A DNA stretch of 64,000 nt from Rhodopseudomonas sp. BR0M22 (GTDB taxonomy: Bacteria; Pseudomonadota; Alphaproteobacteria; Rhizobiales; Xanthobacteraceae), in assembly GCF_010907035.1 (NCBI RefSeq), contig NZ_QUMK01000023.1, positions 1-64,000 of the forward strand, read 5' to 3'. Position numbers and translations under genes: made by a program. Within the stretch, counting starts at the first letter, position 1, and each line of letters starts with the position of its first letter. Below, piece after piece: positions 1 to 64,000 of the stretch. The notes beneath the pieces are model-generated. The model searched no databases, had not been told where the DNA came from, and worked only from the letters and a program-made list of their open reading frames with translations.

Positions 1-554
1 GCTGAGCATCGCGCCCTTCGGCTTTCCTGTGGTGCCGGAGGTGTAGAGCTGGATCGCGATGTCCGACGGCGCGATCGGTACGTTAGGGTCTTCGGCGCTC
101 TGCGCGTCGCGCCATTTGGTGAAGTCCTGCCACTCGGGCGCGCCGCCTTCGGTGGTGATGATGTGGCGCACGCTTGGGATCTGATCCTTGAGGCCGCGGA
201 CCTGATCGACGAACTCCGGGCCGACGAACAGGATCGCCGCCTTGCAGTCCTCGACGATGTAGGCGATCTCCGGCCCGGCCAGCCGCCAGTTCACCGGCGC
301 CATCACCGCTTTGGCCTTGATCGCGCCACTCCACAGTTCGAAATAGATGTCGCTGTTCTTGCCGAGATAGGCGATGCGCTCGTTCGGCTGCACGCCGGAG
401 GCCTGCAGCGCGCGGGCGACCTGGTTGGTGTGGCGATCGAAGTCGGCGAAAGTGCTGATGCGGCCTTCGAATTCGTAGGCGATTTCGTCACCGCGGGTCT
501 TGGCTTGCGCGCGGATGACGTCGGCCAGCGTGGCCGGCTCGGCTGCCTCGGACA
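1..554 (-). CDS. Acyl-CoA ligase (AMP-dependent synthetase), N-terminal part, cut by window edge
   Basis: Only the first ~184 residues lie in the window; the gene continues past position 1. The frame opens at an ATG (554-552) preceded by AAGGGAGA and reads MSEAAEPATLADVIRAQ. It ends in the AMP-binding P-loop signature YTSGTTGKPKGAM next to the edge. The upstream NWRLAGPEIAYIVED segment is typical of fatty-acyl or aryl-CoA ligases of the ANL superfamily, which adenylate a carboxylate with ATP and then transfer it to CoA. It is followed on the same strand only by a repeat-filled spacer, then by an SDR and, on the other strand, by a crotonase and a second ligase, so the neighbourhood is acyl-CoA catabolism. 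The substrate cannot be told from this half. Confidence 0.9.
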
Positions 555-1005
555 TTGTCTCTCCCTTGGATATTGTTAGTTCGTTGCTTGTTGTTTGCAC
601 GAAGTCTGCCGCGCTTCGGCTGCAAACACAAGCGGGAGGGAATGTCGCGGGGATGATGAACGTGCGGCCTGGGAGGCCAATGGCGCCGCTTGCAAAGCAC
701 AAAAACTGCAGCACAAGATGGTCATCGCCCGGCTTGTCCGGGCGACCCAGTATTCCAGGGCGTTCGTGGTTAGCCGCTGACGCCCTGAAATACTGGATCC
801 CCCGCATGCGCGTGGGATGACGTCGGTCGGTGGTGAGAGGCGGTAAGCGAAATCTAGATCACTTCGATCTTTCCGCTCGCACGTCGTCATCCTGATGTGC
901 CGTCGCGTCGGCGACGGCCTCGAAGGATGGGGCGCTCGGATTCGCGGCCGTCATCCTTCGAGGCACGCAACAGCGTGCCCCTCAGGATGACGGCCTCGCG
1001 GCATT
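555..1005. repeat. Intergenic spacer with two dispersed palindromic repeats
   Basis: No gene is supported in this 451-bp gap. Two inverted-repeat elements are visible. The first (721-821) starts GTCATCGCCCGGCTTGTCC and ends GTGGGATGAC, with inner arms around CCAGTATTCCAGGGCG and CGCCCTGAAATACTGG. The second (886-991) starts GTCATCCTGATG, ends CTCAGGATGAC, and carries inner arms CCTCGAAGGATG and CATCCTTCGAGG. Both have GTCAT/ATGAC ends like the other dispersed elements in this window. Short ORFs across them are not convincing. Confidence 0.75.
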
Positions 1006-1878
1006 CTAACCGCGCTGCGCGCGGTCCTTTTCGTTCTGCGCCTTGATCGAGGCCTTGGCGTTTTCCCAATCGTCGTTGCTCCAGTCGCGGAGCTGGTAGA
1101 AGTTGCCGCCCATTGCGAGGCCCTGGGCGCCGTCCATCGCGATGGTTTCGCCGCTGATCCAGTCGCACCCGCCGGAGATCAGGAAGGTCGCGAGGTTCTG
1201 CAGCTCTTCCATGGTGCCGACGCGGCCCATCGGGTTCATCTTGATGGTGCGGGCACCGGCTTCGTCGCCCGGCTTGATCCGCTTGCTCATGCCTTCGGTC
1301 GGAATTTCGCCCGGCGCAATGGTGTTGAGGCGGATGCCGTATTTGCCCCACTCGGTGGCGAGCGACATCGTCATGGCGTGGATCGCCGACTTGCTCATCG
1401 CCGACGGCACCACATAGGGGCTGCCGTTGCGCACCCAGGTGGTGGTGATCGACACCACGTTGCCGCGATGGCCGCCGGCGATCCAGCGCTTGCCGACCGC
1501 GTGGGTGACGTAGAACGTGCCGTGCATCACGATGTTGGCGACCGCATCGAAGCCGCGCGGGGAAAGATCCTCACTCCGCGAGATGAAATTTCCCGCCGCG
1601 TTGTTGATCAGGTCGGTGAGCGGTCCGCCTTCGAAGATGGTCTCGACCATGTGGTCGACCGCGGCGGCGTCGCGGATGTCGACGCCGTAAGTCATCACCT
1701 TGCCGCCGTACTGATTCATCAGCTCGGTGGCGGTCTCGTCGCAGACGCCCTTGCGGCGGCCGCAGATGTGGACCTCGGCGCCGAGCTGCAGGAAGCGCGC
1801 GGCCATCGCCTTGCCGAGACCGGTGCCGCCCCCGGTGACGAGGATGCGACGGCCGGCGAGAAGCTGATCTGTGAACAT
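1006..1878 (-). CDS. SDR oxidoreductase, 2,4-dienoyl-CoA reductase-like
   Basis: A 290-residue short-chain dehydrogenase. The Rossmann motif TGGGTGLG is at residues 15-22 and NNAAGNF at 92-98. The segment PYVVPSAMSKSAIHAM (154-169) resembles the VVPSASAKAGVEAM stretch of mitochondrial 2,4-dienoyl-CoA reductase rather than the usual YxxxK SDR site, and LATEWGKYGIRLNTIAPG also fits that family. These enzymes use NADPH to reduce 2,4-dienoyl-CoA during unsaturated fatty acid beta-oxidation. Ser159 and Lys163 are kept, but the position of the catalytic Tyr (human Tyr199, by my eye alignment) is Trp148, with a Tyr at 155. It is divergent from the crotonase at 1989, so the pair may share a regulatory gap. 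The exact substrate is uncertain. Confidence 0.85.
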   Translation of the reverse strand: MFTDQLLAGRRILVTGGGTGLGKAMAARFLQLGAEVHICGRRKGVCDETATELMNQYGGKVMTYGVDIRDAAAVDHMVETIFEGGPLTDLINNAAGNFISRSEDLSPRGFDAVANIVMHGTFYVTHAVGKRWIAGGHRGNVVSITTTWVRNGSPYVVPSAMSKSAIHAMTMSLATEWGKYGIRLNTIAPGEIPTEGMSKRIKPGDEAGARTIKMNPMGRVGTMEELQNLATFLISGGCDWISGETIAMDGAQGLAMGGNFYQLRDWSNDDWENAKASIKAQNEKDRAQRG

Positions 1879-1988
1879 GAAGTAAACCGCCCGGAAAAGT
1901 TAAAGCTGATCGTTAATTAGGCGATTGACTAAATCCCGACAACGCTTTTCTGTAGCGCCGCAACGCAAAACAACAGAGGAAGTGCCCG

Positions 1989-2801
1989 ATGAACGATCGC
2001 GTTTCGGTGACGATCACCGACGGCGTCGCCGATGTCCGGCTGGTGCGCGCGGACAAGATGAATGCGCTCGATGCCGCGATGTTCGAGGCATTGGTGAACA
2101 CGTCCGAGCGGCTCGCGAACGAGAAGGGCGTGCGCGCCGTGGTGCTGTCCGGCGAGGGCAAGGCGTTCTGCGCCGGCCTCGACATGGGACGTTTCGCCGC
2201 GATGAAGGAGAGCGGCGGCAACGGAATTCCGGGAGGCGAATTTCGCGACCTGACCAAGCGCACCCACGGCCAGGCTAACGCAGCGCAGCAGGCGGTGTGG
2301 GGTTGGCGAATGCTGCCGGTGCCGGTGATTGCTGCGGTGCACGGCGTCGCCTTCGGCGGCGGCTGTCAGCTCGCGCTCGGCGCCGACATCCGGCTGATGG
2401 CTCCGGACGCCAGAATGTCGATCATGGAAATCAAATGGGGTTTGGTGCCGGACATGGCCGGCACGCCGATCCTGGCGACGCTGCTGCGCGACGACGTGCT
2501 GCGCGAACTGACCTACACCGGCCGCATCGTCGGCGCGCAGGAAGCGGTGAGCCTCGGCCTTGCCACCAAGGTTGTCGACGATCCGTATCAAGCGGCGCTT
2601 GAGATGGCGCGCGAGATCGCCGGCAAGAATCCGGACGCGATCCGCGCCGCCAAGCGGATGATGAACACCCTCTCTGTCGATCCCGGCCCGGCGCTGCTCG
2701 CCGAAAGTGTCGAGCAACAGAAGCTGATCGGCTCGCCGAACCAGACCGAGGCGGTGCGCGCGAATCTGGAAAAGCGTGCGCCGAACTTCACCGACGCATA
2801 G
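1989..2801 (+). CDS. Crotonase-family enoyl-CoA hydratase/isomerase
   Basis: A 270-residue crotonase-fold protein with a good ribosome site (AGAGGAAG) before the ATG. The oxyanion-hole regions are GEGKAFCAGLDMGRF and HGVAFGGGCQLALGADIR. The second catalytic acid position is present as Glu in IMEIKWGLVPD. The first, normally Glu in GGGCEL (rat Glu144), is Gln in GGGCQL. One missing acid is more typical of isomerases and other crotonase chemistries than of a standard hydratase, so the specific reaction is open. It lies 150 bp upstream of an acyl-CoA ligase on the same strand and divergent from a dienoyl-CoA-reductase-like SDR, which supports a role in breaking down unsaturated or branched acyl-CoAs. 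Confidence 0.88.
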   Translation: MNDRVSVTITDGVADVRLVRADKMNALDAAMFEALVNTSERLANEKGVRAVVLSGEGKAFCAGLDMGRFAAMKESGGNGIPGGEFRDLTKRTHGQANAAQQAVWGWRMLPVPVIAAVHGVAFGGGCQLALGADIRLMAPDARMSIMEIKWGLVPDMAGTPILATLLRDDVLRELTYTGRIVGAQEAVSLGLATKVVDDPYQAALEMAREIAGKNPDAIRAAKRMMNTLSVDPGPALLAESVEQQKLIGSPNQTEAVRANLEKRAPNFTDA

Positions 2802-2833
2802 CGCTACGCGGCAAATACATGACGAATCTGGCG

Positions 2834-2858
2834 GACGCCGCGCGCATCGCGCGGCGTC
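2834..2858 (+). terminator. Perfect GC-rich hairpin after the crotonase gene
   Basis: An 11-bp perfect stem with arms GACGCCGCGCG and CGCGCGGCGTC around a CAT loop lies 33 bases after the crotonase stop. The following T run is short (CTTCAC), so it may be a weak intrinsic terminator or an mRNA-stabilising hairpin that separates the crotonase from the ligase downstream. Confidence 0.45.
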
Positions 2859-2951
2859 TTCACGTATAAGCCCCGCATCGTCTCGCCACGGCGTGCGCCG
2901 CAATAGCGGCCGCTGCGGCGCAACCCCGACCGTTAGAATCGGAGAGTAACT

Positions 2952-4496
2952 GTGTCCGAGAATCAGCTTTATCACGGCATCATTTCAGGCGACCGTCGCC
3001 ACAGCTTCGACGAGGTGAACGCGCGCGTCGCGACCATTGCGGGTGGTCTGCAGGCGCTCGGGGTGAAGCCCGGCGACTGCGTCTGCGTTCTGATGCGCAA
3101 CGACATCGCGTTCATGGAAGCGGTGTACGGCGTGATGACGCTGGGCGCCTATGCGGTGCCGGTGAACTGGCACTTCAAGCCGGAAGAAGTCGGCTACATC
3201 ATCGGCGATTCCGCGACCCGGGTGCTGATCGGCCACGCCGATCTGCTACACAGCGTGGCCTCCGCGATTCCGGCCGATCTCACCGTGCTCAGCGTGCCGA
3301 CGCCGCCGGAAGTGATCGCCAACTACAAGATCGCGCCCGACCATCTGTCGCCGCCGCACAATGCGATCGATCTCGACGGCTGGATGGCGCAGCAGAAGCC
3401 GTATGCCGGCCCGGTGCTGCCGCAGCCGCAGAACATGATCTACACCTCCGGCACCACCGGTCATCCCAAGGGCGTCAAGCGGTTCGCGCCGACGCCGGAG
3501 CAGGCGGCGCATGCCGAAAAAATGCGGGCGACGATCTACGGTTTGAAGCCGCAGGTGCGGGCGCTGTGCCCGGGGCCGCTGTATCACTCGGCGCCGAACT
3601 CCTTCGGCATCCGCGCCGGCAAGCTCGGCGGCGTTCTGGTGCTGATGCCGCGGTTCCACCCCGAAGAGTTCCTGGCGCTGGTGCAGGAGCACAAGATCGA
3701 CACCGTGTTCATGGTGCCGACGATGTTCATCCGGCTGATGAAGCTGCCGGCGGAGGTGCGTGCCAAGTACGACGTCTCGTCGCTGCGTCACGTCATCCAC
3801 GCCGCCGCGCCGTGCCCGGCCGACGTGAAGCGCGCGATGATCGAGTGGTGGGGGCCAGTGATCTATGAGTTCTACGGCTCGACCGAATCCGGCGCGGTGA
3901 CTTTCGCCACCTCCGAAGACGCGTTGAGTAAGCCCGGCACCGTCGGCAAGATTGCGCACGGCGCCGAGTTGAAGTTCATCGACGACGACGGCAACGAGGT
4001 GCCGCAGGGCGAGATCGGCGAGATCTTCTCGCGGATCGCCGGCAATCCGGACTTCACCTATCACAACAAGCCGGAGAAGCGCGCCGAGATCGATCGCGAC
4101 GGATTCATCACCTCCGGCGACGTCGGCTATGTCGACAGCGACGGCTATGTGTTCATCTGCGACCGCAAACGCGACATGGTGATCTCCGGCGGCGTCAACA
4201 TCTACCCGGCCGAAATCGAGGCCGCGCTCCACGCCATTCCCGGCGTGCACGATTGCGCGGTGTTCGGCATTCCGGATGCGGAATTCGGCGAGGCGCTGAT
4301 GGCGATGCTGGAGCCGCAACCCGGCGTGACGCTCGACGAGAGCTTCGTCAGGTCGCAGCTCAAGCTCGCGGTCGCCGACTACAAAGTGCCCAAGCACATC
4401 AAGATCATGCCGGAATTGCCGCGCGAGGATTCCGGCAAGATCTTCAAGCGGCGCTTGCGCGATCCGTATTGGGCGAATGCCGGCCGGACGATTTAG
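2952..4496 (+). CDS. Acyl-CoA ligase (AMP-dependent synthetase)
   Basis: A complete 514-residue ANL-superfamily ligase starting at GTG, seven bases after GGAG. It has the P-loop MIYTSGTTGHPKGVKR (~residue 160), the A5 motif EFYGSTESGAV, the hinge segment DRKRDMVISGGVNIYPAEIE, and the C-terminal catalytic Lys in PREDSGKIFKRRLR. These enzymes form an acyl-AMP and then an acyl-CoA in the cytoplasm. The length and motif spelling are typical of fatty-acid or aromatic/bile-acid type CoA ligases, and the substrate is not evident. It follows the crotonase and converges on the sensor kinase gene, overlapping its end by four bases. A second ligase begins in the opposite orientation at 554. Confidence 0.9.
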   Translation: MSENQLYHGIISGDRRHSFDEVNARVATIAGGLQALGVKPGDCVCVLMRNDIAFMEAVYGVMTLGAYAVPVNWHFKPEEVGYIIGDSATRVLIGHADLLHSVASAIPADLTVLSVPTPPEVIANYKIAPDHLSPPHNAIDLDGWMAQQKPYAGPVLPQPQNMIYTSGTTGHPKGVKRFAPTPEQAAHAEKMRATIYGLKPQVRALCPGPLYHSAPNSFGIRAGKLGGVLVLMPRFHPEEFLALVQEHKIDTVFMVPTMFIRLMKLPAEVRAKYDVSSLRHVIHAAAPCPADVKRAMIEWWGPVIYEFYGSTESGAVTFATSEDALSKPGTVGKIAHGAELKFIDDDGNEVPQGEIGEIFSRIAGNPDFTYHNKPEKRAEIDRDGFITSGDVGYVDSDGYVFICDRKRDMVISGGVNIYPAEIEAALHAIPGVHDCAVFGIPDAEFGEALMAMLEPQPGVTLDESFVRSQLKLAVADYKVPKHIKIMPELPREDSGKIFKRRLRDPYWANAGRTI

Positions 4497-7282
4497 GTCG
4501 CCGCTCTTTTGCGGTCGGTGCCGGTCGTATCACCGGGAGGATGGTGATCGGCCCGATTGAGCGCGGCGCGGACCAGCCGCGCCAGATCGGCGCGGCGGAA
4601 CGGCTTCGACAGCAACAGCACGCCGGGATCGAGCCGGCCGTGATGCACGATCGCATTCTCGGTGTAGCCCGAGGTGTACAGTACCTTGACCGGCCGTAGC
4701 CGCGCGATCTCGTCGGCGAGCTCGCGGCCGTTCATTCCACCCGGCATCACGATGTCGGTGAGCAAGAGATCGAACGCCGTGCCGCGCCTCACCTCCGCGA
4801 GTGCCGATGCACCATCCTCTGCGGCGATGGTGCGATAACCGAGGCCGCGAAGCTGGGCGAGGGCGAAATTGCGCACCAGTTCGTCGTCTTCGACCAACAG
4901 AACGGTTTCGGTGCCACCTTCGACCGGAGCGGTCTGGAGCGTGGGGTCGACGCCGGCCTCGGCGCGCGGCAGATACAGCCGGATCGTAGTGCCGTGCCGT
5001 TCCTCGCTGTAGATCTGGATGTGGCCGTTCGACTGTTTGACGAAACCGTACACCATGCTCAATCCGAGGCCGGTGCCTTGGCCGACGCTCTTGGTGGTGA
5101 AGAACGGCTCAAACGCCTTCTCGAGCACGTTGGGCGCCATGCCGGAACCAGAGTCGCTGACTGCGATCATCACGTAGCGGCCTGGTCTCACCTCGGGATA
5201 ATGCGCAGCGTAGTCGGCGTCGAACGTCACGTTGGCAGTTTCGAGCAACAGCCTGCCGCCGTCCGGCATCGCGTCGCGAGCGTTGACAGCGAGATTGAGC
5301 AGCGCCGACGACAGTTGCGACGGATCGATCAGTGCCGGCTCGAGCTCGGGATCGAGCAGCGTATCGATCGCGATGTGCTCACCGATGGTCGGCCGAAGCA
5401 GTTGCTTGATGTTCGACACCACGGTGTTGACGTCGATACTGCGTGGTTGCAGCGGCTGCTTGCGGGCGAAAGCGAGCAGTTGCCGGGTCAGGTCGGCGCC
5501 GCGTTCGGCGGCCTGATCGATCATCTTGGCGATGGTGACAAGGTCGGGCCGGTCGGCGAGCTCGTCGAGCAGGATCTCGGCGGTGCCGCTGATCACGGTG
5601 AGCATGTTGTTGAAGTCGTGAGCGACGCCGCCGGTGAGCTGGCCGATCGCCTCCAGCTTCTGCGCCTGATGTAGTCGCCGTTCTGTCTCCTTCAACTCGG
5701 AGACGTCGCTGAATACCACCACGGCGCCGCTGATCGCGCCCTCGGCATCGCGGATCGGCCTCGCGTTACCGGATACGTCGACGACTTTGTCGCTGCCGAG
5801 CACGTGCACCACCAGCTCGAACCGGTCGACCAGTTCGCCGGTCAAGGCACGCCGTCCGGGGCGCTTCTCGATCGGGAGCGGTGTCATGCTATCGGTCTGG
5901 AACAGCTCGATCGATCGTTCCCAGTTTGGTCCTGTAATACCGTTCGGCGAGGTTCGAAGTGCCACGGCGGCGGGATTCTCGTAGCTCACCGAGCCGTCGG
6001 TATCGACCAACAGCACGGCCTCCGCCATCGCATTGGTGATCGATTCGAAGACCTCCTTCTCGTGGCGCAGCGCGGCCGTCTTCTCGCGTGCATCCCGCAT
6101 CGTTGCGGAGAATGCCTCGACCAGGACGCCGATCTCGCCGCCGGCATTGCGCGGCAGCGGCAGTGGTGCATCGCTGCCGATGCTCGCGACTGCGCGGGTC
6201 ATGTCCGACAACGGCCGCGCCAGGCTGCGGGCGAAGGTGACGGACAGAAGGATCGCCAGCAGCACGGCAAAACTGCCGCCGACCAGTGTCGAGTTCGCCC
6301 AGACCAGCATCGGTCCTTGGATCATGTCGCGTTCGGCGGTCGCTTCGATCAGCGCCAGCGGCGCGGCGCCGGCGACCGTCATCGGATGGTACGCGACGCC
6401 GAACCTTTGACCGTCGCGGTTGCTGATCACCGCCGGAGGCCAGCGACCGCCGTCCAGCACCTTGCCGAGCGCCGGGAATTCCTGCTGCATGCGGGTGGGC
6501 GTGCTGTCCGCAGAGCGGATCAGCTGGCTTCCGTCGGGGTGAAACAGGTAGTCGCCTCGCTCGTTGACGACGTAGATCCTGGCCGCGGACAGCGCGGGGT
6601 CGGTCAGCCGCTCGAACGGGCGGCGCAGATCGATCGTTGCCGCCAACACGCCGAATCGTCGGCCCTCGTCGGTAAAGACGGGGGTGGCGACGCGGATGAT
6701 CGGACGCCGGGCCTGCGTTGCTGTCGCCCGATCTTCGACCTCTTCGATCTCGACCGCCGACACCAGCATCTGGTCTTCATCGGCGCTGATTCCGAGCCTG
6801 ACGACGGCGGCTGCGCTCGCCACCGGTAACTCGTCCTGGGGAACAACCCGAATCGTCCCGCTCGGTTCGCGCTCGACGCGAACGATGTCGGCGCTGGGAT
6901 CGGCGAGCCCGACCAGCCGATACCGTGCAACGTCGGGATTTACTGTGAGCTCGTGGGACAGACGCTTCCCGAACTGCTCACGCAGGTGGGGCAAGCTCGC
7001 CTCGCCCTCAGCGTGTTTCGAGGGATCGAGGCTGAGTTGAATCAGTTCGTCGACGCCGGCGATGTGGCGGACGCGAAGCAGATCGGCGTTGGTTCCGCTG
7101 ACGAGCTGCGACAGCTCGCGCGCCTGCGCGTTGGTGTTGGCGTCGAGAGCCGCCAGGGTCCGTTCGATCGCGATCGGCGCGATGTTGCGATAGCCGAGGT
7201 AGCCGACACCGACCGCAGTCAGCACCACTGTGGATACAACCAGGATCGCAAGCCTGGTCGAAAGCGTCAGCCCCTTGCGCAC
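4493..7282 (-). CDS. Hybrid sensor histidine kinase with C-terminal receiver domain
   Basis: A 929-residue membrane kinase starting at GTG. Order of parts: TM1 (~9-31), a large periplasmic Cache-like sensor (~32-320), TM2 (~328-350), HAMP (~350-400), PAS (~405-530), then HisKA with the phospho-accepting His555 in GGVAHDFNNML. The ATPase follows with N-box LNLAVNARDAMP, G1 VSDSGSGM, FEPFFTTK and GQGTGLGLSM (~660-775). A receiver domain (~793-910) has acidic VEDD and phospho-acceptor Asp843 in LTDIVMPGG. The H-box type is that of HWE-unrelated alphaproteobacterial hybrid kinases, which often signal to a separate partner. No partner regulator with an output domain is adjacent. The last codons overlap the convergent ligase gene. 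A perfect hairpin sits over the ribosome site region (7284-7305). The ligand is unknown. Confidence 0.93.
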   Translation of the reverse strand: MRKGLTLSTRLAILVVSTVVLTAVGVGYLGYRNIAPIAIERTLAALDANTNAQARELSQLVSGTNADLLRVRHIAGVDELIQLSLDPSKHAEGEASLPHLREQFGKRLSHELTVNPDVARYRLVGLADPSADIVRVEREPSGTIRVVPQDELPVASAAAVVRLGISADEDQMLVSAVEIEEVEDRATATQARRPIIRVATPVFTDEGRRFGVLAATIDLRRPFERLTDPALSAARIYVVNERGDYLFHPDGSQLIRSADSTPTRMQQEFPALGKVLDGGRWPPAVISNRDGQRFGVAYHPMTVAGAAPLALIEATAERDMIQGPMLVWANSTLVGGSFAVLLAILLSVTFARSLARPLSDMTRAVASIGSDAPLPLPRNAGGEIGVLVEAFSATMRDAREKTAALRHEKEVFESITNAMAEAVLLVDTDGSVSYENPAAVALRTSPNGITGPNWERSIELFQTDSMTPLPIEKRPGRRALTGELVDRFELVVHVLGSDKVVDVSGNARPIRDAEGAISGAVVVFSDVSELKETERRLHQAQKLEAIGQLTGGVAHDFNNMLTVISGTAEILLDELADRPDLVTIAKMIDQAAERGADLTRQLLAFARKQPLQPRSIDVNTVVSNIKQLLRPTIGEHIAIDTLLDPELEPALIDPSQLSSALLNLAVNARDAMPDGGRLLLETANVTFDADYAAHYPEVRPGRYVMIAVSDSGSGMAPNVLEKAFEPFFTTKSVGQGTGLGLSMVYGFVKQSNGHIQIYSEERHGTTIRLYLPRAEAGVDPTLQTAPVEGGTETVLLVEDDELVRNFALAQLRGLGYRTIAAEDGASALAEVRRGTAFDLLLTDIVMPGGMNGRELADEIARLRPVKVLYTSGYTENAIVHHGRLDPGVLLLSKPFRRADLARLVRAALNRADHHPPGDTTGTDRKRAAT

Positions 7283-7283
7283 G

Positions 7284-7305
7284 TTGCAACTCCCAATAGT
7301 TGCAA
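7284..7305 (-). promoter_or_regulatory. 8-6-8 perfect inverted repeat over the kinase leader
   Basis: TTGCAACT and AGTTGCAA flank a six-base loop directly before the GTG start (7282) of the hybrid kinase. In mRNA sense the Shine-Dalgarno-like GGGAG falls at the loop/stem border, so the hairpin could limit translation. It could equally be a DNA-binding dyad. The repeat is seen in the sequence; the function is inferred. Confidence 0.4.
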
Positions 7306-7441
7306 TGCTACGCTGGCTTCGCGCGTACTCGCAACGATGAGATCAGGTCGGTCGGATTTTTCCTCGGTTAGTTACGATTTAGCTGGTTCCTGTGTGTGGA
7401 ACCGTGAATTGGTAACAGCAATGTGGGTAACTGCGTGCCAA

Positions 7442-8332
7442 TCAGCTCGCCCGCGTGGCCGACAATTCACCAAGCAGTGCGTCCTCTGCTCGGCTCTGGC
7501 TGTGTTCCTTGTGCCGCAGCAGATGAAACGCGCGATGGGGCAGATCGAATCGCAGGCGATGCAGGGTCCCGGCGGCGAGCGACGGCGCTGCGACCAGCGC
7601 CGAAATCGCGGTGGCGCAGTCGGAACTTTCTACCGCGGCGCGGATCGCTTCGTTGGAGGGCAGTTCGAGACGCACGTCGAGATCGGACAGCGGCAGTCCG
7701 GCGCGGCGCAGCGCCGCCTCGAACATCGCGCGGGTGCCGGAGCCGCGTTCGCGCAGCACCCAGCCGGTGGTGGCTAGCTTGGCGGTCGTCAGCCGCGGCA
7801 GCGTGCGCCACGGATGGTCGCGTCCGACCACGATCACCAGATCGTCGCCGCCGATCGGCATGACATTCAGCAGGGGATCGTCGACCTCGCCTTCGACGAG
7901 GCCGAGGTCGGCGCGGCCGTCGCGCACCGCGGCGGCGACCTGTTCGGTATTGGCGATCGTGAGCTGCAGCGTGATGCCGGGATAGCGCTGCTGAAATCGC
8001 AGCAGCCGCTGCGGCAGCCAGTAGTTGCCGACGGTCTGGCTGGCGGCGAGGCTCAGCGAGCCGCGCTTCAGGCCGGCGATGTCGTCGAGCGCCTGCGCGG
8101 CTGCGCGGGCGCGGGAGAGCACGGCGCGGGCCTCGCCGAGAAAGTCGCGGCCCGCCTGGGTGAGCACGATGCCGCGGCCGACGCGATCGAACAGTTTGAC
8201 GCCGTGACGCGCTTCCAGCGCGGCGATCGCCGCGCTGGTGGCCGATTGGGTGAGGTGCAGTCCGCTCGCGGCTCGGGTCATATGTTGCTGTTCGGCAACC
8301 GCGATGAAGATGCGGAGCTGCTCCAATGTCAT
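7442..8332 (-). CDS. LysR-type regulator, YeiE-like
   Basis: A 296-residue LysR regulator. The N-terminal winged helix-turn-helix reads [29 protein letters not shown]. The effector domain contains [20 protein letters not shown] and [18 protein letters not shown], close to E. coli YeiE, whose gene also neighbours yeiH. The ATG at 8332 is chosen because its ATG overlaps the TGA of the upstream yeiH-like gene (ATGA), implying translational coupling; an in-frame ATG nine bases upstream is an alternative. A likely role is sensing a sulfur compound and controlling the putative exporter encoded just before it. A 25-bp palindrome upstream of the exporter gene is a candidate operator. Confidence 0.88.
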
Positions 8333-9396
8333 CCGTGCCATCCTGTGAGTTTGATCAGCGCCAGCGAGAAGCTGGCAATGAACAGCGCGGCGGTGAGGCC
8401 GAGCAAAGCGGGACGCAGGCCGCGCGCGGCGAGCTTGCGCAAGTCCGTCTCGAGTCCCATCGCCGCCAACGCCATCGACAATAGGAAGGCGGTAATCGCC
8501 ACGATCCAGCTCTTGGCCTCGTGCGGGATCGCGACGAACTGATTGACTCCGATCATCGCCACGAAGCCGAGCACGAACCACGGCATCGGCGGCGTCGCGG
8601 TGTGGTCGCCAGCGGGCTGATGCCGTGCGCGGCGGCGCGCCATCATGCCAAGCCCGATCACCAGCGGCGCCAGCATCATCACCCGCGACAGCTTGGCGAT
8701 GGTGCCGAATTCGCCGGCGCTCTGGCCGCCCTGGAAGCTGGCTGCAACCACCTGCGCGATCTCGTGGATCGACGCGCCGGTCCACAGCCCGAAGCCGTGG
8801 GCGTCGAGGCCGAACACCCCCTGCAGCAGCGGGTAGCCGATCATGGCGAGAGAGCCGAACACGGTGACGCAGGCCACGCCGTAGGCGACGTCCTCGTCGT
8901 CTGCGCGCGTGACGGTGTTGGTGGCGATGATCGCGGAGGCGCCGCAGATCGAAGTACCGGCAGCGATCAGTTCGGCCAGCTTGCGGTCGACGCCGAGCAC
9001 GCGGCCGAACCACAATGTGAAGCTGAAGGTGGCGAGCAGCGTCGCGGCGATGATCGCCAGCCCTTCGCCGCCGACTTCGATCAGTTGTGCGGTGGTGAGC
9101 TGCAGCCCCAGCAGAATGATGGCGAAGCGCAGGACCCGGCGAAGGCTGAACTTGACGCCCGGTACCGCCCAGGACGGCGTGCCGATCGTATTGTGGGCGA
9201 CGATGCCGATCAGGATTGCCAGCAGCATCGGCGAGATGCCGGGCATACCCGGAATCGCGCGTAGGCCGACTGCGGCGGCTGCGATCGCGGCTGTCACCAG
9301 CACCCCGGGCGCGATCGCAGCGAGGTGTCGCCCGAGATGGGCGGCGCGCGGGTGACGAGGGTGCGGGGTGGGCTCGGCATCTGTGATCAGGGTCAT
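8329..9396 (-). CDS. YeiH/UPF0324 family membrane protein, putative sulfate exporter
   Basis: 355 residues, mostly hydrophobic, about ten membrane segments. Family features include [38 protein letters not shown] and [35 protein letters not shown], the conserved loop region of UPF0324. The start at 9396 is preferred over an upstream in-frame ATG because AAGGAG lies eight bases before it and the extra N-terminus would be polar and out of family. It is followed by the coupled LysR gene. Members are annotated as putative sulfate or organosulfonate exporters; direct biochemical proof is limited, so function rests on family and on the yeiE-type neighbour. Confidence 0.88.
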
Positions 9397-9465
9397 GGGA
9401 TCGGCTCCTTGTTGGCCGATCCTTCGCGCCCGTTGATCAATCATTCAAACAGATTGTTATGATAA

Positions 9466-9490
9466 AATCAATCGACAACGTCGATTGATT
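9466..9490. promoter_or_regulatory. 25-bp palindrome, candidate LysR operator
   Basis: Perfect 11-bp arms AATCAATCGAC and GTCGATTGATT around AAC, about 70 bp upstream of the yeiH-like start and in the only sizeable AT-richer gap nearby. LysR regulators bind such dyads and the YeiE-like regulator is encoded in this operon. TTGATCAA just upstream (9433-9440) is a further short dyad. Confidence 0.5.
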
Positions 9491-9679
9491 GTGCAGGAGG
9501 GCAGGATCTGCGGATGTTTGCGTCCCGGTGTCGTTCCGGCGGGGAACCGCAACGGCACACGGCCGTTGCCCAATCACTGCACCTGCGCGGGACCGGTTGG
9601 CAGCTCGTTGACCAAGGCGCGCGATCGGCAGCCGCGATTGCCGGTTCCGTGCTACACAGGGCAGCCGGAGGGATCGACC

Positions 9680-10507
9680 ATGACCGACCTGCAATCCGAC
9701 ACGCCTCGCGCGAAATGGCATTCCGGCCTCGGCGGCTTCCTGCTGCGCGACTGGCCGTATCTGCTGATGCTGCTGCTCGCAGTGGTGGGCGTCGCTTACA
9801 CCAGCTTCGTGCAAGACAGCCTCTATTGGGTGATCTTGACGCCGATGATCGGGCTGATCTGCATCGCTGCTGGCTGGCCCGAGACCGAGACCAGCGAGCA
9901 TCGGGTGCGCTTGGTGCTGACCCAGATCCTGCATTGGGGCGCCGTGCTGGTTGCGATGCAGCTCATGTCGCTGCAGGTGACGCGGCAGGTCAGCGGGCTG
10001 GCGAGCGCGCTCGGCGTGTTGACTTTGCTGGCGCTTGGCACCTTTACCGCCGGGCTGCATATGCGCACCTGGAAAGTCGCAGTGGTCGGCGTGATTCTCG
10101 GCCTCAGCGTGCCGGCGATCGCCTTCCTGCAGCAGTCTTCACTGCTGATCCTGCTGATCCTCGCGCTGATTGTCGCGATCCTCATTCCGTTCTTCTGGGC
10201 CAAACGCAGGATCGAGTCGTCATCGTCGCCGCTGTTCGAGCAGCCCTTCGCGCGTAGCCCCGAGCCTGCGCCTCCACCTGCGCCGGCCCCCGCTGCAGGC
10301 GTCGTCTCGCGGCCGGTGCCACAGCCGCCGCTGTATGAAGCCCCTGTGTCTGCACCGATGCCAATCCCGATGCCGCCGCCGGCAGTGACCCCTTCGGCCT
10401 CGGAACCGGCGTCGCCGCTGCCGGACAATCTGCCGCCGGCCGATCGCGAGGATCCGCCGCACGAGACGCCGCCGGACAATGTCCGCAACATCTCGGGCGC
10501 GCGCTAA
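9680..10507 (+). CDS. Conserved hypothetical membrane protein with proline-rich tail
   Basis: 275 residues from an ATG with GGAGG ten bases upstream; a longer in-frame extension lacks a ribosome site. Residues ~25-180 form about five or six membrane helices ([81 protein letters not shown]). The last ~85 residues are a soluble tail rich in Pro, Ala and Ser ([23 protein letters not shown]). No catalytic motif is recognisable. It precedes ppc by about 100 bp on the same strand, but a shared operon is not certain. Function unknown. Confidence 0.75.
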
Positions 10508-10605
10508 CGAGCCGTCGGCGGCCGCACGCGCGGTCGCCGCCATTCTTAGCCTTGCGTGCAGTGCACAAAATACTTCAGGATGTGGCGGTGTCCTGGAGGG
10601 CTGCG

Positions 10606-13416
10606 ATGTCGTCACCCAATCCGTCCACCGGCGTCGAGCCGGTCTCCGAGCGCACAGACGACTCGGCCGCGAGCGAGGCCGAGATCCGGCTGCGCAACGA
10701 CATTCGGCTGCTTGGCCGGATCCTCGGCGACACCGTGCGCGAGCAGGAAGGCCAGGGGGTGTTCGATCTGGTCGAGAACATCCGCCAGACCTCGATCCGC
10801 TTTCATCGCGACGACGACAAGACCGCGCGCGGCGAGCTCGGCGCGATCCTCGACGGTATGTCGATCCAGGATACGATGCGGATCGTTCGTGCCTTCAGCT
10901 ATTTCTCGCACCTCGCCAATATCGCCGAGGATCAGAACAACATCCGTCAGATGCGCGCCGGCTCGACCGCGGGCTCCGCACCGCGAGCCGGCCTTTTGGC
11001 CAAGACGTTGGCGCACGCGCGGCAAGAGGGGATCGGCGCCGCGGAGCTGCGCAAGTTCTTTGCGACCGCTCTGGTCAGCCCGGTTTTGACCGCGCACCCG
11101 ACCGAAGTGCGCCGCAAGAGCACGATGGACCGCGAGATGCAGATCGCTTCGCTGCTCGATCAGCGCGACCGCGTTCAGCTCACCGCCGACGAATGGGCCG
11201 ACAATGAAGAGCGGCTGCGCCGCGCCGTCGAGACGCTGTGGAAGACCAACCTGCTGCGCCGGACCAAGCTGACGGTGCTGGATGAAGTCACCAACGGCCT
11301 GTCGTTCTACGACTACACCTTCCTGCGCGAAGTGCCGCGGCTGCACAGCGCGCTGGAGGACCGGCTCGCCGACGCGGCCAAGGCTGAAGGTGTCAACAGC
11401 GAGGGCGAACTCGCCAGTTTCCTGCGGATGGGAAGCTGGATCGGCGGCGACCGCGACGGCAATCCGTTCGTCACCGCCGAGGTGCTGCACGGCACCTTGA
11501 AGCTGCAGAGCAGCCGGGTGCTGGGCTATTATCTCGACGAGCTGCACGAGCTCGGCTCGGAATTGTCGCTGGCCTCGCATCTCGCCGGCATCACCGACAC
11601 CGTCAAGGCGCTGGCCGAGACCTCGCCCGACACCTCACCGCATCGCAAGTATGAGCCGTATCGGCTGGCGGTGTCCGGCATCTATGCGCGGCTCGCTGCC
11701 ACGGCACTCGAACTCGAGGTCGAGAACCTCCGCGCGCCCGTCGGCGAGGCGGAGCCTTATGCCAGTGCGCAGGACTTCAAGGCCGATCTCGACGCCATTC
11801 ACCTGTCGCTGACCACGCACAATTCGGGCGTGATCGCACGCGGCCGGCTGCGCCAGCTCCGCCGCTCGATCGACTGCTTCGGCTTCCATCTCGCCAGCCT
11901 CGACATGCGGCAGAACTCGGCGGTGCACGAGCGCACCATTGCCGAGCTGATGGATGCAGCACGGCCCGGCACCTCTTATGCGGTGCTCGAAGAGGAGGCG
12001 CGGATCGCGCTCTTGATCAGCGAGCTGCGCAGCACCCGGCCTCTGACCTCGATGTTCGTCAAATACAGCGACGAGACGGTTGGCGAGCTTGCAGTGTTCC
12101 GCGAGGCCGCGAAGGCGCACGCGACCTACGGGGCGGCGGCGATCCCGCAATGCATCATCTCGATGACCAAGGGCGTCTCGGATCTCTTGGAAGTCGCGGT
12201 GCTGCTCAAGGAGGTCGGGCTGATCGATCCGTCCGGGCGCAGCGCCATCAACGTGGTGCCGCTGTTCGAGACCATCGAGGACCTGCAGGCCTGCGCCAAG
12301 ATCATGGACCGGCTGTTGTCGATTCCGGAATATCGCCGGCTGGTCGACAGCCGCGGCTCGGTGCAGGAGGTGATGCTCGGCTACTCCGACAGCAACAAGG
12401 ACGGCGGCTTCGTCACTTCGGGCTGGGAGCTGTACAAGGCCGAGATCGGCCTGATCGAGATCTTCGAGCGCCATGGCGTGCGGTTGCGGCTGTTCCACGG
12501 TCGCGGCGGTTCGGTCGGCCGCGGCGGCGGACCGAGCTACGACGCGATCGTGGCGCAGCCGGGCGGCGCGGTGAACGGCCAGATCCGCATCACCGAGCAG
12601 GGCGAGATCATCACATCGAAATATTCCAACGTCGAAGTCGGCCGCAACAATCTCGAGATCCTCGCCGCCGCGACGCTGGAGGCGAGCCTGCTGCAGCCCA
12701 AGCGGGTGGCGCCGCATCGCGATTATCTCGACGCGATGGAGCAGCTCTCGGCCTTGGCCTTCAAGGCGTATCGCGGCCTGGTGTACGAGACCGACGGCTT
12801 CGTCGATTACTTCTGGGCCTCGACCGTGATAAACGAGATCTCGACGCTGAACATCGGCAGCCGCCCGGCGTCGCGGAAGAAGACACGCGCGATCGAAGAC
12901 CTGCGCGCAATCCCGTGGGTGTTCTCATGGGCGCAGTGCCGGCTGATGCTGCCGGGATGGTACGGCTTCGGCAGCGCGGTGTCGGCCTGGGTCACCGCGC
13001 ATCCCGAGAAGGGCGTCGCGTTCCTGCAGGCGATGTATCAGGAATGGCCGTTCTTCCGGACACTGCTGTCGAACATGGACATGGTGCTGTCGAAGAGCTC
13101 GATCGGTATTGCTTCGCGCTACGCCGAGCTGGTGGAGGATGTCGATGTTCGCGATCGCATCTTCGGCCGCATTCGCGCCGAATGGCATTCGTCGATCGAC
13201 TATCTGCTCGCGATCATGCAGCAGGACCATTTGCTGCAGAGCAATCCGTTGCTCGAACGCTCGATCCGTCACCGCTTCCCGTATCTCGATCCCTTGAACC
13301 ACGTCCAGGTCCAGCTGCTGCGCGAACACCGCACCCACGATCCGGACGAACAGGTGCTCCGCGGTGTGCAACTGACGATCAACGGGATCTCGGCGGGGCT
13401 GCGGAATAGCGGGTGA
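10606..13416 (+). CDS. ppc: Phosphoenolpyruvate carboxylase
   Basis: 936 residues from the ATG at 10606, with GGAGG eight bases upstream; this agrees with the length I recall for the R. palustris enzyme. It carboxylates phosphoenolpyruvate with bicarbonate to oxaloacetate, the anaplerotic feed to the TCA cycle. Both family signatures are present: [12 protein letters not shown] with catalytic His near residue 164, and [13 protein letters not shown] in the second half. The glycine loop [14 protein letters not shown] and the conserved C-terminal [13 protein letters not shown] are intact. The gene stands alone, with a membrane protein gene before it and an SMR exporter after it. Family enzymes are usually allosterically controlled by acetyl-CoA and aspartate. 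Confidence 0.98.
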
Positions 13417-13534
13417 GGGCGGGGCTGCGGCTGGTATGGGGTGATGCTAATTCAGCCGGCGGAAAGGCGCGCCTGTTAGATTGGCGGCGATGCTGAAGCG
13501 GGCGAGCAGCCGCAGACACCGAGGATCCTCCCTA

Positions 13535-13864
13535 ATGAAATGGCTCTATCTTCTGATCGCGATCGTCGCCGAGGTCGTCGGCACGTCGGCGCTGAAGGCG
13601 TCGCAGGGGTTTACGGTACTGCTGCCGTCGGCGCTGGTTGTCGTCGGGTATGGCGCAGCGTTCTACTTTTTGTCGCTGACGTTGAGCAGCATCCCCGTCG
13701 GTATCGCCTATGCGCTGTGGTCCGGGATCGGGATCGTGCTGATCTCGGCGGTCGGGTGGCTGTGGTTCGGTCAGGCTTTGGACGTGGCGGCGATGATCGG
13801 TATCTCTTTCATCATCATCGGCGTCGGCATCATCAATTTTTTCTCGAACGTGTCGGCACATTAG
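13535..13864 (+). CDS. Small multidrug resistance (SMR) exporter, EmrE-type
   Basis: 109 residues, four membrane helices. The essential helix-1 glutamate is Glu13 in LLIAIVAEVVGTSALKAS, and the third helix has PVGIAYALWSGIGIVLI with the conserved Trp. This matches proton-coupled exporters of quaternary cations such as EmrE/QacE better than the guanidinium-exporting SugE/Gdx group. The ATG at 13535 is chosen over an upstream in-frame start because GAGGA precedes it at suitable distance and the family begins right at the first helix. It is a single gene, so the active form is presumably a dual-topology homodimer. Confidence 0.92.
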   Translation: MKWLYLLIAIVAEVVGTSALKASQGFTVLLPSALVVVGYGAAFYFLSLTLSSIPVGIAYALWSGIGIVLISAVGWLWFGQALDVAAMIGISFIIIGVGIINFFSNVSAH

Positions 13865-14270
13865 GACAGCCGGTGTCGGCTTCAGGTCGCTGAGGCGGGC
13901 GCGGATAATTTTGGCATTGCATCGGTGTCTCGGCATCACCTCCCGCGCGAATGCGTCGCGCGCCCTTGCATCCTGATACCGCCGTCGCTGTATCCCGCTA
14001 CTATTCGGTAGAAGGGTAGTTAGCCGCCCGCCGAGAATCGGAGCGCTGTTGCTTAGTTAGTAAGCAGGTTGCGGAGCGGGTCAAACTTTTGTCAGGATGG
14101 TGGCCGGCGTGGCGATGGCGCTAACTGGGCGGCGACCGTGCCCGGCCATTCGCTGGTGATCGTGGCGGCGGTTCGACCATACGAACTCGAGCGTTCGCTG
14201 TGCCATGCCGGCTCCGATTCGTTGATTGAATGCCCGGCGGCGGCGCGCGCGCAGCGGAGAAGGGCATCCG
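13865..14270. other. Intergenic spacer without recognisable gene
   Basis: This 406-bp gap between the SMR exporter and the OmpA-domain gene holds no convincing ORF and none of the GTCAT/ATGAC repeats. Small dyads are present (GCGCGAATGCGTCGCGC near 13945; GCTTAGTTAGTAAGC near 14051), so it probably holds the promoter of the downstream gene. I see nothing else. Confidence 0.5.
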
Positions 14271-15620
14271 ATGCTGTATCTCGTCACTCATTACTGGATC
14301 TGGCTGGTGGCGGCGTTCGTCGTCGGCGCGGTCACGCCGCTGCTCGCGGAGAAATTCGGCTGGGCGGCCGATCTCGAGAACTACTGGGTGAGCCGGGTCG
14401 GCGTGGTACTCGCGGTTGCGATGGTGCTGGTCGCCGCGCAGCTTGCCTCGGGTAAAGCCGAGCTGTTGCTGGAGGCCGGCGTCGGCCTGGTGATCGCTTA
14501 CTTCGTCGGCGGCCTCGCCGGCGGCGTGGCGCCGGGGTTGTTGCCGGTGCGGTTCGAGGGCTGGTGGGTCGGTCTGTTCGCCACCGGCCTGATCCTGGCG
14601 GTGTTCGGCATCACCACGCTGCCGAAGCTGGAGCCGGATCTGCGCGAGCGCGTCGCCGAAGTGGTGAAGGACGCCGGGGCCGATCCGCTGAACTTCGACG
14701 TCGCCGGGCGTGACGTGCTGCTGCCGGCCGACGTCGGCAGCGACAAGTTGCGTGCCGCGCTGAGCGAGCAGATCGCCAAGGTGCCGGGTGTGCGACGCGT
14801 CGCCGATGTCGACGAACTGAGCGGCACGGCGCTGGCCGCCAAGACGGTGGCGAAGCTGCAGGCGGATGCGGAAGCCAAGGCCAAGGCGGAGGCCGAGGCC
14901 GCCGCGAAGGCCGCGGCCGCAAAGGAAGCCGAGGCGAAAGCTCTCGCCGCGATGGACGCCGCGCAGAGACGTGCCGCCAAGGCCAAGGCGGATGCCGAAG
15001 CGAAGGAAGCCGCCGCGAAGGCCGCCGCGGAAGCCGCGGCCAAGGAGGCGGCTGCGAAGGAGGCTTTGGCGAAGGAAGTTGCGGCCAAGGAAGCTGAAGC
15101 CAAGGAAGCCGCTGCGAAGCAGCAGGCTGCCGCAGAGGACGCTGCAAAGAAAGCCGCGGCCGATGAGGCCGCCAAGCAGCCGGCTGCCAAGCCCGCCGCT
15201 GCGCCGACGGCCGGGATCAAGACGGCGAGTGCCACCGGCGAGCTGCCGGTTGTCACGGCGCAGGATTGTCAGGGGCGAGTGTCGTCGCTGGTCGCGGCCG
15301 AGAAGATCAACTTCGAGCGCCGCAGCGCGGTGATCGACAAGGCGTCGCAGCCGCTGCTGGACAAGCTGGCCGCGGCGATCAAGCAGTGCCCGGCGGTGAC
15401 CATCGAGGTCGCCGGTTATACCGATGGTGCTGGCAAGAAATCCGTCAACCTCGCGCTGTCGAAGCGCCGCGCCGAAGCGGTGGTGGCAAGCCTGACCAAG
15501 GCCGGGATCGGCTCGGTCAAGCTGGTGGCCGAGGGCTACGGTTCGGCCAAGCCGATCGCTGCCAACGCCACCGCCGAAGGCCGGGCGCAGAATCGGCGGA
15601 TCGAATTCGTGGTGAAGTAA
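14271..15620 (+). CDS. Inner-membrane protein with Ala/Lys/Glu stalk and C-terminal OmpA domain
   Basis: 449 residues from ATG 14271 (GGAGAAGG upstream). There is no cleavable signal; instead about four membrane helices occupy residues 4-120. A BON-like segment follows (~125-185: FDVAGRDVLLPADV, IAKVPGVRRVADVDEL). Then comes a ~135-residue stalk of Ala, Lys and Glu in AEAKAKAEAEAA-like units, and a C-terminal OmpA/MotB peptidoglycan-binding domain (~330-449) with INFERRSAVIDK, VAGYTDGAGKKSVNLALSKRRAEAV and GYGSAKPIAANATAEGRAQNRRIEF. The layout suggests a TolA-like spacer that spans the periplasm and ties the inner membrane to peptidoglycan. A strong terminator follows. Confidence 0.85.
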   Translation: MLYLVTHYWIWLVAAFVVGAVTPLLAEKFGWAADLENYWVSRVGVVLAVAMVLVAAQLASGKAELLLEAGVGLVIAYFVGGLAGGVAPGLLPVRFEGWWVGLFATGLILAVFGITTLPKLEPDLRERVAEVVKDAGADPLNFDVAGRDVLLPADVGSDKLRAALSEQIAKVPGVRRVADVDELSGTALAAKTVAKLQADAEAKAKAEAEAAAKAAAAKEAEAKALAAMDAAQRRAAKAKADAEAKEAAAKAAAEAAAKEAAAKEALAKEVAAKEAEAKEAAAKQQAAAEDAAKKAAADEAAKQPAAKPAAAPTAGIKTASATGELPVVTAQDCQGRVSSLVAAEKINFERRSAVIDKASQPLLDKLAAAIKQCPAVTIEVAGYTDGAGKKSVNLALSKRRAEAVVASLTKAGIGSVKLVAEGYGSAKPIAANATAEGRAQNRRIEFVVK

Positions 15621-15649
15621 CTCCCCCTCCAAGGTGCGTCACCCGACGG

Positions 15650-15679
15650 AAAAGCCCGCTGCGAGGCGGGCTTTTCTGC
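15650..15679 (+). terminator. Rho-independent terminator after the OmpA-domain gene
   Basis: AAAAGCCCGC and GCGGGCTTTT form a perfect 10-bp stem around TGCGAG, 30 bases after the stop codon. The T run on one arm and A run on the other suit a bidirectional terminator. Confidence 0.85.
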
Positions 15680-15712
15680 GCGTGTAAACTGCGGGGGCTG
15701 TTAGTTCTTCGA

Positions 15713-15829
15713 GTCATTCCGGGGCGCGAGCGCAGCTCGCGGGCCCGGAATCCCGAACTGGTAGCGACGGCCGGGTGCTCTACAGCTCCGGATTCCGGGT
15801 TCGCGCCTGGTGGCGCGCCCCGGAATGAC
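15713..15829. repeat. Dispersed palindromic repeat, family A
   Basis: Starts GTCATTCCGGGGCGCGAGC and ends GGCGCGCCCCGGAATGAC, with internal CCCGGAATCCCGA and CTCCGGATTCCGGGTT forming inner arms. The same pattern recurs at 16826, 20309, 21027, 23450, 29145 and 41930. Copies sit between genes and can fold into a long hairpin. Confidence 0.85.
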
Positions 15830-15871
15830 GTGCTGGTGTTTCACCGATCGTCGTCGTGGAGCTGACCGGGT

Positions 15872-16786
15872 TTACACCGGATCCCAGTTGAAGATGTCGG
15901 CGGAGCGGTCGAGCTTGTAGAACGAACCCTTCAGCGCCGGCATGCCGTGCTCGGCGAGGCTTTCGCAGGTCCAGCCGCCGTCGCGGTGCACCGAGCGGAT
16001 CGGGCGCGACTGGCCCATCAGGAAGATCTCGTTCATCCGGACGGCGAAGATCTGGCCGCTGACGTCCTTGGCGGCGTCGCCGAGCAGATACACCGACAGC
16101 GGCGCAATCTTCTCCGGGCCCATTTGCTGCATCCGTGCGACGCGGGCCTTCTCGGCCTCGGTCTCGGTCGGAATGGTGCCGATCAGGCGGCTCCAGGCGA
16201 ACGGCGACACGCAGTTGGAGCGGACGTTGAAGCGGCTCATGTCGAGCGCGATCGACTTCGACAGGCCGACGATGCCGAGCTTGGCGGCGGCGTAGTTGGC
16301 CTGGCCGAAATTACCGATCAGGCCCGAGGTCGAGGTGAAGTGCACGAACGAGCCGCTCTCCTGCTCGCGGAACAGCCGGGCAGCAGCGTGGCTGACGTAG
16401 AACGTGCCCATCAGGTGCACCTTGATGACCTGCTCGAACGCGTCGATGCTCATGCGGTGGAAGATCGCATCGCGCAAGATGCCGGCGTTGTTCACCACGC
16501 CGTCGAGCTTGCCGTAGGTGTCGACCGCCTGCTTGACGATCTTGCTGGCGGGGATCGCTTCGGCGACGCTTTCGAAGTTCGCGACCGCGGTGCCGCCTTC
16601 CTTCTTGATTTCCTCGACGACCTGCTCGGCCGGGGCGGCGTCGGTGCCCGAGCCGTCGGAGGCGACGCCCGGATCGTTGACGACCACCTTGGCGCCTTCG
16701 CGCGCCGCGAGCAGCGCGATCTCGCGGCCGATGCCGCGCCCCGCGCCGGTGACGATGATGACTTTGCCGTCCAGTGCCTTGGCCAT
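15872..16786 (-). CDS. SDR oxidoreductase, MFE2/hydroxyacyl-CoA dehydrogenase-like
   Basis: 304 residues. The NAD(P)-binding motif TGAGRGIGREIALL is at residues 13-26, NNAGILRDAIF around 100, and the catalytic Ser/Tyr/Lys set is in STSGLIGNFGQANYAAAKLGIVGL. The insert NDPGVASDGSGTDAAPAEQVVEEI and the VNNAGILRD spelling resemble the dehydrogenase domain of peroxisomal multifunctional enzyme 2, which oxidises 3-hydroxyacyl-CoA. The C-terminal ~55 residues (SVHRDGGWTCESLAEHGMPALKGSFYKL) are an extension beyond a minimal SDR. On the same strand, upstream, are an SCP2-type thiolase and a DUF35 protein, the next expected step of a side-chain beta-oxidation set, but a repeat-filled gap separates them. 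Confidence 0.87.
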   Translation of the reverse strand: MAKALDGKVIIVTGAGRGIGREIALLAAREGAKVVVNDPGVASDGSGTDAAPAEQVVEEIKKEGGTAVANFESVAEAIPASKIVKQAVDTYGKLDGVVNNAGILRDAIFHRMSIDAFEQVIKVHLMGTFYVSHAAARLFREQESGSFVHFTSTSGLIGNFGQANYAAAKLGIVGLSKSIALDMSRFNVRSNCVSPFAWSRLIGTIPTETEAEKARVARMQQMGPEKIAPLSVYLLGDAAKDVSGQIFAVRMNEIFLMGQSRPIRSVHRDGGWTCESLAEHGMPALKGSFYKLDRSADIFNWDPV

Positions 16787-16825
16787 GTGATGTCCTGTTT
16801 GTTTGTTGTTCGTTGCTATCCGACG

Positions 16826-17051
16826 GTCATTCCGGGGCGCGCGCAGCGCGAACCCGGAATCCCGAGGTGTTCTGCTAGCGAGATTCCGGGTTCGCTCACG
16901 TCGTGAGCGCCCCGGAATGACGCCTCGTTATTTTCGCTGCGTCATGCGCGGGCTTGACTCGCCTGCGGGGCCGAAGCCCCTTCGGCGCGGCGTAGGCCCG
17001 CGCATCCATCTTCTTCGAGAGATGGATTGCCGGGTCAAGCCCGGCAATGAC
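16826..17051. repeat. Two dispersed palindromic repeats in tandem
   Basis: A family A copy (16826-16921; starts GTCATTCCGGGGCGCG, ends GCGCCCCGGAATGAC) is followed by a related element (16941-17051) that starts GTCATGCGCGGGCTTGAC and ends GGTCAAGCCCGGCAATGAC. They fill the gap between the SDR start and the thiolase end, so the two genes may be separately expressed. Confidence 0.8.
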
Positions 17052-17076
17052 GTGGTGTGTTGCGGCTTGTGCCGAA

Positions 17077-18216
17077 CTACTTCTCGTTGGTGAAGATGAT
17101 CGTCCCCGACGCGGCGAACATGCCGCCGACGCCGTGGCAGACCGAGATCTTCGCGCCTTCCACCTGCGCGGGCGCGATGCCGCGCATTTGCCGGACGCTT
17201 TCCTGCAACGCGTACATGCCGTACATGCCCGAGTGCATGTAGGACAGGCCGCCGCCGTTGGTGTTGAGCGGCAGCTTGCCGCCGGGGCGGGTGTTGCCGT
17301 CGGCGATGAACTTTCCGGTTTCCTCATACGGCATGAAGCCGAGGTCGCCGAGGCCGAACAGCGGCAGGTGCGCGAACGCGTCGTAGATCATCAGATGATC
17401 GACGTCCTTGTGGCTGATGCCGGCCTCGCGGAACGCGGTCGGGCCCGCCACCTTGAAGGCGCGCGAGGAGTTGAAGGTCTCCATCTGGCTGACCATCGGG
17501 GTTTCCACGCTCTCGCCGGTGCCGAGCACATAGACCGGTTTGTGCGGGAAGTCCTTGGCACGATCGGCCGAGGTCATGATCAGCGCGCCGCCACCGTCGG
17601 TGACGAGGCAGCACTGCAGCAGCCGGAACGGATAGGCGATCATCCGCGAGTTGAGGACGTCCTCGACCGTGATCGGGTCCTTCATCATCGCGCGCGGGTT
17701 CTTCGCCGCCCATTCGCGCTGCGCCACCGCGACCGAGGCGATCTGCTCGTGGGTGATGCCGTAGGTCTTCATGAAGCGCAGCACCGGGATCGGGAACTGG
17801 CTCGGCGGCCCGTAGATGCCGTAGGGCGCTTCGAACTGGCCCTGCAGGCTGTCGGCCTGGAACGAGCGCGGCAGTTTGCCGATCATCGACTTGCCGCTCT
17901 CGGCGTGGGTGATCAGCACCGTCTTGCACAGCCCGGCCTCGATCGCCGCGGCGGCGTGGCGGACATGCAGCATGAACGAGCAGCCGCCGACCGAGGTGCC
18001 GTCGACCCAGGTCGGGGTGATGCCGAGATAGTGGGCGATCTGCTGCGGCGTCTCCACCGCGGTGGCGATGCCGTCGATGTCCGACAGCTTCAGCCCGGCG
18101 TCGGCGATCGCGTTGAGCGCGGCGTCGGCGTGGAGCTGGATCTGCGACATGTCGGGAATGACGCCGAGCTTGGTGGTTTCGGCGGCGCCGACGATAGCAA
18201 CCTGATTGCGACGCAT
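17077..18216 (-). CDS. SCP2-type thiolase / lipid-transfer protein homologue
   Basis: 379 residues from ATG 18216; the reading frame extends upstream but the DUF35 gene ends just five bases before this start. It is a thiolase-fold protein of the SCP-x/Ltp group: nucleophile position Cys79 in GTSVGGCSFMLHVRHAAAAI, the NTNGGGLSYMHSGM segment with the His of the family GHPxG motif, and ISVCHGVGGMFAASGT near the C-terminus. In this group, thiolases cleave 3-ketoacyl-CoA with CoA, while DUF35-paired homologues (Ltp2/ChsH2 in actinobacterial steroid degraders) are retro-aldolases. The adjacent DUF35 gene makes a two-subunit complex likely. Keeping Cys79 favours a true thiolase, but the substrate is unknown. 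Confidence 0.87.
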   Translation of the reverse strand: MRRNQVAIVGAAETTKLGVIPDMSQIQLHADAALNAIADAGLKLSDIDGIATAVETPQQIAHYLGITPTWVDGTSVGGCSFMLHVRHAAAAIEAGLCKTVLITHAESGKSMIGKLPRSFQADSLQGQFEAPYGIYGPPSQFPIPVLRFMKTYGITHEQIASVAVAQREWAAKNPRAMMKDPITVEDVLNSRMIAYPFRLLQCCLVTDGGGALIMTSADRAKDFPHKPVYVLGTGESVETPMVSQMETFNSSRAFKVAGPTAFREAGISHKDVDHLMIYDAFAHLPLFGLGDLGFMPYEETGKFIADGNTRPGGKLPLNTNGGGLSYMHSGMYGMYALQESVRQMRGIAPAQVEGAKISVCHGVGGMFAASGTIIFTNEK

Positions 18217-18221
18217 GGTGC

Positions 18222-18635
18222 TTACCCCTTCGCCGGACGGAATTGCGGAAGGGTGAGATTGTCGTCGATCTTCTGGAAGGTGACTTCCAGCTTCATGTCG
18301 AGTTCGAGCGCCTCCGGGGTCTGCGGACACTCCAGGATATTGCTCATCATCCGCGGGCCCTCTTCGAGCTCCACGACCGCGATGGCGTAGGGCTCGGTGA
18401 AGCCGGCCGCCAGCGGGCGGTGATTGATCACGTAGGAATACAGGGTGCCGTTGCCGGAGGCCTTGAACACGCTGACCTCGCGCGAGCCGCATTTCGGGCA
18501 GAAGGGGCGGGGCGGGAAGTACGCATGAGCGCAGGAATCGCAGCGCTGAAGCCGCAGTTCGCCTTGCTTGGCGCCGTCCCAGTAGTGCTGGGTTTCCGGA
18601 GTGATCTTGGGACGTGCGCGTGCGGGTTCAGCCAT
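18222..18635 (-). CDS. DUF35 zinc-ribbon/OB-fold protein, thiolase partner
   Basis: 137 residues. An N-terminal zinc ribbon (CDSCAHAYFPPRPFCPKC, two CxxC pairs at ~32-50) is followed by an OB-fold (~60-130: NGTLYSYVINHRPLAAGFTEPYAIAVVELEEGPRM, broken here only for description). Proteins of this family bind acyl-CoA and form complexes with SCP2-type thiolases or aldolases. It lies five bases upstream of the thiolase homologue on the same strand, which strongly suggests co-translation and a stoichiometric complex. The upstream 283-bp gap to the divergent amidase gene should hold the operon promoter. Confidence 0.9.
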   Translation of the reverse strand: MAEPARARPKITPETQHYWDGAKQGELRLQRCDSCAHAYFPPRPFCPKCGSREVSVFKASGNGTLYSYVINHRPLAAGFTEPYAIAVVELEEGPRMMSNILECPQTPEALELDMKLEVTFQKIDDNLTLPQFRPAKG

Positions 18636-18927
18636 GTCTTAGTTTTCTCCCTGAGCTGGCTCGTGGGCCCATCGGTTGTGGCGTCTTGATGCGATATCGC
18701 TCCGCCAGCGTCAACACGCGCAGGGCGCGGAGCCGTGTGCAGGAATTGTATTCCGCAAAGCGGACAATTGGGCGGCGCGAGCGATGCGCTGCACGCGGAG
18801 CCGGAGCCGCCTTCGCCGCGGATGGCAAACCATCACTTTCCGCGCTACTGAATAATCCGATGATCCTCATGTACGATCGAGGCGCGCCACAGCGCGCGGC
18901 CGGTCGGCTCCCAGCGGAATGAACACT

Positions 18928-20277
18928 ATGACCCGACATCCCACGCTCGCCGTCCTCGCGGCCGATCTCGAAGCCGGCCGCACCACCGCCCGCAAGCTGG
19001 TGGAGGACTGTCTGGCGAGGATCGACGATCCGGCCGGCGAAGGCGCGCGCGCCTTCATTCACGTCGACCGCGACGCGGCGTTGCAGGCAGCGGATGCGAT
19101 GGACAGGCTGCGCGCCGCCAACGCGGCGCCGTCGCCGTTCGCCGGCATTCCGGTCTCGATCAAGGATCTGTTCGACATCAAGGGGCAGGTGACCCGCGCC
19201 GGATCGCGTGCGCTCGACGATAATCCGCCGGCCGATGCCGACGCGCCGACGGTCGCGCGGCTGCGGCGCGCAGGCTTTGTGGTGATCGGCCGCAGCAACA
19301 TGACCGAGTTCGCCTATTCGGGCATCGGCATCAATCCGCATTACGGCACGCCGAAAGCCGCCTATCGCCGCGACGTCGGCCATGTGCCGGGCGGCTCGTC
19401 GTCGGGCGCCGCGGTGTCGGTCGCCGACGGCATGGCGCATGCCGGGCTCGGCACCGACACCGGTGGCTCGTGCCGGATTCCGGCGGCGTTCAACGGCATC
19501 GTCGGCTACAAGGCGTCGCAGGCCCGCGTGCCGCGCGACGGCGCGGTGCCGCTGTCGTTCTCGCTCGACTCGATCGGCCCGCTGGCGCGCAGCGTCGCCT
19601 GCTGCGCCGCGCTGGACGCGATCCTGGCCGACCAGCCGGTGGTGCCGCTGAGCCCGCGGTCGCTGAAGGGAATGCGGATCGCGGTCCCCTCCACGGTGGC
19701 GCTGGATGAACTCGACGCCGTCGTGAAGGCCGCATTCGACCGCGCGCTGACGACACTGTCCGGTCATGGCGTGATCGTCGAGCAGATCGAGGTGCCGGAG
19801 TTCAACGACGTCGCACCGCTGAGTGCGAAAGGTGGCCTGACCGCCGCCGAGAGCTACGCCTGGCACCGCTATCTGGTCGTCGCGCAGGGCGATGTCTACG
19901 ATCCGCGGGTACGCGAGCGCATCCTGCGCGGCGAGACCCAGAGCGCCGCGGACTACATCGATATCGTGACCGCACGCAAATCGCTGATTGAACGCGCCAC
20001 GGCGCGGCTGGCACCCTACGACGCGGTGGCGATGCCGACCACCGCGAACGCCGCGCCGACCATTGCCGAACTTGCCGACGACAAGGCGTTCACCAAGGCC
20101 AATCTGCTGGCCTTGCGCAACTGCACGTTGATCAACATGATCGACGGCTGTGCGATCTCGCTGCCGTGCCATCGGGACGGCGAGGCGCCGGTCGGGTTGA
20201 TGCTGGCTGGCGTCAACGGTGCCGATCGCGACCTCTTCGAGGTCGCAGCCGGCGTCGAAGCAGTGATCCGTGGGTGA
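18928..20277 (+). CDS. Amidase signature family hydrolase
   Basis: 449 residues from ATG 18928 (GCGGA nine bases upstream); an ATG nine bases earlier is also possible. The Ser-cisSer-Lys triad is visible: Lys79 in GIPVSIKDLFDIKG, Ser157 region in HVPGGSSSGAAVSVADG, and nucleophile Ser181 in GLGTDTGGSCRIPAAFNG. The family hydrolyses carboxylic amides in the cytoplasm; GatA is a relative, but no gatB or gatC is nearby, so this is a stand-alone amidase of unknown substrate. It is divergent from the DUF35-thiolase genes and is followed by a family A repeat. Confidence 0.92.
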   Translation: MTRHPTLAVLAADLEAGRTTARKLVEDCLARIDDPAGEGARAFIHVDRDAALQAADAMDRLRAANAAPSPFAGIPVSIKDLFDIKGQVTRAGSRALDDNPPADADAPTVARLRRAGFVVIGRSNMTEFAYSGIGINPHYGTPKAAYRRDVGHVPGGSSSGAAVSVADGMAHAGLGTDTGGSCRIPAAFNGIVGYKASQARVPRDGAVPLSFSLDSIGPLARSVACCAALDAILADQPVVPLSPRSLKGMRIAVPSTVALDELDAVVKAAFDRALTTLSGHGVIVEQIEVPEFNDVAPLSAKGGLTAAESYAWHRYLVVAQGDVYDPRVRERILRGETQSAADYIDIVTARKSLIERATARLAPYDAVAMPTTANAAPTIAELADDKAFTKANLLALRNCTLINMIDGCAISLPCHRDGEAPVGLMLAGVNGADRDLFEVAAGVEAVIRG

Positions 20278-20308
20278 TCGCATCATCGCGCGCGATTGCT
20301 GTTCGCCT

Positions 20309-20420
20309 GTCATTCCGGGGCACGCGCGTGGGCGCGTGAACCCGGAATCGCGAGGTTAAAGCGACAGGTCGCAGAACAGCTCGGGGTTCCGGGTTCGCGC
20401 TATGCGCGCCCCGGAACGAC
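20309..20420. repeat. Dispersed palindromic repeat, family A
   Basis: Starts GTCATTCCGGGGCACGCGC and ends GCGCGCCCCGGAACGAC, with AACCCGGAATCGCGAGG and GGGGTTCCGGGTTCGC as inner arms. It lies between the convergent amidase and thioesterase genes, where it could act as a transcription stop. Confidence 0.8.
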
Positions 20421-20447
20421 AGTGCTAGATGGCCAGGAGCCGCGACC

Positions 20448-20897
20448 TTACTCCTTCGCCTTCACCACGCTGAACGTGCCGTTGGCGCGAGCGCAGCGGG
20501 TGCCGTCGGCGGTGACGAAGCACTGCGCGACGCAGAGCTTGGCGCCGACCTTGATCACCTCCGGCTCGATCTGCAGCCATTGCCCGATCCCGGCGGGCCC
20601 GATGAAGTCGATCGCCAGCGACGCCGTCAGCAGCCGTCCGCTGCCGCCGAGCTTGAGGCCGCAGCTATAGCCCATCGCATTGTCGGCGAGTGCGGTAATC
20701 AATCCGCCATGGGCGAGACCGCGCGAATTGGTATGGCAATCGCGAAGCCGCAGCCCGAGCATCACCGCCTCCGTCGTTGTCTTCGCATACAGCGGCTCCC
20801 ACGGCGCGGTGAGGGGGCTCGATCGGGTGTGGCGGACGAAGCCCGCGGGGACGTCGTCGGAGTTCGTCGTGTCGATTGGATCTATGTCGGTCGTCAT
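20448..20897 (-). CDS. PaaI-type hotdog-fold acyl-CoA thioesterase
   Basis: 149 residues from the ATG at 20897; an in-frame extension of 24 residues upstream is less hydrophobic and has no better ribosome site. The hotdog signature is CHTNSRGLAHGGLITALADNAMGYSCG (given in part: GLAHGGLITALADNAMGY), followed by the long beta segment RLLTASLAIDFIGPA. Members hydrolyse acyl-CoA or aryl-CoA thioesters in the cytoplasm, often releasing trapped CoA in aromatic catabolism. It sits between the amidase and pobA, convergent with the amidase. The substrate cannot be assigned from sequence. Confidence 0.85.
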   Translation of the reverse strand: MTTDIDPIDTTNSDDVPAGFVRHTRSSPLTAPWEPLYAKTTTEAVMLGLRLRDCHTNSRGLAHGGLITALADNAMGYSCGLKLGGSGRLLTASLAIDFIGPAGIGQWLQIEPEVIKVGAKLCVAQCFVTADGTRCARANGTFSVVKAKE

Positions 20898-21026
20898 CCT
20901 GCTCGTCGCTCGCTTCGCTGCATCGGCCACCGTTAGACCGCAGCGCCGCTTCGCCGGCAACGCCGACAAAGTTTGAAGCGAGGTTTGAGAGGGTGTTTGA
21001 AACGAGGCGACGTGACTCCATGCACC

Positions 21027-21067
21027 GTCATTCCGGGTTCGCGCCTGACGGCGCGCCCCGGAATGAC
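21027..21067. repeat. Short palindromic repeat, half-length family A
   Basis: A 41-bp version carrying only the outer arms: GTCATTCCGGGTTCGCGCC and GGCGCGCCCCGGAATGAC. It lies just after the pobA stop codon (minus strand), where it may end pobA transcription. Confidence 0.7.
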
Positions 21068-21084
21068 GACTTTCCGGAGAAACT

Positions 21085-22287
<1,203 letters not shown>

Positions 22288-22364
22288 TTACGGGACCGTC
22301 ACGGAGCCGTCTAGCCGCCGTCCGACATCTAGCAGCTATTACGCGGCGGTCACTTGCAATGATG

Positions 22365-22379
22365 GTTATAACCTATAAC
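22365..22379. promoter_or_regulatory. Candidate CouR operator in the pobA-tarP gap
   Basis: GTTATA-ACC-TATAAC, a 6-3-6 perfect dyad, lies 49 bp upstream of the tarP start and about 110 bp upstream of pobA. The same half-sites and spacing occur before couA (26382-26396), and a weaker copy precedes couR. That CouR binds here is inferred from the shared motif. Confidence 0.65.
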
Positions 22380-22427
22380 AATGCGGCCCAAAGGCCGATT
22401 GAAGCCGACATTAGGGAGTGAATCGCG

Positions 22428-23438
22428 ATGAGGAAGACTCTGCTCGCGCTGCTGCTTGCCGCCAGCGTGACGCCAGCGCTCGCGCAGGACAAGACGGTCA
22501 ATTGGAAAGTCTCGCTGTGGGTGCCGCCGGCGCATCCGCTGGTGCCGGCCACCAAGGCCTGGGCCGAGGACATCCAGAAGGCTTCCGGCGGCACCATCCG
22601 GATGACCGTGTTCCCGTCCGAACAGCTCGGCAAGGCGTTCGACCATTACGACATGGCGCGCGACGGCATCGCCGACGTCACCTACGTCAATCCCGGCTAT
22701 CAGCCCGGCCGCTTCCCGATCGTCGCCGCTGGCCAGCTTCCGTTCGTGTTCAAGGACGGCAAGAAGGGCACGCTGGCGCTGAACGAGTGGTACCACAAAT
22801 ACGCCCCGACCGAGATGAAGGACACCAAGCTGTGCTTCGCCTTCATCCATGATCCGGGCGCGCTGCACGGCAAGAAGAAGGTGCTGCTGCCGTCCGATAT
22901 GAGCGGCCTGAAGGTGCGGCCGGCGCAATCGACCATCGGCGAAATGGTGAAGCTGTTCGGCGGCACCAACGTGCAGGCCTCGGCGCCCGAATCGCGCGAC
23001 GCGCTGGAGCGCGGCGTTGCCGACGAGATCACCTTCCCCTGGGGCTCGGTGTTCCTGTTCGGCATCGACAAGGTGGTCAAGTATCACATGGACGTACCGC
23101 TCTACACCACGGTGTTCACCTACAACATCGGGCTGAAGGCCTATAATGCGCTGTCGGACGCACAGAAGAAGATCATCGACGATCACTGCACGCCGGAATG
23201 GGCCTCCAAGGTCACCGACCCTTGGACCGATTTCGAAGCCAACGGCCGCACCAAGATGAAGGCGCTGCAGGACCACGAGGTCTATCCGCTGACCGACGCG
23301 CAGCTCGCCGAATGGAAGAAGGCGACCAAGCCGCTGCGCGACAGCTGGGCCGAGCAGGTCAAGAAGTCCGGCGGCGACCCAGCCGCCGTCGAAGCCGATC
23401 TGCAGAACGCGCTGAAGAAGTACGACGCAGGGTTGTGA
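22428..23438 (+). CDS. tarP: TRAP transporter periplasmic aromatic-acid-binding protein
   Basis: 336 residues with a signal peptide (MRKTLLALLLAASVTPALA, cleavage before QDKT). It is a DctP-type TRAP solute-binding protein: WAEDIQKASGGTIRMTVFP, the arginine region DMSGLKVRPAQSTIGEMVKLFGG that normally binds the ligand carboxylate, and GVADEITFPWGSVF. The position between pobA and the coumarate genes fits TarP of R. palustris TarPQM (RPA1782-1784, from memory), a hydroxycinnamate/aromatic acid importer. GGGAG precedes the ATG. A family A repeat separates it from tarQ, which may allow more binding protein than membrane subunit to be made. Confidence 0.9.
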   Translation: MRKTLLALLLAASVTPALAQDKTVNWKVSLWVPPAHPLVPATKAWAEDIQKASGGTIRMTVFPSEQLGKAFDHYDMARDGIADVTYVNPGYQPGRFPIVAAGQLPFVFKDGKKGTLALNEWYHKYAPTEMKDTKLCFAFIHDPGALHGKKKVLLPSDMSGLKVRPAQSTIGEMVKLFGGTNVQASAPESRDALERGVADEITFPWGSVFLFGIDKVVKYHMDVPLYTTVFTYNIGLKAYNALSDAQKKIIDDHCTPEWASKVTDPWTDFEANGRTKMKALQDHEVYPLTDAQLAEWKKATKPLRDSWAEQVKKSGGDPAAVEADLQNALKKYDAGL

Positions 23439-23449
23439 GCCTCTCCGTA

Positions 23450-23547
23450 GTCATTCCGGGATGCGCGCATCGCGCGCAGACCCGGAATCTCGCGGCCGCA
23501 CGATCGAGATTCCGGGTTCGCTCGCTACGCGAGCGCCCCGGAATGAC
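23450..23547. repeat. Dispersed palindromic repeat, family A, inside the tar operon
   Basis: Begins GTCATTCCGGGATGCGCGC eleven bases after the tarP stop and ends GAGCGCCCCGGAATGAC before tarQ. In mRNA it would fold into a long hairpin directly after the binding-protein gene, as REP elements do behind malE in E. coli. Confidence 0.8.
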
Positions 23548-23588
23548 TTTTTCAGTGTGATTGACGCAATACCAACGATCGAGCCCCG

Positions 23589-24161
23589 ATGAGTTCTCCT
23601 CCCGACGACAAGCAGCCCGACCGGCTGCCCGGCGCCCTGACAACACGGCGTTTCTCCAAGAACGGCATGGATCGTTTCATCGACGTGATCGAGTGGATCG
23701 CGGCGTTCTTCGTCGGCATCGTCGCGCTGAACACGTTTCTCGCGGTGTTCATGCGCAAGTTCTTTTCGGTGACGATCCCGGATTACTACAATTTCGGGCA
23801 GTTCATGCTCGGCGTGCTGATCTTCTGGGGCATCGCCGCCACTTCCTACCGCGGCTCGCACATCACCGTGGATCTGGTGTGGGCGGCGGCGTCGCCGCGC
23901 TGGCAGCGGATCATCGACATCTTCGCCACTTTGGTGCTGCTGTTCGTCGTCAGCGTGCAGACCTACACGCTGTTCGACAAGGTGGTGACGACGCGTGCCG
24001 ACCACATCGTCACCATGGATCTGCAGATCCCGATCTGGCCGTTCTATCTGGTGTCGTGGATCGGAGACGTCTCCGCCGTGCTGCTGATCGCGATTCGAAC
24101 CTTCCGGCTGATCTTCCATCCGGAGCAGATGCGCGAAGTGCGCATGAAGCCGGTGGAGTAG
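23589..24161 (+). CDS. tarQ: TRAP transporter small membrane subunit (DctQ type)
   Basis: 190 residues with four predicted membrane helices (VIEWIAAFFVGIVALNTFLAV, YNFGQFMLGVLIFWGIAA, IIDIFATLVLLFVVSVQTY, IPIWPFYLVSWIGDVSAVLLI). The GQFMLGVLIFWGIAATSYRGSHITVD stretch, including the loop with SHITVD (broken motif GSHITVDLVW), is typical of DctQ subunits. It works with the large subunit and TarP in Na+-driven uptake. The tarM ATG follows six bases after its stop. The long N-terminal hydrophilic tail (~25 residues with PPDDKQPDRLPG) is longer than in many relatives. Confidence 0.9.
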   Translation: MSSPPDDKQPDRLPGALTTRRFSKNGMDRFIDVIEWIAAFFVGIVALNTFLAVFMRKFFSVTIPDYYNFGQFMLGVLIFWGIAATSYRGSHITVDLVWAAASPRWQRIIDIFATLVLLFVVSVQTYTLFDKVVTTRADHIVTMDLQIPIWPFYLVSWIGDVSAVLLIAIRTFRLIFHPEQMREVRMKPVE

Positions 24162-24167
24162 CTAGCG

Positions 24168-25475
24168 ATGCTGACCAACGAGACCGTAGCCGCCATCGGC
24201 TTCGTCAGCCTGTTTGTCCTGATGCTGCTGCGCGTGCCGGTCGGCATGGCGATGGGCCTCGTCGGCGTCACCGGGTTCGGCTATCTCACCGGCTTCGAAC
24301 CGGCGCTGAAGCTGGTCGGCCAGACCACGATGCGCACCGTCACCGACTATTCGTTCGGCGTGATCCCGATGTTCCTGTTGATGGGCGCGTTCGTGTCGGC
24401 GTCCGGCATCAGCCGCGAGTTGTTCCGTGCCGGCAACACCATCGTGGGCCATTGGAAGGGCGGGCTCGGCATCGCCACCATCGCGGCCTGTGGCGGCTTC
24501 GCGGCGATCTCCGGCTCGTCGGTCGCGACCGCGGCGACGTTCTCGGCGGTGGCCTATCCGGAGATGCGGCGGTTCGGCTATCCGCAGTCGTTCTCGACCG
24601 GCGTCATCGCGGTCGGCGGCACGCTCGGGGCGATGCTGCCGCCGTCGACCGTGCTGGCGGTGTACGGCATCATCACCCAGCAGGACATCGGCAAGCTGTT
24701 CATCGCCGGCATCCTGCCGGGCCTGCTGGCGATCGTGATGCACATGATCACGATCTGGATCATCGGGGTGGCGCGGCCCGGCTTCCTGCCGGCGGGGCCG
24801 AAGAGTTCCTGGGGTGACCGCTTGGCCGCGTTCCGCGACGTGTGGTCGCCGCTGCTGCTGTTTCTGTTTGTGATCGGCGGGCTGTATGGCGGGTTCTTCA
24901 TTCCGACCGAGGCCGGCGCGGTCGGCGCGGTCGGCGCGTTCCTGATCGGCATCCTGCGCGGCAAGCTCAACCGTGAGGGCATCCTGCAGTCGCTGCTGCA
25001 GGCGACCCGCACCGCGGCGGCGGTGTTCACCGTGCTGATCGGCGCGCTGTGCTTCGGCTATTTCCTCACCATCACCCAGACGCCGCAATACGTCACCGAA
25101 TTCCTCACCGGCCTCGGCATCGGGCCCTACGGCGTGCTGGCGCTGATTTTGCTGATGTATCTGGTGCTCGGCTGCCTGATGGACGCGATGGCGATGGTGA
25201 TCCTCACCGTGCCGATCGTATTCCCGGTGGTCACCGCGCTCGGCTTCGATCCGATCTGGTTCGGTATCATCATCGTGATGACGGTCGAGCTCGGCTTGAT
25301 CCATCCGCCGGTCGGCATGAACGTGTTCGTGATCAAGAGCGTGATCAAGGACGTCAGCATGTCCACGGTGTTCGCCGGCGTGCTGCCGTTCGTCGTCACG
25401 GATTTGATCCGGCTGGTGATCCTGATCGCGTTCCCGATCATCGCGCTGTGGCTGCCGATGCGGATGATCGGGTAG
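24168..25475 (+). CDS. tarM: TRAP transporter large membrane subunit (DctM type)
   Basis: 435 residues, about twelve membrane helices, the translocating subunit of the TRAP importer. Family signatures include SGSSVATAATFSAVAYPEMRR, GGTLGAMLPPSTVLAVYG, FFIPTEAGAVGAVGAFLIG, and GLIHPPVGMNVFVIKSV near the C-terminus. It starts six bases after tarQ, so the two subunits are surely co-translated. A different repeat (family B) follows its stop, then the UPF0311 gene. The assignment to TarPQM rests on gene order in the R. palustris coumarate locus. Confidence 0.92.
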   Translation: MLTNETVAAIGFVSLFVLMLLRVPVGMAMGLVGVTGFGYLTGFEPALKLVGQTTMRTVTDYSFGVIPMFLLMGAFVSASGISRELFRAGNTIVGHWKGGLGIATIAACGGFAAISGSSVATAATFSAVAYPEMRRFGYPQSFSTGVIAVGGTLGAMLPPSTVLAVYGIITQQDIGKLFIAGILPGLLAIVMHMITIWIIGVARPGFLPAGPKSSWGDRLAAFRDVWSPLLLFLFVIGGLYGGFFIPTEAGAVGAVGAFLIGILRGKLNREGILQSLLQATRTAAAVFTVLIGALCFGYFLTITQTPQYVTEFLTGLGIGPYGVLALILLMYLVLGCLMDAMAMVILTVPIVFPVVTALGFDPIWFGIIIVMTVELGLIHPPVGMNVFVIKSVIKDVSMSTVFAGVLPFVVTDLIRLVILIAFPIIALWLPMRMIG

Positions 25476-25487
25476 TTCTAAAACCTC

Positions 25488-25576
25488 GTCATGGCCAGGC
25501 TCGTCCCGGCCATCCACGTCTTTGCTGATCATCGACGCCGCAAGACGTGGATGCCCGGCACAAGGCCGGGCATGAC
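25488..25576. repeat. Dispersed palindromic repeat, family B
   Basis: Starts GTCATGGCCAGGCTCGTCC and ends CACAAGGCCGGGCATGAC, with inner arms CCATCCACGTCTT and AAGACGTGGATG. It has the same build as the copies at 45066-45153 and inside dnaE2 at 49447-49534. It ends about 20 bases before the start of the UPF0311 gene. Confidence 0.85.
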
Positions 25577-25596
25577 GACCACCGTGGATGTATGCG

Positions 25597-26058
25597 ATGA
25601 AACCGACCCTCGAAACCAAATACGCCTTCACCATCACCGCGCGGATCGGCGAGGTGACCTCGGCTGGCGACATCGGCACCGGCGTGCGCCGGATCATTCC
25701 GATCCTCGACGGCGAGGTGAAGGGGGAGGGAATCAACGGCAAGGTGCTGCCGTTCGGTGCTGATTTTCAGATCATCCGGCCGAATGAGCTGATCGAGCTG
25801 GAAGCCAAATATGCCTTCGAGACCGACGACGGCGCGGTGGTTTATGTCGAAAATGTCGGCATCCGGTTCGGGCCGGTCGAACTCTTACAGAAGCTGAAGC
25901 GTGGCGAGCCGGTTGATCCGAAGCTGATCTATTTCCGCACCCGGCCGCGATTTGAGACCGGCCACCCGAATTATCAGTGGCTGATGCAGCATCTGTTCAT
26001 CGGCTCCGCCGCCCGCCACGCCGACCGCGTCGTGATCGACGTGCATCAGGTGCTGTGA
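25597..26058 (+). CDS. UPF0311/DUF3237 family protein
   Basis: 153 residues from ATG 25597; an ATG nine bases upstream (25588) is possible. The all-beta DUF3237 pattern is clear: YAFTITARIGEVTSAGDIGTGVRRIIPILDGEVKG, with FETDDGAVVYVENVGIR and YFRTRPRFETGHPNYQWLMQHLFIG (parts quoted). It matches, from memory, a UPF0311 protein listed as RPA1785 in CGA009. No activity is firmly established for the family, though members sit in aromatic and phenylpropanoid degradation loci. It lies between tarM and couA on the same strand, so a small-molecule binding or auxiliary role in this pathway is plausible but unproven. Confidence 0.85.
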   Translation: MKPTLETKYAFTITARIGEVTSAGDIGTGVRRIIPILDGEVKGEGINGKVLPFGADFQIIRPNELIELEAKYAFETDDGAVVYVENVGIRFGPVELLQKLKRGEPVDPKLIYFRTRPRFETGHPNYQWLMQHLFIGSAARHADRVVIDVHQVL

Positions 26059-26072
26059 GGCCACCTTCCTAA

Positions 26073-26274
26073 CCTCTCCCCGCCCTTTGCGGGGAGAGGT
26101 CGACCCGGCTTAGCGCAGCGGAGCCGGGGCGGGTGCGGGGCCTGGCACTGAGGTGCTACGGGAAAGACTCATCCGGTCGCTCCGGCGAGCCTTCCTATTA
26201 TCACTGCGGATATGGATATGCAGTGCCAGGCCCCTCACCCCACCCCTCTCCCCGCAGAAGGGCGGGGAGAGGGA
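26073..26274. repeat. Large nested inverted repeat upstream of couA
   Basis: Outer segments are CCTCTCCCCGCCCTTTGCGG and CCTCTCCCCGCAGAAGGGCG. Inner arms GGGGCCTGGCACTG (26137-26150) and CAGTGCCAGGCCCC (26220-26233) are perfect complements of each other. The element differs from families A-C. It fills most of the 360-bp gap before couA and probably insulates couA from tarM transcription. Confidence 0.75.
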
Positions 26275-26381
26275 GTGCGCCTCGCAGGCGGCACTCCGCG
26301 CCACACCCGCCAATCCCAGCTTTTATGAGCCGGGGCCTGCTCTCGTTCCGCAATGCCGATTGACGCCGGCCTCAAGTGATC

Positions 26382-26396
26382 GTTATAGTCTATAAC
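26382..26396. promoter_or_regulatory. CouR operator at the couAB promoter (predicted)
   Basis: GTTATAG-T-CTATAAC is a perfect 7-1-7 dyad 22 bp before the couA start, overlapped by a second dyad ATAGT-N5-ACTAT. CouR is known as the MarR-type repressor of couAB, released by p-coumaroyl-CoA. That this exact dyad is its site is inferred from position and from the matching sites at 22365 and 35617. Confidence 0.7.
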
Positions 26397-26418
26397 TATT
26401 CTGCACAGGACGTAATAA

Positions 26419-27225
26419 GTGCTCACAGGAAACGCTCAGGCCGCGACGCTCGCGGACCCGTCGACGCTTGTCGTCGATACCGTCGGCCCCGTGCTGACGA
26501 TCGGTCTCAATCGCCCCAAGAAACGCAACGCCCTCAATGACGGGCTGATGGCGGCGCTGAAGGACTGCCTCACCGAGATTCCCGACGAGATCCGCGCGGT
26601 GGTGATCCACGGCATCGGCGATCACTTCTCGGCCGGCCTTGATCTCTCCGAGTTGCGTGAGCGCGACGCCACCGAGGGGCTGGTTCATTCCCAGACCTGG
26701 CATCGGGTGTTCGACAAGATCCAATACTGCCGGGTGCCGGTGATTGCGGCGCTGAAGGGCGCTGTGATCGGCGGCGGGCTCGAGCTTGCCTGCGCGGCGC
26801 ACATCCGCGTCGCCGAGGCCTCCGCCTACTACGCGCTGCCGGAAGGCAGCCGCGGCATCTTCGTCGGCGGCGGCGGCTCGGTGCGACTGCCGCGGCTGAT
26901 CGGCGTCGCGCGGATGGCCGACATGATGCTCACGGGCCGTGTGTATTCCGCCTCCGAAGGCGTCGTGCACGGCTTCTCGCAGTATCTGATCGACAACGGC
27001 TCGGCCTACGACAAGGCGCTGGAGCTCGGCAACCGCGTCGCGCAGAACGCGCCGCTGACTAATTTCGCGGTGCTGCAGGCGCTGCCGATGATCGCCGAGG
27101 CCAATCCGCAAACCGGCCTGTTGATGGAATCGCTGATGGCGACCGTGGCGCAGAGCGACCAGGAAGCCAAGAACCGTATTCGCGCTTTCCTCGATCACAA
27201 GACAGCCAAGGTTCGGCCGAGCTGA
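26419..27225 (+). CDS. couA: Hydroxycinnamoyl-CoA hydratase-lyase (crotonase family)
   Basis: 268 residues starting at GTG with AGGA upstream. The crotonase fold shows IHGIGDHFSAGLDLSELRE and LKGAVIGGGLELACAAHIRV; both catalytic acid positions are Glu (GGGLEL and ALPEGSRG). Paired with the ligase CouB, it is the R. palustris CouA, which hydrates p-coumaroyl-CoA and splits it to 4-hydroxybenzaldehyde and acetyl-CoA, a non-beta-oxidative shortening. The couB start follows about 12 bases after its stop. The dyad at 26382-26396 overlaps the expected promoter and indicates CouR repression. The identification leans on gene order as much as on sequence. Confidence 0.88.
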   Translation: MLTGNAQAATLADPSTLVVDTVGPVLTIGLNRPKKRNALNDGLMAALKDCLTEIPDEIRAVVIHGIGDHFSAGLDLSELRERDATEGLVHSQTWHRVFDKIQYCRVPVIAALKGAVIGGGLELACAAHIRVAEASAYYALPEGSRGIFVGGGGSVRLPRLIGVARMADMMLTGRVYSASEGVVHGFSQYLIDNGSAYDKALELGNRVAQNAPLTNFAVLQALPMIAEANPQTGLLMESLMATVAQSDQEAKNRIRAFLDHKTAKVRPS

Positions 27226-27237
27226 AACGGAGCCGTG

Positions 27238-29130
27238 ATGGACGCCATGACCGATCCCATTGCATTCGCCGCTGCCGCCGGGCGCGAGTCAGCTCATCCG
27301 CTGCGCGACATCTCGTTCGGCGAGATCGGCATCGCCACCGAGCGCAAGCCGGACGGCACCATCTATGTGCGCTCGACTACCACGCTCACCGACTATCCGG
27401 TGCGGATCACCGACCGGCTGCATCACTTCGCTGAAACTGCACCGGACCGGGTGTTCATGGCGGAGCGCAACGGCGAGGGCGGCTGGCGCAAGATCAGCTA
27501 TGCCGAGATGCTGCGCGCCGCGCAGACCATCGCCTCGGCTCTGATCGCGCGGGGATTGTCGGCCGAACGGCCGGTGATGATCCTGTCCGGCAATTCGATC
27601 GACCATGCGATGGTGATGTTCGGCGCGCTGTATGCCGGTGTCGCGATGTGTCCGGTGTCGCCGCCATATTCGCTGGTGTCCAAGGACTACGGCAAGCTGC
27701 GCCATATCGTCGGGTTGCTGACGCCGGGCCTGATCTTCGCCGACGACATCACGGCATTTGCACCCGCGATCCTCGCCACCGTGCCGGCCGATGTCGAGCT
27801 TGCCGCCACCCGGGGCAGCGTCGATGGCCGCAAGGTGACGTCGCTCGCCGAACTGCTGGCGACGCCGGAACATCCTGAGCTGGCCGCCAAGTACGAGGCG
27901 ATCGGCCACGACACCATCGCCAAGTTTCTGCTGACCTCGGGATCGACCGGCAATCCCAAGGCGGTGATCAATACCCAGCGGATGATCTGCGCCAATCAGG
28001 TGATGATCCGCGAGGCGATGGCGTTCCTTAAGGATGAGCCGCCGGTGATCGTCGACTGGCTGCCGTGGAATCACACCTTCGGTGGCAACCACAATATCGG
28101 CCTGACGCTGTTCAACGGCGGCTCGATGTATATCGACGACGGCAAGCCGACGCCGGCCGGGATCGCCGCCACGATTCGTAATCTGCGCGAGGTCGCGCCG
28201 ACGGTGTATTTCAACGTCCCCAAAGGCTACGAGTCGTTGCTGCCGGTGCTGCGTGAAGACCAGCAGCTCCGCAAACTATTCTTCAGCCGGCTGCACGCGA
28301 TGTTCTTCTCCGGCGCCAGCCTTGCGGCGCACGTCTGGAGCGGGCTCGACGAGGTTGCGGTTCAGGAGACCGGCGCGCGGGTGCCGATGCTTACCGGTCT
28401 TGGCGCGACCGAGACGGCGCCGTTCTTCATGTCGGTGACGCCGCAGACATCGCGTTCGGGCCATGTCGGTCTTCCGGTGCCGGGCAACGAGGCCAAGCTG
28501 GTGCCGAACAACGGCAAGCTCGAAGTCCGCGCCAAGGGGCCGAACATCACGCCCGGCTACTGGCGAGCTTCGGAATTGACCGAGAAGGCGTTCGACGAGG
28601 AGGGCTTCTACAAGCTCAATGACGCGCTCAAGCCTGTCGATCCCGACGATCTCACGCGTGGCTTCGATTTCGACGGCCGGATCTCCGAGGACTTCAAGCT
28701 GGCCTCGGGCACCTGGGTCAGCGTCGGTCCGCTTCGCGCCAAGTTCATTGCAGCCTGCGCGCCGCTGGTTCGCGACGTGGTGATTGCCGGGCTCGACCGT
28801 GACTACGTCACCGCGCTCGCGATCCTCGATCCCGACGGCTGCAAGCTGATCAACGCCACGCTGCCGCTGGAAGACCTCGCCGCCATGGCGGCCGACCATC
28901 TGATCCGCGAAGCGTTCCGCGAGCGCCTCGCCACGCTGCTGACGCAGGCGACCGGCTCGTCGACCCGGATCACCCGCGCCGTGCTGCTCGGCGAGCCGCT
29001 GTCGATCGACAAAGGTGAGATCACTGACAAGGGCTCGGTCAACCAGCGCGCCGTGCTTGAATATCGCGCCGCTTTGATTGCCGACCTCTACGCCGACCCG
29101 CCGCCCGCGCAGGTGATCGCGCTGGAGTGA
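27238..29130 (+). CDS. couB: Hydroxycinnamate-CoA ligase (feruloyl-CoA synthase type)
   Basis: 630 residues from ATG 27238 (CGGAG six bases upstream; GTG 27235 and ATG 27247 are alternatives). This ANL ligase has a P-loop [16 protein letters not shown] near residue 240 and an A5-like [13 protein letters not shown] near 395. The C-terminal region differs from the standard family: the usual GGxNIxPxEIE is replaced by [20 protein letters not shown], as in feruloyl-CoA synthases (Fcs). It activates p-coumarate, ferulate or caffeate with ATP and CoA. CouB feeds CouA and makes p-coumaroyl-CoA, the CouR inducer. It is the second gene of couAB, followed by a family A repeat and a thioesterase gene. 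Confidence 0.92.
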
Positions 29131-29144
29131 GGGCAATGGTCTCC

Positions 29145-29242
29145 GTCATTTCGGGGCGCGGACGCAGTCCGCGAACCCGGAATCCCGAGATGATCTGTGC
29201 AAGAGATTCCGGGTTCGCCGCTGCGCGGCGCCCCGGAATGAC
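29145..29242. repeat. Dispersed palindromic repeat, family A
   Basis: Starts GTCATTTCGGGGCGCGGAC fourteen bases after the couB stop and ends GGCGCCCCGGAATGAC before the thioesterase gene, with inner arms AACCCGGAATCCC and GAGATTCCGGGTT. It may mark the end of the couAB transcript or stabilise it. Confidence 0.8.
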
Positions 29243-29266
29243 CAACTGAGAGCTAGGCGACTGTCG

Positions 29267-29686
29267 ATGTTCACCAACCGCCGCGACGTGCAGATCCAGT
29301 GGGGTGGTTGCGACCCGGCGGATATTGTGTACTACCCGCGCTATTTTGCGATGTTCGACGACTCCACCTCGGCGCTGTTTGTTGCCGCCGGCTGTTCGAA
29401 GCGCGACCTGATCAAGGTCTATGGCTTGGTCGGGATTCCGATGGTCGACACCCGTGCCAAATTCTACATCCCGTCGACCTATGGCGACGTGATCAGCATC
29501 GAAAGCCGGATCGAGCGGTTCGGGCGCTCGAGTTTCGAGGTGCTGCACAAGGTGTTCAAGGGCGATGCGTTGGCGCTCGAAGGTTTCGAGACGGGGGTAC
29601 TGGTCGGCCGCCATCCGGATGACCCAGGCCGGCTCAAGTCGGTGCCGGTGCCGGAGGAGGTGAAAGCCAAGTTCATGCGGGGCTGA
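29267..29686 (+). CDS. 4-hydroxybenzoyl-CoA thioesterase family protein
   Basis: 139 residues, hotdog fold. The N-terminal WGGCDPADIVYYPRYFAMFD matches the active-site segment of Pseudomonas 4-hydroxybenzoyl-CoA thioesterase (GDCDPAGIVFFP type), with the catalytic Asp conserved in CDPA. It would hydrolyse 4-hydroxybenzoyl-CoA or a related aryl-CoA to the free acid and CoA. Between couB and couP, and with pobA 7 kb away, it can connect the CoA branch to free 4-hydroxybenzoate. Because CouA gives an aldehyde rather than a CoA ester, it may instead recycle CoA from dead-end thioesters. Confidence 0.88.
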   Translation: MFTNRRDVQIQWGGCDPADIVYYPRYFAMFDDSTSALFVAAGCSKRDLIKVYGLVGIPMVDTRAKFYIPSTYGDVISIESRIERFGRSSFEVLHKVFKGDALALEGFETGVLVGRHPDDPGRLKSVPVPEEVKAKFMRG

Positions 29687-29767
29687 CTCGCCGCCGGTGA
29701 TGCCGTAAACAGAACGACAAGATCGCGCCGAACACGGCCGATGCCATAACAGAGGGAGGAGGAGAAC

Positions 29768-30925
29768 GTGACCAAGTTCAAGCTGTCCGCTGCGGCGATC
29801 GCCGTGGTCCTCGCGTTGCCGGGGCTTTCCGGCGCTGCGCGCGCCGAAACCAACGAAATTACCATCGGTATCACCGTCACCACCACCGGCCCGGCCGCGG
29901 CGCTCGGCATTCCGGAGCGCAACGCGCTCGAATTCGTGCCGAAGGAAATCGGCGGTCATCCGCTCAAGTTGATTGTGCTCGATGATGGCGGTGACCCGAC
30001 GGCGGCCACCACCAACGCGCGTCGTTTCGTCACGGAGTCCAAGGCCGACGTGATCATGGGCTCGTCGGTGACGCCGCCGACCGTGGCGGTTTCCAACGTC
30101 GCCAACGAAGCGCAAGTCCCGCACATCGCGCTGGCGCCGCTGCCGATCACACCGGAGCGCGCCAAGTGGTCGGTGGCGATGCCGCAGCCGATCCCGATCA
30201 TGGGCAAGGTGCTGTACGAGCACATGAAGCAGCACGGCATCAAGACCGTGGGCTATATCGGCTATTCGGATTCCTATGGCGACCTGTGGTTCAACGACCT
30301 GAAGAAGCAGGGCGAGGCGATGGGGCTGAAGATCGTCGCCGAAGAGCGGTTTGCGCGTCCCGATACGTCGGTCGCCGGCCAGGTGCTGAAGCTGGTCGCA
30401 GCCAATCCCGACGCAATCCTGGTCGGCGCCTCCGGCACCGCCGCGGCGCTGCCGCAGACCTCGTTGCGCGATCGCGGCTACAAGGGGCTGATCTATCAGA
30501 CCCACGGCGCCGCTTCGATGGACTTCATCCGTATCGCCGGCAAGGCGGCCGAGGGCGTGATCATGGCGTCGGGTCCGGTGATGGATCCCGAGGATCAGGC
30601 CGACAGCGCGCTGACCAAGAAGCCGGGCCTCGAGCTGAACACGGCGTATGAAGCCAAGTACGGCCCGAACAGCCGCAGCCAGTTCGCCGCGCATTCGTTC
30701 GACGCCTTCAAGGTGCTCGAGCGGGTGGTGCCGGTGGCGCTGAAGACTGCCAAGCCGGGCACGCAGGAGTTCCGCGAAGCGATCCGCAAGGCGCTGATCA
30801 CCGAGAAGGACATCGCGGCCAGCCAGGGCGTGTACAGCTTCACCGAGACCGATCGCTACGGCCTCGACGACCGCTCGCGGATTCTGCTGACCGTCAAGGA
30901 CGGCAAGTACGTGATGGTAAAATAA
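29768..30925 (+). CDS. couP: ABC transporter hydroxycinnamate-binding protein
   Basis: 385 residues from GTG with a strong GGAGGAGG site; other starts are poor. The signal peptide (MTKFKLSAAAIAVVLALPGL then ARA-ETNE) sends it to the periplasm. It is a Leu/Ile/Val-type (HAAT) binding protein: ITIGITVTTTGPAAALGIPERNALEF, KLIVLDDGGDPTAATTNARRFV and DVIMGSSVTPPTVAVSNVANEA (parts). In R. palustris the corresponding RPA1789 protein, CouP, binds p-coumarate, ferulate, caffeate and cinnamate. The partner permease and ATPase genes lie on the opposite strand at 31994-35528, separated by a GGDEF gene. A strong terminator follows directly. Confidence 0.9.
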   Translation: MTKFKLSAAAIAVVLALPGLSGAARAETNEITIGITVTTTGPAAALGIPERNALEFVPKEIGGHPLKLIVLDDGGDPTAATTNARRFVTESKADVIMGSSVTPPTVAVSNVANEAQVPHIALAPLPITPERAKWSVAMPQPIPIMGKVLYEHMKQHGIKTVGYIGYSDSYGDLWFNDLKKQGEAMGLKIVAEERFARPDTSVAGQVLKLVAANPDAILVGASGTAAALPQTSLRDRGYKGLIYQTHGAASMDFIRIAGKAAEGVIMASGPVMDPEDQADSALTKKPGLELNTAYEAKYGPNSRSQFAAHSFDAFKVLERVVPVALKTAKPGTQEFREAIRKALITEKDIAASQGVYSFTETDRYGLDDRSRILLTVKDGKYVMVK

Positions 30926-30959
30926 CCTCCACGTCGGCGGCGCCAGCCCCAATCTCCGC

Positions 30960-30995
30960 AAAGCCGGCCTCCGCACGAGGCCGGCTTTGTCTTTG
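30960..30995 (+). terminator. Rho-independent terminator after couP
   Basis: A perfect 12-bp stem, AAAGCCGGCCTC and GAGGCCGGCTTT, with loop CGCAC and a T-rich tail (TTTGTCTTT), 34 bases after the couP stop. Confidence 0.88.
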
Positions 30996-31201
30996 GTCGG
31001 GCCCGTGTCTCTGCCACTTTAGCGTTGCGTTAAGGCTGCTGATTCGCATTGCGCCGAGTTAACGTGATCGGCGTGCAAGGTCTGGTAAAACCACCAGCAT
31101 TGGGACCAATCGGCGTCGGCTTTGCCGCATAGCCGGGCGAGCGACCAGCGCGCGGAGCGATTGCATCTCCGGCGCGGTGCGCGCCGCAACGACGTTGACA
31201 G

Positions 31202-32056
31202 ATGCCGAACCAGATCGTCACGCAGCGCGACGCCATCCGCTATACAGCGGGCAGAGTAGCCGTCACGGCCACGATTACGGCGCTCGTCACCATGATCTTT
31301 CTGATCTCCGACCTCGGCACCGATTGGAGTGCGACGGTCCAAGTCGGGGCGGTGGTGAAAGCCTCGATGATGGTCGCGCTCGGAGTATCGACCACATTGT
31401 CCGGTGCGATGGCGTATCGGTCGGCGCAACTGATGCGGCAATTGACCTCGACCCGGGCCGAACTGGTGCGGATGTCGCGCACCGATCTCTTGACCGGCCT
31501 CCTCAATCGGCGAGGCTTCGACGACGCTGCGTCGGCGCAACTGGCGCAGGCGAATTTCGCCGGGCAGCCGGTGGTGGCGATGATGTGCGACATCGACCGG
31601 TTCAAGGCGATCAACGATCTCTACGGCCACACTGTCGGCGATCGGGTGCTCGCCGAGATCGGCGGCATCCTGCGCGACTTCGCGGCGCCGCGCGGCATGC
31701 TGATTGCGCGGCATGGTGGCGAGGAATTCGCCGGCCTGATGGTCGGCGTCAGCGATCAGGAGGCGAGGGATTACGCGCTCGAGCTGTGCCGGCGCTGCGC
31801 CACCGAGGTCGTGTGCGACGGCCGCGAGGTGGCGGTGACGATGAGCTTCGGTTTGGCCAGCTATGACGCCGGCGGTCTATCGGCGCTGATGCGGCGCGCG
31901 GATCTGGCGCTGTATCGCGCCAAGGATCTCGGCCGCAATTGTGTGGTGCAGCTCGACAATGGCGACACGCCTACCGCGGTGCTGTCCGCGCCGTCAGGCG
32001 GGATGCGAGAAGCCGAGATAGCTGGCGACCACCGCCTCGTTGCGGGCAACCTCTGA
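31202..32056 (+). CDS. Membrane GGDEF protein, predicted diguanylate cyclase
   Basis: 284 residues. Two N-terminal membrane helices (~18-38 and ~48-72) are followed by a GGDEF domain (~90-255): LTGLLNRRGFDD, MMCDIDRFKAINDLYGHTVGD, and the active-site GGEEF in IARHGGEEFAGL. It should make cyclic di-GMP from two GTP. The product-inhibition RxxD I-site expected just before the A-site is absent (the segment reads AAPRGMLIARH), so it may lack feedback control. It lies between couP and the convergent ABC genes, and its last 63 bases overlap the 3' end of the LivF-type gene. No strong ribosome site is visible. Confidence 0.9.
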   Translation: MPNQIVTQRDAIRYTAGRVAVTATITALVTMIFLISDLGTDWSATVQVGAVVKASMMVALGVSTTLSGAMAYRSAQLMRQLTSTRAELVRMSRTDLLTGLLNRRGFDDAASAQLAQANFAGQPVVAMMCDIDRFKAINDLYGHTVGDRVLAEIGGILRDFAAPRGMLIARHGGEEFAGLMVGVSDQEARDYALELCRRCATEVVCDGREVAVTMSFGLASYDAGGLSALMRRADLALYRAKDLGRNCVVQLDNGDTPTAVLSAPSGGMREAEIAGDHRLVAGNL

Positions 32057-32713
32057 GGCCGGGCCGTCGAGCACGAATTCGCCGAGCTCCATCACATAGG
32101 CGCGGTCGGCGATTCCGAGCGCCGCCTTGGCATTCTGTTCCACCAGCAGCACCGACACGCCGGCTTCGCGCAGTTCGCCGACGATGCGGAAGATGTCGGC
32201 GACGATGATCGGCGCGAGGCCGAGGCTCGGCTCGTCGAGCATCAACAGCTTCGGCGCCCCCATCAGCGCGCGGCCCATCGCCAGCATCTGCTGCTCGCCG
32301 CCGCTCAATGTGCCGGCGAGCTGCTTGCGCCGTTCCTTCAGCCGCGGAAACAGACCGTAGACGCGCTCCTGCGACTGCGCCGCGATGCTCTTGGCAATCC
32401 GGAACGCGCCGAGTTCGAGATTGTCCTCGACCGTCATGGTGGCGAACAGTTCGCGATGCTCGGGCACCAGCGACAGCCCGGCGGCGACGCGGTCCTCGAT
32501 GTCGAGCCGCGCGACGTCGATGCCGTCGAAAGTGACGCGGCCCTTCAGCGGCAGTACACCCATCGCGGCGCTGAGCAGGGTGGTCTTGCCGGCGCCGTTG
32601 GCGCCGACCACGGTGACGATCTCGCGCGTCCGCACCTCGAGCGACACGTTCCGCACCGCCTCGACCTTGCCGTAGGACACCGAGACGCCGGACACCGAAA
32701 GCAGGGCGGTCAT
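31994..32713 (-). CDS. ABC transporter ATP-binding protein (LivF type), CouPSTU subunit
   Basis: 239 residues from ATG 32713, whose ATG overlaps the TGA of the upstream gene (ATGA). Walker A is VVGANGAGKTTLL (~35), the signature LSGGEQQMLAMGRAL (~135) and Walker B LLMLDEPSLGLAP. With the fused LivM-LivG protein it powers uptake of the ligand delivered by CouP. From memory the CGA009 CouPSTU genes are RPA1789 and RPA1791-1793, and this is the RPA1791 position; the letter for each subunit is not certain to me. Its 3' end overlaps the convergent GGDEF gene by 63 bp. Confidence 0.9.
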   Translation of the reverse strand: MTALLSVSGVSVSYGKVEAVRNVSLEVRTREIVTVVGANGAGKTTLLSAAMGVLPLKGRVTFDGIDVARLDIEDRVAAGLSLVPEHRELFATMTVEDNLELGAFRIAKSIAAQSQERVYGLFPRLKERRKQLAGTLSGGEQQMLAMGRALMGAPKLLMLDEPSLGLAPIIVADIFRIVGELREAGVSVLLVEQNAKAALGIADRAYVMELGEFVLDGPASEVARNEAVVASYLGFSHPA

Positions 32714-34482
32714 GCCAGCGCTCCGAGATAGGCTTTGATCACGTCCGGATTGGTCTTGATCGCGTCGGGCGTGCCTTCGGCGATCCGTGTGCCGAAGTCG
32801 AGCACGACGATGCGGTCTGCGAGGTCCATCACGAACCCCATGTCGTGTTCGACCAGCAGCACCGACATGCCGCTGTCCTTGAGCTGACGCAGCAGCGCGG
32901 CGAGCCGCTGCTTTTCCATGTGGCGCAGGCCGGCGGCCGGCTCGTCGAGAAGCAGAAGCTCCGGATCCGCGCACAGCGCGCGGGCTATCTCGACGACGCG
33001 CTGCTGGCCGAGCGAGAGCGAACCCGCGAGCTGATCGATTTCGGCACCGAGCCCGACGCGCTCGATCTGGCGGGCGGCTTCGGCGAGCAGCTTGGCTTCA
33101 TCGCCCCGGTCGAACCGCAGCATGCTGGCGACCGCGCTGGAGCGGCCGCGCAAGTGGGCTCCGATCGCGACGTTCTCCAGCACGGTCATGTCCGGCACCA
33201 GCTTGACGTGCTGGAAGGTGCGGGCGATGCCGAGCTTCACCACCTCCTGCGGAGGAGTGTTGTCGACCGGTTTGCCGTGCACTTCGATCCGGCCGCCGGT
33301 GGTGGTGAGGATGCCCGTGATCAGGTTGAAGGTGGTCGACTTGCCGGCGCCGTTCGGGCCGATCAGCGCCACAATCTCGGCCGCATTGACCTCGAACGAC
33401 ACGTCGTTGACTGCAACCACGCCGCCGAACTGTTTTCGCGCGCGTTCGACCTTCAGCAGCGGTGCCGCGGTGCTGCCGCCGACCCGTTCACGCGCCGGCA
33501 GGCCGCCCGCATTGCGGGTGACGGTGCGCCGGAATTTCAGCGGCACCAGATTGGCGAGCCACGGCCACACTCCGCCGGGCGCGAGCTGCAGCAGCACCAC
33601 CAGCAGGATGCCGAACACGATGATCTCGAGTTGGCCCTGGCCGCCGAACAGCAGCGGCAGATAGCCCTGCAGCACTTCCTTCAGGATGATCACGATTGCG
33701 GCGCCGAGCACGCCGCCCCAGACATAGCCTGCGCCGCCGACCACGGCGATGAACAGATACTCGATGCCGGCCTGCGGACCGAACGGAGTCGGATTCACGT
33801 TGCGCTGGAAATGCGCGTACAGCCAGCCGGACAGGCCGGCGAGCACCGCCGCATAGATGAACACCAGCAGCTTGGCCCGCGCGGTCTGCACGCCGAAGGC
33901 TTCGGCGGCGACATGGCCGCGGCGCAGTGCGCGGATGGCGCGGCCGGTGCGGCTGTCGAGCAGGTTCATGGTCAGCACCGCGCTGATCAGCACCATCGCC
34001 CAGATCACGAAATAGATCGTGTCCGGATCGAACATCTCGACCGAGCCGATCGACAGCGGCGGAATCCGCGAGATGCCGTCGTTGCGGCCGAGGAAATCGA
34101 GCTTGCTGAACAGATAGTACAGCGCGATGCCCCAGGCGATGGTGCCGAGCGGCAGATAATGGCCTGAGAGCCGGACCGTCATCAGCCCGAGCAGCACTGC
34201 GGCGATGCCGGCGACCACCAGCGAGGCCGGCAGCGCCAGCCACGGCGAGATGCCGTAGACGGTGGTGATGTAGGCGGTGGTGTAGGCGCCGAAGCCGCAG
34301 AACGCAGCCTGGCCGAACGAGGTCAACCCGCCGACGCCGGTGAGCAGCACCAGCCCCATCGCCACCAGCGCGGCGAGGCCGATATTGTCGAGCAGCACGA
34401 TCCAGAACGGCGGGATGCCAGGGATCAGCGGCAGCGCCGTCATCACGGCGGCGAACAGCAGGATCGGAAGCCAACGCGGCAT
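32710..34482 (-). CDS. Fused ABC permease and ATP-binding protein (LivM-LivG type), CouPSTU subunit
   Basis: 590 residues from ATG 34482, five bases after the upstream gene ends. The N-terminal ~310 residues are a LivM-type permease ([41 protein letters not shown] as the ATPase-coupling loop, [17 protein letters not shown]). The C-terminal ~250 residues are a LivG-type ATPase: Walker [17 protein letters not shown], signature [15 protein letters not shown], and [15 protein letters not shown]. One chain therefore joins a membrane and a nucleotide-binding subunit that are usually separate. The signature has LSLGQ instead of LSGGQ, common in LivG. It works with the LivF-like and LivH-like neighbours in hydroxycinnamate import. 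Confidence 0.92.
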
Positions 34483-34487
34483 CACGC

Positions 34488-35528
34488 TCAGTCCTTCTCT
34501 TCTTCGACCGCGGGGGCGGCGAGCGAGCGCAGCACCAGCACCGGCAGGATCAGCGTGAAGACGATGACCTCCTTGTAGTTCGAGGCGTAGAACGAGGAGA
34601 ACGACTCGACGATGCCGACCACGATCGCGGCGACGGCCGTCAGCGGATAGCTGACCAGTCCGCCGATGATCGCGGCGACGAAGCCCTTGAGGCCGATCAG
34701 GAAGCCGGTGTCGTAATAGAGCGTGGTGATCGGCACGATCAGGATGCCGGAGATCGCGCCGATCACCGAGGCGAGCAGGAACGCGATCTGGCCGGAGAGC
34801 GAGGTGCGGATGCCGACCAGCCGGGCGCCGAGCCGGTTGACCGCGGTGGCGCGCAGCGCCTTGCCGTAGCGGGTGAAGCCGAAGAACAGCCACAGCGCTG
34901 CCATCAGCGCCAGGGTGATGCCGTAGACCGCCAGACTCTGCCCGGTGAACAGCAGCGGCCCGGCAGTCAGCGTCACGTCGGACAGCGGCGGGCCGCGCAG
35001 TCCCTCGGCCCCAAAGAAGACCAGGCCGAAGCCCTGCAGCGCCAGGTGGCAGCCCACCGATGCGATCAGCAGCACCAGCACCGAGGTGTGCGCCAGCGGC
35101 TGGAAGGCGATGCGATACAGAAACAGCCCGATCGCGGCGACGATCAGCAGCGAAAGCGCGATGTTGACGGCGACGCCGGGTTTGTGCGCCGGCAGCCAGG
35201 TCGCCAGCGCCAGCACCACGGCTGGAAACGCGATGTAGATCAGCGCGGCCCGCACCACCTTGGCCAGATGCAGCGATTTGCGGACGCTGAACAGCTCGAA
35301 GCCGAACGCGACAAGACCCATCACCAGAGCGAGCTGCGCAGTGCCGGGCACGCCGCCGGCCGACAGCGTCGCGTAGGTGAGGGCGCCGAAGGTGATGAAT
35401 TCGCCCTGTGGGATCAGAATGACCCGCGTCACCGCGAACACCAGCACCAGCGCAAGGCCGAGCAGTGCGTAGATCGCGCCATTGGTGACGCCGTCCTGCA
35501 ACAAGAACAGCAGAATCGTGGTGTTCAC
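34488..35528 (-). CDS. ABC transporter permease (LivH type), CouPSTU subunit
   Basis: 346 residues, eight or so membrane helices. LivH features are [40 protein letters not shown], and [19 protein letters not shown] (the coupling loop), then [17 protein letters not shown]. It carries an extra hydrophobic region (~65-130: [29 protein letters not shown]) compared with a standard ~290-residue LivH. It is first in the three-gene minus-strand ABC operon, with the promoter in the gap shared with couR. A CouR-like dyad is in that gap. Confidence 0.9.
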
Positions 35529-35616
35529 GCGAACGTCCCCTCCCGCGGAAGCGTCGCTACGCTTCCGTCCGCCGGCAGTTGTATTCTGCTCGACCTATTT
35601 GATATGGTGCATAACA

Positions 35617-35631
35617 ATTATCGATTATAAG
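35617..35631. promoter_or_regulatory. Weaker CouR-like dyad between the ABC operon and couR
   Basis: ATTATC-GAT-TATAAG matches the GTTATA-N3-TATAAC pattern in nine of twelve arm positions. It lies 57 bp before couR and about 90 bp before the LivH-type gene, so it could serve both as an autoregulatory site and as a transporter operator. Inferred. Confidence 0.45.
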
Positions 35632-35687
35632 CTCAAGGCCCGCGACATGCTCGCGGCCGTTTGCCCCTCAGGATCACGAGCCCGGCG

Positions 35688-36206
35688 ATGACCGCATCGA
35701 AAACCGCCGCTGCCGTCAAGCCGGCACGCGCCGCGCGCAAGGAGCCGCCGGCCGAGACCGCCGCCGAGGCCTCTGAGCTGATGATGGGCGAGCTGTCGGA
35801 GCTGCTCGGCTACGCGCTGAAGCGCGCCCAGCTTCGCGTGTTCGAGGACTTTCTGCAATCGGTCGCGCCGGTGCAACTCACCCCGGCGCAGTTCTCGGTG
35901 CTGCTGCTGCTCGACGCCAATCCCGGCCGCAACCAGACTGAGATCGCCACCACGCTCGGCATCCTGCGACCGAATTTCGTGGCGATGCTGGACGCGCTGG
36001 AGAGCCGCGGGCTGTGCCAGCGCACCCGCTCGCCGAGCGACCGCCGCTCGCACATTCTGGTGCTGACCGACAAAGGCCGCGCCACCTTGGCGCGCGCCAA
36101 GAAGCTGGTCGCGACCCGCCACGAGGCCCGGCTCACCGAACTGCTCGGCCGCGACAACAGCGCTGCGCTGCTGGCGATGCTCGCCAAGATCGCGCGGGAG
36201 TTCTGA
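35688..36206 (+). CDS. couR: MarR-family repressor of the coumarate genes
   Basis: 172 residues from ATG 35688; a TTG 27 bases upstream is a possible longer start. After a ~35-residue Ala/Lys-rich leader comes a MarR winged helix: RVFEDFLQSVAPVQLTPAQFSVLLLLDANPG, the recognition region QTEIATTLGILRPNFVAMLDALESRGLC and the wing RTRSPSDRRSHILVLTDKGR (parts quoted). Gene order identifies it as R. palustris CouR, the dimeric repressor of couAB that lets go of DNA on binding p-coumaroyl-CoA. It is divergent from the ABC operon, with a dyad resembling the couA site in between. Confidence 0.9.
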   Translation: MTASKTAAAVKPARAARKEPPAETAAEASELMMGELSELLGYALKRAQLRVFEDFLQSVAPVQLTPAQFSVLLLLDANPGRNQTEIATTLGILRPNFVAMLDALESRGLCQRTRSPSDRRSHILVLTDKGRATLARAKKLVATRHEARLTELLGRDNSAALLAMLAKIAREF

Positions 36207-36253
36207 ACGCGCCCAGGGCGCGCGAGGCAGCCTGCGCCTCGGTCGAAAACGCC

Positions 36254-37984
36254 CTACGGCAAAACTTCCCGGCGTTCGGCCAGTCGGGCGTCGAGAGCGG
36301 CGCGCTTGTCGTCCAGCAGGCCGTGGTCTGCGGCTTCGATCACCTCGAACAGGTCCTGTGACTCGGTGATCCGAGGCACGGTGACGTAGTTGGCGCCGGC
36401 CCGATACATTGCTTCGACGTCGGCCAGTAGATCGGCGGTGGCGACGATCTGCGCGGTCGGATTGAGGGCGCGGACGTGGCGCACCAGACGCTCGTTGGTG
36501 GCGCCCTTCAGCAGCGAGTCCGGCACGCTGAGGATGATGATCTCGGCCTTGGCGACGCCGGCGTGCAGCAGGGTGTCGACGTTGCTGATGTCGCCGTAGA
36601 TCACATGCATGCCGCGCGTGGTGAGGGTGCTGTAGACCATCGGATTGAAGTCGATCACGCTGATCTGCTTGAGCAGCTCCGGCGCGTGGCGTTCGATCTC
36701 GCTGACCAGAGCGCTGGCGGTGCGGAAAAAGCCGAGGATGACGATGCGATGCACCGCGCCGTGGCCCGCCTCTGCGGCTGCGTCGGCACCGCTCTGCTGC
36801 TGGCCGAGATCGCGCAAGCCGAGCTTGCTCAGCGCGCCGATCGCGCGGCGGGTGATCGGATCGCTGCGCATGATCACGAAGGTCGACAGCACCGCGAGCA
36901 GCACGAAGGCGAACGAGGCGGCGCTGGCGGTCTGGGTGCCGATATGGCCGGCGGCGACGCCGGTCTGGATCACCACCAGCGAGAACTCGCTGATCTGCGC
37001 CAGGTTCAGCGCCGGCAGCAGGCTGGCGCGCAGGCCCTGTTTCATCAGATACAGCGGCAGGAAGGTGGTCAGCAGCCGGCTCGCCAGCGTGAACACTGCG
37101 ATCGCCAGGGCGAGCCCGATCACCGAGCCGTTCGGGATCGGGATCGTCATGCCGAGCGCGACGAAGAACAGCGTGATGAAGAAGTCCCGCAGCGTCGTCA
37201 CCTTGGCGGTGACGTCGAGCGCGTAGGGGAAGGTCGACAGCGACACGCCGGCGACCAGCGCGCCCATCTCGCGCGACAGATGCAGATGCTCGGCAATGCC
37301 GCCGATCAGAAAGCACCATGCCAGCGCCCCGAGCAGCACCAGTTCAGGCGTGCGGGCGATCCGGTGGAACAGCCAGGGCAGCACGTAGCGCGACAAGAGC
37401 GCCGCAGTCGCGACCAGTACGGCGACGCGGCCGACCGAGATCAGAAGCACCGAGATCTGCAGATCGGCGAGACTCGGCTGCACCGCGAGGAACAGGATCG
37501 CGAAGATGTCCTGCAACACCAGGATTCCGAGCGTGATCCGGCCCGGCAGGGTGTCGAGCTCGCGCTTCTCGTACAGCACCTTGACGATGATCACGGTGGA
37601 AGACAGCGCGCAGGCTACCGTCAGATACAGCGCGTCGAAATGGCCGCCGCCGAATGCGAGCCCGATGCCGATGAAGAATGCGATGCCGAGCGCGACGCCG
37701 CCGACGATCTGGCCGCCGGCCGCCACCAGGATCACCGGGCCGGCGCGGATGATCTTCTTCAGGTCGATCTCCAGCCCGATCATGAACAGCATGAAGATCA
37801 GGCCGAGCTCGGAGATGACCGAAATCGAGTTCTGCGATTTCACCCAGCCAAGGCCGAATGGACCGATCACGAAGCCGGCGATAAGGTAGGCGAGGATCAG
37901 CGGTTGACGGAAAAAATGCGCCGCCAGACCGAGCAGCCAGGCGAACAGGATGCTCAGCGTGATATCGCCAATCAGTTCGTGCAT
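36254..37984 (-). CDS. CPA2 cation:proton antiporter with TrkA-N domain (KefB/RosB type)
   Basis: 576 residues from ATG 37984, where the family consensus begins; the frame is open 168 bases further upstream but that part is hydrophilic and repeat-poor. About twelve membrane helices (residues ~5-385) include LILAYLIAGFVIGPFGLGW and ACALSSTVIIVKVLYEKRELDTLPGRI, which carry the CPA2 transport motifs, then a cytoplasmic RCK/TrkA-N domain (~405-530). In the latter the nucleotide motif is HRIVILGFFRTASALVSEI, without the normal GxGxxG, so NAD(H) control may be altered. It should exchange K+ (or another cation) for protons. It converges on couR. Confidence 0.9.
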   Translation of the reverse strand: MHELIGDITLSILFAWLLGLAAHFFRQPLILAYLIAGFVIGPFGLGWVKSQNSISVISELGLIFMLFMIGLEIDLKKIIRAGPVILVAAGGQIVGGVALGIAFFIGIGLAFGGGHFDALYLTVACALSSTVIIVKVLYEKRELDTLPGRITLGILVLQDIFAILFLAVQPSLADLQISVLLISVGRVAVLVATAALLSRYVLPWLFHRIARTPELVLLGALAWCFLIGGIAEHLHLSREMGALVAGVSLSTFPYALDVTAKVTTLRDFFITLFFVALGMTIPIPNGSVIGLALAIAVFTLASRLLTTFLPLYLMKQGLRASLLPALNLAQISEFSLVVIQTGVAAGHIGTQTASAASFAFVLLAVLSTFVIMRSDPITRRAIGALSKLGLRDLGQQQSGADAAAEAGHGAVHRIVILGFFRTASALVSEIERHAPELLKQISVIDFNPMVYSTLTTRGMHVIYGDISNVDTLLHAGVAKAEIIILSVPDSLLKGATNERLVRHVRALNPTAQIVATADLLADVEAMYRAGANYVTVPRITESQDLFEVIEAADHGLLDDKRAALDARLAERREVLP

Positions 37985-38032
37985 GCACCTGCCGCCGTGG
38001 AACGCCCTGGCGCGAACATTAAAGGGACAACC

Positions 38033-38617
38033 ATGCTGAGACAATGCATCGGAAGCCCGGCTCGCGGAACGGGACGCCATCGCTTCGGCATTCCCGCGAT
38101 TCTCTGGGTGACATGCCTGATTCTGTCGGCCAGCGCACCGTGTTTGGCGCAATCATCGGGCCCGCGTGGCATCGCCCAGACGTTTGCTGCGTCGCTGACC
38201 GCGTTGCCGGCCGCGCCGCTCACGGTCGGAGGGGCGATCTATGTGCCGGCCTATTCCAGCGTGTCGATCAACCAGGGCGCGACGCGGGCGAATTTCTCGG
38301 TGACGCTGAGCATCCACAACGCCTCCGAGACCAGTCCGCTGGTGATCAAACGGATCGCCTATTACGACGGCGCCGGCAAGATGGTGGAGAGCTATCTCGA
38401 CGCGCCGGTGGCGCTGAAGCCGTTTGCCACCATCGAGGCGTTTGTCCCCACGCTCGACACCCGCGGCGGGACCGGCGCCAACTTCGTGATCGATTGGGCT
38501 GCGGCGGGCGAGATCGCCGAGCCGGTGACCGAGGCGCTGATGATCGGCACCTTCGCCAACGGCCATTATGCCTTCATCTCGCAAGGCCGCCCCATCCGCA
38601 CCACAGCCGGCCGCTGA
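38033..38617 (+). CDS. DUF3124 family exported protein
   Basis: 194 residues from ATG 38033 (AAGGGAC upstream). A signal peptide is visible (FGIPAILWVTCLILSASAPC then LA-QSS). The mature part fits DUF3124: GGAIYVPAYSSVSINQGATR, FSVTLSIHNASETSPLVIKR and YYDGAGKMVESYL, ending with GTGANFVIDWAA. Family members are periplasmic or secreted proteins with an immunoglobulin-like beta fold and no known activity. It is divergent from the antiporter and 125 bp upstream of the cyclase gene on the same strand, with which it might be co-expressed. A much longer open frame covering it from 36476 is a shadow of the antiporter gene. Confidence 0.85.
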   Translation: MLRQCIGSPARGTGRHRFGIPAILWVTCLILSASAPCLAQSSGPRGIAQTFAASLTALPAAPLTVGGAIYVPAYSSVSINQGATRANFSVTLSIHNASETSPLVIKRIAYYDGAGKMVESYLDAPVALKPFATIEAFVPTLDTRGGTGANFVIDWAAAGEIAEPVTEALMIGTFANGHYAFISQGRPIRTTAGR

Positions 38618-38742
38618 GCTGGACGCCGCCCCGCGGGCCACAACGCGTGCTCTTCCACCGGTAGCTCTGCACCCCGGATGCTTCTCTTTATACCGCCTGC
38701 GCGCTAGGTTGCCGGTGATTACGGCAACCAGGGCTGGGCGGC

Positions 38743-40317
38743 ATGGACAAGTCAGAAACCAACGATCTGCGTGCTCGCGGATGGTGGACCGGCCTCGCCA
38801 TCGCACTGCTGCTGCTCGGCCTGCCGCTGGCGGTGTGGCTTGACCTCACCAGCCTCGCCGACGCGGCGCTGCGCCGGCAAGCGTCCGATCTGAATTCCGT
38901 GATCAAGAGCGTACGGCACTATTACGCCGCCAACGTTGTCGGGCGGATTCTGGCTCATCCTGGTCAAGTGCAGGTGATCCACGACTACGAGAAGGTGCCC
39001 GGCGCGATCCCGATTCCGGCGACGCTGTCGCTCGAACTCGGCAAGGTGATCGGCGAGCAGCAGAGCAACATCACCTATCGTTTCGTCTCGGATTATCCGT
39101 TCGCCAATCGCGCGCCGCACCGGCTCGACGCCTTCGAGCGCGACGCCCTCGCGGCGCTGCGCAAGGACTCGAGCGAGAACATCGTGTCGGCATCCGCGAG
39201 CCTGTTCAGCGACAGCGTCCGGCTGGTGTCGCCGGTGACGATGGCGCCGGCTTGTGTGGCCTGCCACAATACCCACCCCGAAAGCCCGAAGCGCGACTGG
39301 AAGGTCGGCGACGTCCGCGGCATCCAGGAGGTGATGATCACCCAGCCGATCGCCGCCAATCTGTTCTCGTTCAAGTTCCTGCTGGCGTACTTCGTGCTGG
39401 CCGCGGTGTGCGGGGTATCGTTCCTGGGGATGCAGCGCCGGCAGTCGCAGAAGATCCTGGCGATGAACCACGAGCTGGAGACCAACAACGACTTTCTCGC
39501 CTCGCTGTCGATGAAGATCTCGCGCTACATCCCGCCGCAGATCTACAAGAGCATCTTCTCCGGCCAGAAGGACGTCGTCATCCACACCGAGCGCAAGAAG
39601 CTGACGATCTTCTTCTCCGACATCCAGAATTTCACCGCGACCACCGAGCGGCTGCAGCCCGAACTGATCACGCAGCTTCTCAACGAGTATTTCACCGAGA
39701 TGTCGGAGATCGCGCACCGCTACGGCGGCACGATCGACAAGTTCATCGGTGATGCGATGCTGATCTTCTTCGGCGATCCGGAGACCAAGGGCGACCGTGC
39801 CGACGCGCAGGCCTGCGTGCGGATGGCCTGGGCGATGCAGCGCCGGCTGTCGGAACTCAACGCCAAATGGCGCGCGGCCGGGATCGAGCAGCCGTTCCGG
39901 TCGCGGATCGGGATCAACTCCGGCTATTGCAACGTCGGCAATTTCGGCAGCGCCGACCGGATGGACTACACCATTATCGGTGCCGAGGCGAACCTCGCCG
40001 CGCGTCTGCAATCGGTTGCCGAGCCCGGCGGCATCGTCATCAGCTACGAGACCTTCGCGCTGGTCAGCGACATCATCGCCGCGCACGCGCTGCCCTCGAT
40101 CACCATGAAGGGCATCAGCCGCGAGGTGGTGCCGTATGCGGTCGATCGCCTCCGCGACGGCAGCGAGGCCTCGGCGGTGGTGATCGAGAAAGTGCCCGGC
40201 TTCGACTTCCGCCTCGACACCGACGCCGTCGCAGCCACCGACAACGACCGCGTCCGCGCAGTGTTGCTGCAAGCTCTTTCCACGCTCGACCGGCGACAGC
40301 CGAAGGCGGCGGAGTAG
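38743..40317 (+). CDS. Adenylate cyclase with periplasmic c-type-heme DUF3365-like sensor domain
   Basis: 524 residues. TM1 (~15-34), a periplasmic DUF3365/Tll0287-like domain (~40-200), TM2 (~208-230), a short linker with RYIPPQIYKSIFSGQ, and a class III nucleotide cyclase domain (~280-460). The sensor contains C171-V-A-C174-H175, a c-type heme attachment motif. In the cyclase, metal ligands Asp293 (FFSDIQNFT) and Asp337 (FIGDAMLIFFGD), adenine-selecting Lys333 and Asp408, and the transition-state pair Asn417/Arg421 are all present, so it should make cyclic AMP. A redox, NO or other gas signal sensed by the heme is inferred. No cAMP-binding partner is adjacent. Confidence 0.92.
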   Translation: MDKSETNDLRARGWWTGLAIALLLLGLPLAVWLDLTSLADAALRRQASDLNSVIKSVRHYYAANVVGRILAHPGQVQVIHDYEKVPGAIPIPATLSLELGKVIGEQQSNITYRFVSDYPFANRAPHRLDAFERDALAALRKDSSENIVSASASLFSDSVRLVSPVTMAPACVACHNTHPESPKRDWKVGDVRGIQEVMITQPIAANLFSFKFLLAYFVLAAVCGVSFLGMQRRQSQKILAMNHELETNNDFLASLSMKISRYIPPQIYKSIFSGQKDVVIHTERKKLTIFFSDIQNFTATTERLQPELITQLLNEYFTEMSEIAHRYGGTIDKFIGDAMLIFFGDPETKGDRADAQACVRMAWAMQRRLSELNAKWRAAGIEQPFRSRIGINSGYCNVGNFGSADRMDYTIIGAEANLAARLQSVAEPGGIVISYETFALVSDIIAAHALPSITMKGISREVVPYAVDRLRDGSEASAVVIEKVPGFDFRLDTDAVAATDNDRVRAVLLQALSTLDRRQPKAAE

Positions 40318-40341
40318 CAGGATCGATCCACAACAATGGCC

Positions 40342-40582
40342 GTCATCGCCGGACTTGATCCGGCGATCCATCTTCCTTGAAAAGAGTGAATGCGCCGGGC
40401 TTCGCCGCGCCGGAGTGGCCATAGTGCCGCAGGCGGCGCAAGCCCGCGCATGACGACGACTGTTAGCAGCGGCCTCTCGTGCGTCATTGCGAGGAGCGAA
40501 GCGACGAAGCAATTCAGAAGCTCAAGGCACGGAGAGCTCAAGGTTCGGAGCTCCTGGATTGCTTCGCTGCGCTCGCAATGAC
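40342..40582. repeat. Two dispersed palindromic repeats after the cyclase gene
   Basis: The first (40342-40454) starts GTCATCGCCGGACTTGATCC and ends CAAGCCCGCGCATGAC. The second (40483-40582) is a family C element that starts GTCATTGCGAGGAGCGAAGC, with inner arms AAGCAATTCAGAAGCTC and CTCCTGGATTGCTTCG, and ends GCTCGCAATGAC. They lie between convergent genes and leave no room for another gene. Confidence 0.8.
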
Positions 40583-40596
40583 GGAGAGGGGATGAA

Positions 40597-41877
40597 CTAA
40601 ACTAAAATCACCCGGATATCGTTGACGTTGGTCAGGGTGGGGCCGGTGATCAGCAGGTCGCCGGTCTGGGCGAAGAAGCCGGTGGCATCGTTGTTCGCGA
40701 GATAGGCGGCCGGATCGAGCTGGCGCTCAGCAATCTGTGCGAAGGTCGCGGCGTCGATCAGCGCGCCGGCGGGATCGTCGGCGTTGCCGGCGCCGCCGTC
40801 GGCGCCGTCGGTGTCGGCCGCGAGTGCGGCGATGTCGGGCAGGTCGGACAGCTGCTGCGCCAGCGCCAGCGCGTATTCCTGGTTAGGGCCGCCGCGGCCC
40901 TGGCCGCGCACCGTCACCGTCAATTCGCCGCCGGACAGAATCGCCAGTTTGCGCCCCGCAGCCCGAGCTTCGCGCGCGAGCCGGGCGTGCGCAGCGGCAA
41001 TCTCGCGGGCTTCGCCTTCGAGATCGGCGCCGAGATCGGCGACCTCGTAGCCGGCGTCGCGCGCAACTTGGATGGCCGCATCGAGCGACTGCCGCGGCCG
41101 CGCGATGATCTCGAACTGCGCGCGCGCGAACGCGGCATCGCCGGCCTTGACGCTCTCGTTCCGCTGATCGTTCAGCGCGGCGGCGACCGCGGGATCGAGC
41201 TGCAGATCATAGCGGGCCACCAGCGCGCGGGCATCGGCCAGCGTGGTCGGATCCGGCACCGTCGGGCCCGACGCGATCGCGGACGGCTCGTCGCGCGGTA
41301 CGTCCGAGATCGCCAGCGTCACGATCTGCCCGGCGTGCCGCCCGGCGCGGGCGAGGCGGCCGCCTTTGATCCGCGACAGATGTTTGCGCACCGTGTTGAC
41401 CTCGCCGATCGGTGCGCCGGAGCGCAGCAGCGCCCGGGTCGCCTGCTGCTTTTGCGCCAGCGTCACGCCCTCGGTCGGCGCGATCCAATTGGCCGAGCCG
41501 CCGCCGGACAGCAGCACGAGCAACAGATCGTCCGGCGTCGCGGTCGCGGCGAGAGCGAGGCTGGCTTCGGCGCCGCGCACGCCAGCGGCATCCGGCATCG
41601 GATGACCGGCTTCGATCACCTCGACGCGACGGGTCGGCACGCGGTGGCCGTGGCGCGTGGTGGCGATGCCGACCAGTCGCGACGGTTCCAGTCCCAGGTT
41701 GTCGAGGTAGTGCCGCTCGGCGGCGGCAGCCATCGCGGCGGCACTTTTTCCCGCGGCGAGGCAGATGATCCGGCCGCGCGGGGGCGGCGGCAGATGCGCG
41801 GCGAGCACGCGATCCGGGTGCGCGGCGGCGACGGCCGCATCGAAGATGGAACGGAGCAGCGGGCGATGATCGGTCAT
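40597..41877 (-). CDS. Glycerate 2-kinase, GckA/TtuD (MOFRL) family
   Basis: 426 residues from ATG 41877; the frame continues upstream into non-family sequence. Conserved stretches: ICLAAGKSAAAMAAAAE, VIEAGHPMPDAAGVRGAEASL, LLLVLLSGGGSANWIAP, EVNTVRKHLSRIKGGRLAR, ISDVPRDEPSAIASGPTVPD, and the C-terminal MOFRL region ILSGGELTVTVRGQGRGGPNQEYALALA with ADTDGADG. The enzyme phosphorylates D-glycerate to 2-phosphoglycerate in the cytoplasm, linking hydroxypyruvate/tartronate semialdehyde or serine-cycle routes to glycolysis. No glyoxylate genes are adjacent, so the supplying pathway is unclear. Confidence 0.92.
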   Translation of the reverse strand: MTDHRPLLRSIFDAAVAAAHPDRVLAAHLPPPPRGRIICLAAGKSAAAMAAAAERHYLDNLGLEPSRLVGIATTRHGHRVPTRRVEVIEAGHPMPDAAGVRGAEASLALAATATPDDLLLVLLSGGGSANWIAPTEGVTLAQKQQATRALLRSGAPIGEVNTVRKHLSRIKGGRLARAGRHAGQIVTLAISDVPRDEPSAIASGPTVPDPTTLADARALVARYDLQLDPAVAAALNDQRNESVKAGDAAFARAQFEIIARPRQSLDAAIQVARDAGYEVADLGADLEGEAREIAAAHARLAREARAAGRKLAILSGGELTVTVRGQGRGGPNQEYALALAQQLSDLPDIAALAADTDGADGGAGNADDPAGALIDAATFAQIAERQLDPAAYLANNDATGFFAQTGDLLITGPTLTNVNDIRVILV

Positions 41878-41929
41878 GCGCCCGTTGTGGCAGGCGCGCC
41901 GCGGGGCGGCAAGACGTGCCATGGAGACC

Positions 41930-42028
41930 GTCATCCCGGGACGCTCGCGCAGCGAGCGAACCCGGGATCCAGAGGTTCAGGGCAGTTCGGGATTCCGGGT
42001 TCGCCGCGCCGCGGCGCCCCGGAATGAC
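41930..42028. repeat. Dispersed palindromic repeat, family A
   Basis: Starts GTCATCCCGGGACGCTCGC and ends GGCGCCCCGGAATGAC, with inner arms AACCCGGGATCC and GGGATTCCGGGTT. It lies between the ABC binding-protein stop and the glycerate kinase start. Confidence 0.8.
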
Positions 42029-42044
42029 AAAGGTGAGGGAGCGA

Positions 42045-43280
42045 CTAGCCGCCGTTCGGCGAATTCACTTCGCCTTCGATCACGTCGCCGAACAGCTTCC
42101 AGTTCTCGCCTTCGAACCGCATCATCTGCAGCTGCTCGATCGGCGCAAAGTCGGTCGGTGAGGTATTCAGCGTCACGCCCGGCAGCAGGCCGCCGAGCTG
42201 CACGCCCTTCAGGTTCGCCGCCTGTTTCATCACGTTCTCACGGCTGAGGTCGTCGCCGCACTGCTTGATCAGCACCGCAACGGTCTCGGCGATGTTGTAG
42301 CCGGTGGTGAACGAGGAGTCGGCGCGGCTGGCGTCCGGCGCGTACTTGGCCATGAACTCGTAATACGCCTTCATGCCCGGGTCGTTTTCCCACTGCTTGT
42401 CGGTGGCGTCCTTGGCGTAGGCGGCCGAGACGATGCCCTGCGCATTTTCGAAGCCGGCCGGCTTCATCACGCTGCCGGTCGAGGCCGAGACGTTCGGCCC
42501 GATCATCATCGGCTTCCAGGCGAGCTCGGCGACCTTCTTGATGGTCTGAGCCGCGAACTTCGGCGTCGCGAAGATCACCAGCACGTCCGGATTGGCGGCC
42601 TTGATCTTGACGATGTGGGAGTCGACGGTCGGCTCGGTCAGCTCGTAGCTGTCCTCGATCACGACCTGCGACGCCTTGGCGCCGAGACCGTCCTTGAGAC
42701 CCTTCAGATAGTCCTTGCCGAAGTCGTCGCCCTGATACAGCACGGCGATCTTGGCGTCCGGCTTCTCCTTCAGGATGTACTTGGCATAGATCCGGCCTTC
42801 GCTCTGGTAGCTCGGCAGCCAGCCCATCGTCCACGGGAAGTGCTTCGGGTCGTTCCACTTGGTAGCGCCCGACGCCAGGAACAGATGCGGCACCTTCTTG
42901 GCGTTCAGATACTTCTGGATCGCGGTGTTCGACGGCGTGCCGAGCGGCGAGAACATGAACAGCACTTCGTCGCTCTCGACCAGCTTGCGGGTCTGCTCGA
43001 CGGCCTTCGGCGGCGAATAGGCGTCGTCGTAGGAGATGTAGACGATCTTGCGGCCGTTGATGCCGCCCTTGTCGTTGATCATCTTGAAATAGGCTTCCTG
43101 CGCCCGGCCGACACTGCCGTAGGCGGAAGCGGGGCCCGAATAGGGCACGATGTTGCCGATCTTGACTTCGGTGTCGCTGGCGCCGGGGCCGTATTTCTTC
43201 TGTGCCAGCGCTTGCCCGCCGGTGGCGGACAGCAGCGCGACGGCCGCGACGGCGGCAATGGAACGGGAGAGGGCAGACAT
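42045..43280 (-). CDS. ABC transporter substrate-binding protein, branched-chain amino acid (HAAT) type
   Basis: 411 residues from ATG 43280 (GAGGAA upstream); the frame extends upstream without a better site. Signal peptide: MSALSRSIAAVAAVALLSAT then GGQALA-QKKYGPG. The mature part is a periplasmic-binding fold of the Leu/Ile/Val type: VKIGNIVPYSGPASAYG, YSPPKAVEQTRKLVESDEVLF, and KIAVLYQGDDFGKDYLKGL. No permease or ATPase gene is adjacent, so it is an orphan that probably uses a distant HAAT transporter. In R. palustris many such orphans bind aromatic acids, but the ligand here cannot be read from sequence. Confidence 0.9.
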   Translation of the reverse strand: MSALSRSIAAVAAVALLSATGGQALAQKKYGPGASDTEVKIGNIVPYSGPASAYGSVGRAQEAYFKMINDKGGINGRKIVYISYDDAYSPPKAVEQTRKLVESDEVLFMFSPLGTPSNTAIQKYLNAKKVPHLFLASGATKWNDPKHFPWTMGWLPSYQSEGRIYAKYILKEKPDAKIAVLYQGDDFGKDYLKGLKDGLGAKASQVVIEDSYELTEPTVDSHIVKIKAANPDVLVIFATPKFAAQTIKKVAELAWKPMMIGPNVSASTGSVMKPAGFENAQGIVSAAYAKDATDKQWENDPGMKAYYEFMAKYAPDASRADSSFTTGYNIAETVAVLIKQCGDDLSRENVMKQAANLKGVQLGGLLPGVTLNTSPTDFAPIEQLQMMRFEGENWKLFGDVIEGEVNSPNGG

Positions 43281-43523
43281 CGAATTCCTCGCGTGTTGTT
43301 GTTGGTTTTGCCGCATGCGCTGCATTGCAGTGCAACAGTGCAGCGGAGCGTTAGCCGTTTCGGCCGGTTGGCTCAACCCGCGGAAATTGCGACGGTTACC
43401 AAATTTCGCGCCCATTCCGTCGAATGGAAATAGATCTGCACCGCTGCGCCGAAATGTCGCGCGGATCGGCGGAAGACTGCGTGCGGTTGCGCGCGGCGAA
43501 AGGCACGCGCGATCGAAATGCGA

Positions 43524-45011
43524 CTACGCCGCCTGCGTCTTATTCAGATGCGCGGCGACGATCTTCAGGTCGTCGACGAAACGGGCGTATTCGCGCTCTT
43601 TAGCTTCGGCGTCGGGCAGGCGCAGCAAATAGGACGGATGCACCGTGACCAGCACCTGCGGGCCGTCGGCGCGGTCGATCAGGCGGCCACGGGTGTTGTT
43701 GATCGGGGTGACCTTGCCGAGCACGCTCTGTGCCGCGGTAGCCCCCATGGCGACGACCAGCAGCGGCTGCACGGCGGCGAGTTCGCGCTCGACCCATTGC
43801 CGGCACGCCTTGATTTCCGGCGTGTTCGGCTTCTGGTGCAGACGGATCTTGCCGCGCGGCACGAATTTGAAGTGCTTCACCGCGTTGGTCACATAGGTCT
43901 TGCTGCGGTCGACGCCGGCTTCCGCCAGCGCCCGATCGAGCATCTGCCCGGCTGGGCCGACGAACGGCTTGCCGGAGAGGTCCTCCTTGTCGCCGGGCTG
44001 TTCGCCGACCAGCATCACGGTGGCGTGCGGCGGACCTTCGCCGAACACGGTCTGGGTGGCGTCCTTCCACAGGTCGCAGGCGCGGCAATCTTTCGCTTCC
44101 TCGCGCAGATGCGCCAGCGTGTCGGCCTTCGGCTTGGCTCTCTTCATCGGCTGATCCTGTCGCTGCGGCTTCTTCGGCGCAGTCGCCTCGGCCGCGACCA
44201 TCGCGTGCGCCTTGCGCTCGGCGTGGTCGATCAGCGGCTTGATCAGCACCGCCTCCGGCAGATTGCGCCAATACTTCTTCGGCATCTCGGCCTGCATCGC
44301 CTTGGTCTTCAGCCGCGCCGGATTGAAGATGCTGGCGTAGTAGGTGAGCCAGGTTTCTTCGAGGCGATCCTCCGACGGCGCCATCGCTTTGGTGACTCCG
44401 GGCGTGATCGCAACCCTGTGGCCGTCCCAATGGGCGCAGACATCGGGTGTCAGGATCGACCATTCCATATCGGCGAAGCGCCGCGCGAAGAACGGCGCGG
44501 CCAGCTCGACGATATGGTGCTCCGGCTCGAACCAGGCGACGTAGCGCGACTTCGGCTCGCGTCCGATCTCGCGGAAGCGGACGAAGGCATGCATCTTGTG
44601 CTCGTCGCGCCGCACCGCCTTGGCCATCGCCTGCAGCCGCGCCACGTCCGGATCGGTGGCGATGTGCATCAGCTCGGGATTGGCGCGGAGACGCCACAGC
44701 AACTGATACAGATAGGCAAAGCGCTGCGGATCGCGATGCAGGATGGCGATCTGCGCCAGCTCGACGAAGCGGGCGGGGACGTTGAAGGTCTGGGCCGGGG
44801 CTGGCGATTGAGTAGGGTGTACGAACGGCGTGGCCGTTTCGGCAAACGACCCGGCATCCGGTGCCAGCCCCGCCGCGCCGAACAGCTCCGGCTCGTCGCC
44901 GGTCACGCTCCATGTGATATCCGCCGGCGCCACATCCGCCAGCACCAGCTCCCGCGCGGCCTTGCGCCAGCCGCCAAAATCGGTGTCGCTGTCGAGCCGG
45001 ATGCGGTGCAT
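43524..45011 (-). CDS. DUF4130 domain fused to UdgX-type uracil-DNA glycosylase
   Basis: 495 residues from ATG 45011. The N-terminal ~260 residues are a DUF4130 domain of unknown activity (RDPQRFAYLYQLLWRLR, DEHKMHAFVRFREIG, MEWSILTPDVCAHWDG). After a Lys/Arg-rich linker (~265-300) comes a UDG-superfamily domain (~305-490): CRACDLW (C309, C312), VGEQPGDKEDLSGKPFVGPAG, NAVKHFKFVPRGKIRLHQKP and TVHPSYLLRLPDAEAK. GEQPGDKED and the GKIRLH loop with His392 are hallmarks of UdgX, which becomes covalently attached to DNA at uracil. The iron-sulfur ligands appear as three Cys plus His380, as in UdgX. It is paired with the radical SAM gene. Confidence 0.92.
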   Translation of the reverse strand: MHRIRLDSDTDFGGWRKAARELVLADVAPADITWSVTGDEPELFGAAGLAPDAGSFAETATPFVHPTQSPAPAQTFNVPARFVELAQIAILHRDPQRFAYLYQLLWRLRANPELMHIATDPDVARLQAMAKAVRRDEHKMHAFVRFREIGREPKSRYVAWFEPEHHIVELAAPFFARRFADMEWSILTPDVCAHWDGHRVAITPGVTKAMAPSEDRLEETWLTYYASIFNPARLKTKAMQAEMPKKYWRNLPEAVLIKPLIDHAERKAHAMVAAEATAPKKPQRQDQPMKRAKPKADTLAHLREEAKDCRACDLWKDATQTVFGEGPPHATVMLVGEQPGDKEDLSGKPFVGPAGQMLDRALAEAGVDRSKTYVTNAVKHFKFVPRGKIRLHQKPNTPEIKACRQWVERELAAVQPLLVVAMGATAAQSVLGKVTPINNTRGRLIDRADGPQVLVTVHPSYLLRLPDAEAKEREYARFVDDLKIVAAHLNKTQAA

Positions 45012-45065
45012 GGTGGTGATCGCTTGTTCTCCTTGTTCAATTAGTTGAGGATTACCCTTCAACGC

Positions 45066-45153
45066 GTCATGGCCGGGCTCGTCCCGGCCATCCACGTCTT
45101 TCTTGCGGTGCGCGACAGAAGGCGTGGATGCCCGGGACAAGCCCGGGCATGAC
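45066..45153. repeat. Dispersed palindromic repeat, family B, 88 bp
   Basis: Starts GTCATGGCCGGGCTCGTCC, ends GACAAGCCCGGGCATGAC, with inner arms GGCCATCCACGTC and GGCGTGGATGCC. It has exactly the length of the copy inside dnaE2 at 49447-49534 and shares its outer arms almost base for base. It lies between the radical SAM and UdgX genes. Confidence 0.85.
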
Positions 45154-45177
45154 GGAGGTTGTCTTTATGCGCTTAGT

Positions 45178-46428
45178 TCAAAACCCAAATCCCAGTTGCT
45201 GCGCCTTCGGCCGAAATCGCTCCGCCAGCCGTGCGCCGTCGAGCTGGTAAGCCGGCGGGCGGTGGTCGGGGAGAACGATGAACGGGAGCGCCTTGTTCCT
45301 TGGGATGTGGAGTTTGGCGAGGTCCGTGCTGCGGATCGCGCTGTGGCGGCGGGTGTCGATGATGCGGTCGACCGCCTTGCGGCCGAAGCCGGGAATGCGC
45401 AGCAATTCCTCGCGGCTGGCGCGATTGACGTCGAGCGGGAAGCGCTCGCGGTGGCGCAGCGCCCAGGCCAGTTTCGGATCCATCTCCAGCGACAGCATGC
45501 CGGCGGCGGGATCGATGATTTCGCCGGCGTCGAAGCCGTAGAACCGCATCAGCCAGTCGGCCTGGTACAGCCGATGTTCGCGCACCAGGGGCGGCGCCTG
45601 CAGCGGCAGAGCCCGGCTGGAATCGGGGATCGGGCTGAACGCCGAGTAGTACACCCGCTTCAGATTGTATGAGCCGTAGAGGTTGGCGCTGGTGTTGAGG
45701 ATGGTCTGGTCGGTGGCGCTGTCGGCGCCGACGATCATCTGCGTGCTCTGGCCGGCCGGTGCGAAGCGCGGCGGCTTGGCGCGGGTGGGGGCCTTCCGCG
45801 CCTCGGCTTTCGCCTCGGTCGCTTCATCCAGCTTCAGCCGTAGCCGCCCCATGGTGCGGCGGATGGCGCGGACGTTCTTCTCCGGCGCCAATTGAGCGAG
45901 GCTGTTCTCCTCCGGCATCTCGATATTGATGCTGAGCCGGTCGGCATAGCGGCCGGCCTTGGCGATCAGCGCGTCGTCGGCTTCCGGGATCGTCTTCAGA
46001 TGAATGTAGCCGCGGAAGTGATGCTCCTCCCGGAGGCACCGCGCCACTTCGACGATCTGCTCCATGGTGTAGTCGGCGCTGCGGATGATGCCCGAGGATA
46101 GAAACAGCCCCTCGATGTAGTTGCGGCGATAGAAGTCGAGCGTGAGCTGCACCACCTCGTCGATGGTGAAGCGCGCGCGCGGCACGTTCGACGAGGCACG
46201 GTTGACGCAGTACAGGCAGTCATAGGCGCAGGCATTGGTGAGCAGCACCTTGAGCAGCGAGATGCAGCGGCCGTCCGGCGCATAAGAATGACAGATGCCC
46301 ATGCCGGGCGCCGTGGAGCCGAGACCCTTGCCGCCCTGGCTGTCGCGTTTCTCCGTCCCGCTGGAGGCGCAGGAGGCGTCGTATTTTGCCGCGTCCGCCA
46401 GGATGGCCAGCTTGCGCTGCACGTCCAT
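45178..46428 (-). CDS. Radical SAM protein with C-terminal helix-hairpin-helix, putative DNA repair
   Basis: 416 residues. The cluster motif is CxxxCxxC at C67, C71, C74 (NACAYDCLYCVNR), preceded by CHSYAPDGRCISLLKVLLT with further cysteines. The SAM-binding core continues with GLFLSSGIIRSADYTMEQIVEVARCL and IHLKTIPEADDALIAKAGRYADRLSINIE (parts). Near the C-terminus is a helix-hairpin-helix, LLRIPGFGRKAVDRII (~350-370), a non-specific DNA-binding element. The family is annotated as a putative DNA modification or repair radical SAM protein and is nearly always paired with the DUF4130 protein found next door. It is divergent from imuA, and the SOS box at 46522-46536 is in the shared gap. The reaction is unknown. 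Confidence 0.9.
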   Translation of the reverse strand: MDVQRKLAILADAAKYDASCASSGTEKRDSQGGKGLGSTAPGMGICHSYAPDGRCISLLKVLLTNACAYDCLYCVNRASSNVPRARFTIDEVVQLTLDFYRRNYIEGLFLSSGIIRSADYTMEQIVEVARCLREEHHFRGYIHLKTIPEADDALIAKAGRYADRLSINIEMPEENSLAQLAPEKNVRAIRRTMGRLRLKLDEATEAKAEARKAPTRAKPPRFAPAGQSTQMIVGADSATDQTILNTSANLYGSYNLKRVYYSAFSPIPDSSRALPLQAPPLVREHRLYQADWLMRFYGFDAGEIIDPAAGMLSLEMDPKLAWALRHRERFPLDVNRASREELLRIPGFGRKAVDRIIDTRRHSAIRSTDLAKLHIPRNKALPFIVLPDHRPPAYQLDGARLAERFRPKAQQLGFGF

Positions 46429-46521
46429 GCTTGGAATCTCCTTGATTCATCTCGCGAAAAAATTTGCCGCAAGACCTCGGTGCGATCCCGATTGACTCCG
46501 CCCGGGAGCAGGGATTTATTA

Positions 46522-46536
46522 GAACATATCATGAAC
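46522..46536. promoter_or_regulatory. LexA (SOS) box, GAAC-N7-GAAC
   Basis: GAACATATCATGAAC is a perfect direct repeat of the alphaproteobacterial LexA site. It lies 62 bp before imuA and 94 bp before the divergent radical SAM gene, so one LexA dimer could control both directions. Control of imuA-imuB-dnaE2 by LexA is established in other alphaproteobacteria; control of the other operon is inferred. Confidence 0.85.
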
Positions 46537-46597
46537 AAATGAGCCGGCAACGGGTTCATCGAATCCGAAAAACGGCAAACGGAAAAAGGAGCGGCGC

Positions 46598-47383
46598 ATG
46601 GACAGCGCGCGCCTCGGCATGCTTGCGCGCCTGCAGGGCGAGATCGACCGGCTCGAAAGCGGCACGGCGGAGACGCTGCGCCGCGTGCCGCTCGGCCATG
46701 ACGACGTGGATGCGGTGCTGCACGGCGGCCTGATGCAGGGCGCGCTGCACGAAGTGTTCTGCGATGGCCGTCACGCCTCTGCTGCAACCGGCTTCATCGC
46801 CGGCGTGGCGCAGCTGCTCGCCGAGGCGCGCTATCTGCTCTGGATCCGCCAGGATTTTTCCGCGCGCGAGAACGGTGACCTGGCGATGGAGGGGCTGGCC
46901 GAACTCGGCTTCGACCCGCGCCGCCTGGTGATGGTGCGCGCCCATGATGCCGACAGCGCGCTCCGCGCCGCCGCCGATGCGCTGGCCTGCAACGGGCTCG
47001 GCGCGGTGATCACCGAACTGTGGGGCGAGACCCGCGCGTTCGATTCCGTCGCCTCGCGAAAACTGACGCTGGCGGCGCAGCAGTCCGGCGTTACCGCGCT
47101 GATGCTGCGGATCGCCGCTGCGCCGCAGGCTTCGACCGCGGAAACCCGCTGGGTGATCCGTGCGGCGCCTTCGCCGCCGATCGAAGGCTGGGGCGCTCCG
47201 GTGCTGGACACCTCTCTTGTTCGCAATCGTCGCGGCCAGACCGGCCGCTGGATCATGGAATGGAATTGTGATGCGTGCCGCTTCCGTGAACCGCAGGCGT
47301 ATCCTCGGCCTTTGGCTGCCGAGGCTTTCGACCGATCGGGTCGAACGGGCCTCGCTGCAGGCGAGCACCGGCTCGCCGGCTGA
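46598..47383 (+). CDS. imuA: ImuA, SOS mutasome accessory protein
   Basis: 261 residues. It resembles a RecA-like/SulA-like fold without ATPase motifs: LRRVPLGHDDVDAVLHGGLMQGALHEVF near the N-terminus (in parts LGHDDVDAVLHGGL), then GVAQLLAEARYLLWI, VITELWGETRAFDSVASRKL and WNCDACRFREPQAYPRPL. ImuA, ImuB and DnaE2 form the damage-induced mutasome for error-prone synthesis past lesions. The gene follows a perfect LexA box. Its 3' end overlaps imuB by 113 bases in a different frame, a feature seen in other alphaproteobacterial cassettes. Confidence 0.92.
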   Translation: MDSARLGMLARLQGEIDRLESGTAETLRRVPLGHDDVDAVLHGGLMQGALHEVFCDGRHASAATGFIAGVAQLLAEARYLLWIRQDFSARENGDLAMEGLAELGFDPRRLVMVRAHDADSALRAAADALACNGLGAVITELWGETRAFDSVASRKLTLAAQQSGVTALMLRIAAAPQASTAETRWVIRAAPSPPIEGWGAPVLDTSLVRNRRGQTGRWIMEWNCDACRFREPQAYPRPLAAEAFDRSGRTGLAAGEHRLAG

Positions 47384-48866
47384 TGCTGCGCCTCCGCGTG
47401 TCGTTGCCGCCAAGCGCGACAACGCGCTGGTGGTGGTCGCCTGCGATGCGCGCGCCAGCCGCGGCGGCGTGATGCCCGGAATGCCGCTCGCCACCGTGCG
47501 GGCGATGCATCCGGCGGTCGATGTCATCGACCACGACCCGCATGCCGATGCGGCGCTGCTGAATGCGATCGCCGACTGGTGCGATCGCTTCACGCCGTTG
47601 GTGGCGTTCGACGGCGCCGACGGGCTGCTGCTCGACATCACCGGCTGCGCGCATCTGTTCGGCGACGAGGCGAAGCTGCTGAACACGCTGACCGCGGCGC
47701 TGACGCGGCAGGGCTTTGCGGTCAGCGCCGCGATCGCCGGCACCGCGGTGGCGGCACGGGCGCTGACCCGCGGCGGCTCCGGCCTGATCGTCGCGCCGGG
47801 AGACGAGCTGCGCGCGGTGGCGCCGCTGCCGGTGGCGGCGCTGGGCGTCGATGACGCGATCGTCCGCGGCCTGCGCCGCGCCGGGTTCAAGACGGTCGGT
47901 GAAGTGCTGGCGCGGCAGCCGACCGAACTCGCCGCAAGGTTCGGTGAAGGCTTCGTCGCGGTGCTGCGCCAGGCGACCGGCGAAGACGACGCGCCGATCT
48001 CGCCGCGGCGGCCGGCACCGGACTACGTAGTCGACAAGAATTTTCCCGAACCGGTTGCCACCACCGAGGTCATTCTGCCGACGCTGCTGGCGCTGGCGCG
48101 GCTGCTGATCGCCGCGATGGAGCGGAGTGGCAAAGGCGCGCGGCAGCTCACCGCGAGCTTTTTTCGCAGTGACGGCGCGGTGCGCTCGATCAGCGTCGAG
48201 ACCGGACAGCCGGTGACGCGGGTCGAGGTGGTGCAGCGGCTGTTTGCCGAGAAGCTCGACGCGCTCGCCGATCCGCTCGATCCCGGTTTCGGTTTCGATC
48301 TGATCCGGCTCGCCGCCAGCGTCAGCGTGGCGGTGACCGAGGCGCAGCGCGGCTTCGACACCACCGCGCATCAGGCCGAGGATGTCGCCTTGCTGGCCGA
48401 CACGTTGGCGGCGCGGCTCGGCGCGCGGCGGGTGGTGCGCTATCTGCCGCAGGATACGCACATCCCGGAGCGCGCCGCGCTGGCCGTGCCGGTGCAGCAT
48501 TGTCCGCCGGACGCCGGCGATGCGCCGTGGCCGGGGCGCGCCGACGAGCCGCCGCTACGGCCGCTGCGGCTGTTGCAACAGCCCGAGCTGATCGAAGTCA
48601 TCGCCGGTACGCCGGACGATCCGCCGGCGCAATTCACCTGGCGCCGCGTTCACCACCGCGTCACCCGCGCCGAAGGCCCCGAACGCATCGCGATGGAATG
48701 GTGGCGCACCGCCGAGCCCGGCCTGACCCGCGATTACTTCCGCATCGAAGACGAAGCCGGCGCGCGGTTCTGGGTGTACCGCGACGGACTCTACAATGTC
48801 GAAGTGACGCCCCAGCCCGACGGCACCGGCCAGCCGCGCTGGTACATGCATGGATTGTTTGCGTGA
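47271..48866 (+). CDS. imuB: ImuB, inactive Y-family polymerase-like mutasome hub
   Basis: 531 residues from ATG 47271, inside the end of imuA; the frame is open further upstream but overlaps imuA coding sequence deeply. The Y-family palm is recognisable: ILGLWLPRLSTDRVER, VVAAKRDNALVVVACDARASRGGVMPGMPLATVRA, and FDGADGLLLDITGCAHLFGDE, where the catalytic acidic pair of DinB is not conserved, as expected for ImuB. The C-terminal half has little-finger and beta-clamp/hub regions ending in GARFWVYRDGLYNVEV. ImuB binds the sliding clamp, ImuA and DnaE2. A family C repeat separates it from dnaE2. Confidence 0.93.
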   Translation: MRAASVNRRRILGLWLPRLSTDRVERASLQASTGSPADAAPPRVVAAKRDNALVVVACDARASRGGVMPGMPLATVRAMHPAVDVIDHDPHADAALLNAIADWCDRFTPLVAFDGADGLLLDITGCAHLFGDEAKLLNTLTAALTRQGFAVSAAIAGTAVAARALTRGGSGLIVAPGDELRAVAPLPVAALGVDDAIVRGLRRAGFKTVGEVLARQPTELAARFGEGFVAVLRQATGEDDAPISPRRPAPDYVVDKNFPEPVATTEVILPTLLALARLLIAAMERSGKGARQLTASFFRSDGAVRSISVETGQPVTRVEVVQRLFAEKLDALADPLDPGFGFDLIRLAASVSVAVTEAQRGFDTTAHQAEDVALLADTLAARLGARRVVRYLPQDTHIPERAALAVPVQHCPPDAGDAPWPGRADEPPLRPLRLLQQPELIEVIAGTPDDPPAQFTWRRVHHRVTRAEGPERIAMEWWRTAEPGLTRDYFRIEDEAGARFWVYRDGLYNVEVTPQPDGTGQPRWYMHGLFA

Positions 48867-48902
48867 AGGATGTGGACGAGTGGATAGGCACAGCCTCTCC
48901 CC

Positions 48903-48983
48903 GTCATTGCGAGCGAAGCGAAGCAATCCAGAAGCTCCGTGCACTGAGCTGGATTGCTTCGTCGCTTCGCTCCTCGCAATGAC
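48903..48983. repeat. Dispersed palindromic repeat, family C, inside the imu operon
   Basis: Starts GTCATTGCGAGCGAAGCGAAGC and ends GCTCCTCGCAATGAC (long arms quoted in part: GTCATTGCGAGCGAAGC), with inner arms AATCCAGAAGCTCC and GAGCTGGATTGC. It fills the imuB-dnaE2 gap and would form a hairpin in the operon mRNA. Confidence 0.83.
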
Positions 48984-49021
48984 GAAGTCAGTTGTCAGTT
49001 CAAGAATCCAAGGCGGATCGC

Positions 49022-52000
49022 ATGACACCGCGCTACGCCGAGATCGGCCTCACCACTAATTTCTCGTTCCTCGAAGGCGGCTCGCATCCGCAGGACTATG
49101 TCCATGAAGCGAGCCGGCTCAGGCTCGACGCCATCGGGATCGCCGACCGCAACACGCTGGCCGGCGTGGTCCGTGCTTATAGCGAGCTCGACAATAAAGA
49201 CCTCGTCCATAAACCGAAGCTGCTGATCGGCGCGCGGCTGTGCTTTGTCGACGGCACGCCGGACACTCTCGCCTATCCGACCGACCGCGCCGCCTACGGC
49301 CGCCTCTGCCGCCTGCTCAGCACCGGCAAGCTGCGTGCGGAGAAAGGCGAGTGCCATCTGACGTTTGGGGATTTGGAGGAGTTCATCCACGAGCCTGCGA
49401 GGTCAACCCCTCAGCCTTCCGCCTCTATCCATCAGTTTCCAACGCCGTCATGGCCGGGCTCGTCCCGGCCATCCACGTCTTTAAGCAAGGCCGTGCTGGT
49501 GTCCGTGGATGCCCGGGTCAAGCCCGGGCATGACGGTGGGAAATGTATGGCCAGTAACTCTCAGATCTTGCTGGTGGTGATGCCATCCTATCGCTTCCAA
49601 ACCAAGACGATCGCCACCGCATTGGATCGTCTCGCCGCGCTCAACGCCGGCGCCGTCTGGCTCGGCCTGGCACCGTATTATCGCGGCGACGACAAGCGGC
49701 GGCTCGATCGGCTGCGCCGTATCGCGGCTATCGCCAAGGTGCCGTGCATCGCCACCAACGACGTGCTGTATCACCATCCGCGGCGGCGGGCGCTGCAGGA
49801 TGTGCTGACCTGCGTGCGCGAGAAGACCACGATCGATAAAGCCGGGCGCCGGCTGGAAGCCAATGCCGAGCGGCACTTGAAGCCCGCCGCCGAGATGGCG
49901 CGGCTGTTTCGCCATGATCCCGATGCCATCGCCGAGACGCTGCGCTTCGCCGAGCGGATCGATTTCTCGCTCGATCAGCTCAAATATCAATATCCAGACG
50001 AACCCGTGCCACCGGGCAAAACCGCGCAGCGTCATCTCGAGGATCTGACCTGGGCCGGTGCGCATAAAGCGTTCCCCAAGGGGATTTCGCCGCGTACCAA
50101 GAAGGTGCTGCACAAGGAGCTGCGGCTGATCCGCAAGCTGCGCTACGCGCACTACTTCCTCACCGTGCACGACATCGTGCAGTTCGCGCGCTCGCAGAAC
50201 ATCCTGTGCCAGGGCCGCGGCTCGGCGGCGAACTCGGCTGTGTGCTACGTGCTCGGCGTCACCGCGGTTAACCCGGCCGAGGTCGACCTCTTGTTCGAGC
50301 GTTTCATCTCCAAGGAGCGGCTGGAGCCGCCTGATATCGACGTCGACTTCGAGCACGTCCGGCGCGAGGAGGTGATGCAATACGTTTATCGCCGCTACGG
50401 CCGCCACCGCGCCGCGATCGTCGCCACCGTCATTCACTATCGGCCGCGCTCGGCGATCCGCGACGTCGGCAAGGCGCTGGGGCTGACCGAGGACGTCACC
50501 GCGGCGCTGGCCGATACGGTGTGGGGCAGCTGGGGCAAGGGCCTCAACGACATGCAGGTCAAGCAGGCCGGGCTCGATCCGGCCAATCCGATGATCGCGC
50601 TCGCGGTGGAACTCGCCACCGAGCTGATCGAATTTCCGCGGCATCTGTCGCAGCACGTCGGCGGTTACGTGCTGACCCAGGATCGGCTCGATAGTTACGT
50701 GCCGGTCGGCAACGCCGCGATGGCGGATCGCACCTTCATCGAGTGGGACAAGGACGACATCGACACCCTGAAGATGATGAAGGTCGACGTGCTGGCGCTC
50801 GGCATGCTGACCTGCATCCGCAAATGCTTCGACCTGATTGACGCACACAAGCGCGAACGCTGGACGCTCGCCAGCCTGCCGCGCGGGGTGCCGGCAGTTT
50901 ACGACATGCTGTGCCGCGGCGAGTCGCTCGGCGTGTTCCAGGTCGAGAGCCGGGCGCAGATGAACATGCTGCCGCGGCTGAAGCCGCGCATATTCTACGA
51001 TCTCGTCATCGAAGTCGCGATCGTGCGGCCCGGCCCGATCCAGGGCGACATGGTGCACCCTTATCTGCGCCGGCGTAACAAGCAGGAAGACGTCTCTTAT
51101 CCGTCGCCATCGCCGCAGCACGGCGACAAGGACGAACTCCGCAAGGTGCTGCACAAGACGCTCGGCGTCCCGCTGTTTCAGGAACAGGCGATGCGCATCG
51201 CCATCGAGGCGGCCAAGTTCACGCCCGAACAGGCCAACGGCCTGCGCCGCGCGATGGCAACGTTTCGCAATGTCGGCACCATCGGCAAGTTCGAGTCGAT
51301 GATGGTCGAGAACATGGTGGCGCGCGGCTACGAGCGTGCGTTTGCGCAAAACTGTTTCGAGCAGATCAAGGGCTTCGGCTCTTATGGCTTTCCTGAGAGC
51401 CACGCCGCCAGTTTCGCTCAATTGGTCTATGCGTCGTCATGGCTCAAGCACGTGCATCCCGACGCGTTCTGCTGCGCATTGCTTAACTCGCAGCCGATGG
51501 GGTTCTACGCGCCGGCGCAGATCGTCGGTGATGCGCGCGCCAACAAGGTCGAGGTGCGGCCGGTCGATGTCTCGTTCAGCGAAGGCCAATGCACGCTCGA
51601 AGAACCAGCCGGCAAGTATCACGCGGTGCGGCTCGGCTTCCGGATGATCGACGGCTTCCGCTGGGCCGATCCGGACGAGGAGCGGGTGCGCCTGGAAGCT
51701 GGTGAAGCGCCGAGCGACGACTGGGCGGCACGCATCGTCGCGGCGCGGGCGAGAGGGGCGTTCACCTCGCTCGAACAGTTCGCCCGCATCACCGCGCTGC
51801 CGAAGCGCGCGCTGATCCTGCTCGCCGACTCCGACGCGTTCCGCTCGCTCGGGCTCGATCGCCGTGCCGCGCTGTGGGCGGTGCGGCGGCTGCCCGACGA
51901 TGTGCCGCTGCCATTGTTCGAAGCCGCGCACGCCCGCGAGCAGGACGACGAGCGCGCCGCGCCGCTGCCTTTGATGCCGATGGCCGAGCACGTCGTCGCC

Positions 52001-52564
52001 GATTATCAGACGGTGCGGCTGTCCCTGAAGGGCCACCCGATGGAATTTCTGCGCGCGCTGTTCGCCGCCGAGCGGGTCGTGACATGCCGAGAGGTGTCGC
52101 AGTCCAAGCAGCGCGCGAGCGGCCGCTGGCTGCGCTGCGCCGGCGTCGTGCTGGTGCGGCAGCGGCCGGGCAGTGCCAATGGGGTGATCTTCATGACCAT
52201 CGAGGACGAGACCGGCATCGCCAACATCGTGGTGTGGCCGGCCATCATGGAGAAATTTCGCAAAGAGGTGATGGGCGCCCGGCTGGTGCTGGTCGAGGGC
52301 AGGGTGCAGGCGAGCCCTGAAGGCGTGGTGCATCTCGTCGCCGAACGCCTGATCGATCGCAGCCATGAGATGGGCCGGCTCGCCGAAGGTCTGGTTCGCC
52401 CGGCGCTGCCGGACGGCGCCGACTTCTACGAGCAACTGACCTCTGAGAAGCGCGGCTACGAAGCCCTCAACGGCGACCGCCGCGACACGCCCGACGCCCC
52501 CGCCCAACGCCATCGCCACCCCCGCGACGTCCGCATCCTGCCGCCGTCACGGGATTTTCACTAA
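49022..52564 (+). CDS. dnaE2: DnaE2 (ImuC) error-prone DNA polymerase with in-frame repeat insertion
   Basis: 1180 residues from ATG 49022, longer than the ~1080-1160 usual for the family. The N-terminal PHP domain starts YAEIGLTTNFSFLEGGSHPQ. The polymerase active site is PPDIDVDFEHVRREEV with Asp440 and Asp442, and QGRGSAANSAVCYVLGVT and FGSYGFPESHAASFAQLVYASSW follow. A C-terminal OB domain (GVIFMTIEDETGIANIVVWP) closes it. Residues ~141-174 (TPSWPGSSRPSTSLSKAVLV to VKPGHDGGK) are encoded by an 88-bp family B palindromic repeat (49447-49534). The insert keeps the frame and sits in the PHP domain, so the polymerase may still work. It is the catalytic part of the SOS mutasome, third gene after imuA and imuB. 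Confidence 0.95.
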   Translation: MTPRYAEIGLTTNFSFLEGGSHPQDYVHEASRLRLDAIGIADRNTLAGVVRAYSELDNKDLVHKPKLLIGARLCFVDGTPDTLAYPTDRAAYGRLCRLLSTGKLRAEKGECHLTFGDLEEFIHEPARSTPQPSASIHQFPTPSWPGSSRPSTSLSKAVLVSVDARVKPGHDGGKCMASNSQILLVVMPSYRFQTKTIATALDRLAALNAGAVWLGLAPYYRGDDKRRLDRLRRIAAIAKVPCIATNDVLYHHPRRRALQDVLTCVREKTTIDKAGRRLEANAERHLKPAAEMARLFRHDPDAIAETLRFAERIDFSLDQLKYQYPDEPVPPGKTAQRHLEDLTWAGAHKAFPKGISPRTKKVLHKELRLIRKLRYAHYFLTVHDIVQFARSQNILCQGRGSAANSAVCYVLGVTAVNPAEVDLLFERFISKERLEPPDIDVDFEHVRREEVMQYVYRRYGRHRAAIVATVIHYRPRSAIRDVGKALGLTEDVTAALADTVWGSWGKGLNDMQVKQAGLDPANPMIALAVELATELIEFPRHLSQHVGGYVLTQDRLDSYVPVGNAAMADRTFIEWDKDDIDTLKMMKVDVLALGMLTCIRKCFDLIDAHKRERWTLASLPRGVPAVYDMLCRGESLGVFQVESRAQMNMLPRLKPRIFYDLVIEVAIVRPGPIQGDMVHPYLRRRNKQEDVSYPSPSPQHGDKDELRKVLHKTLGVPLFQEQAMRIAIEAAKFTPEQANGLRRAMATFRNVGTIGKFESMMVENMVARGYERAFAQNCFEQIKGFGSYGFPESHAASFAQLVYASSWLKHVHPDAFCCALLNSQPMGFYAPAQIVGDARANKVEVRPVDVSFSEGQCTLEEPAGKYHAVRLGFRMIDGFRWADPDEERVRLEAGEAPSDDWAARIVAARARGAFTSLEQFARITALPKRALILLADSDAFRSLGLDRRAALWAVRRLPDDVPLPLFEAAHAREQDDERAAPLPLMPMAEHVVADYQTVRLSLKGHPMEFLRALFAAERVVTCREVSQSKQRASGRWLRCAGVVLVRQRPGSANGVIFMTIEDETGIANIVVWPAIMEKFRKEVMGARLVLVEGRVQASPEGVVHLVAERLIDRSHEMGRLAEGLVRPALPDGADFYEQLTSEKRGYEALNGDRRDTPDAPAQRHRHPRDVRILPPSRDFH
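49447..49534. repeat. Family B palindromic repeat inside the dnaE2 coding sequence
   Basis: An 88-bp copy, starting GTCATGGCCGGGCTCGTCC and ending GGTCAAGCCCGGGCATGAC, equal in length to the intergenic copy at 45066-45153. It is translated in frame as part of DnaE2 with no stop codon. Confidence 0.92.
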
Positions 52565-52568
52565 GCGA

Positions 52569-53522
52569 TCACGCCGCCAGCGAAGCGGCCCGTTCGCGGA
52601 ACGACAACGCGGTCGCTGCAGCGCCGATCTCGAACGGCGTGACGTCCGACCAAAACCGGCTGGTGAATTTCCGCGCATCGACGCGGTACGGACGATCCCA
52701 CAGGAACCGCATCTCGGTCATCTCCCGCAGCATCGGCGAGACCGTTCCGACCACCGGCAGCAGCCATTGCGGCAGCGACGCGATCCGCGCGGGCGTGCCG
52801 AGCGCCCGGGCGCCGAGTTCGAGGATCTGCCGCGGGGTGCGGATCGGTGCGCTCGGCATGTGCCAGGCCTGTCCGAAGGCGTCGTCCGGGGCGTCGAGCA
52901 AAGTCGCGACCGCGCGTGCGATATCCGGTACGTAAGCGAAGTCGTGCGGCGTGTCGGGCGGTGCGATCAGCATCGCGCGCTTGCCCTTGGCGAGTGCGCC
53001 GAATGCGAGATCGCCGAGATGCGACAGCCCGACGCCCGGCCCGTAGAAGTCGGGCGCCCGCAGCGCCGCGACGCGCACCTGGCCGGCGGCGCTCGCCGCC
53101 GTCCACAGCCGCGTAATGGCGGCCCGCACCGCGGGTTTCACGCCGCTGTCGGTCAGCGGCATGTCCTCGCGCAGCGGCTCGTGCTGCGGGCCGTACATAT
53201 ACAGATTGTCGACGAACACCATTCGTGCGTTCGCCGCAGCGGCTGCCGCCAGCACGTTCTGCATCGCTGCCGGCCACGAGGCGCGCCAAACCTCCCCGAC
53301 ATACGGAAAGCCGATCGCGACGACGATCTGCCTGGCGCCCGCGACGGCACTTGCGACCGATGCGGGATCGAGTACGTCGCAAGCTTGAAACACAGCGCCG
53401 CGCGGCAGATCGGCGGGCCGGGATCGTTGTGCCACCCGCACCGCGACGTCTTTGGTGGTGAGCAATCCGCTCGTGGCGCGGCCGACCGGGCCGTAGCCGA
53501 GAACGACGATTTCTGGCGTCAT
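52569..53522 (-). CDS. NAD-dependent epimerase/dehydratase family protein, atypical
   Basis: 317 residues from ATG 53522, chosen because AAAGGA lies eight bases before it; an ATG six bases upstream is too close to that site. The Rossmann glycine motif reads IVVLGYGPVGRATSGLL instead of the usual TGATGFIG, and VFVDNLYMYGPQ replaces the common SSxxVYG. No clear YxxxK pair is visible, so catalysis as an extended SDR is doubtful; NAD(P)-binding or reductase roles such as NmrA-like sensing are possible. HDFAYVPDIARAVATLLD is a typical extended-SDR segment. It is divergent from a LysR regulator that may control it, and its stop is four bases from dnaE2. Confidence 0.8.
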   Translation of the reverse strand: MTPEIVVLGYGPVGRATSGLLTTKDVAVRVAQRSRPADLPRGAVFQACDVLDPASVASAVAGARQIVVAIGFPYVGEVWRASWPAAMQNVLAAAAAANARMVFVDNLYMYGPQHEPLREDMPLTDSGVKPAVRAAITRLWTAASAAGQVRVAALRAPDFYGPGVGLSHLGDLAFGALAKGKRAMLIAPPDTPHDFAYVPDIARAVATLLDAPDDAFGQAWHMPSAPIRTPRQILELGARALGTPARIASLPQWLLPVVGTVSPMLREMTEMRFLWDRPYRVDARKFTSRFWSDVTPFEIGAAATALSFRERAASLAA

Positions 53523-53568
53523 GGTCATGTCCTTTCAACGTCGATGCCGGGAGACTACGCGCGCGCGT

Positions 53569-53585
53569 TGCATGACAAAAATGCA
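53569..53585. promoter_or_regulatory. LysR-type T-N11-A dyad in the epimerase-LysR gap
   Basis: TGCAT-GACAAAA-ATGCA, perfect 5-bp arms with seven bases between, 18 bp before the LysR start and 47 bp before the epimerase start. This is the usual position for autoregulation and divergent control by a LysR protein. Confidence 0.5.
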
Positions 53586-53602
53586 TTGTTTATATCTTCA
53601 CC

Positions 53603-54553
53603 ATGCACGAAGTGAATTTATCCGGGCTCGACCTCAACCTGCTGCCGGCACTCGAAGCGCTGCTGCGCCGGCGCAACGTCACCCACGCGGCGCAGGAGGT
53701 CGGCCTGAGCCAGCCGGCGATGAGCCGCGCGCTGTCGCGTTTGCGCATTCTGCTCGGCGATCCGCTGCTGGTCCGCGGCCATCACGGCCTAGTGCTGACA
53801 CCGAAGGCTCAGGCCCTGGTGCCGCGCCTGAGCGTGGCCGTCGCAGATCTCAAGGAGCTGTTTCGCGAGCGCCGGTTCGACCCGGCCACCGAACAGCGCA
53901 CCATCCGCATCGCCGCGTCCGACAACCAGACCGTGCTGCTGGCGCCGCTGTTGATGGCGCGGCTGGCCCGCGAGGCACCCGGCATCGATCTGCGCTTCGA
54001 GCCCTATCGTGCGGATCTGCGTGAGCGGATGGAGAGCGGCTCGCTGGATTTCGCGTTTGCTTTGGCCACCACCGATCTGCCGCCCGGCGCTGTTAGTATG
54101 CCGATCGCCGACGACCGCCTCGCGCTGGTGATGCGGCGCGGCCATCCGAGAGCCAACCGCATTTGGCGGATCGGCGACTACGCCGACGTCGACCATGTCG
54201 GCATCGCGCTGCTCGATGACGGCCGCTCGGAGCTCGATGGAATCCTGGCAGCCGCGGGGGTGAGCCGCCGCGTCGCGCTGGTCACGCCGCATTTTATCGC
54301 GGCACTGGCGGCCGTCGCCGCGACCGATATGGTGACGACGATCTCTCTTGCGCTGGCGCGCCGCTTTGCCGGCGCGTTCGATCTGATCGTCAAGCCGCCG
54401 CCGTTCGCCAAGGTCGAGTTGCCGATGACGCTGGTGTGGTCGCATTTGCGCAATGCTGATCCGCTGCTGGTCTGGTTTCGCGGCCTCTTGCGGGAGGTTG
54501 CCGGACCGGCTTATGCGGAGCGTCGTCAACGCGCGGCGCGTCGAACGACTTGA
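53603..54553 (+). CDS. LysR-family transcriptional regulator
   Basis: 316 residues. The N-terminal helix-turn-helix region is LDLNLLPALEALLRRRNVTHAAQEVGLSQPAMSRALSRLR (parts), typical of the NodD/PecT-like branch where LNLL replaces LRYF. The effector domain shows RTIRIAASDNQTVLLAPLL and LRERMESGSLDFAFALATTDLP. A divergent epimerase-like gene lies upstream with a T-N11-A dyad between them, so it probably senses a small molecule and controls that gene. A class III CoA-transferase gene follows 48 bp downstream on the same strand. The inducer is unknown. Confidence 0.9.
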   Translation: MHEVNLSGLDLNLLPALEALLRRRNVTHAAQEVGLSQPAMSRALSRLRILLGDPLLVRGHHGLVLTPKAQALVPRLSVAVADLKELFRERRFDPATEQRTIRIAASDNQTVLLAPLLMARLAREAPGIDLRFEPYRADLRERMESGSLDFAFALATTDLPPGAVSMPIADDRLALVMRRGHPRANRIWRIGDYADVDHVGIALLDDGRSELDGILAAAGVSRRVALVTPHFIAALAAVAATDMVTTISLALARRFAGAFDLIVKPPPFAKVELPMTLVWSHLRNADPLLVWFRGLLREVAGPAYAERRQRAARRTT

Positions 54554-54601
54554 CGGCGCACCGTTACCAAGACGGCTCCGATGGGGCCGGGAGGACGGCG
54601 C

Positions 54602-55999
54602 ATGCAATCTCCCCGCGACCTGCTTGCTGATCTCTGGGCCTCCGTCGGCGCCGACCCCGCCGCGCTGGAGCGCGTGACGCTGACCGGCGACGAGCCGCAG
54701 TTGCCGTCGTCGTTTCGCGTCGACGCTGCGGCGCAGGTGGCGATTGCGGCGAGCGGGTTGGCGGCGGCCGAGATCTGGGCGATGCGGAGCGGGCAGGCGC
54801 AGGGCGTCAGCGTCGACATGCGCCACGCCGCGATCGAGTGCCGCTCCGAACGCTATTTGCGCAGGAACGACGAGCCGCCGCCGCCCGCTTGGGATCCGCT
54901 CGCCGGCGTGTATCAGGTGAAGGGCGGCCGCTATGTCCGGCTGCACACCAACTTTCCGCATCATCGTGATGCGGTCTGCAGGGTGCTGGCCTGCGAGCCG
55001 GTTCGCGACGCGGTGCAGGCCGCGCTGCTGCAGTGGGAGGGCGAAGCGTTCGAGAGCGCTGCTTATGTGCCCGGCGGCGTGGTGGCGCTGATGCGCTTGC
55101 GCGAGGAATGGCAGACGCTGCCGCAAGCCGCGGTGCTCGATGCGTTGCCGCTGGTGGAGATCAGCAAGATTGGCGATGCGGCGCCGAAGCCGTGGCCTGC
55201 GGGCAATCGACCGCTCGCAGGCTTACGCGTGCTCGATCTGTCGCGTGTGATCGCCGGGCCCGTGGCCGGTCGCACGCTGGCGGCGCATGGTGCCGACGTG
55301 ATGCTGGTATCAAGTCCGAAGCTGCCGTCGATCCCGTGGCTGGTCATCGACACCGGCCGCGGCAAGCTGTCGAGCTTTGCCGATCTCACCACGCCAGAGG
55401 GCCACGCCGCCTTGCGTGAATTGCTGAGCGAGGCCGACATCGTCAGCCAGGGCTATCGTCCGCACGCGCTCGCGGCGCTCGGTTTCTCTCCGGAGGAAGC
55501 CGCCGCGCTCAATCCCGGCATCGTCTACGTGTCGCTGTCCGCCTACGGACGCTCCGGGCCGTGGGCGGAGCGGCGCGGTTTCGACTCCTTGGTGCAATGC
55601 GCCACCGGCTTCAACCATGCCGAAGGGCAGGCGGCAGGCGTCAGCGGGCCGAAGGAATTGCCGATGCAGATCCTCGACCACGCCACCGGCTATCTGATGG
55701 CGTTCGGCGCGATGGTCGCCAAGGCTCGCCAGGCCCGCGAGGGCGGCAGCTGGCATGTCGAGGTGTCGCTGGCCCGTACCGGGAACTGGCTGTGGGAGAT
55801 GGGGCGGCTACCGCACGGTCTGGGTACACCCGAGATCAGCTCAGCGACGGCGGTACCGTATTTCGACGTGGTCGATTCCGGCTTCGGCACGCTGCGGTCG
55901 GTCCGCCATTCTGCGGTTCTCAGCGCCACGCCGGCCGTCTGGGCCCGCCCAGCAGTGCCGCTGGGGACCGATCCGGCGGTCTGGCCACCCCGTGGTTAA
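54602..55999 (+). CDS. Class III (CaiB/BaiF) CoA-transferase
   Basis: 465 residues from ATG 54602 (GGGAGGA at good distance). It has two CoA-transferase III segments: an N-terminal part (RVDAAAQVAIAASGLAAAEIWAMRSGQAQGVSVDMRHAA) and a second, better conserved part from ~205 (RPLAGLRVLDLSRVIAGPVAGRTLAAHGADVMLVSSP). The latter continues with YVSLSAYGRSGPWAERRGFDSLVQCATGF, whose Asp is the usual covalent acyl carrier (parts quoted). Such enzymes move CoA between carboxylic acids in the cytoplasm. The two-part layout resembles longer family members. It follows the LysR gene, but no pathway genes are adjacent, so the acyl donor and acceptor are unknown. Confidence 0.88.
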   Translation: MQSPRDLLADLWASVGADPAALERVTLTGDEPQLPSSFRVDAAAQVAIAASGLAAAEIWAMRSGQAQGVSVDMRHAAIECRSERYLRRNDEPPPPAWDPLAGVYQVKGGRYVRLHTNFPHHRDAVCRVLACEPVRDAVQAALLQWEGEAFESAAYVPGGVVALMRLREEWQTLPQAAVLDALPLVEISKIGDAAPKPWPAGNRPLAGLRVLDLSRVIAGPVAGRTLAAHGADVMLVSSPKLPSIPWLVIDTGRGKLSSFADLTTPEGHAALRELLSEADIVSQGYRPHALAALGFSPEEAAALNPGIVYVSLSAYGRSGPWAERRGFDSLVQCATGFNHAEGQAAGVSGPKELPMQILDHATGYLMAFGAMVAKARQAREGGSWHVEVSLARTGNWLWEMGRLPHGLGTPEISSATAVPYFDVVDSGFGTLRSVRHSAVLSATPAVWARPAVPLGTDPAVWPPRG

Positions 56000-56217
56000 G
56001 GCCTCCGGCTGCCTGTTCCACCGGTTAATGTGCCGTTCAGGATGGAATTCGTAAGGCTGCCGACCGAGACGCGCGTCTCGGTCGGCGGCTGACGCGCTGG
56101 TGTCATCATTCGCTGCTAAGCGCATTTTTGCCGTTTTCACTTTGCGCTGGCCACGATTCGGGCATTATCAGCCGTCAGGGAGGCAACGCGGCGATCAAGC
56201 CGGAGCTCAGGCAGGGC

Positions 56218-57456
56218 ATGCGCGAAAATTTTCTTCGAAATCTGCGTCTTCGGCGCACTTGGTGGATCGCTGCTGGTTGCTTGGCGGCCGTCGTTGCCGT
56301 GGGCGGTTACGAACTGGCTAAGCTCGAGCAGCCCGGGCGCGGCCACACCGATGTTTCCAGCCAGTCGCGCCGCAGTGCCGACCGCTACACCCCGACGCCG
56401 GCCGAATGGGCGAGTCTCACGATCGAGCCGGTGAGCGACCGCAGCTTCCGCGCCGAGCACGTCACCGAAGGCAAGATCGCGATCGACGAGGACCGCGCCA
56501 CCCCGGTGTTTTCGCCCTATGCGGGCCGGGTGACCAAACTGCTGGCGCGTCCCGGCGACCACGTCGCCAAGGGCCAGCCGCTGTTCACCATCGAGGCGCC
56601 GGACACGGTGCAGGCGCAGAACGATTTCATCACCGCCTCGACCGCGCTCAACAAAGCGAAGTCGCAGCTCGATCTGGCGCAGCTTCAGGACAAGCGCGCT
56701 CGCGATCTGTTCGAAGGCAAGGCGGTGCCGCTGAAGGATTATCAGCAGGCGCAGGCGACGCTGGTCAGCGCCCAGAACGATTTCCAGTCCGCGACCACTG
56801 CGCTCGAAGCCGCGCGCAACCGGCTGCGGATCGTCGGCCTCAGCGAGGCTGCGATCTCGGCATTCCAGGACAAGGGCAAAATCAACCCGGAGACCACTAT
56901 CGTGGCGCCGATCGCCGGCACCGTGGTGCAGCGCAAGGTCGGTCCAGGCCAATACGTCAACGCTGGCGCCAGCGATCCGGTCTACATGATCGGCGATCTG
57001 TCGACGGTGTGGCTCACCGCCTTCGTGCGCGAGAGCGAAGCTGCCGACGTTGAGGAAGGTCAGGATGTCAGCTTCAAGGTGCTGGCGCTGCCCGGCCGCA
57101 CGCTGACCGGCCGGATCGACTACGTCGCCGCCGCGATCGATCCGACCAGCCGCCGGCTGACGGTGCGTGCCACCATCGATAATCCCGGCGGTCTGCTGAA
57201 GCCGGAAATGTTCGCCAATGTCACGATCTACTCGCCGTCGGATCATCCGGCCGTCGGCGTGCCGCGCCAGGCGCTGATCTACGAAGGCGATCAGGTGCGG
57301 GTGTGGGTCGCCCATGACGACCGCTCGATCGAGCTGCGCACCGTGAAGCCCGGCCTGTCGGCCGGCAATCTCGTCGAGGTGATCGGCAATCTGCGGCCGG
57401 GCGAGAAAGTCGTGACCAAGGGCAGCCTGTTCATCGATCGCGCCGCGACCGGATAA
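56218..57456 (+). CDS. RND efflux periplasmic adaptor (membrane fusion protein), HME-like
   Basis: 412 residues from ATG 56218; an in-frame ATG 90 bases upstream gives a less family-like N-terminus. A membrane anchor (WWIAAGCLAAVVAVGGYELAKL) is followed by barrel-sandwich strands (PVFSPYAGRVTKLLARPGDHVAKGQPLFTIEAPD) and a long alpha-hairpin (~135-225: ALNKAKSQLDLAQLQDKRARDLFEGKAV). The second barrel half IVAPIAGTVVQRKVGPGQYV and a membrane-proximal domain (VGVPRQALIYEGDQVRVWV) follow. It is of the CusB/CzcB-like type and connects the RND pump encoded 156 bp downstream to an outer-membrane channel, perhaps the TolC protein at 61271. Confidence 0.9.
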   Translation: MRENFLRNLRLRRTWWIAAGCLAAVVAVGGYELAKLEQPGRGHTDVSSQSRRSADRYTPTPAEWASLTIEPVSDRSFRAEHVTEGKIAIDEDRATPVFSPYAGRVTKLLARPGDHVAKGQPLFTIEAPDTVQAQNDFITASTALNKAKSQLDLAQLQDKRARDLFEGKAVPLKDYQQAQATLVSAQNDFQSATTALEAARNRLRIVGLSEAAISAFQDKGKINPETTIVAPIAGTVVQRKVGPGQYVNAGASDPVYMIGDLSTVWLTAFVRESEAADVEEGQDVSFKVLALPGRTLTGRIDYVAAAIDPTSRRLTVRATIDNPGGLLKPEMFANVTIYSPSDHPAVGVPRQALIYEGDQVRVWVAHDDRSIELRTVKPGLSAGNLVEVIGNLRPGEKVVTKGSLFIDRAATG

Positions 57457-57612
57457 CTTGCGCTCCGACCTTCCGCGCCGTGCAGTTCTGCTGCCGGCGC
57501 GGCTTCCTTCTGCCCGTCGCCGCACCGTTCGTTCGAACCGCCCGCGCCGATGATCGACACACCCGCCGGACCCGCGTTTCGCAGCCTCGGCCTCCCTTGA
57601 AAGGTCCGGTCC

Positions 57613-60600
57613 ATGGGCCGCCTCGTCGAATTCGCGGTCAACCGCCGTTTCCTGATGCTCGCCCTGTTCGTGCTGGTGCTCGCCGGCGGGGTGGCGGCGT
57701 TCGAACATCTCAATATCGAAGCCTATCCCGATCCGACCCCGCCGATGGTCGACATCGTGACCCAGAGCCCAGGGCTGTCGGCCGAAGAAATCGAGCGCTA
57801 CATCACCATCCCGATCGAAACCCAGGTCTCCGGCATCAAGAACCTGAAGACGATCCGGACGATCTCGCTCTACGGCCTGTCCGACGTCAAACTGCAGTTC
57901 TCGTTCGACTACACCTACGAGCAGGCGCTGCAGCAGGTGCTCAACCGGTTGTCGCAGCTGCCGGCGCTGCCGGGCAACGCCCAGCCCGGCATCTCGCCGC
58001 TCAGCCCGATCGGTGAGATCTTCCGCTATCGGCTGGTCGGTCCGCCCGGCTACAGCGTGCTCGATCTGAAGACGCTGCAGGACTGGGTGTTGCAGCGCCG
58101 CTTCCGCGCCGTGCCCGGCGTGATCGACGTTACCGGCTGGGGCGGCAAGACCAAGACCTACGAGGTCCAGGTCGATTTCAACAAGCTGATCGCCTACGGC
58201 CTGACGCTGCCGCAGGTGCTGCAGGCCGTCTCCAATTCCAACATCAATGTCGGCGGCAACACCGTCGATATCGGCGCGCAATCGGCGGTGGTGCGCGGCG
58301 TCGGGCTGATCCGCTCGATCGACGATCTGTCCAACACCATGATTTCCTCGAATGGTGGTAATCCGGTGCTGGTCAAGGACGTCGCCAAGGTCAGCGTCGG
58401 CGAGAAGCCGCGGCTCGGCATCGCCGGCATCAACAACGACGACGACATCGTCCAGGGCATCGTGTTGATGCGGCGCGGCGAGCAGAGTTCGCCGACGATC
58501 GCGCGGGTCGAGGAGGCGGTCGCCAAGATCAACGCCTCCGGTGTGTTGCCGCCCGGCGTGCGGATCGAGCGGATCTACGACCGCAAGGATCTGATCGACA
58601 CCACCACCCACACCGTGCTGCACAACATGGTGGTCGGCATTTTGCTGATCGTGCTGCTGCAATGGGTGTTCCTCGGCGATCTGCGCAGCGCCCTGATCGT
58701 CGGCGCGACGATTCCGTTCGCGCTGTTCTTCGCGGTGATCATCCTGGTGCTGCGCGGCGAATCCGCCAACCTGTTGTCGGTCGGTGCGATCGATTTCGGT
58801 CTGATCGTCGACGCCACGGTGATCATGGTCGAGGCGATCTTCAGGCGGCTGTCGCACTCCACGGTGCTGTCACCGGAGGAGCGCAACGAGATCTCGGCCG
58901 AGACCATCATGGGGATGAAGAAACACGCGATCCGCTCGGCCGCCGCCGACGTGTCGCGTTCGATCTTCTTCGCCGCGGCGATCATCATTGCGGCGTTCCT
59001 GCCGCTGTTCACGTTGTCCGGCGTCGAGGGCAATATCTTCGGCCCGATGGCGCGGACCTACGCTTATGCGCTCGCCGGCGGCCTGCTGGCGACCTTCACG
59101 GTGACGCCGGCGCTCAGCGCCATCATCCTGCCGCATCATGTCAAGGAAACCGAGACCTGGCTGATGCGGATGCTGCACAAGCTGTACATGCCGTGGCTCG
59201 GCTGGGCGATGAAGAGCCGTCCGCTGGTGATGGCCGGCGCGGTGGGGCTGGTGCTGACCACGGTGATCGCCACCCGCTTCCTCGGGCTCGAATTCCTGCC
59301 CAAGCTGGAGGAAGGCAATCTCTGGATCCGCGCGACGTTGCCGCCGACGATTTCGCTCACCGAGGGCAACGGCTACGTCAACGACATGCGCAAGCTGATC
59401 GCCAGCTTCCCGGAGGTCGAGTCGGTGGTGTCGCAGCACGGCCGCCCCGACGACGGCACCGACGCCGCCGGCTTCTTCAATGCCGAGTTCTTCGCGCCGC
59501 TGAAGCCGGCCTCGCAATGGCCGGGCAGTCACGACAAGGACGAGCTCACCGCGCGGATGCTGAAGCAACTGCAGGCGAAATTCCCCGGCGTCGAGTTCAA
59601 CTTCTCGCAGTATCTGCAGGACAACGTTTCCGAGGCGGTGTCCGGCGTGAAGGGTGAGAACTCAATCAAGCTGTACGGCAACGATCTCAAGGCGCTCACC
59701 GAGACCGCCAACCAGATCAAGGCGGTGCTGGCGACCGTGGACGGCGTGAAGGATCTGGCGGTGTTCACTTCGCTCGGCCAGCCGACGATCCAGATCGACG
59801 TCAACCGGGAACGCGCCGCGCGCTACGGGCTGACGCCCGGTGACATCAACGCCACGATCCGCGTAGCGATCGGCGGCGACAGCGCCGGCGATCTGTACGA
59901 GCCCGGCAGCGACCGGCATTTTCCGATCATCGTCCGCCTGGCACCGGAATATCGCAAGAGCGCCGAGGCGATCCACAATCTACGGATCGGCGTGCAGGGG
60001 CCGAACGGCATCACCCAGATTCCGCTCAGCGAGCTCGCCGATATCCAGCTCGTCTCCGGCGCCGCCTACATCTATCGCGAGGATCAGGAACGCTATCTGC
60101 CGATCAAGTTCTCGGTGCGCGGGCGCGATCTCGGCAGCGCGATCCAGGAGGCGCAGGAGAAGGTTGCTGCGCAGGTGCAGTTGCCGCCGGGATCGCGGAT
60201 GGAATGGGTCGGCGAATTCGGCAATCTGCAGGACGCCATCAAGCGGCTGTCGATCGTGGTTCCCATCAGCCTCGCGCTGATCGGCGTGCTGCTGTTCTTC
60301 AACTTCGGTTCGTTGATCGACACGCTGTTGGCGATGAGCGTGATCCCGATGGCGATCTTCGGCGGTGTGATGGGGCTGCTCGTCAGCGGCATCCCGTTCA
60401 GTGTCTCGGCGGCGATCGGCTTCATCGCGCTGTTCGGCATCGCGGTGATGGATGGCATCATCATCCTGTCGCAGTACAATCAGCTCATCGACCAGGGACT
60501 CGATCGGGTCCGCGCGGTGATCCGCACGGGTGAGCTGCAATTGCGGCCGGTGTTGATGACCTGCGTGATCGCCGGTGTTGGCCTGCTGCCGGCGGCGATG

Positions 60601-60735
60601 TCGACTGGCATCGGCTCGCAGGTGCAGAAGCCGCTCGCGATCGTGGTGGTTACCGGCATGATGATGGCGCCAGGGGTGATTCTCATCACGCTGCCGGTTC
60701 TGATCTCGTACTTCTCCCGGCGGCGCGCCAACTAA
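57613..60735 (+). CDS. RND efflux pump, CusA/CzcA-like heavy-metal or cation branch
   Basis: 1040 residues, twelve membrane helices, two large periplasmic domains. The N-terminus MGRLVEFAVNRRFLMLALFVLVLAGGVAAFEHLNIEAYPDPTPPMVDIVTQSPGLSAEEIERYITIPIE (parts) is typical of the HME branch. The TM4 region reads DFGLIVDATVIMVEAIFRR: the key Asp and Glu of proton relay and metal selectivity in CzcA/CusA are kept, while the Asn after Glu is Ala. The pump uses proton flow to extrude its substrate through the adaptor from 56218 and an outer-membrane channel. There are no metal-sensor genes adjacent, so metal versus organic substrate is undecided. Confidence 0.93.
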   Translation: MGRLVEFAVNRRFLMLALFVLVLAGGVAAFEHLNIEAYPDPTPPMVDIVTQSPGLSAEEIERYITIPIETQVSGIKNLKTIRTISLYGLSDVKLQFSFDYTYEQALQQVLNRLSQLPALPGNAQPGISPLSPIGEIFRYRLVGPPGYSVLDLKTLQDWVLQRRFRAVPGVIDVTGWGGKTKTYEVQVDFNKLIAYGLTLPQVLQAVSNSNINVGGNTVDIGAQSAVVRGVGLIRSIDDLSNTMISSNGGNPVLVKDVAKVSVGEKPRLGIAGINNDDDIVQGIVLMRRGEQSSPTIARVEEAVAKINASGVLPPGVRIERIYDRKDLIDTTTHTVLHNMVVGILLIVLLQWVFLGDLRSALIVGATIPFALFFAVIILVLRGESANLLSVGAIDFGLIVDATVIMVEAIFRRLSHSTVLSPEERNEISAETIMGMKKHAIRSAAADVSRSIFFAAAIIIAAFLPLFTLSGVEGNIFGPMARTYAYALAGGLLATFTVTPALSAIILPHHVKETETWLMRMLHKLYMPWLGWAMKSRPLVMAGAVGLVLTTVIATRFLGLEFLPKLEEGNLWIRATLPPTISLTEGNGYVNDMRKLIASFPEVESVVSQHGRPDDGTDAAGFFNAEFFAPLKPASQWPGSHDKDELTARMLKQLQAKFPGVEFNFSQYLQDNVSEAVSGVKGENSIKLYGNDLKALTETANQIKAVLATVDGVKDLAVFTSLGQPTIQIDVNRERAARYGLTPGDINATIRVAIGGDSAGDLYEPGSDRHFPIIVRLAPEYRKSAEAIHNLRIGVQGPNGITQIPLSELADIQLVSGAAYIYREDQERYLPIKFSVRGRDLGSAIQEAQEKVAAQVQLPPGSRMEWVGEFGNLQDAIKRLSIVVPISLALIGVLLFFNFGSLIDTLLAMSVIPMAIFGGVMGLLVSGIPFSVSAAIGFIALFGIAVMDGIIILSQYNQLIDQGLDRVRAVIRTGELQLRPVLMTCVIAGVGLLPAAMSTGIGSQVQKPLAIVVVTGMMMAPGVILITLPVLISYFSRRRAN

Positions 60736-60934
60736 TCGGCGCGCCGGCCATTCGCGCTCCCTCGTAGTAACGCGAGTAGGAGTTTTCCGGGTGTGGCGAG
60801 ATCGTGTTGAAAATACGCGATAACTGCGTTCGTTAGTTTGTGACAGTGTGGTGACGTCGGGGCGCGTCGATGGATCACAGCCGCAGCTTGACCTGGGTCA
60901 ATGAGGGCAGGCGAGGTCGTGGCACCATTCAACT

Positions 60935-61192
60935 ATGACCAAGCTCCTGGTTTACCGATGTCCTCAGAACGGTCTGATGACTCAGACCTGGATCGCTGAC
61001 GAAGTCGTTGGCGGGGAGCGGTCGACCTACGAGCAGGTGTTCTGTCTGGCGTGCTCGCAGCAGCATTTCATCAGCCTCGCGACGGGGCGCGCGCTCGGCG
61101 ACAGCGCTGCGGTGAGGACCGCGACCGGCAGTCCGGCGATTCCGCCGCGCGATCAGCGCTCGCCGATGCTGGCATTGCCGCCGGAAGCTTAA
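60935..61192 (+). CDS. Small conserved hypothetical protein, Cys pairs
   Basis: 85 residues. It has a Cys at LVYRCPQNG and a CxxC at VFCLACSQQHF with a nearby His, which could bind zinc as a short ribbon. The rest (GRALGDSAAVRTATGSPAIPPR) is likely unstructured. No strong ribosome site is visible, but codon use is like its neighbours and an 85-codon frame starting MTKLLVYRCP is plausible. It lies between the RND pump and the convergent TolC-type gene. No function can be assigned. Confidence 0.55.
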   Translation: MTKLLVYRCPQNGLMTQTWIADEVVGGERSTYEQVFCLACSQQHFISLATGRALGDSAAVRTATGSPAIPPRDQRSPMLALPPEA

Positions 61193-61270
61193 GGTTCCGG
61201 ACCTCGGCGCGCTCGACGGCGATCCGTTCAAAGTCTCTGTTGGAGCGTTACGCGGCGGTTGCTCTTCGCC

Positions 61271-62689
61271 TTACTGCCCCGACGGGGTACGCAGGCCGTG
61301 CCAAGCGTCGCGGACCTGGTGGTAGTGCACTTCCGGCAGATAGTCTGGCGTGTTCAGGCCGAGGGACTGGACGTCGAGCCGACCGATTGCGCTGAGCAGA
61401 GTATAGGAGGCGACGACGCGGTCGCGCTGCGCGCCGATCAGCCGCGCCCGTGCCTGGATCACGTCCTGCTGCGAGTTGAGCACGTCGACGGTGGTGCGCT
61501 GGCCGCCCTGTGCTTCGCGGCCGACGCCCTGCAACGCTATCTCGGCAGCGCGAACTTCGGATTCCGCGGCGCTGACGGCGATCTTGGCACCCTCGTTCGA
61601 TACCCAGGCGCCGATCGCAGCGGTGCGGCTCTGGTTGCGCACCAGATCGAGCACCGATCGGCTCTGCGCGGCCAGCTCCTTGGATTGCCGGGTCTGCGAG
61701 GCCGCGGTGCCGCCGTCGTAGATCGGCGCGTTGATCTGGCCGATCACTGAGGCCTGATCGGTGCCGTAGGTGCCGAGCGTCGAATCCGCCTGACGACTGC
61801 GGCTGGCGCTGCCCTGCAGGGTCACGGTCGGCAGCAGCGAACCTTCTGCCACCTTGATCGTGGTGCTGGCGACGTCGACGTCGTAGCTCGCCGCCAGTAC
61901 CGCCGGGTTGCCCTTCGCCGCCAGGGCGATCGCATCCTCGCGGCTGCGCGGCAGCAGCCGGTCGATCGGGGAGGCCGGGCTGAGTCTATCCGGCGCACTG
62001 CCGATCACCGCCGCGTAAGTCGCTTGACTGATGGCGAGATTGACTTCGGCAGCGTTGAGGTCGGCGCGGCCGCGGCTGAGCCGGGCTTCGGCCTGGGCGG
62101 TGTCGGTCGGGGTGACGTCCCCGGCGTTCAGCCGCTTCTTGGTGATGTCGAGGGTCTGGCTGAGAAAGTCGACGTTGGCCTTCTGCGCCGCGACCAGGGC
62201 CTGATTGGCAAGCACGTTGGTATAAGCTGTGACGGCATCGAGCAGTACGCCCTGGCCGACATTGCGCAGCGCTTCACGGCCCGACTTCACCTGCAGTTCG
62301 GCGACGCGCACGCTGTTGGCGGTGCGGAAGCCGTTGAACAGCGTCTGCGTTACGGTGACGCCGATCGTCCAGGGCTTCAGCGTATCGCTTTGAAAGGTGT
62401 TGCTGGGGAGCAGGTTGCGCACCTGCTGGAGGCCCGCCCCGAGCGAAGCTATCAGCTGCGGCCGGTAGCCGGCGAGCGCCTGCGGGACGTTTTCGTCGGT
62501 GGCGCGCTGGCGGGCGCGCTCGGCGATCAGTTGCGGGTTGGACTGGTACGCCTTCACCAGCGCGTCGGATAGTCCTTCGGCCGACACTGGGCCGGCCGCT
62601 GCGACGCCGATCGCGGCGGTGACCCCGAGGGTCCATGCCGAACGATGTGCGCGCTGCGCGCTGCCAACGAGTCTCGTCCACCAAACCAT
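61271..62689 (-). CDS. TolC-family outer-membrane efflux protein
   Basis: 472 residues from ATG 62689 (AGGAGG twelve bases upstream; a start at 62713 is possible). Signal peptide: hydrophobic TLGVTAAIGVAAAGPVSA, cleaved before EGLSDALVKAYQ. Two repeated OEP domains follow: LVKAYQSNPQLIAERARQRATDENVPQALAGYRPQL and LAAKGNPAVLAASYDVDVA, with the long coiled helices (LNAAEVNLAISQATYAAVIG; AAESEVRAAEIALQGVGREAQGG). The trimeric channel spans the outer membrane and periplasm for efflux or type I secretion. It is convergent with the RND pump gene rather than in one operon, so pairing is likely but not shown. Confidence 0.92.
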   Translation of the reverse strand: MVWWTRLVGSAQRAHRSAWTLGVTAAIGVAAAGPVSAEGLSDALVKAYQSNPQLIAERARQRATDENVPQALAGYRPQLIASLGAGLQQVRNLLPSNTFQSDTLKPWTIGVTVTQTLFNGFRTANSVRVAELQVKSGREALRNVGQGVLLDAVTAYTNVLANQALVAAQKANVDFLSQTLDITKKRLNAGDVTPTDTAQAEARLSRGRADLNAAEVNLAISQATYAAVIGSAPDRLSPASPIDRLLPRSREDAIALAAKGNPAVLAASYDVDVASTTIKVAEGSLLPTVTLQGSASRSRQADSTLGTYGTDQASVIGQINAPIYDGGTAASQTRQSKELAAQSRSVLDLVRNQSRTAAIGAWVSNEGAKIAVSAAESEVRAAEIALQGVGREAQGGQRTTVDVLNSQQDVIQARARLIGAQRDRVVASYTLLSAIGRLDVQSLGLNTPDYLPEVHYHQVRDAWHGLRTPSGQ

Positions 62690-62886
62690 GCGGTCCCGCG
62701 CCCTCCTGGACATCCGCCCCGCGATGCCTGCGCGTTTGTAGAACGCGGTGCAGCGCGAGGCAATCAGCGGGCGGGAAAGCCTGTGCTTGGCTGCCGAGGT
62801 GTTGTGATGCGGCAACGCTGCGACGATCGGGCGCGCGGCTTCGTGCGCGCTTTTGGCCGCCGCAGTCGCGATCCGTCAGCCTGCTG

Positions 62887-63666
62887 TCAGCGGTTCTGAT
62901 TGTTCGGCTTGCGCTTCTCGATGAACGCCGCCATGCCCTCGGCGCGGTCTTCCAGCGCGAAGGTCGAGCGGAACAGGTCGCGCTCGACGGCGAGGCCTTC
63001 GGCCAGCGTGGTTTCCAGCGCACGGTTCACCGCGCTCTTGGCCATCGCCGCAGTCGGGCGCGACATCGTGGCGATCTTCTCGGCCGCGCCGATCGCTTCT
63101 TCCATCAGCTTGTCGGCCGGCACGATGCGGCTGACGAGGCCGGAGCGCTCGGCTTCCTGCGCGTCCATCATCCGCCCGGTCAGGCACAGATCCATCGCTT
63201 TGTACTTGCCGATCGCGCGGGTCAGACGCTGCGTACCGCCGATGCCCGGAATCGTGCCGAGGGTGATTTCGGGCTGGCCGAACTTCGCATTGTCGGCGGC
63301 GATGATGATGTCACACATCATCGCCAGTTCGCAGCCGCCGCCGAGCGCGTAGCCGGCGACCGCCGCGACGGTCGGCTTGCGGCAGCGTGCCAGCCGGTCG
63401 CCGCCGATCGAGGTGAAGTCCTCGTTGAACATGTCGATGAAGCCCTTCGGCTGCATCTCCTTGATGTCGGCGCCGGCGGCGAACGCCTTCTCGCTGCCGG
63501 TGATCAGGATGCATCCGATCGCATCGTCGGCTTCGAGATCTTCGACCGCCGCGCCGATCTCGCGGAACACGCCGAACGACAGCGCATTCAGCATCTTCGG
63601 GCGGTTGAGCTTGATGATGCCGACCGCGTTCTGACGCTCGACGATGATGAATTCGAATGTGCTCAT
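62887..63666 (-). CDS. Enoyl-CoA hydratase, classical ECHS1/PaaF type
   Basis: 259 residues. Textbook crotonase features: [20 protein letters not shown] and [51 protein letters not shown] (parts), with both catalytic acids, Glu in GGGCEL and Glu in GQPEI. It hydrates trans-2-enoyl-CoA to L-3-hydroxyacyl-CoA in beta-oxidation or phenylacetate-type pathways. Unlike the crotonase at 1989, both acids are intact. It stands alone between tolC-type and hypothetical genes, so a housekeeping beta-oxidation role is likely. Confidence 0.93.
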
Positions 63667-63752
63667 GATGCATGTCCCCGGGAAGGCCGACCGCGGCCGC
63701 GGGCAATCTGCCCGCTGACGTTCGCGGCTTCAAGGGGTGGGCGCTCGCGCCG

Positions 63753-64000
63753 TCAGGCCATGAACATGCGCGCCGCGGAGGCGAGGGTCAGAAGGCCGCC
63801 TGCGGCGATGAAGATCTTGCCGATCAACGAGGCCTTGTCCCAGGCATCGTCGCGTCCAGTGGCTTGCGTCTGGGCTTGCTGCTGAGCCTGCGCGACCGTG
63901 GCGGCTTCGCTGGCCGCGGGCTGCTGCTGAACCTGAGCCTGCATTTGCGGCGCGTCGGTCGCGGCGCGGTCGAGATCGTTGACCTGATCGGCGGCGACCA
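63753..64000 (-). CDS. Hypothetical protein with C-terminal membrane helix, cut by window end
   Basis: The frame is open to the window edge and no start is fixed inside. It reads VAADQVNDLDRAATDAPQMQ, then a Gln/Ala-rich stretch (~20 residues: QVQQQPAASEAATVAQAQQQ), and ends with SLIGKIFIAAGGLLTLASAARMFMA, one membrane helix at the C-terminus, so the visible part is a tail-anchored type. The internal Met at 63944 is probably not the start because upstream residues keep good codon use. Function unknown. Confidence 0.6.
   Translation of the reverse strand, partial: VAADQVNDLDRAATDAPQMQAQVQQQPAASEAATVAQAQQQAQTQATGRDDAWDKASLIGKIFIAAGGLLTLASAARMFMA

Follow-up and report, generated by a model that had tools for sequence, protein, structure and literature searches.

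The error-prone DNA polymerase gene dnaE2 of Rhodopseudomonas sp. BR0M22 carries a CGTC-tagged palindromic repeat that is read in frame as part of the protein. In all probability, the repeat entered a loop of DnaE2 in an ancestor, after which selection would have kept the reading frame, the arms of the element would have been kept as a repeat, and the spacer and linkers would have drifted. That palindromic repeats can be translated as part of a protein has long counted as a curiosity, with no accepted account of how they are maintained. The window analysed here is a stretch of 64,000 nucleotides (contig NZ_QUMK01000023.1, positions 1 to 64,000), and all coordinates refer to it. An imuA-imuB-dnaE2 cassette occupies positions 46598-52564, and the features of this region are as follows.

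45065..45154, + strand: intergenic copy of the same repeat family, beside the UDG gene, with intact copies in that gap of four other genomes
46522..46536, + strand: GAAC-N7-GAAC site 5' of imuA, the sole such site in the window (chance expectation 1.23)
46598..47383, + strand: imuA, without a Pfam match, its name taken from the cassette order
47160..48866, + strand: imuB, IMS family, with ORF extent as listed and a putative start
48903..48983, + strand: palindromic repeat belonging to a different family (GTCATTGCGAGCG...), in the gap from imuB to dnaE2
49022..52564, + strand: dnaE2, error-prone DNA polymerase, 1180 amino acids, a stop-free ORF

The product of dnaE2 matches NCBIfam NF004225 (error-prone DNA polymerase) and contains the stretches PDIDVDF and KVDVLALG, which we take to be C-family catalytic motifs; the GAAC-N7-GAAC site 5' of imuA is presumably LexA-box-like. 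Outside the insert, pN/pS lies at 0.18-0.25 (13 genomes), and gene-wide it is about 0.24. The gene is intact and, judged by these ratios, under constraint, from which we infer function. An interrupted polymerase gene had been named in the original prediction as the observation that would speak against it, and the sequence points the other way. Although the assemblies of G014 and G015 are interrupted at the repeat or close to it, the chance that we are dealing with an assembly or frame artefact, or with a dead gene, is practically negligible, as the single-contig genomes G004, G005, G006, G008 and G011 carry the insert and the gene-wide ratio is that of a constrained gene. An Rfam search of positions 44000-50500 returned 0 matches. 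Elsewhere in the window, between 15713 and 42028, lie several longer palindromes with GTCATTCCGGGG/CCCCGGAATGAC-like arms, and members of other families.

The original prediction described an 88-bp GTCAT...ATGAC element at 49447-49534, of the same length as an intergenic copy and lying in frame in dnaE2 with no stop or frameshift. The position is exact, the intergenic copy of equal length is found at 45066-45153, and the ORF at 49022-52564 is open throughout. A length of 90 bp describes the repeat unit better, because the outer C and G belong to the family: in our fetched set of 30 loci from the window's own genome, a C precedes the element in all 17 dimers and a G follows it in 16 of the 17. 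Without these outer bases, the 88 bp are not divisible by three, whereas 90 bp make 30 codons. The insert has the following parts.

49385..49445, + strand: upstream linker, residues 122-141, missing from insert-free homologues and of genome-dependent length
49446..49535, + strand: CGTC-tagged palindromic dimer, 90 bp or 30 codons, within residues 142-172
49446..49477, + strand: left arm, comprising CGTC, a 9-bp stem ATGGCCGGG/CCCGGCCAT with a 5-base loop (stem and loop by eye), then CCACG
49478..49503, + strand: variable 26-base spacer, SKAV type
49504..49535, + strand: right arm, an inverted copy in which one stem pair and the loop are unlike those of the left arm
49536..49567, + strand: downstream linker, up to residue 182, extra in genes with the insert

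The dimer is therefore built of two 32-base arms flanking a 26-base spacer, with the CGTC tag present at both outer ends and a unit that reads ATGGCCGGG-CTCGT-CCCGGCCAT-CCA, its stem starting with AT. The segment 49420-49560 folds into a single RNA hairpin (-78.3 kcal/mol, z -6.9). About 30 encoded residues had been predicted, which is right for the 90-bp element and too low for the whole: 57 net residues are added (73 in the window versus 16 in R. pseudopalustris, between identical anchors), because the linkers, about 20 residues before and 11 after, are also extra. Short PSASIHQ-like repeats occur in the upstream linker (49385-49445; loci L033 and L034), and their copy number varies among genomes.

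To follow the insert through the alphaproteobacteria, we collected DnaE2 N-termini from the genomes of the genus, from the best 80 of the matches in named genomes and from a class-wide search in which 137 of 289 genomes had a match and 129 of the places listed were used (29 as loci, 100 fetched). This yielded 227 loci, and 221 of them could be aligned across the insert site; these rows count at least two genomes twice, G007 (R. palustris XCP) and G013 (R. pseudopalustris DSM 123). Six one-sided or broken loci were omitted (L042 and L061, both of G015, L044 and L048, both of G014, and L047 and L098), among which L042, L061 and L048 show the insert or part of it. Between the anchors, 196 of the 221 proteins have 16 residues, 11 have 18-25 and 14 have 52-87, and all 14 rows of the longest class belong to the R. 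palustris group. The homologue alignment proposed in the original prediction thus came out in its favor, with the extra residues lacking from insert-free proteins, and on this alignment the dnaE2 element is a true in-frame insertion.

Within the genus (16 genomes), the insert is whole in one gene in 13 genomes and whole on a contig in G014, whereas in G015 (Rhodopseudomonas sp. AAP120) a contig end has only the right arm together with the spacer; the site is empty in G013. The insert is not specific to a strain: it is present in 15 of the 16 genomes (14 whole). The original prediction took it as a sign that the element is or was mobile, but with this distribution the insertion is an old one and says little about mobility at present. 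Counting the outer bases, the element measures 90 bp in 12 copies and 87 and 75 bp in the others of the 14 copies, and all measured insert lengths are multiples of three; across the insert-bearing proteins, 36-71 residues are added to the PHP domain. By eye, no target-site duplication was seen at the dnaE2 insert.

A palindrome scan of the 221 N-termini gave one other repeat of the CGTC type, a single unit in the DnaE2 of a Sphingomonas metagenome-assembled genome (L138). That palindrome is in frame, in the stretch after the neighboring strand, and it would be an independent case in the same DnaE2 domain. Plasmid-borne DnaE2 matches of Sulfitobacter that looked as if they spanned the insert were also considered, and the best of them is without it.

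To place the insert in the protein, we modeled the first 420 residues with AlphaFold2 from a 47-sequence alignment (mean pLDDT 80.7, pTM 0.70). The modeled fold matches DNA polymerase III alpha structures, and residues 127-177 have pLDDT values under 50 and lie between a helix (115-122) and a strand (182-187). The insert therefore models as a disordered loop in the PHP domain. Together with the alignment and the constraint on the gene, this model bears out the earlier suggestion that DnaE2 gains a linker from the element. According to PMC3919608 (available text), the PHP metal site is not intact in most DnaE2 proteins, and that a new loop is tolerated in this domain agrees with this.

The repeat belongs to a family with many genomic copies. 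The left arms of the dnaE2 copy and of the 45066-45153 copy agree at all 32 bases, the outer C among them. Allowing up to 3 mismatches, we found 5 arms in the window versus 0 in 100 shuffles, and 41 arm matches in the whole of its genome versus 0 for a reversed-pattern control; the 30 loci fetched out of these 41 matches hold 17 distinct dimers. The repeat occurs in all 16 genomes of the genus with 9 to 269 arm matches per genome, the fewest being in R. pseudopalustris (9 versus 30-269 in the other 15). Dimer length is divisible by three in 11 of the 17 genomic dimers and 52 of 102 frames are stop-free, and because of these two counts the open frame of the dnaE2 element is by itself unremarkable.

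A search for further copies inside genes had been suggested, and within the candidates listed we found no second clear one. From the matches listed across the genus, 20 regions were chosen by their long open frames, with the dimers of the window's own genome represented by one region (L293), and a Pfam scan covered 20 ORFs, drawn from 18 of the regions. Three of the 20 ORFs carrying the repeat had matches: PurL, ThiF and CobN/chelatase. For PurL and ThiF the repeat precedes the matched domain and probably the true start as well, and the CobN/chelatase ORF of G014 lies at a contig start and changes frame across the repeat, so none of the three was retained. Among the candidates listed, dnaE2 thus appears to be the only clear in-frame case of the CGTC repeat. 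The CobN family offers a separate observation: in five genomes (L328, L330, L333, L336 and L337; L295:1-300), a loop of the protein contains an in-frame stretch of at least 40 or so residues (PLPLWERVA...SPTRGEGE) that is short or absent in other genomes of the genus and resembles another repeat family. In G014, the CobN loop with the PLPLWERVA-type site carries a CGTC dimer, with the frame change and contig start just mentioned.

CGTC repeats were defined by Di Nocera, De Gregorio and Rocco in 2013, who found CGTC-3 in all six R. palustris strains examined and named DnaE2 among the repeat-tagged proteins (PMC3733652). The dnaE2 repeat shares with their CGTC-tagged REPs the tag, a stem of 9 bp that opens with AT, a loop of 5 bases and the tail CCA, as well as paired copies and many genomic copies. 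The superfamily is recognized by a stem of 8-9 bp with AT, a loop of 4-5 bases, a CCA tail, a terminal unpaired CGTC tag, and repetition mostly as opposite-orientation pairs (PMC3733652), and each of these is seen here. In the G006 element, an outer base T gives a TGTC tag, a variant that the superfamily allows (PMC3733652). In the available text of that paper, no transposase is found for the CGTC repeats and mutator effects are speculated upon. We conclude that the dnaE2 repeat is a member of this known kind, and perhaps one already counted there. What goes beyond the available part of that account is the spread over the group, the block swaps described below and the frozen arms, which hardly change as DNA while the encoded protein drifts. 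Other repeats of Bradyrhizobium and Rhodopseudomonas are treated in PMC5082802, and the available text of PMC12306157 does not name Rhodopseudomonas.

Comparison with other repeats places the element more closely. Like the Rickettsia palindromic elements RPE-1, RPE-4 and RPE-6, with which we compared it by description, it is palindromic and lies in frame in a protein gene, and here too the insertion is in a gene that is functional as far as constraint tells. RPE-1 is longer (PMC3733652), and in Rickettsia such repeats are found in many genes; here, dnaE2 is the one clear in-frame case in the candidates listed. The original prediction had drawn the likeness to Rickettsia but assigned the element to a different family; the likeness holds, and the separation does not hold for all of these elements, as RPE-4 and RPE-6 are placed in the CGTC superfamily (PMC3733652). 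RAYT-mobilized REPs of the GTAG group are likewise small palindromic pairs spread over the genome, but they carry a GTAG tag and their RAYT genes are flanked by repeats (PMC3733652), whereas the tag here is CGTC. A RAYT was also considered as the mover, and distribution does not support it: Y1_Tnp matches occur in 6 of the 16 genomes (5 above the cut-off) and the repeat in 16 of 16. Enterobacterial RU elements in genes (PMC2759123, available text) are also small mobile repeats read as protein, although they are other elements in other hosts.

We next compared synonymous and nonsynonymous variation along dnaE2 in 11 genomes, omitting G001 and G003, whose arms are decayed, and the empty G013, with G014 and G015 outside the set. 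The left arm has a pS of 0.039 and a pN of 0.093, and the right arm 0.025 and 0.063, values that for pS are rough given arms of 10-11 codons. The corresponding values are 0.30 and 0.07 for codons 301-1180, and on average 0.32 and 0.07 for 274 windows, each 11 codons long, that lie outside the insert. Only 1 of these 274 windows has a pS as low as either arm, while pN is as high as in the left arm in 71 and as high as in the right arm in 120. Including G001 and G003 gives a pS of 0.067 (left) and 0.020 (right) and a pN of 0.099 and 0.102. The spacer varies freely (pS 0.48, pN 0.51; pN/pS 1.07), and the linkers have a pS of 0.55 and 0.67 with pN/pS of about 0.5. Among the twelve 88-base copies in dnaE2, the arms are 94 and 95% alike and the spacer 49%. 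Because arm pS is very low while arm pN is near the gene level or above, the dnaE2 arms are held as nucleic acid and not as peptide, and the spacer looks unconstrained.

These values bear on the idea that the polymerase has co-opted the encoded peptide as a linker with a function, for example as a contact to ImuB or the clamp, or as the kind of mutator modification on which Di Nocera and colleagues speculated. The frame is kept in 14 genomes of the group, and PMC3733652 argues that chance is a poor explanation for insertions into repair genes. Recruitment is nonetheless rather improbable, given the ratios of 1.07 in the spacer and about 0.5 in the linkers, arm amino-acid sites that vary about as much as the gene or more, block swaps that replace the peptide wholesale, the modeled disorder of the insert, and the fact that R. 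pseudopalustris manages without it.

The intergenic copies beside the UDG gene show whether the frozen arms are peculiar to dnaE2. In G000, G012, G002 and G009, the four copies found by arm search (which missed G011) and on which these identities rest, the arms are 95 and 92% alike and the flanks 61 and 55% (ungapped), and in three of the six pairs, those whose spacers are equally long, the spacer is 49% alike. Read by position, the G011 copy is also intact, with 1 and 2 mismatches in its arms. The UDG gap could be placed in 12 of 13 other genomes (G008 is the exception), and it holds either an intact copy with 0-2 mismatches per arm or none; no decayed copy was seen in the eight gaps without an intact one (at least 13 mismatches, versus at least 11 and a mean of 15 in shuffled gaps). 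Because the intergenic copies keep the same arms, freezing of the arms would seem to be a trait of the whole family and not a dnaE2 function. In the gap itself (45020-45190; L311-L323), the CGTC dimer occurs in G000, G012, G002, G009 and G011, a GTCATTGCGAG-type repeat in G006, G010, G004, G005 and G007, and neither type in G001, G003 and G013, and it looks as if the repeat family had changed there.

Instead of family-wide upkeep, some role that the dnaE2 hairpin plays as nucleic acid could be what freezes the arms, for example as a brake on transcription or translation or as a place where the mRNA of the SOS cassette is cleaved. Arms frozen at synonymous sites, the very stable RNA hairpin (-78.3 kcal/mol, z -6.9) and an insert in 15 of 16 genomes all agree with such a role. 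We consider it quite unlikely, however, because the UDG copies are equally frozen in their arms and equally free in their spacers, so that nothing special to dnaE2 is needed; moreover, the dnaE2 arms are decayed in G001 and G003, and G013 lacks the insert. As G001 and G003 are rich in copies (115 and 83 arm matches), their decayed arms also indicate that upkeep is not obligatory. The arms would be frozen either by exchange between copies or by a constraint on the hairpin, neither of them strict.

The insert has a mosaic history. Identical 88-base elements are carried by G005 and G006, whose genes are 84% alike, while the spacer is of a different type in the sister of each, G012 and G000; the sister pairs G000/G006 (92%) and G005/G012 (94%) fall to 65-76% in parts of the insert. 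Types of left loop, right loop and spacer were assigned by hand for 11 genomes, and on the tree they require 4, 5 and 4 changes, respectively, versus a minimum possible of 1, 2 and 3. The left loop comes in two types in this set, two bases apart, and none of the 11 copies is intermediate between them. We read these patterns as block mosaicism, with element types swapped between lineages. A search for spacer donors in the 16 genomes, using patterns of the LLRL and SKAV types with up to 3 mismatches, placed the LLRL spacer only in the dnaE2 genes of G005 and G006, and the SKAV spacer in dnaE2 of 8 genomes and in three other places with 3 mismatches each; no exact donor copy of either type outside dnaE2 was identified in these genomes. 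Inversion of the element was considered as an origin of the spacer types, and by eye no reversed-spacer match was seen.

Over dnaE2 codons 400-800 (window about 50222-51421), G000, G006 and G010 group with a Rhodopseudomonas metagenome-assembled genome from outside the group (L079) and not with the other genomes, a sign of recombination. Because parts of dnaE2 are recombinant, the tree is clouded for reading gain or loss of the insert. In AU tests, a single clade of insert-bearers is rejected for the whole gene (p-AU 0.0001), for the recombinant codons 400-800 (1e-89) and for the last third (0.02), but not for the first 400 codons (0.44). An imuA-imuB tree places R. pseudopalustris with the insert-bearers G001, G003, G008 and G011, weakly (80/77). 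R. pseudopalustris may have lost the insert or may never have had it. Import of its empty dnaE2 from outside was considered and rejected, the flank after the site being 74-80% identical to the genus and 51-58% to eight outside rows.

Several independent insertions of the family into the same loop, in place of one insertion and later swapping, would account for spacers that differ between lineages and for an R. pseudopalustris that is empty though nested on the whole-gene tree, and the L138 repeat elsewhere in the same DnaE2 region suggests that the domain can be hit more than once. This history is unlikely, as orientation, frame and junction are identical and the linkers partly similar in 14 genomes, and repeated landing is improbable without a site-specific enzyme, none of which is tied to the family.

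We therefore favor a single ancestral insertion, in which the ancestor of the R. palustris group would have received a CGTC-tagged dimer in a surface loop of the DnaE2 PHP domain. A 90-bp unit with about half of its frames open could enter a gene without breaking it, and the landing site, a loop between a helix and a strand, would have tolerated extra residues that are predicted to be disordered and may be neutral for polymerase function. Selection on the polymerase would then have kept the reading frame, leaving length differences among the measured copies that are multiples of three. As a repeat, the element would meanwhile have continued to evolve: either exchange with the numerous copies elsewhere or a constraint on the hairpin would keep its arms, at the level of DNA or RNA, close to the sequence of the family. 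The spacer and linkers would have drifted and been swapped as blocks between lineages. A further reading, to which we give a minor but real chance, is that the loop is a cassette site, at which the resident repeat is overwritten repeatedly and in frame from the same genome or from imported dnaE2 alleles, giving each lineage a differing surface peptide.

In the R. palustris group, the PHP domain of an error-prone polymerase that is under selection accommodates 36-71 additional residues. One in-gene copy followed through 14 genomes, alongside intergenic copies for comparison and one empty relative, makes it possible to separate selection on the protein, selection on the hairpin and exchange between copies, and the result at synonymous sites indicates that the repeat's own rules, more than those of the host protein, govern the arms even within a gene. 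If the loop is indeed a cassette site, a repeat would persist as a repeat inside a protein gene, and the surface peptide of an error-prone polymerase would be specific to each lineage.
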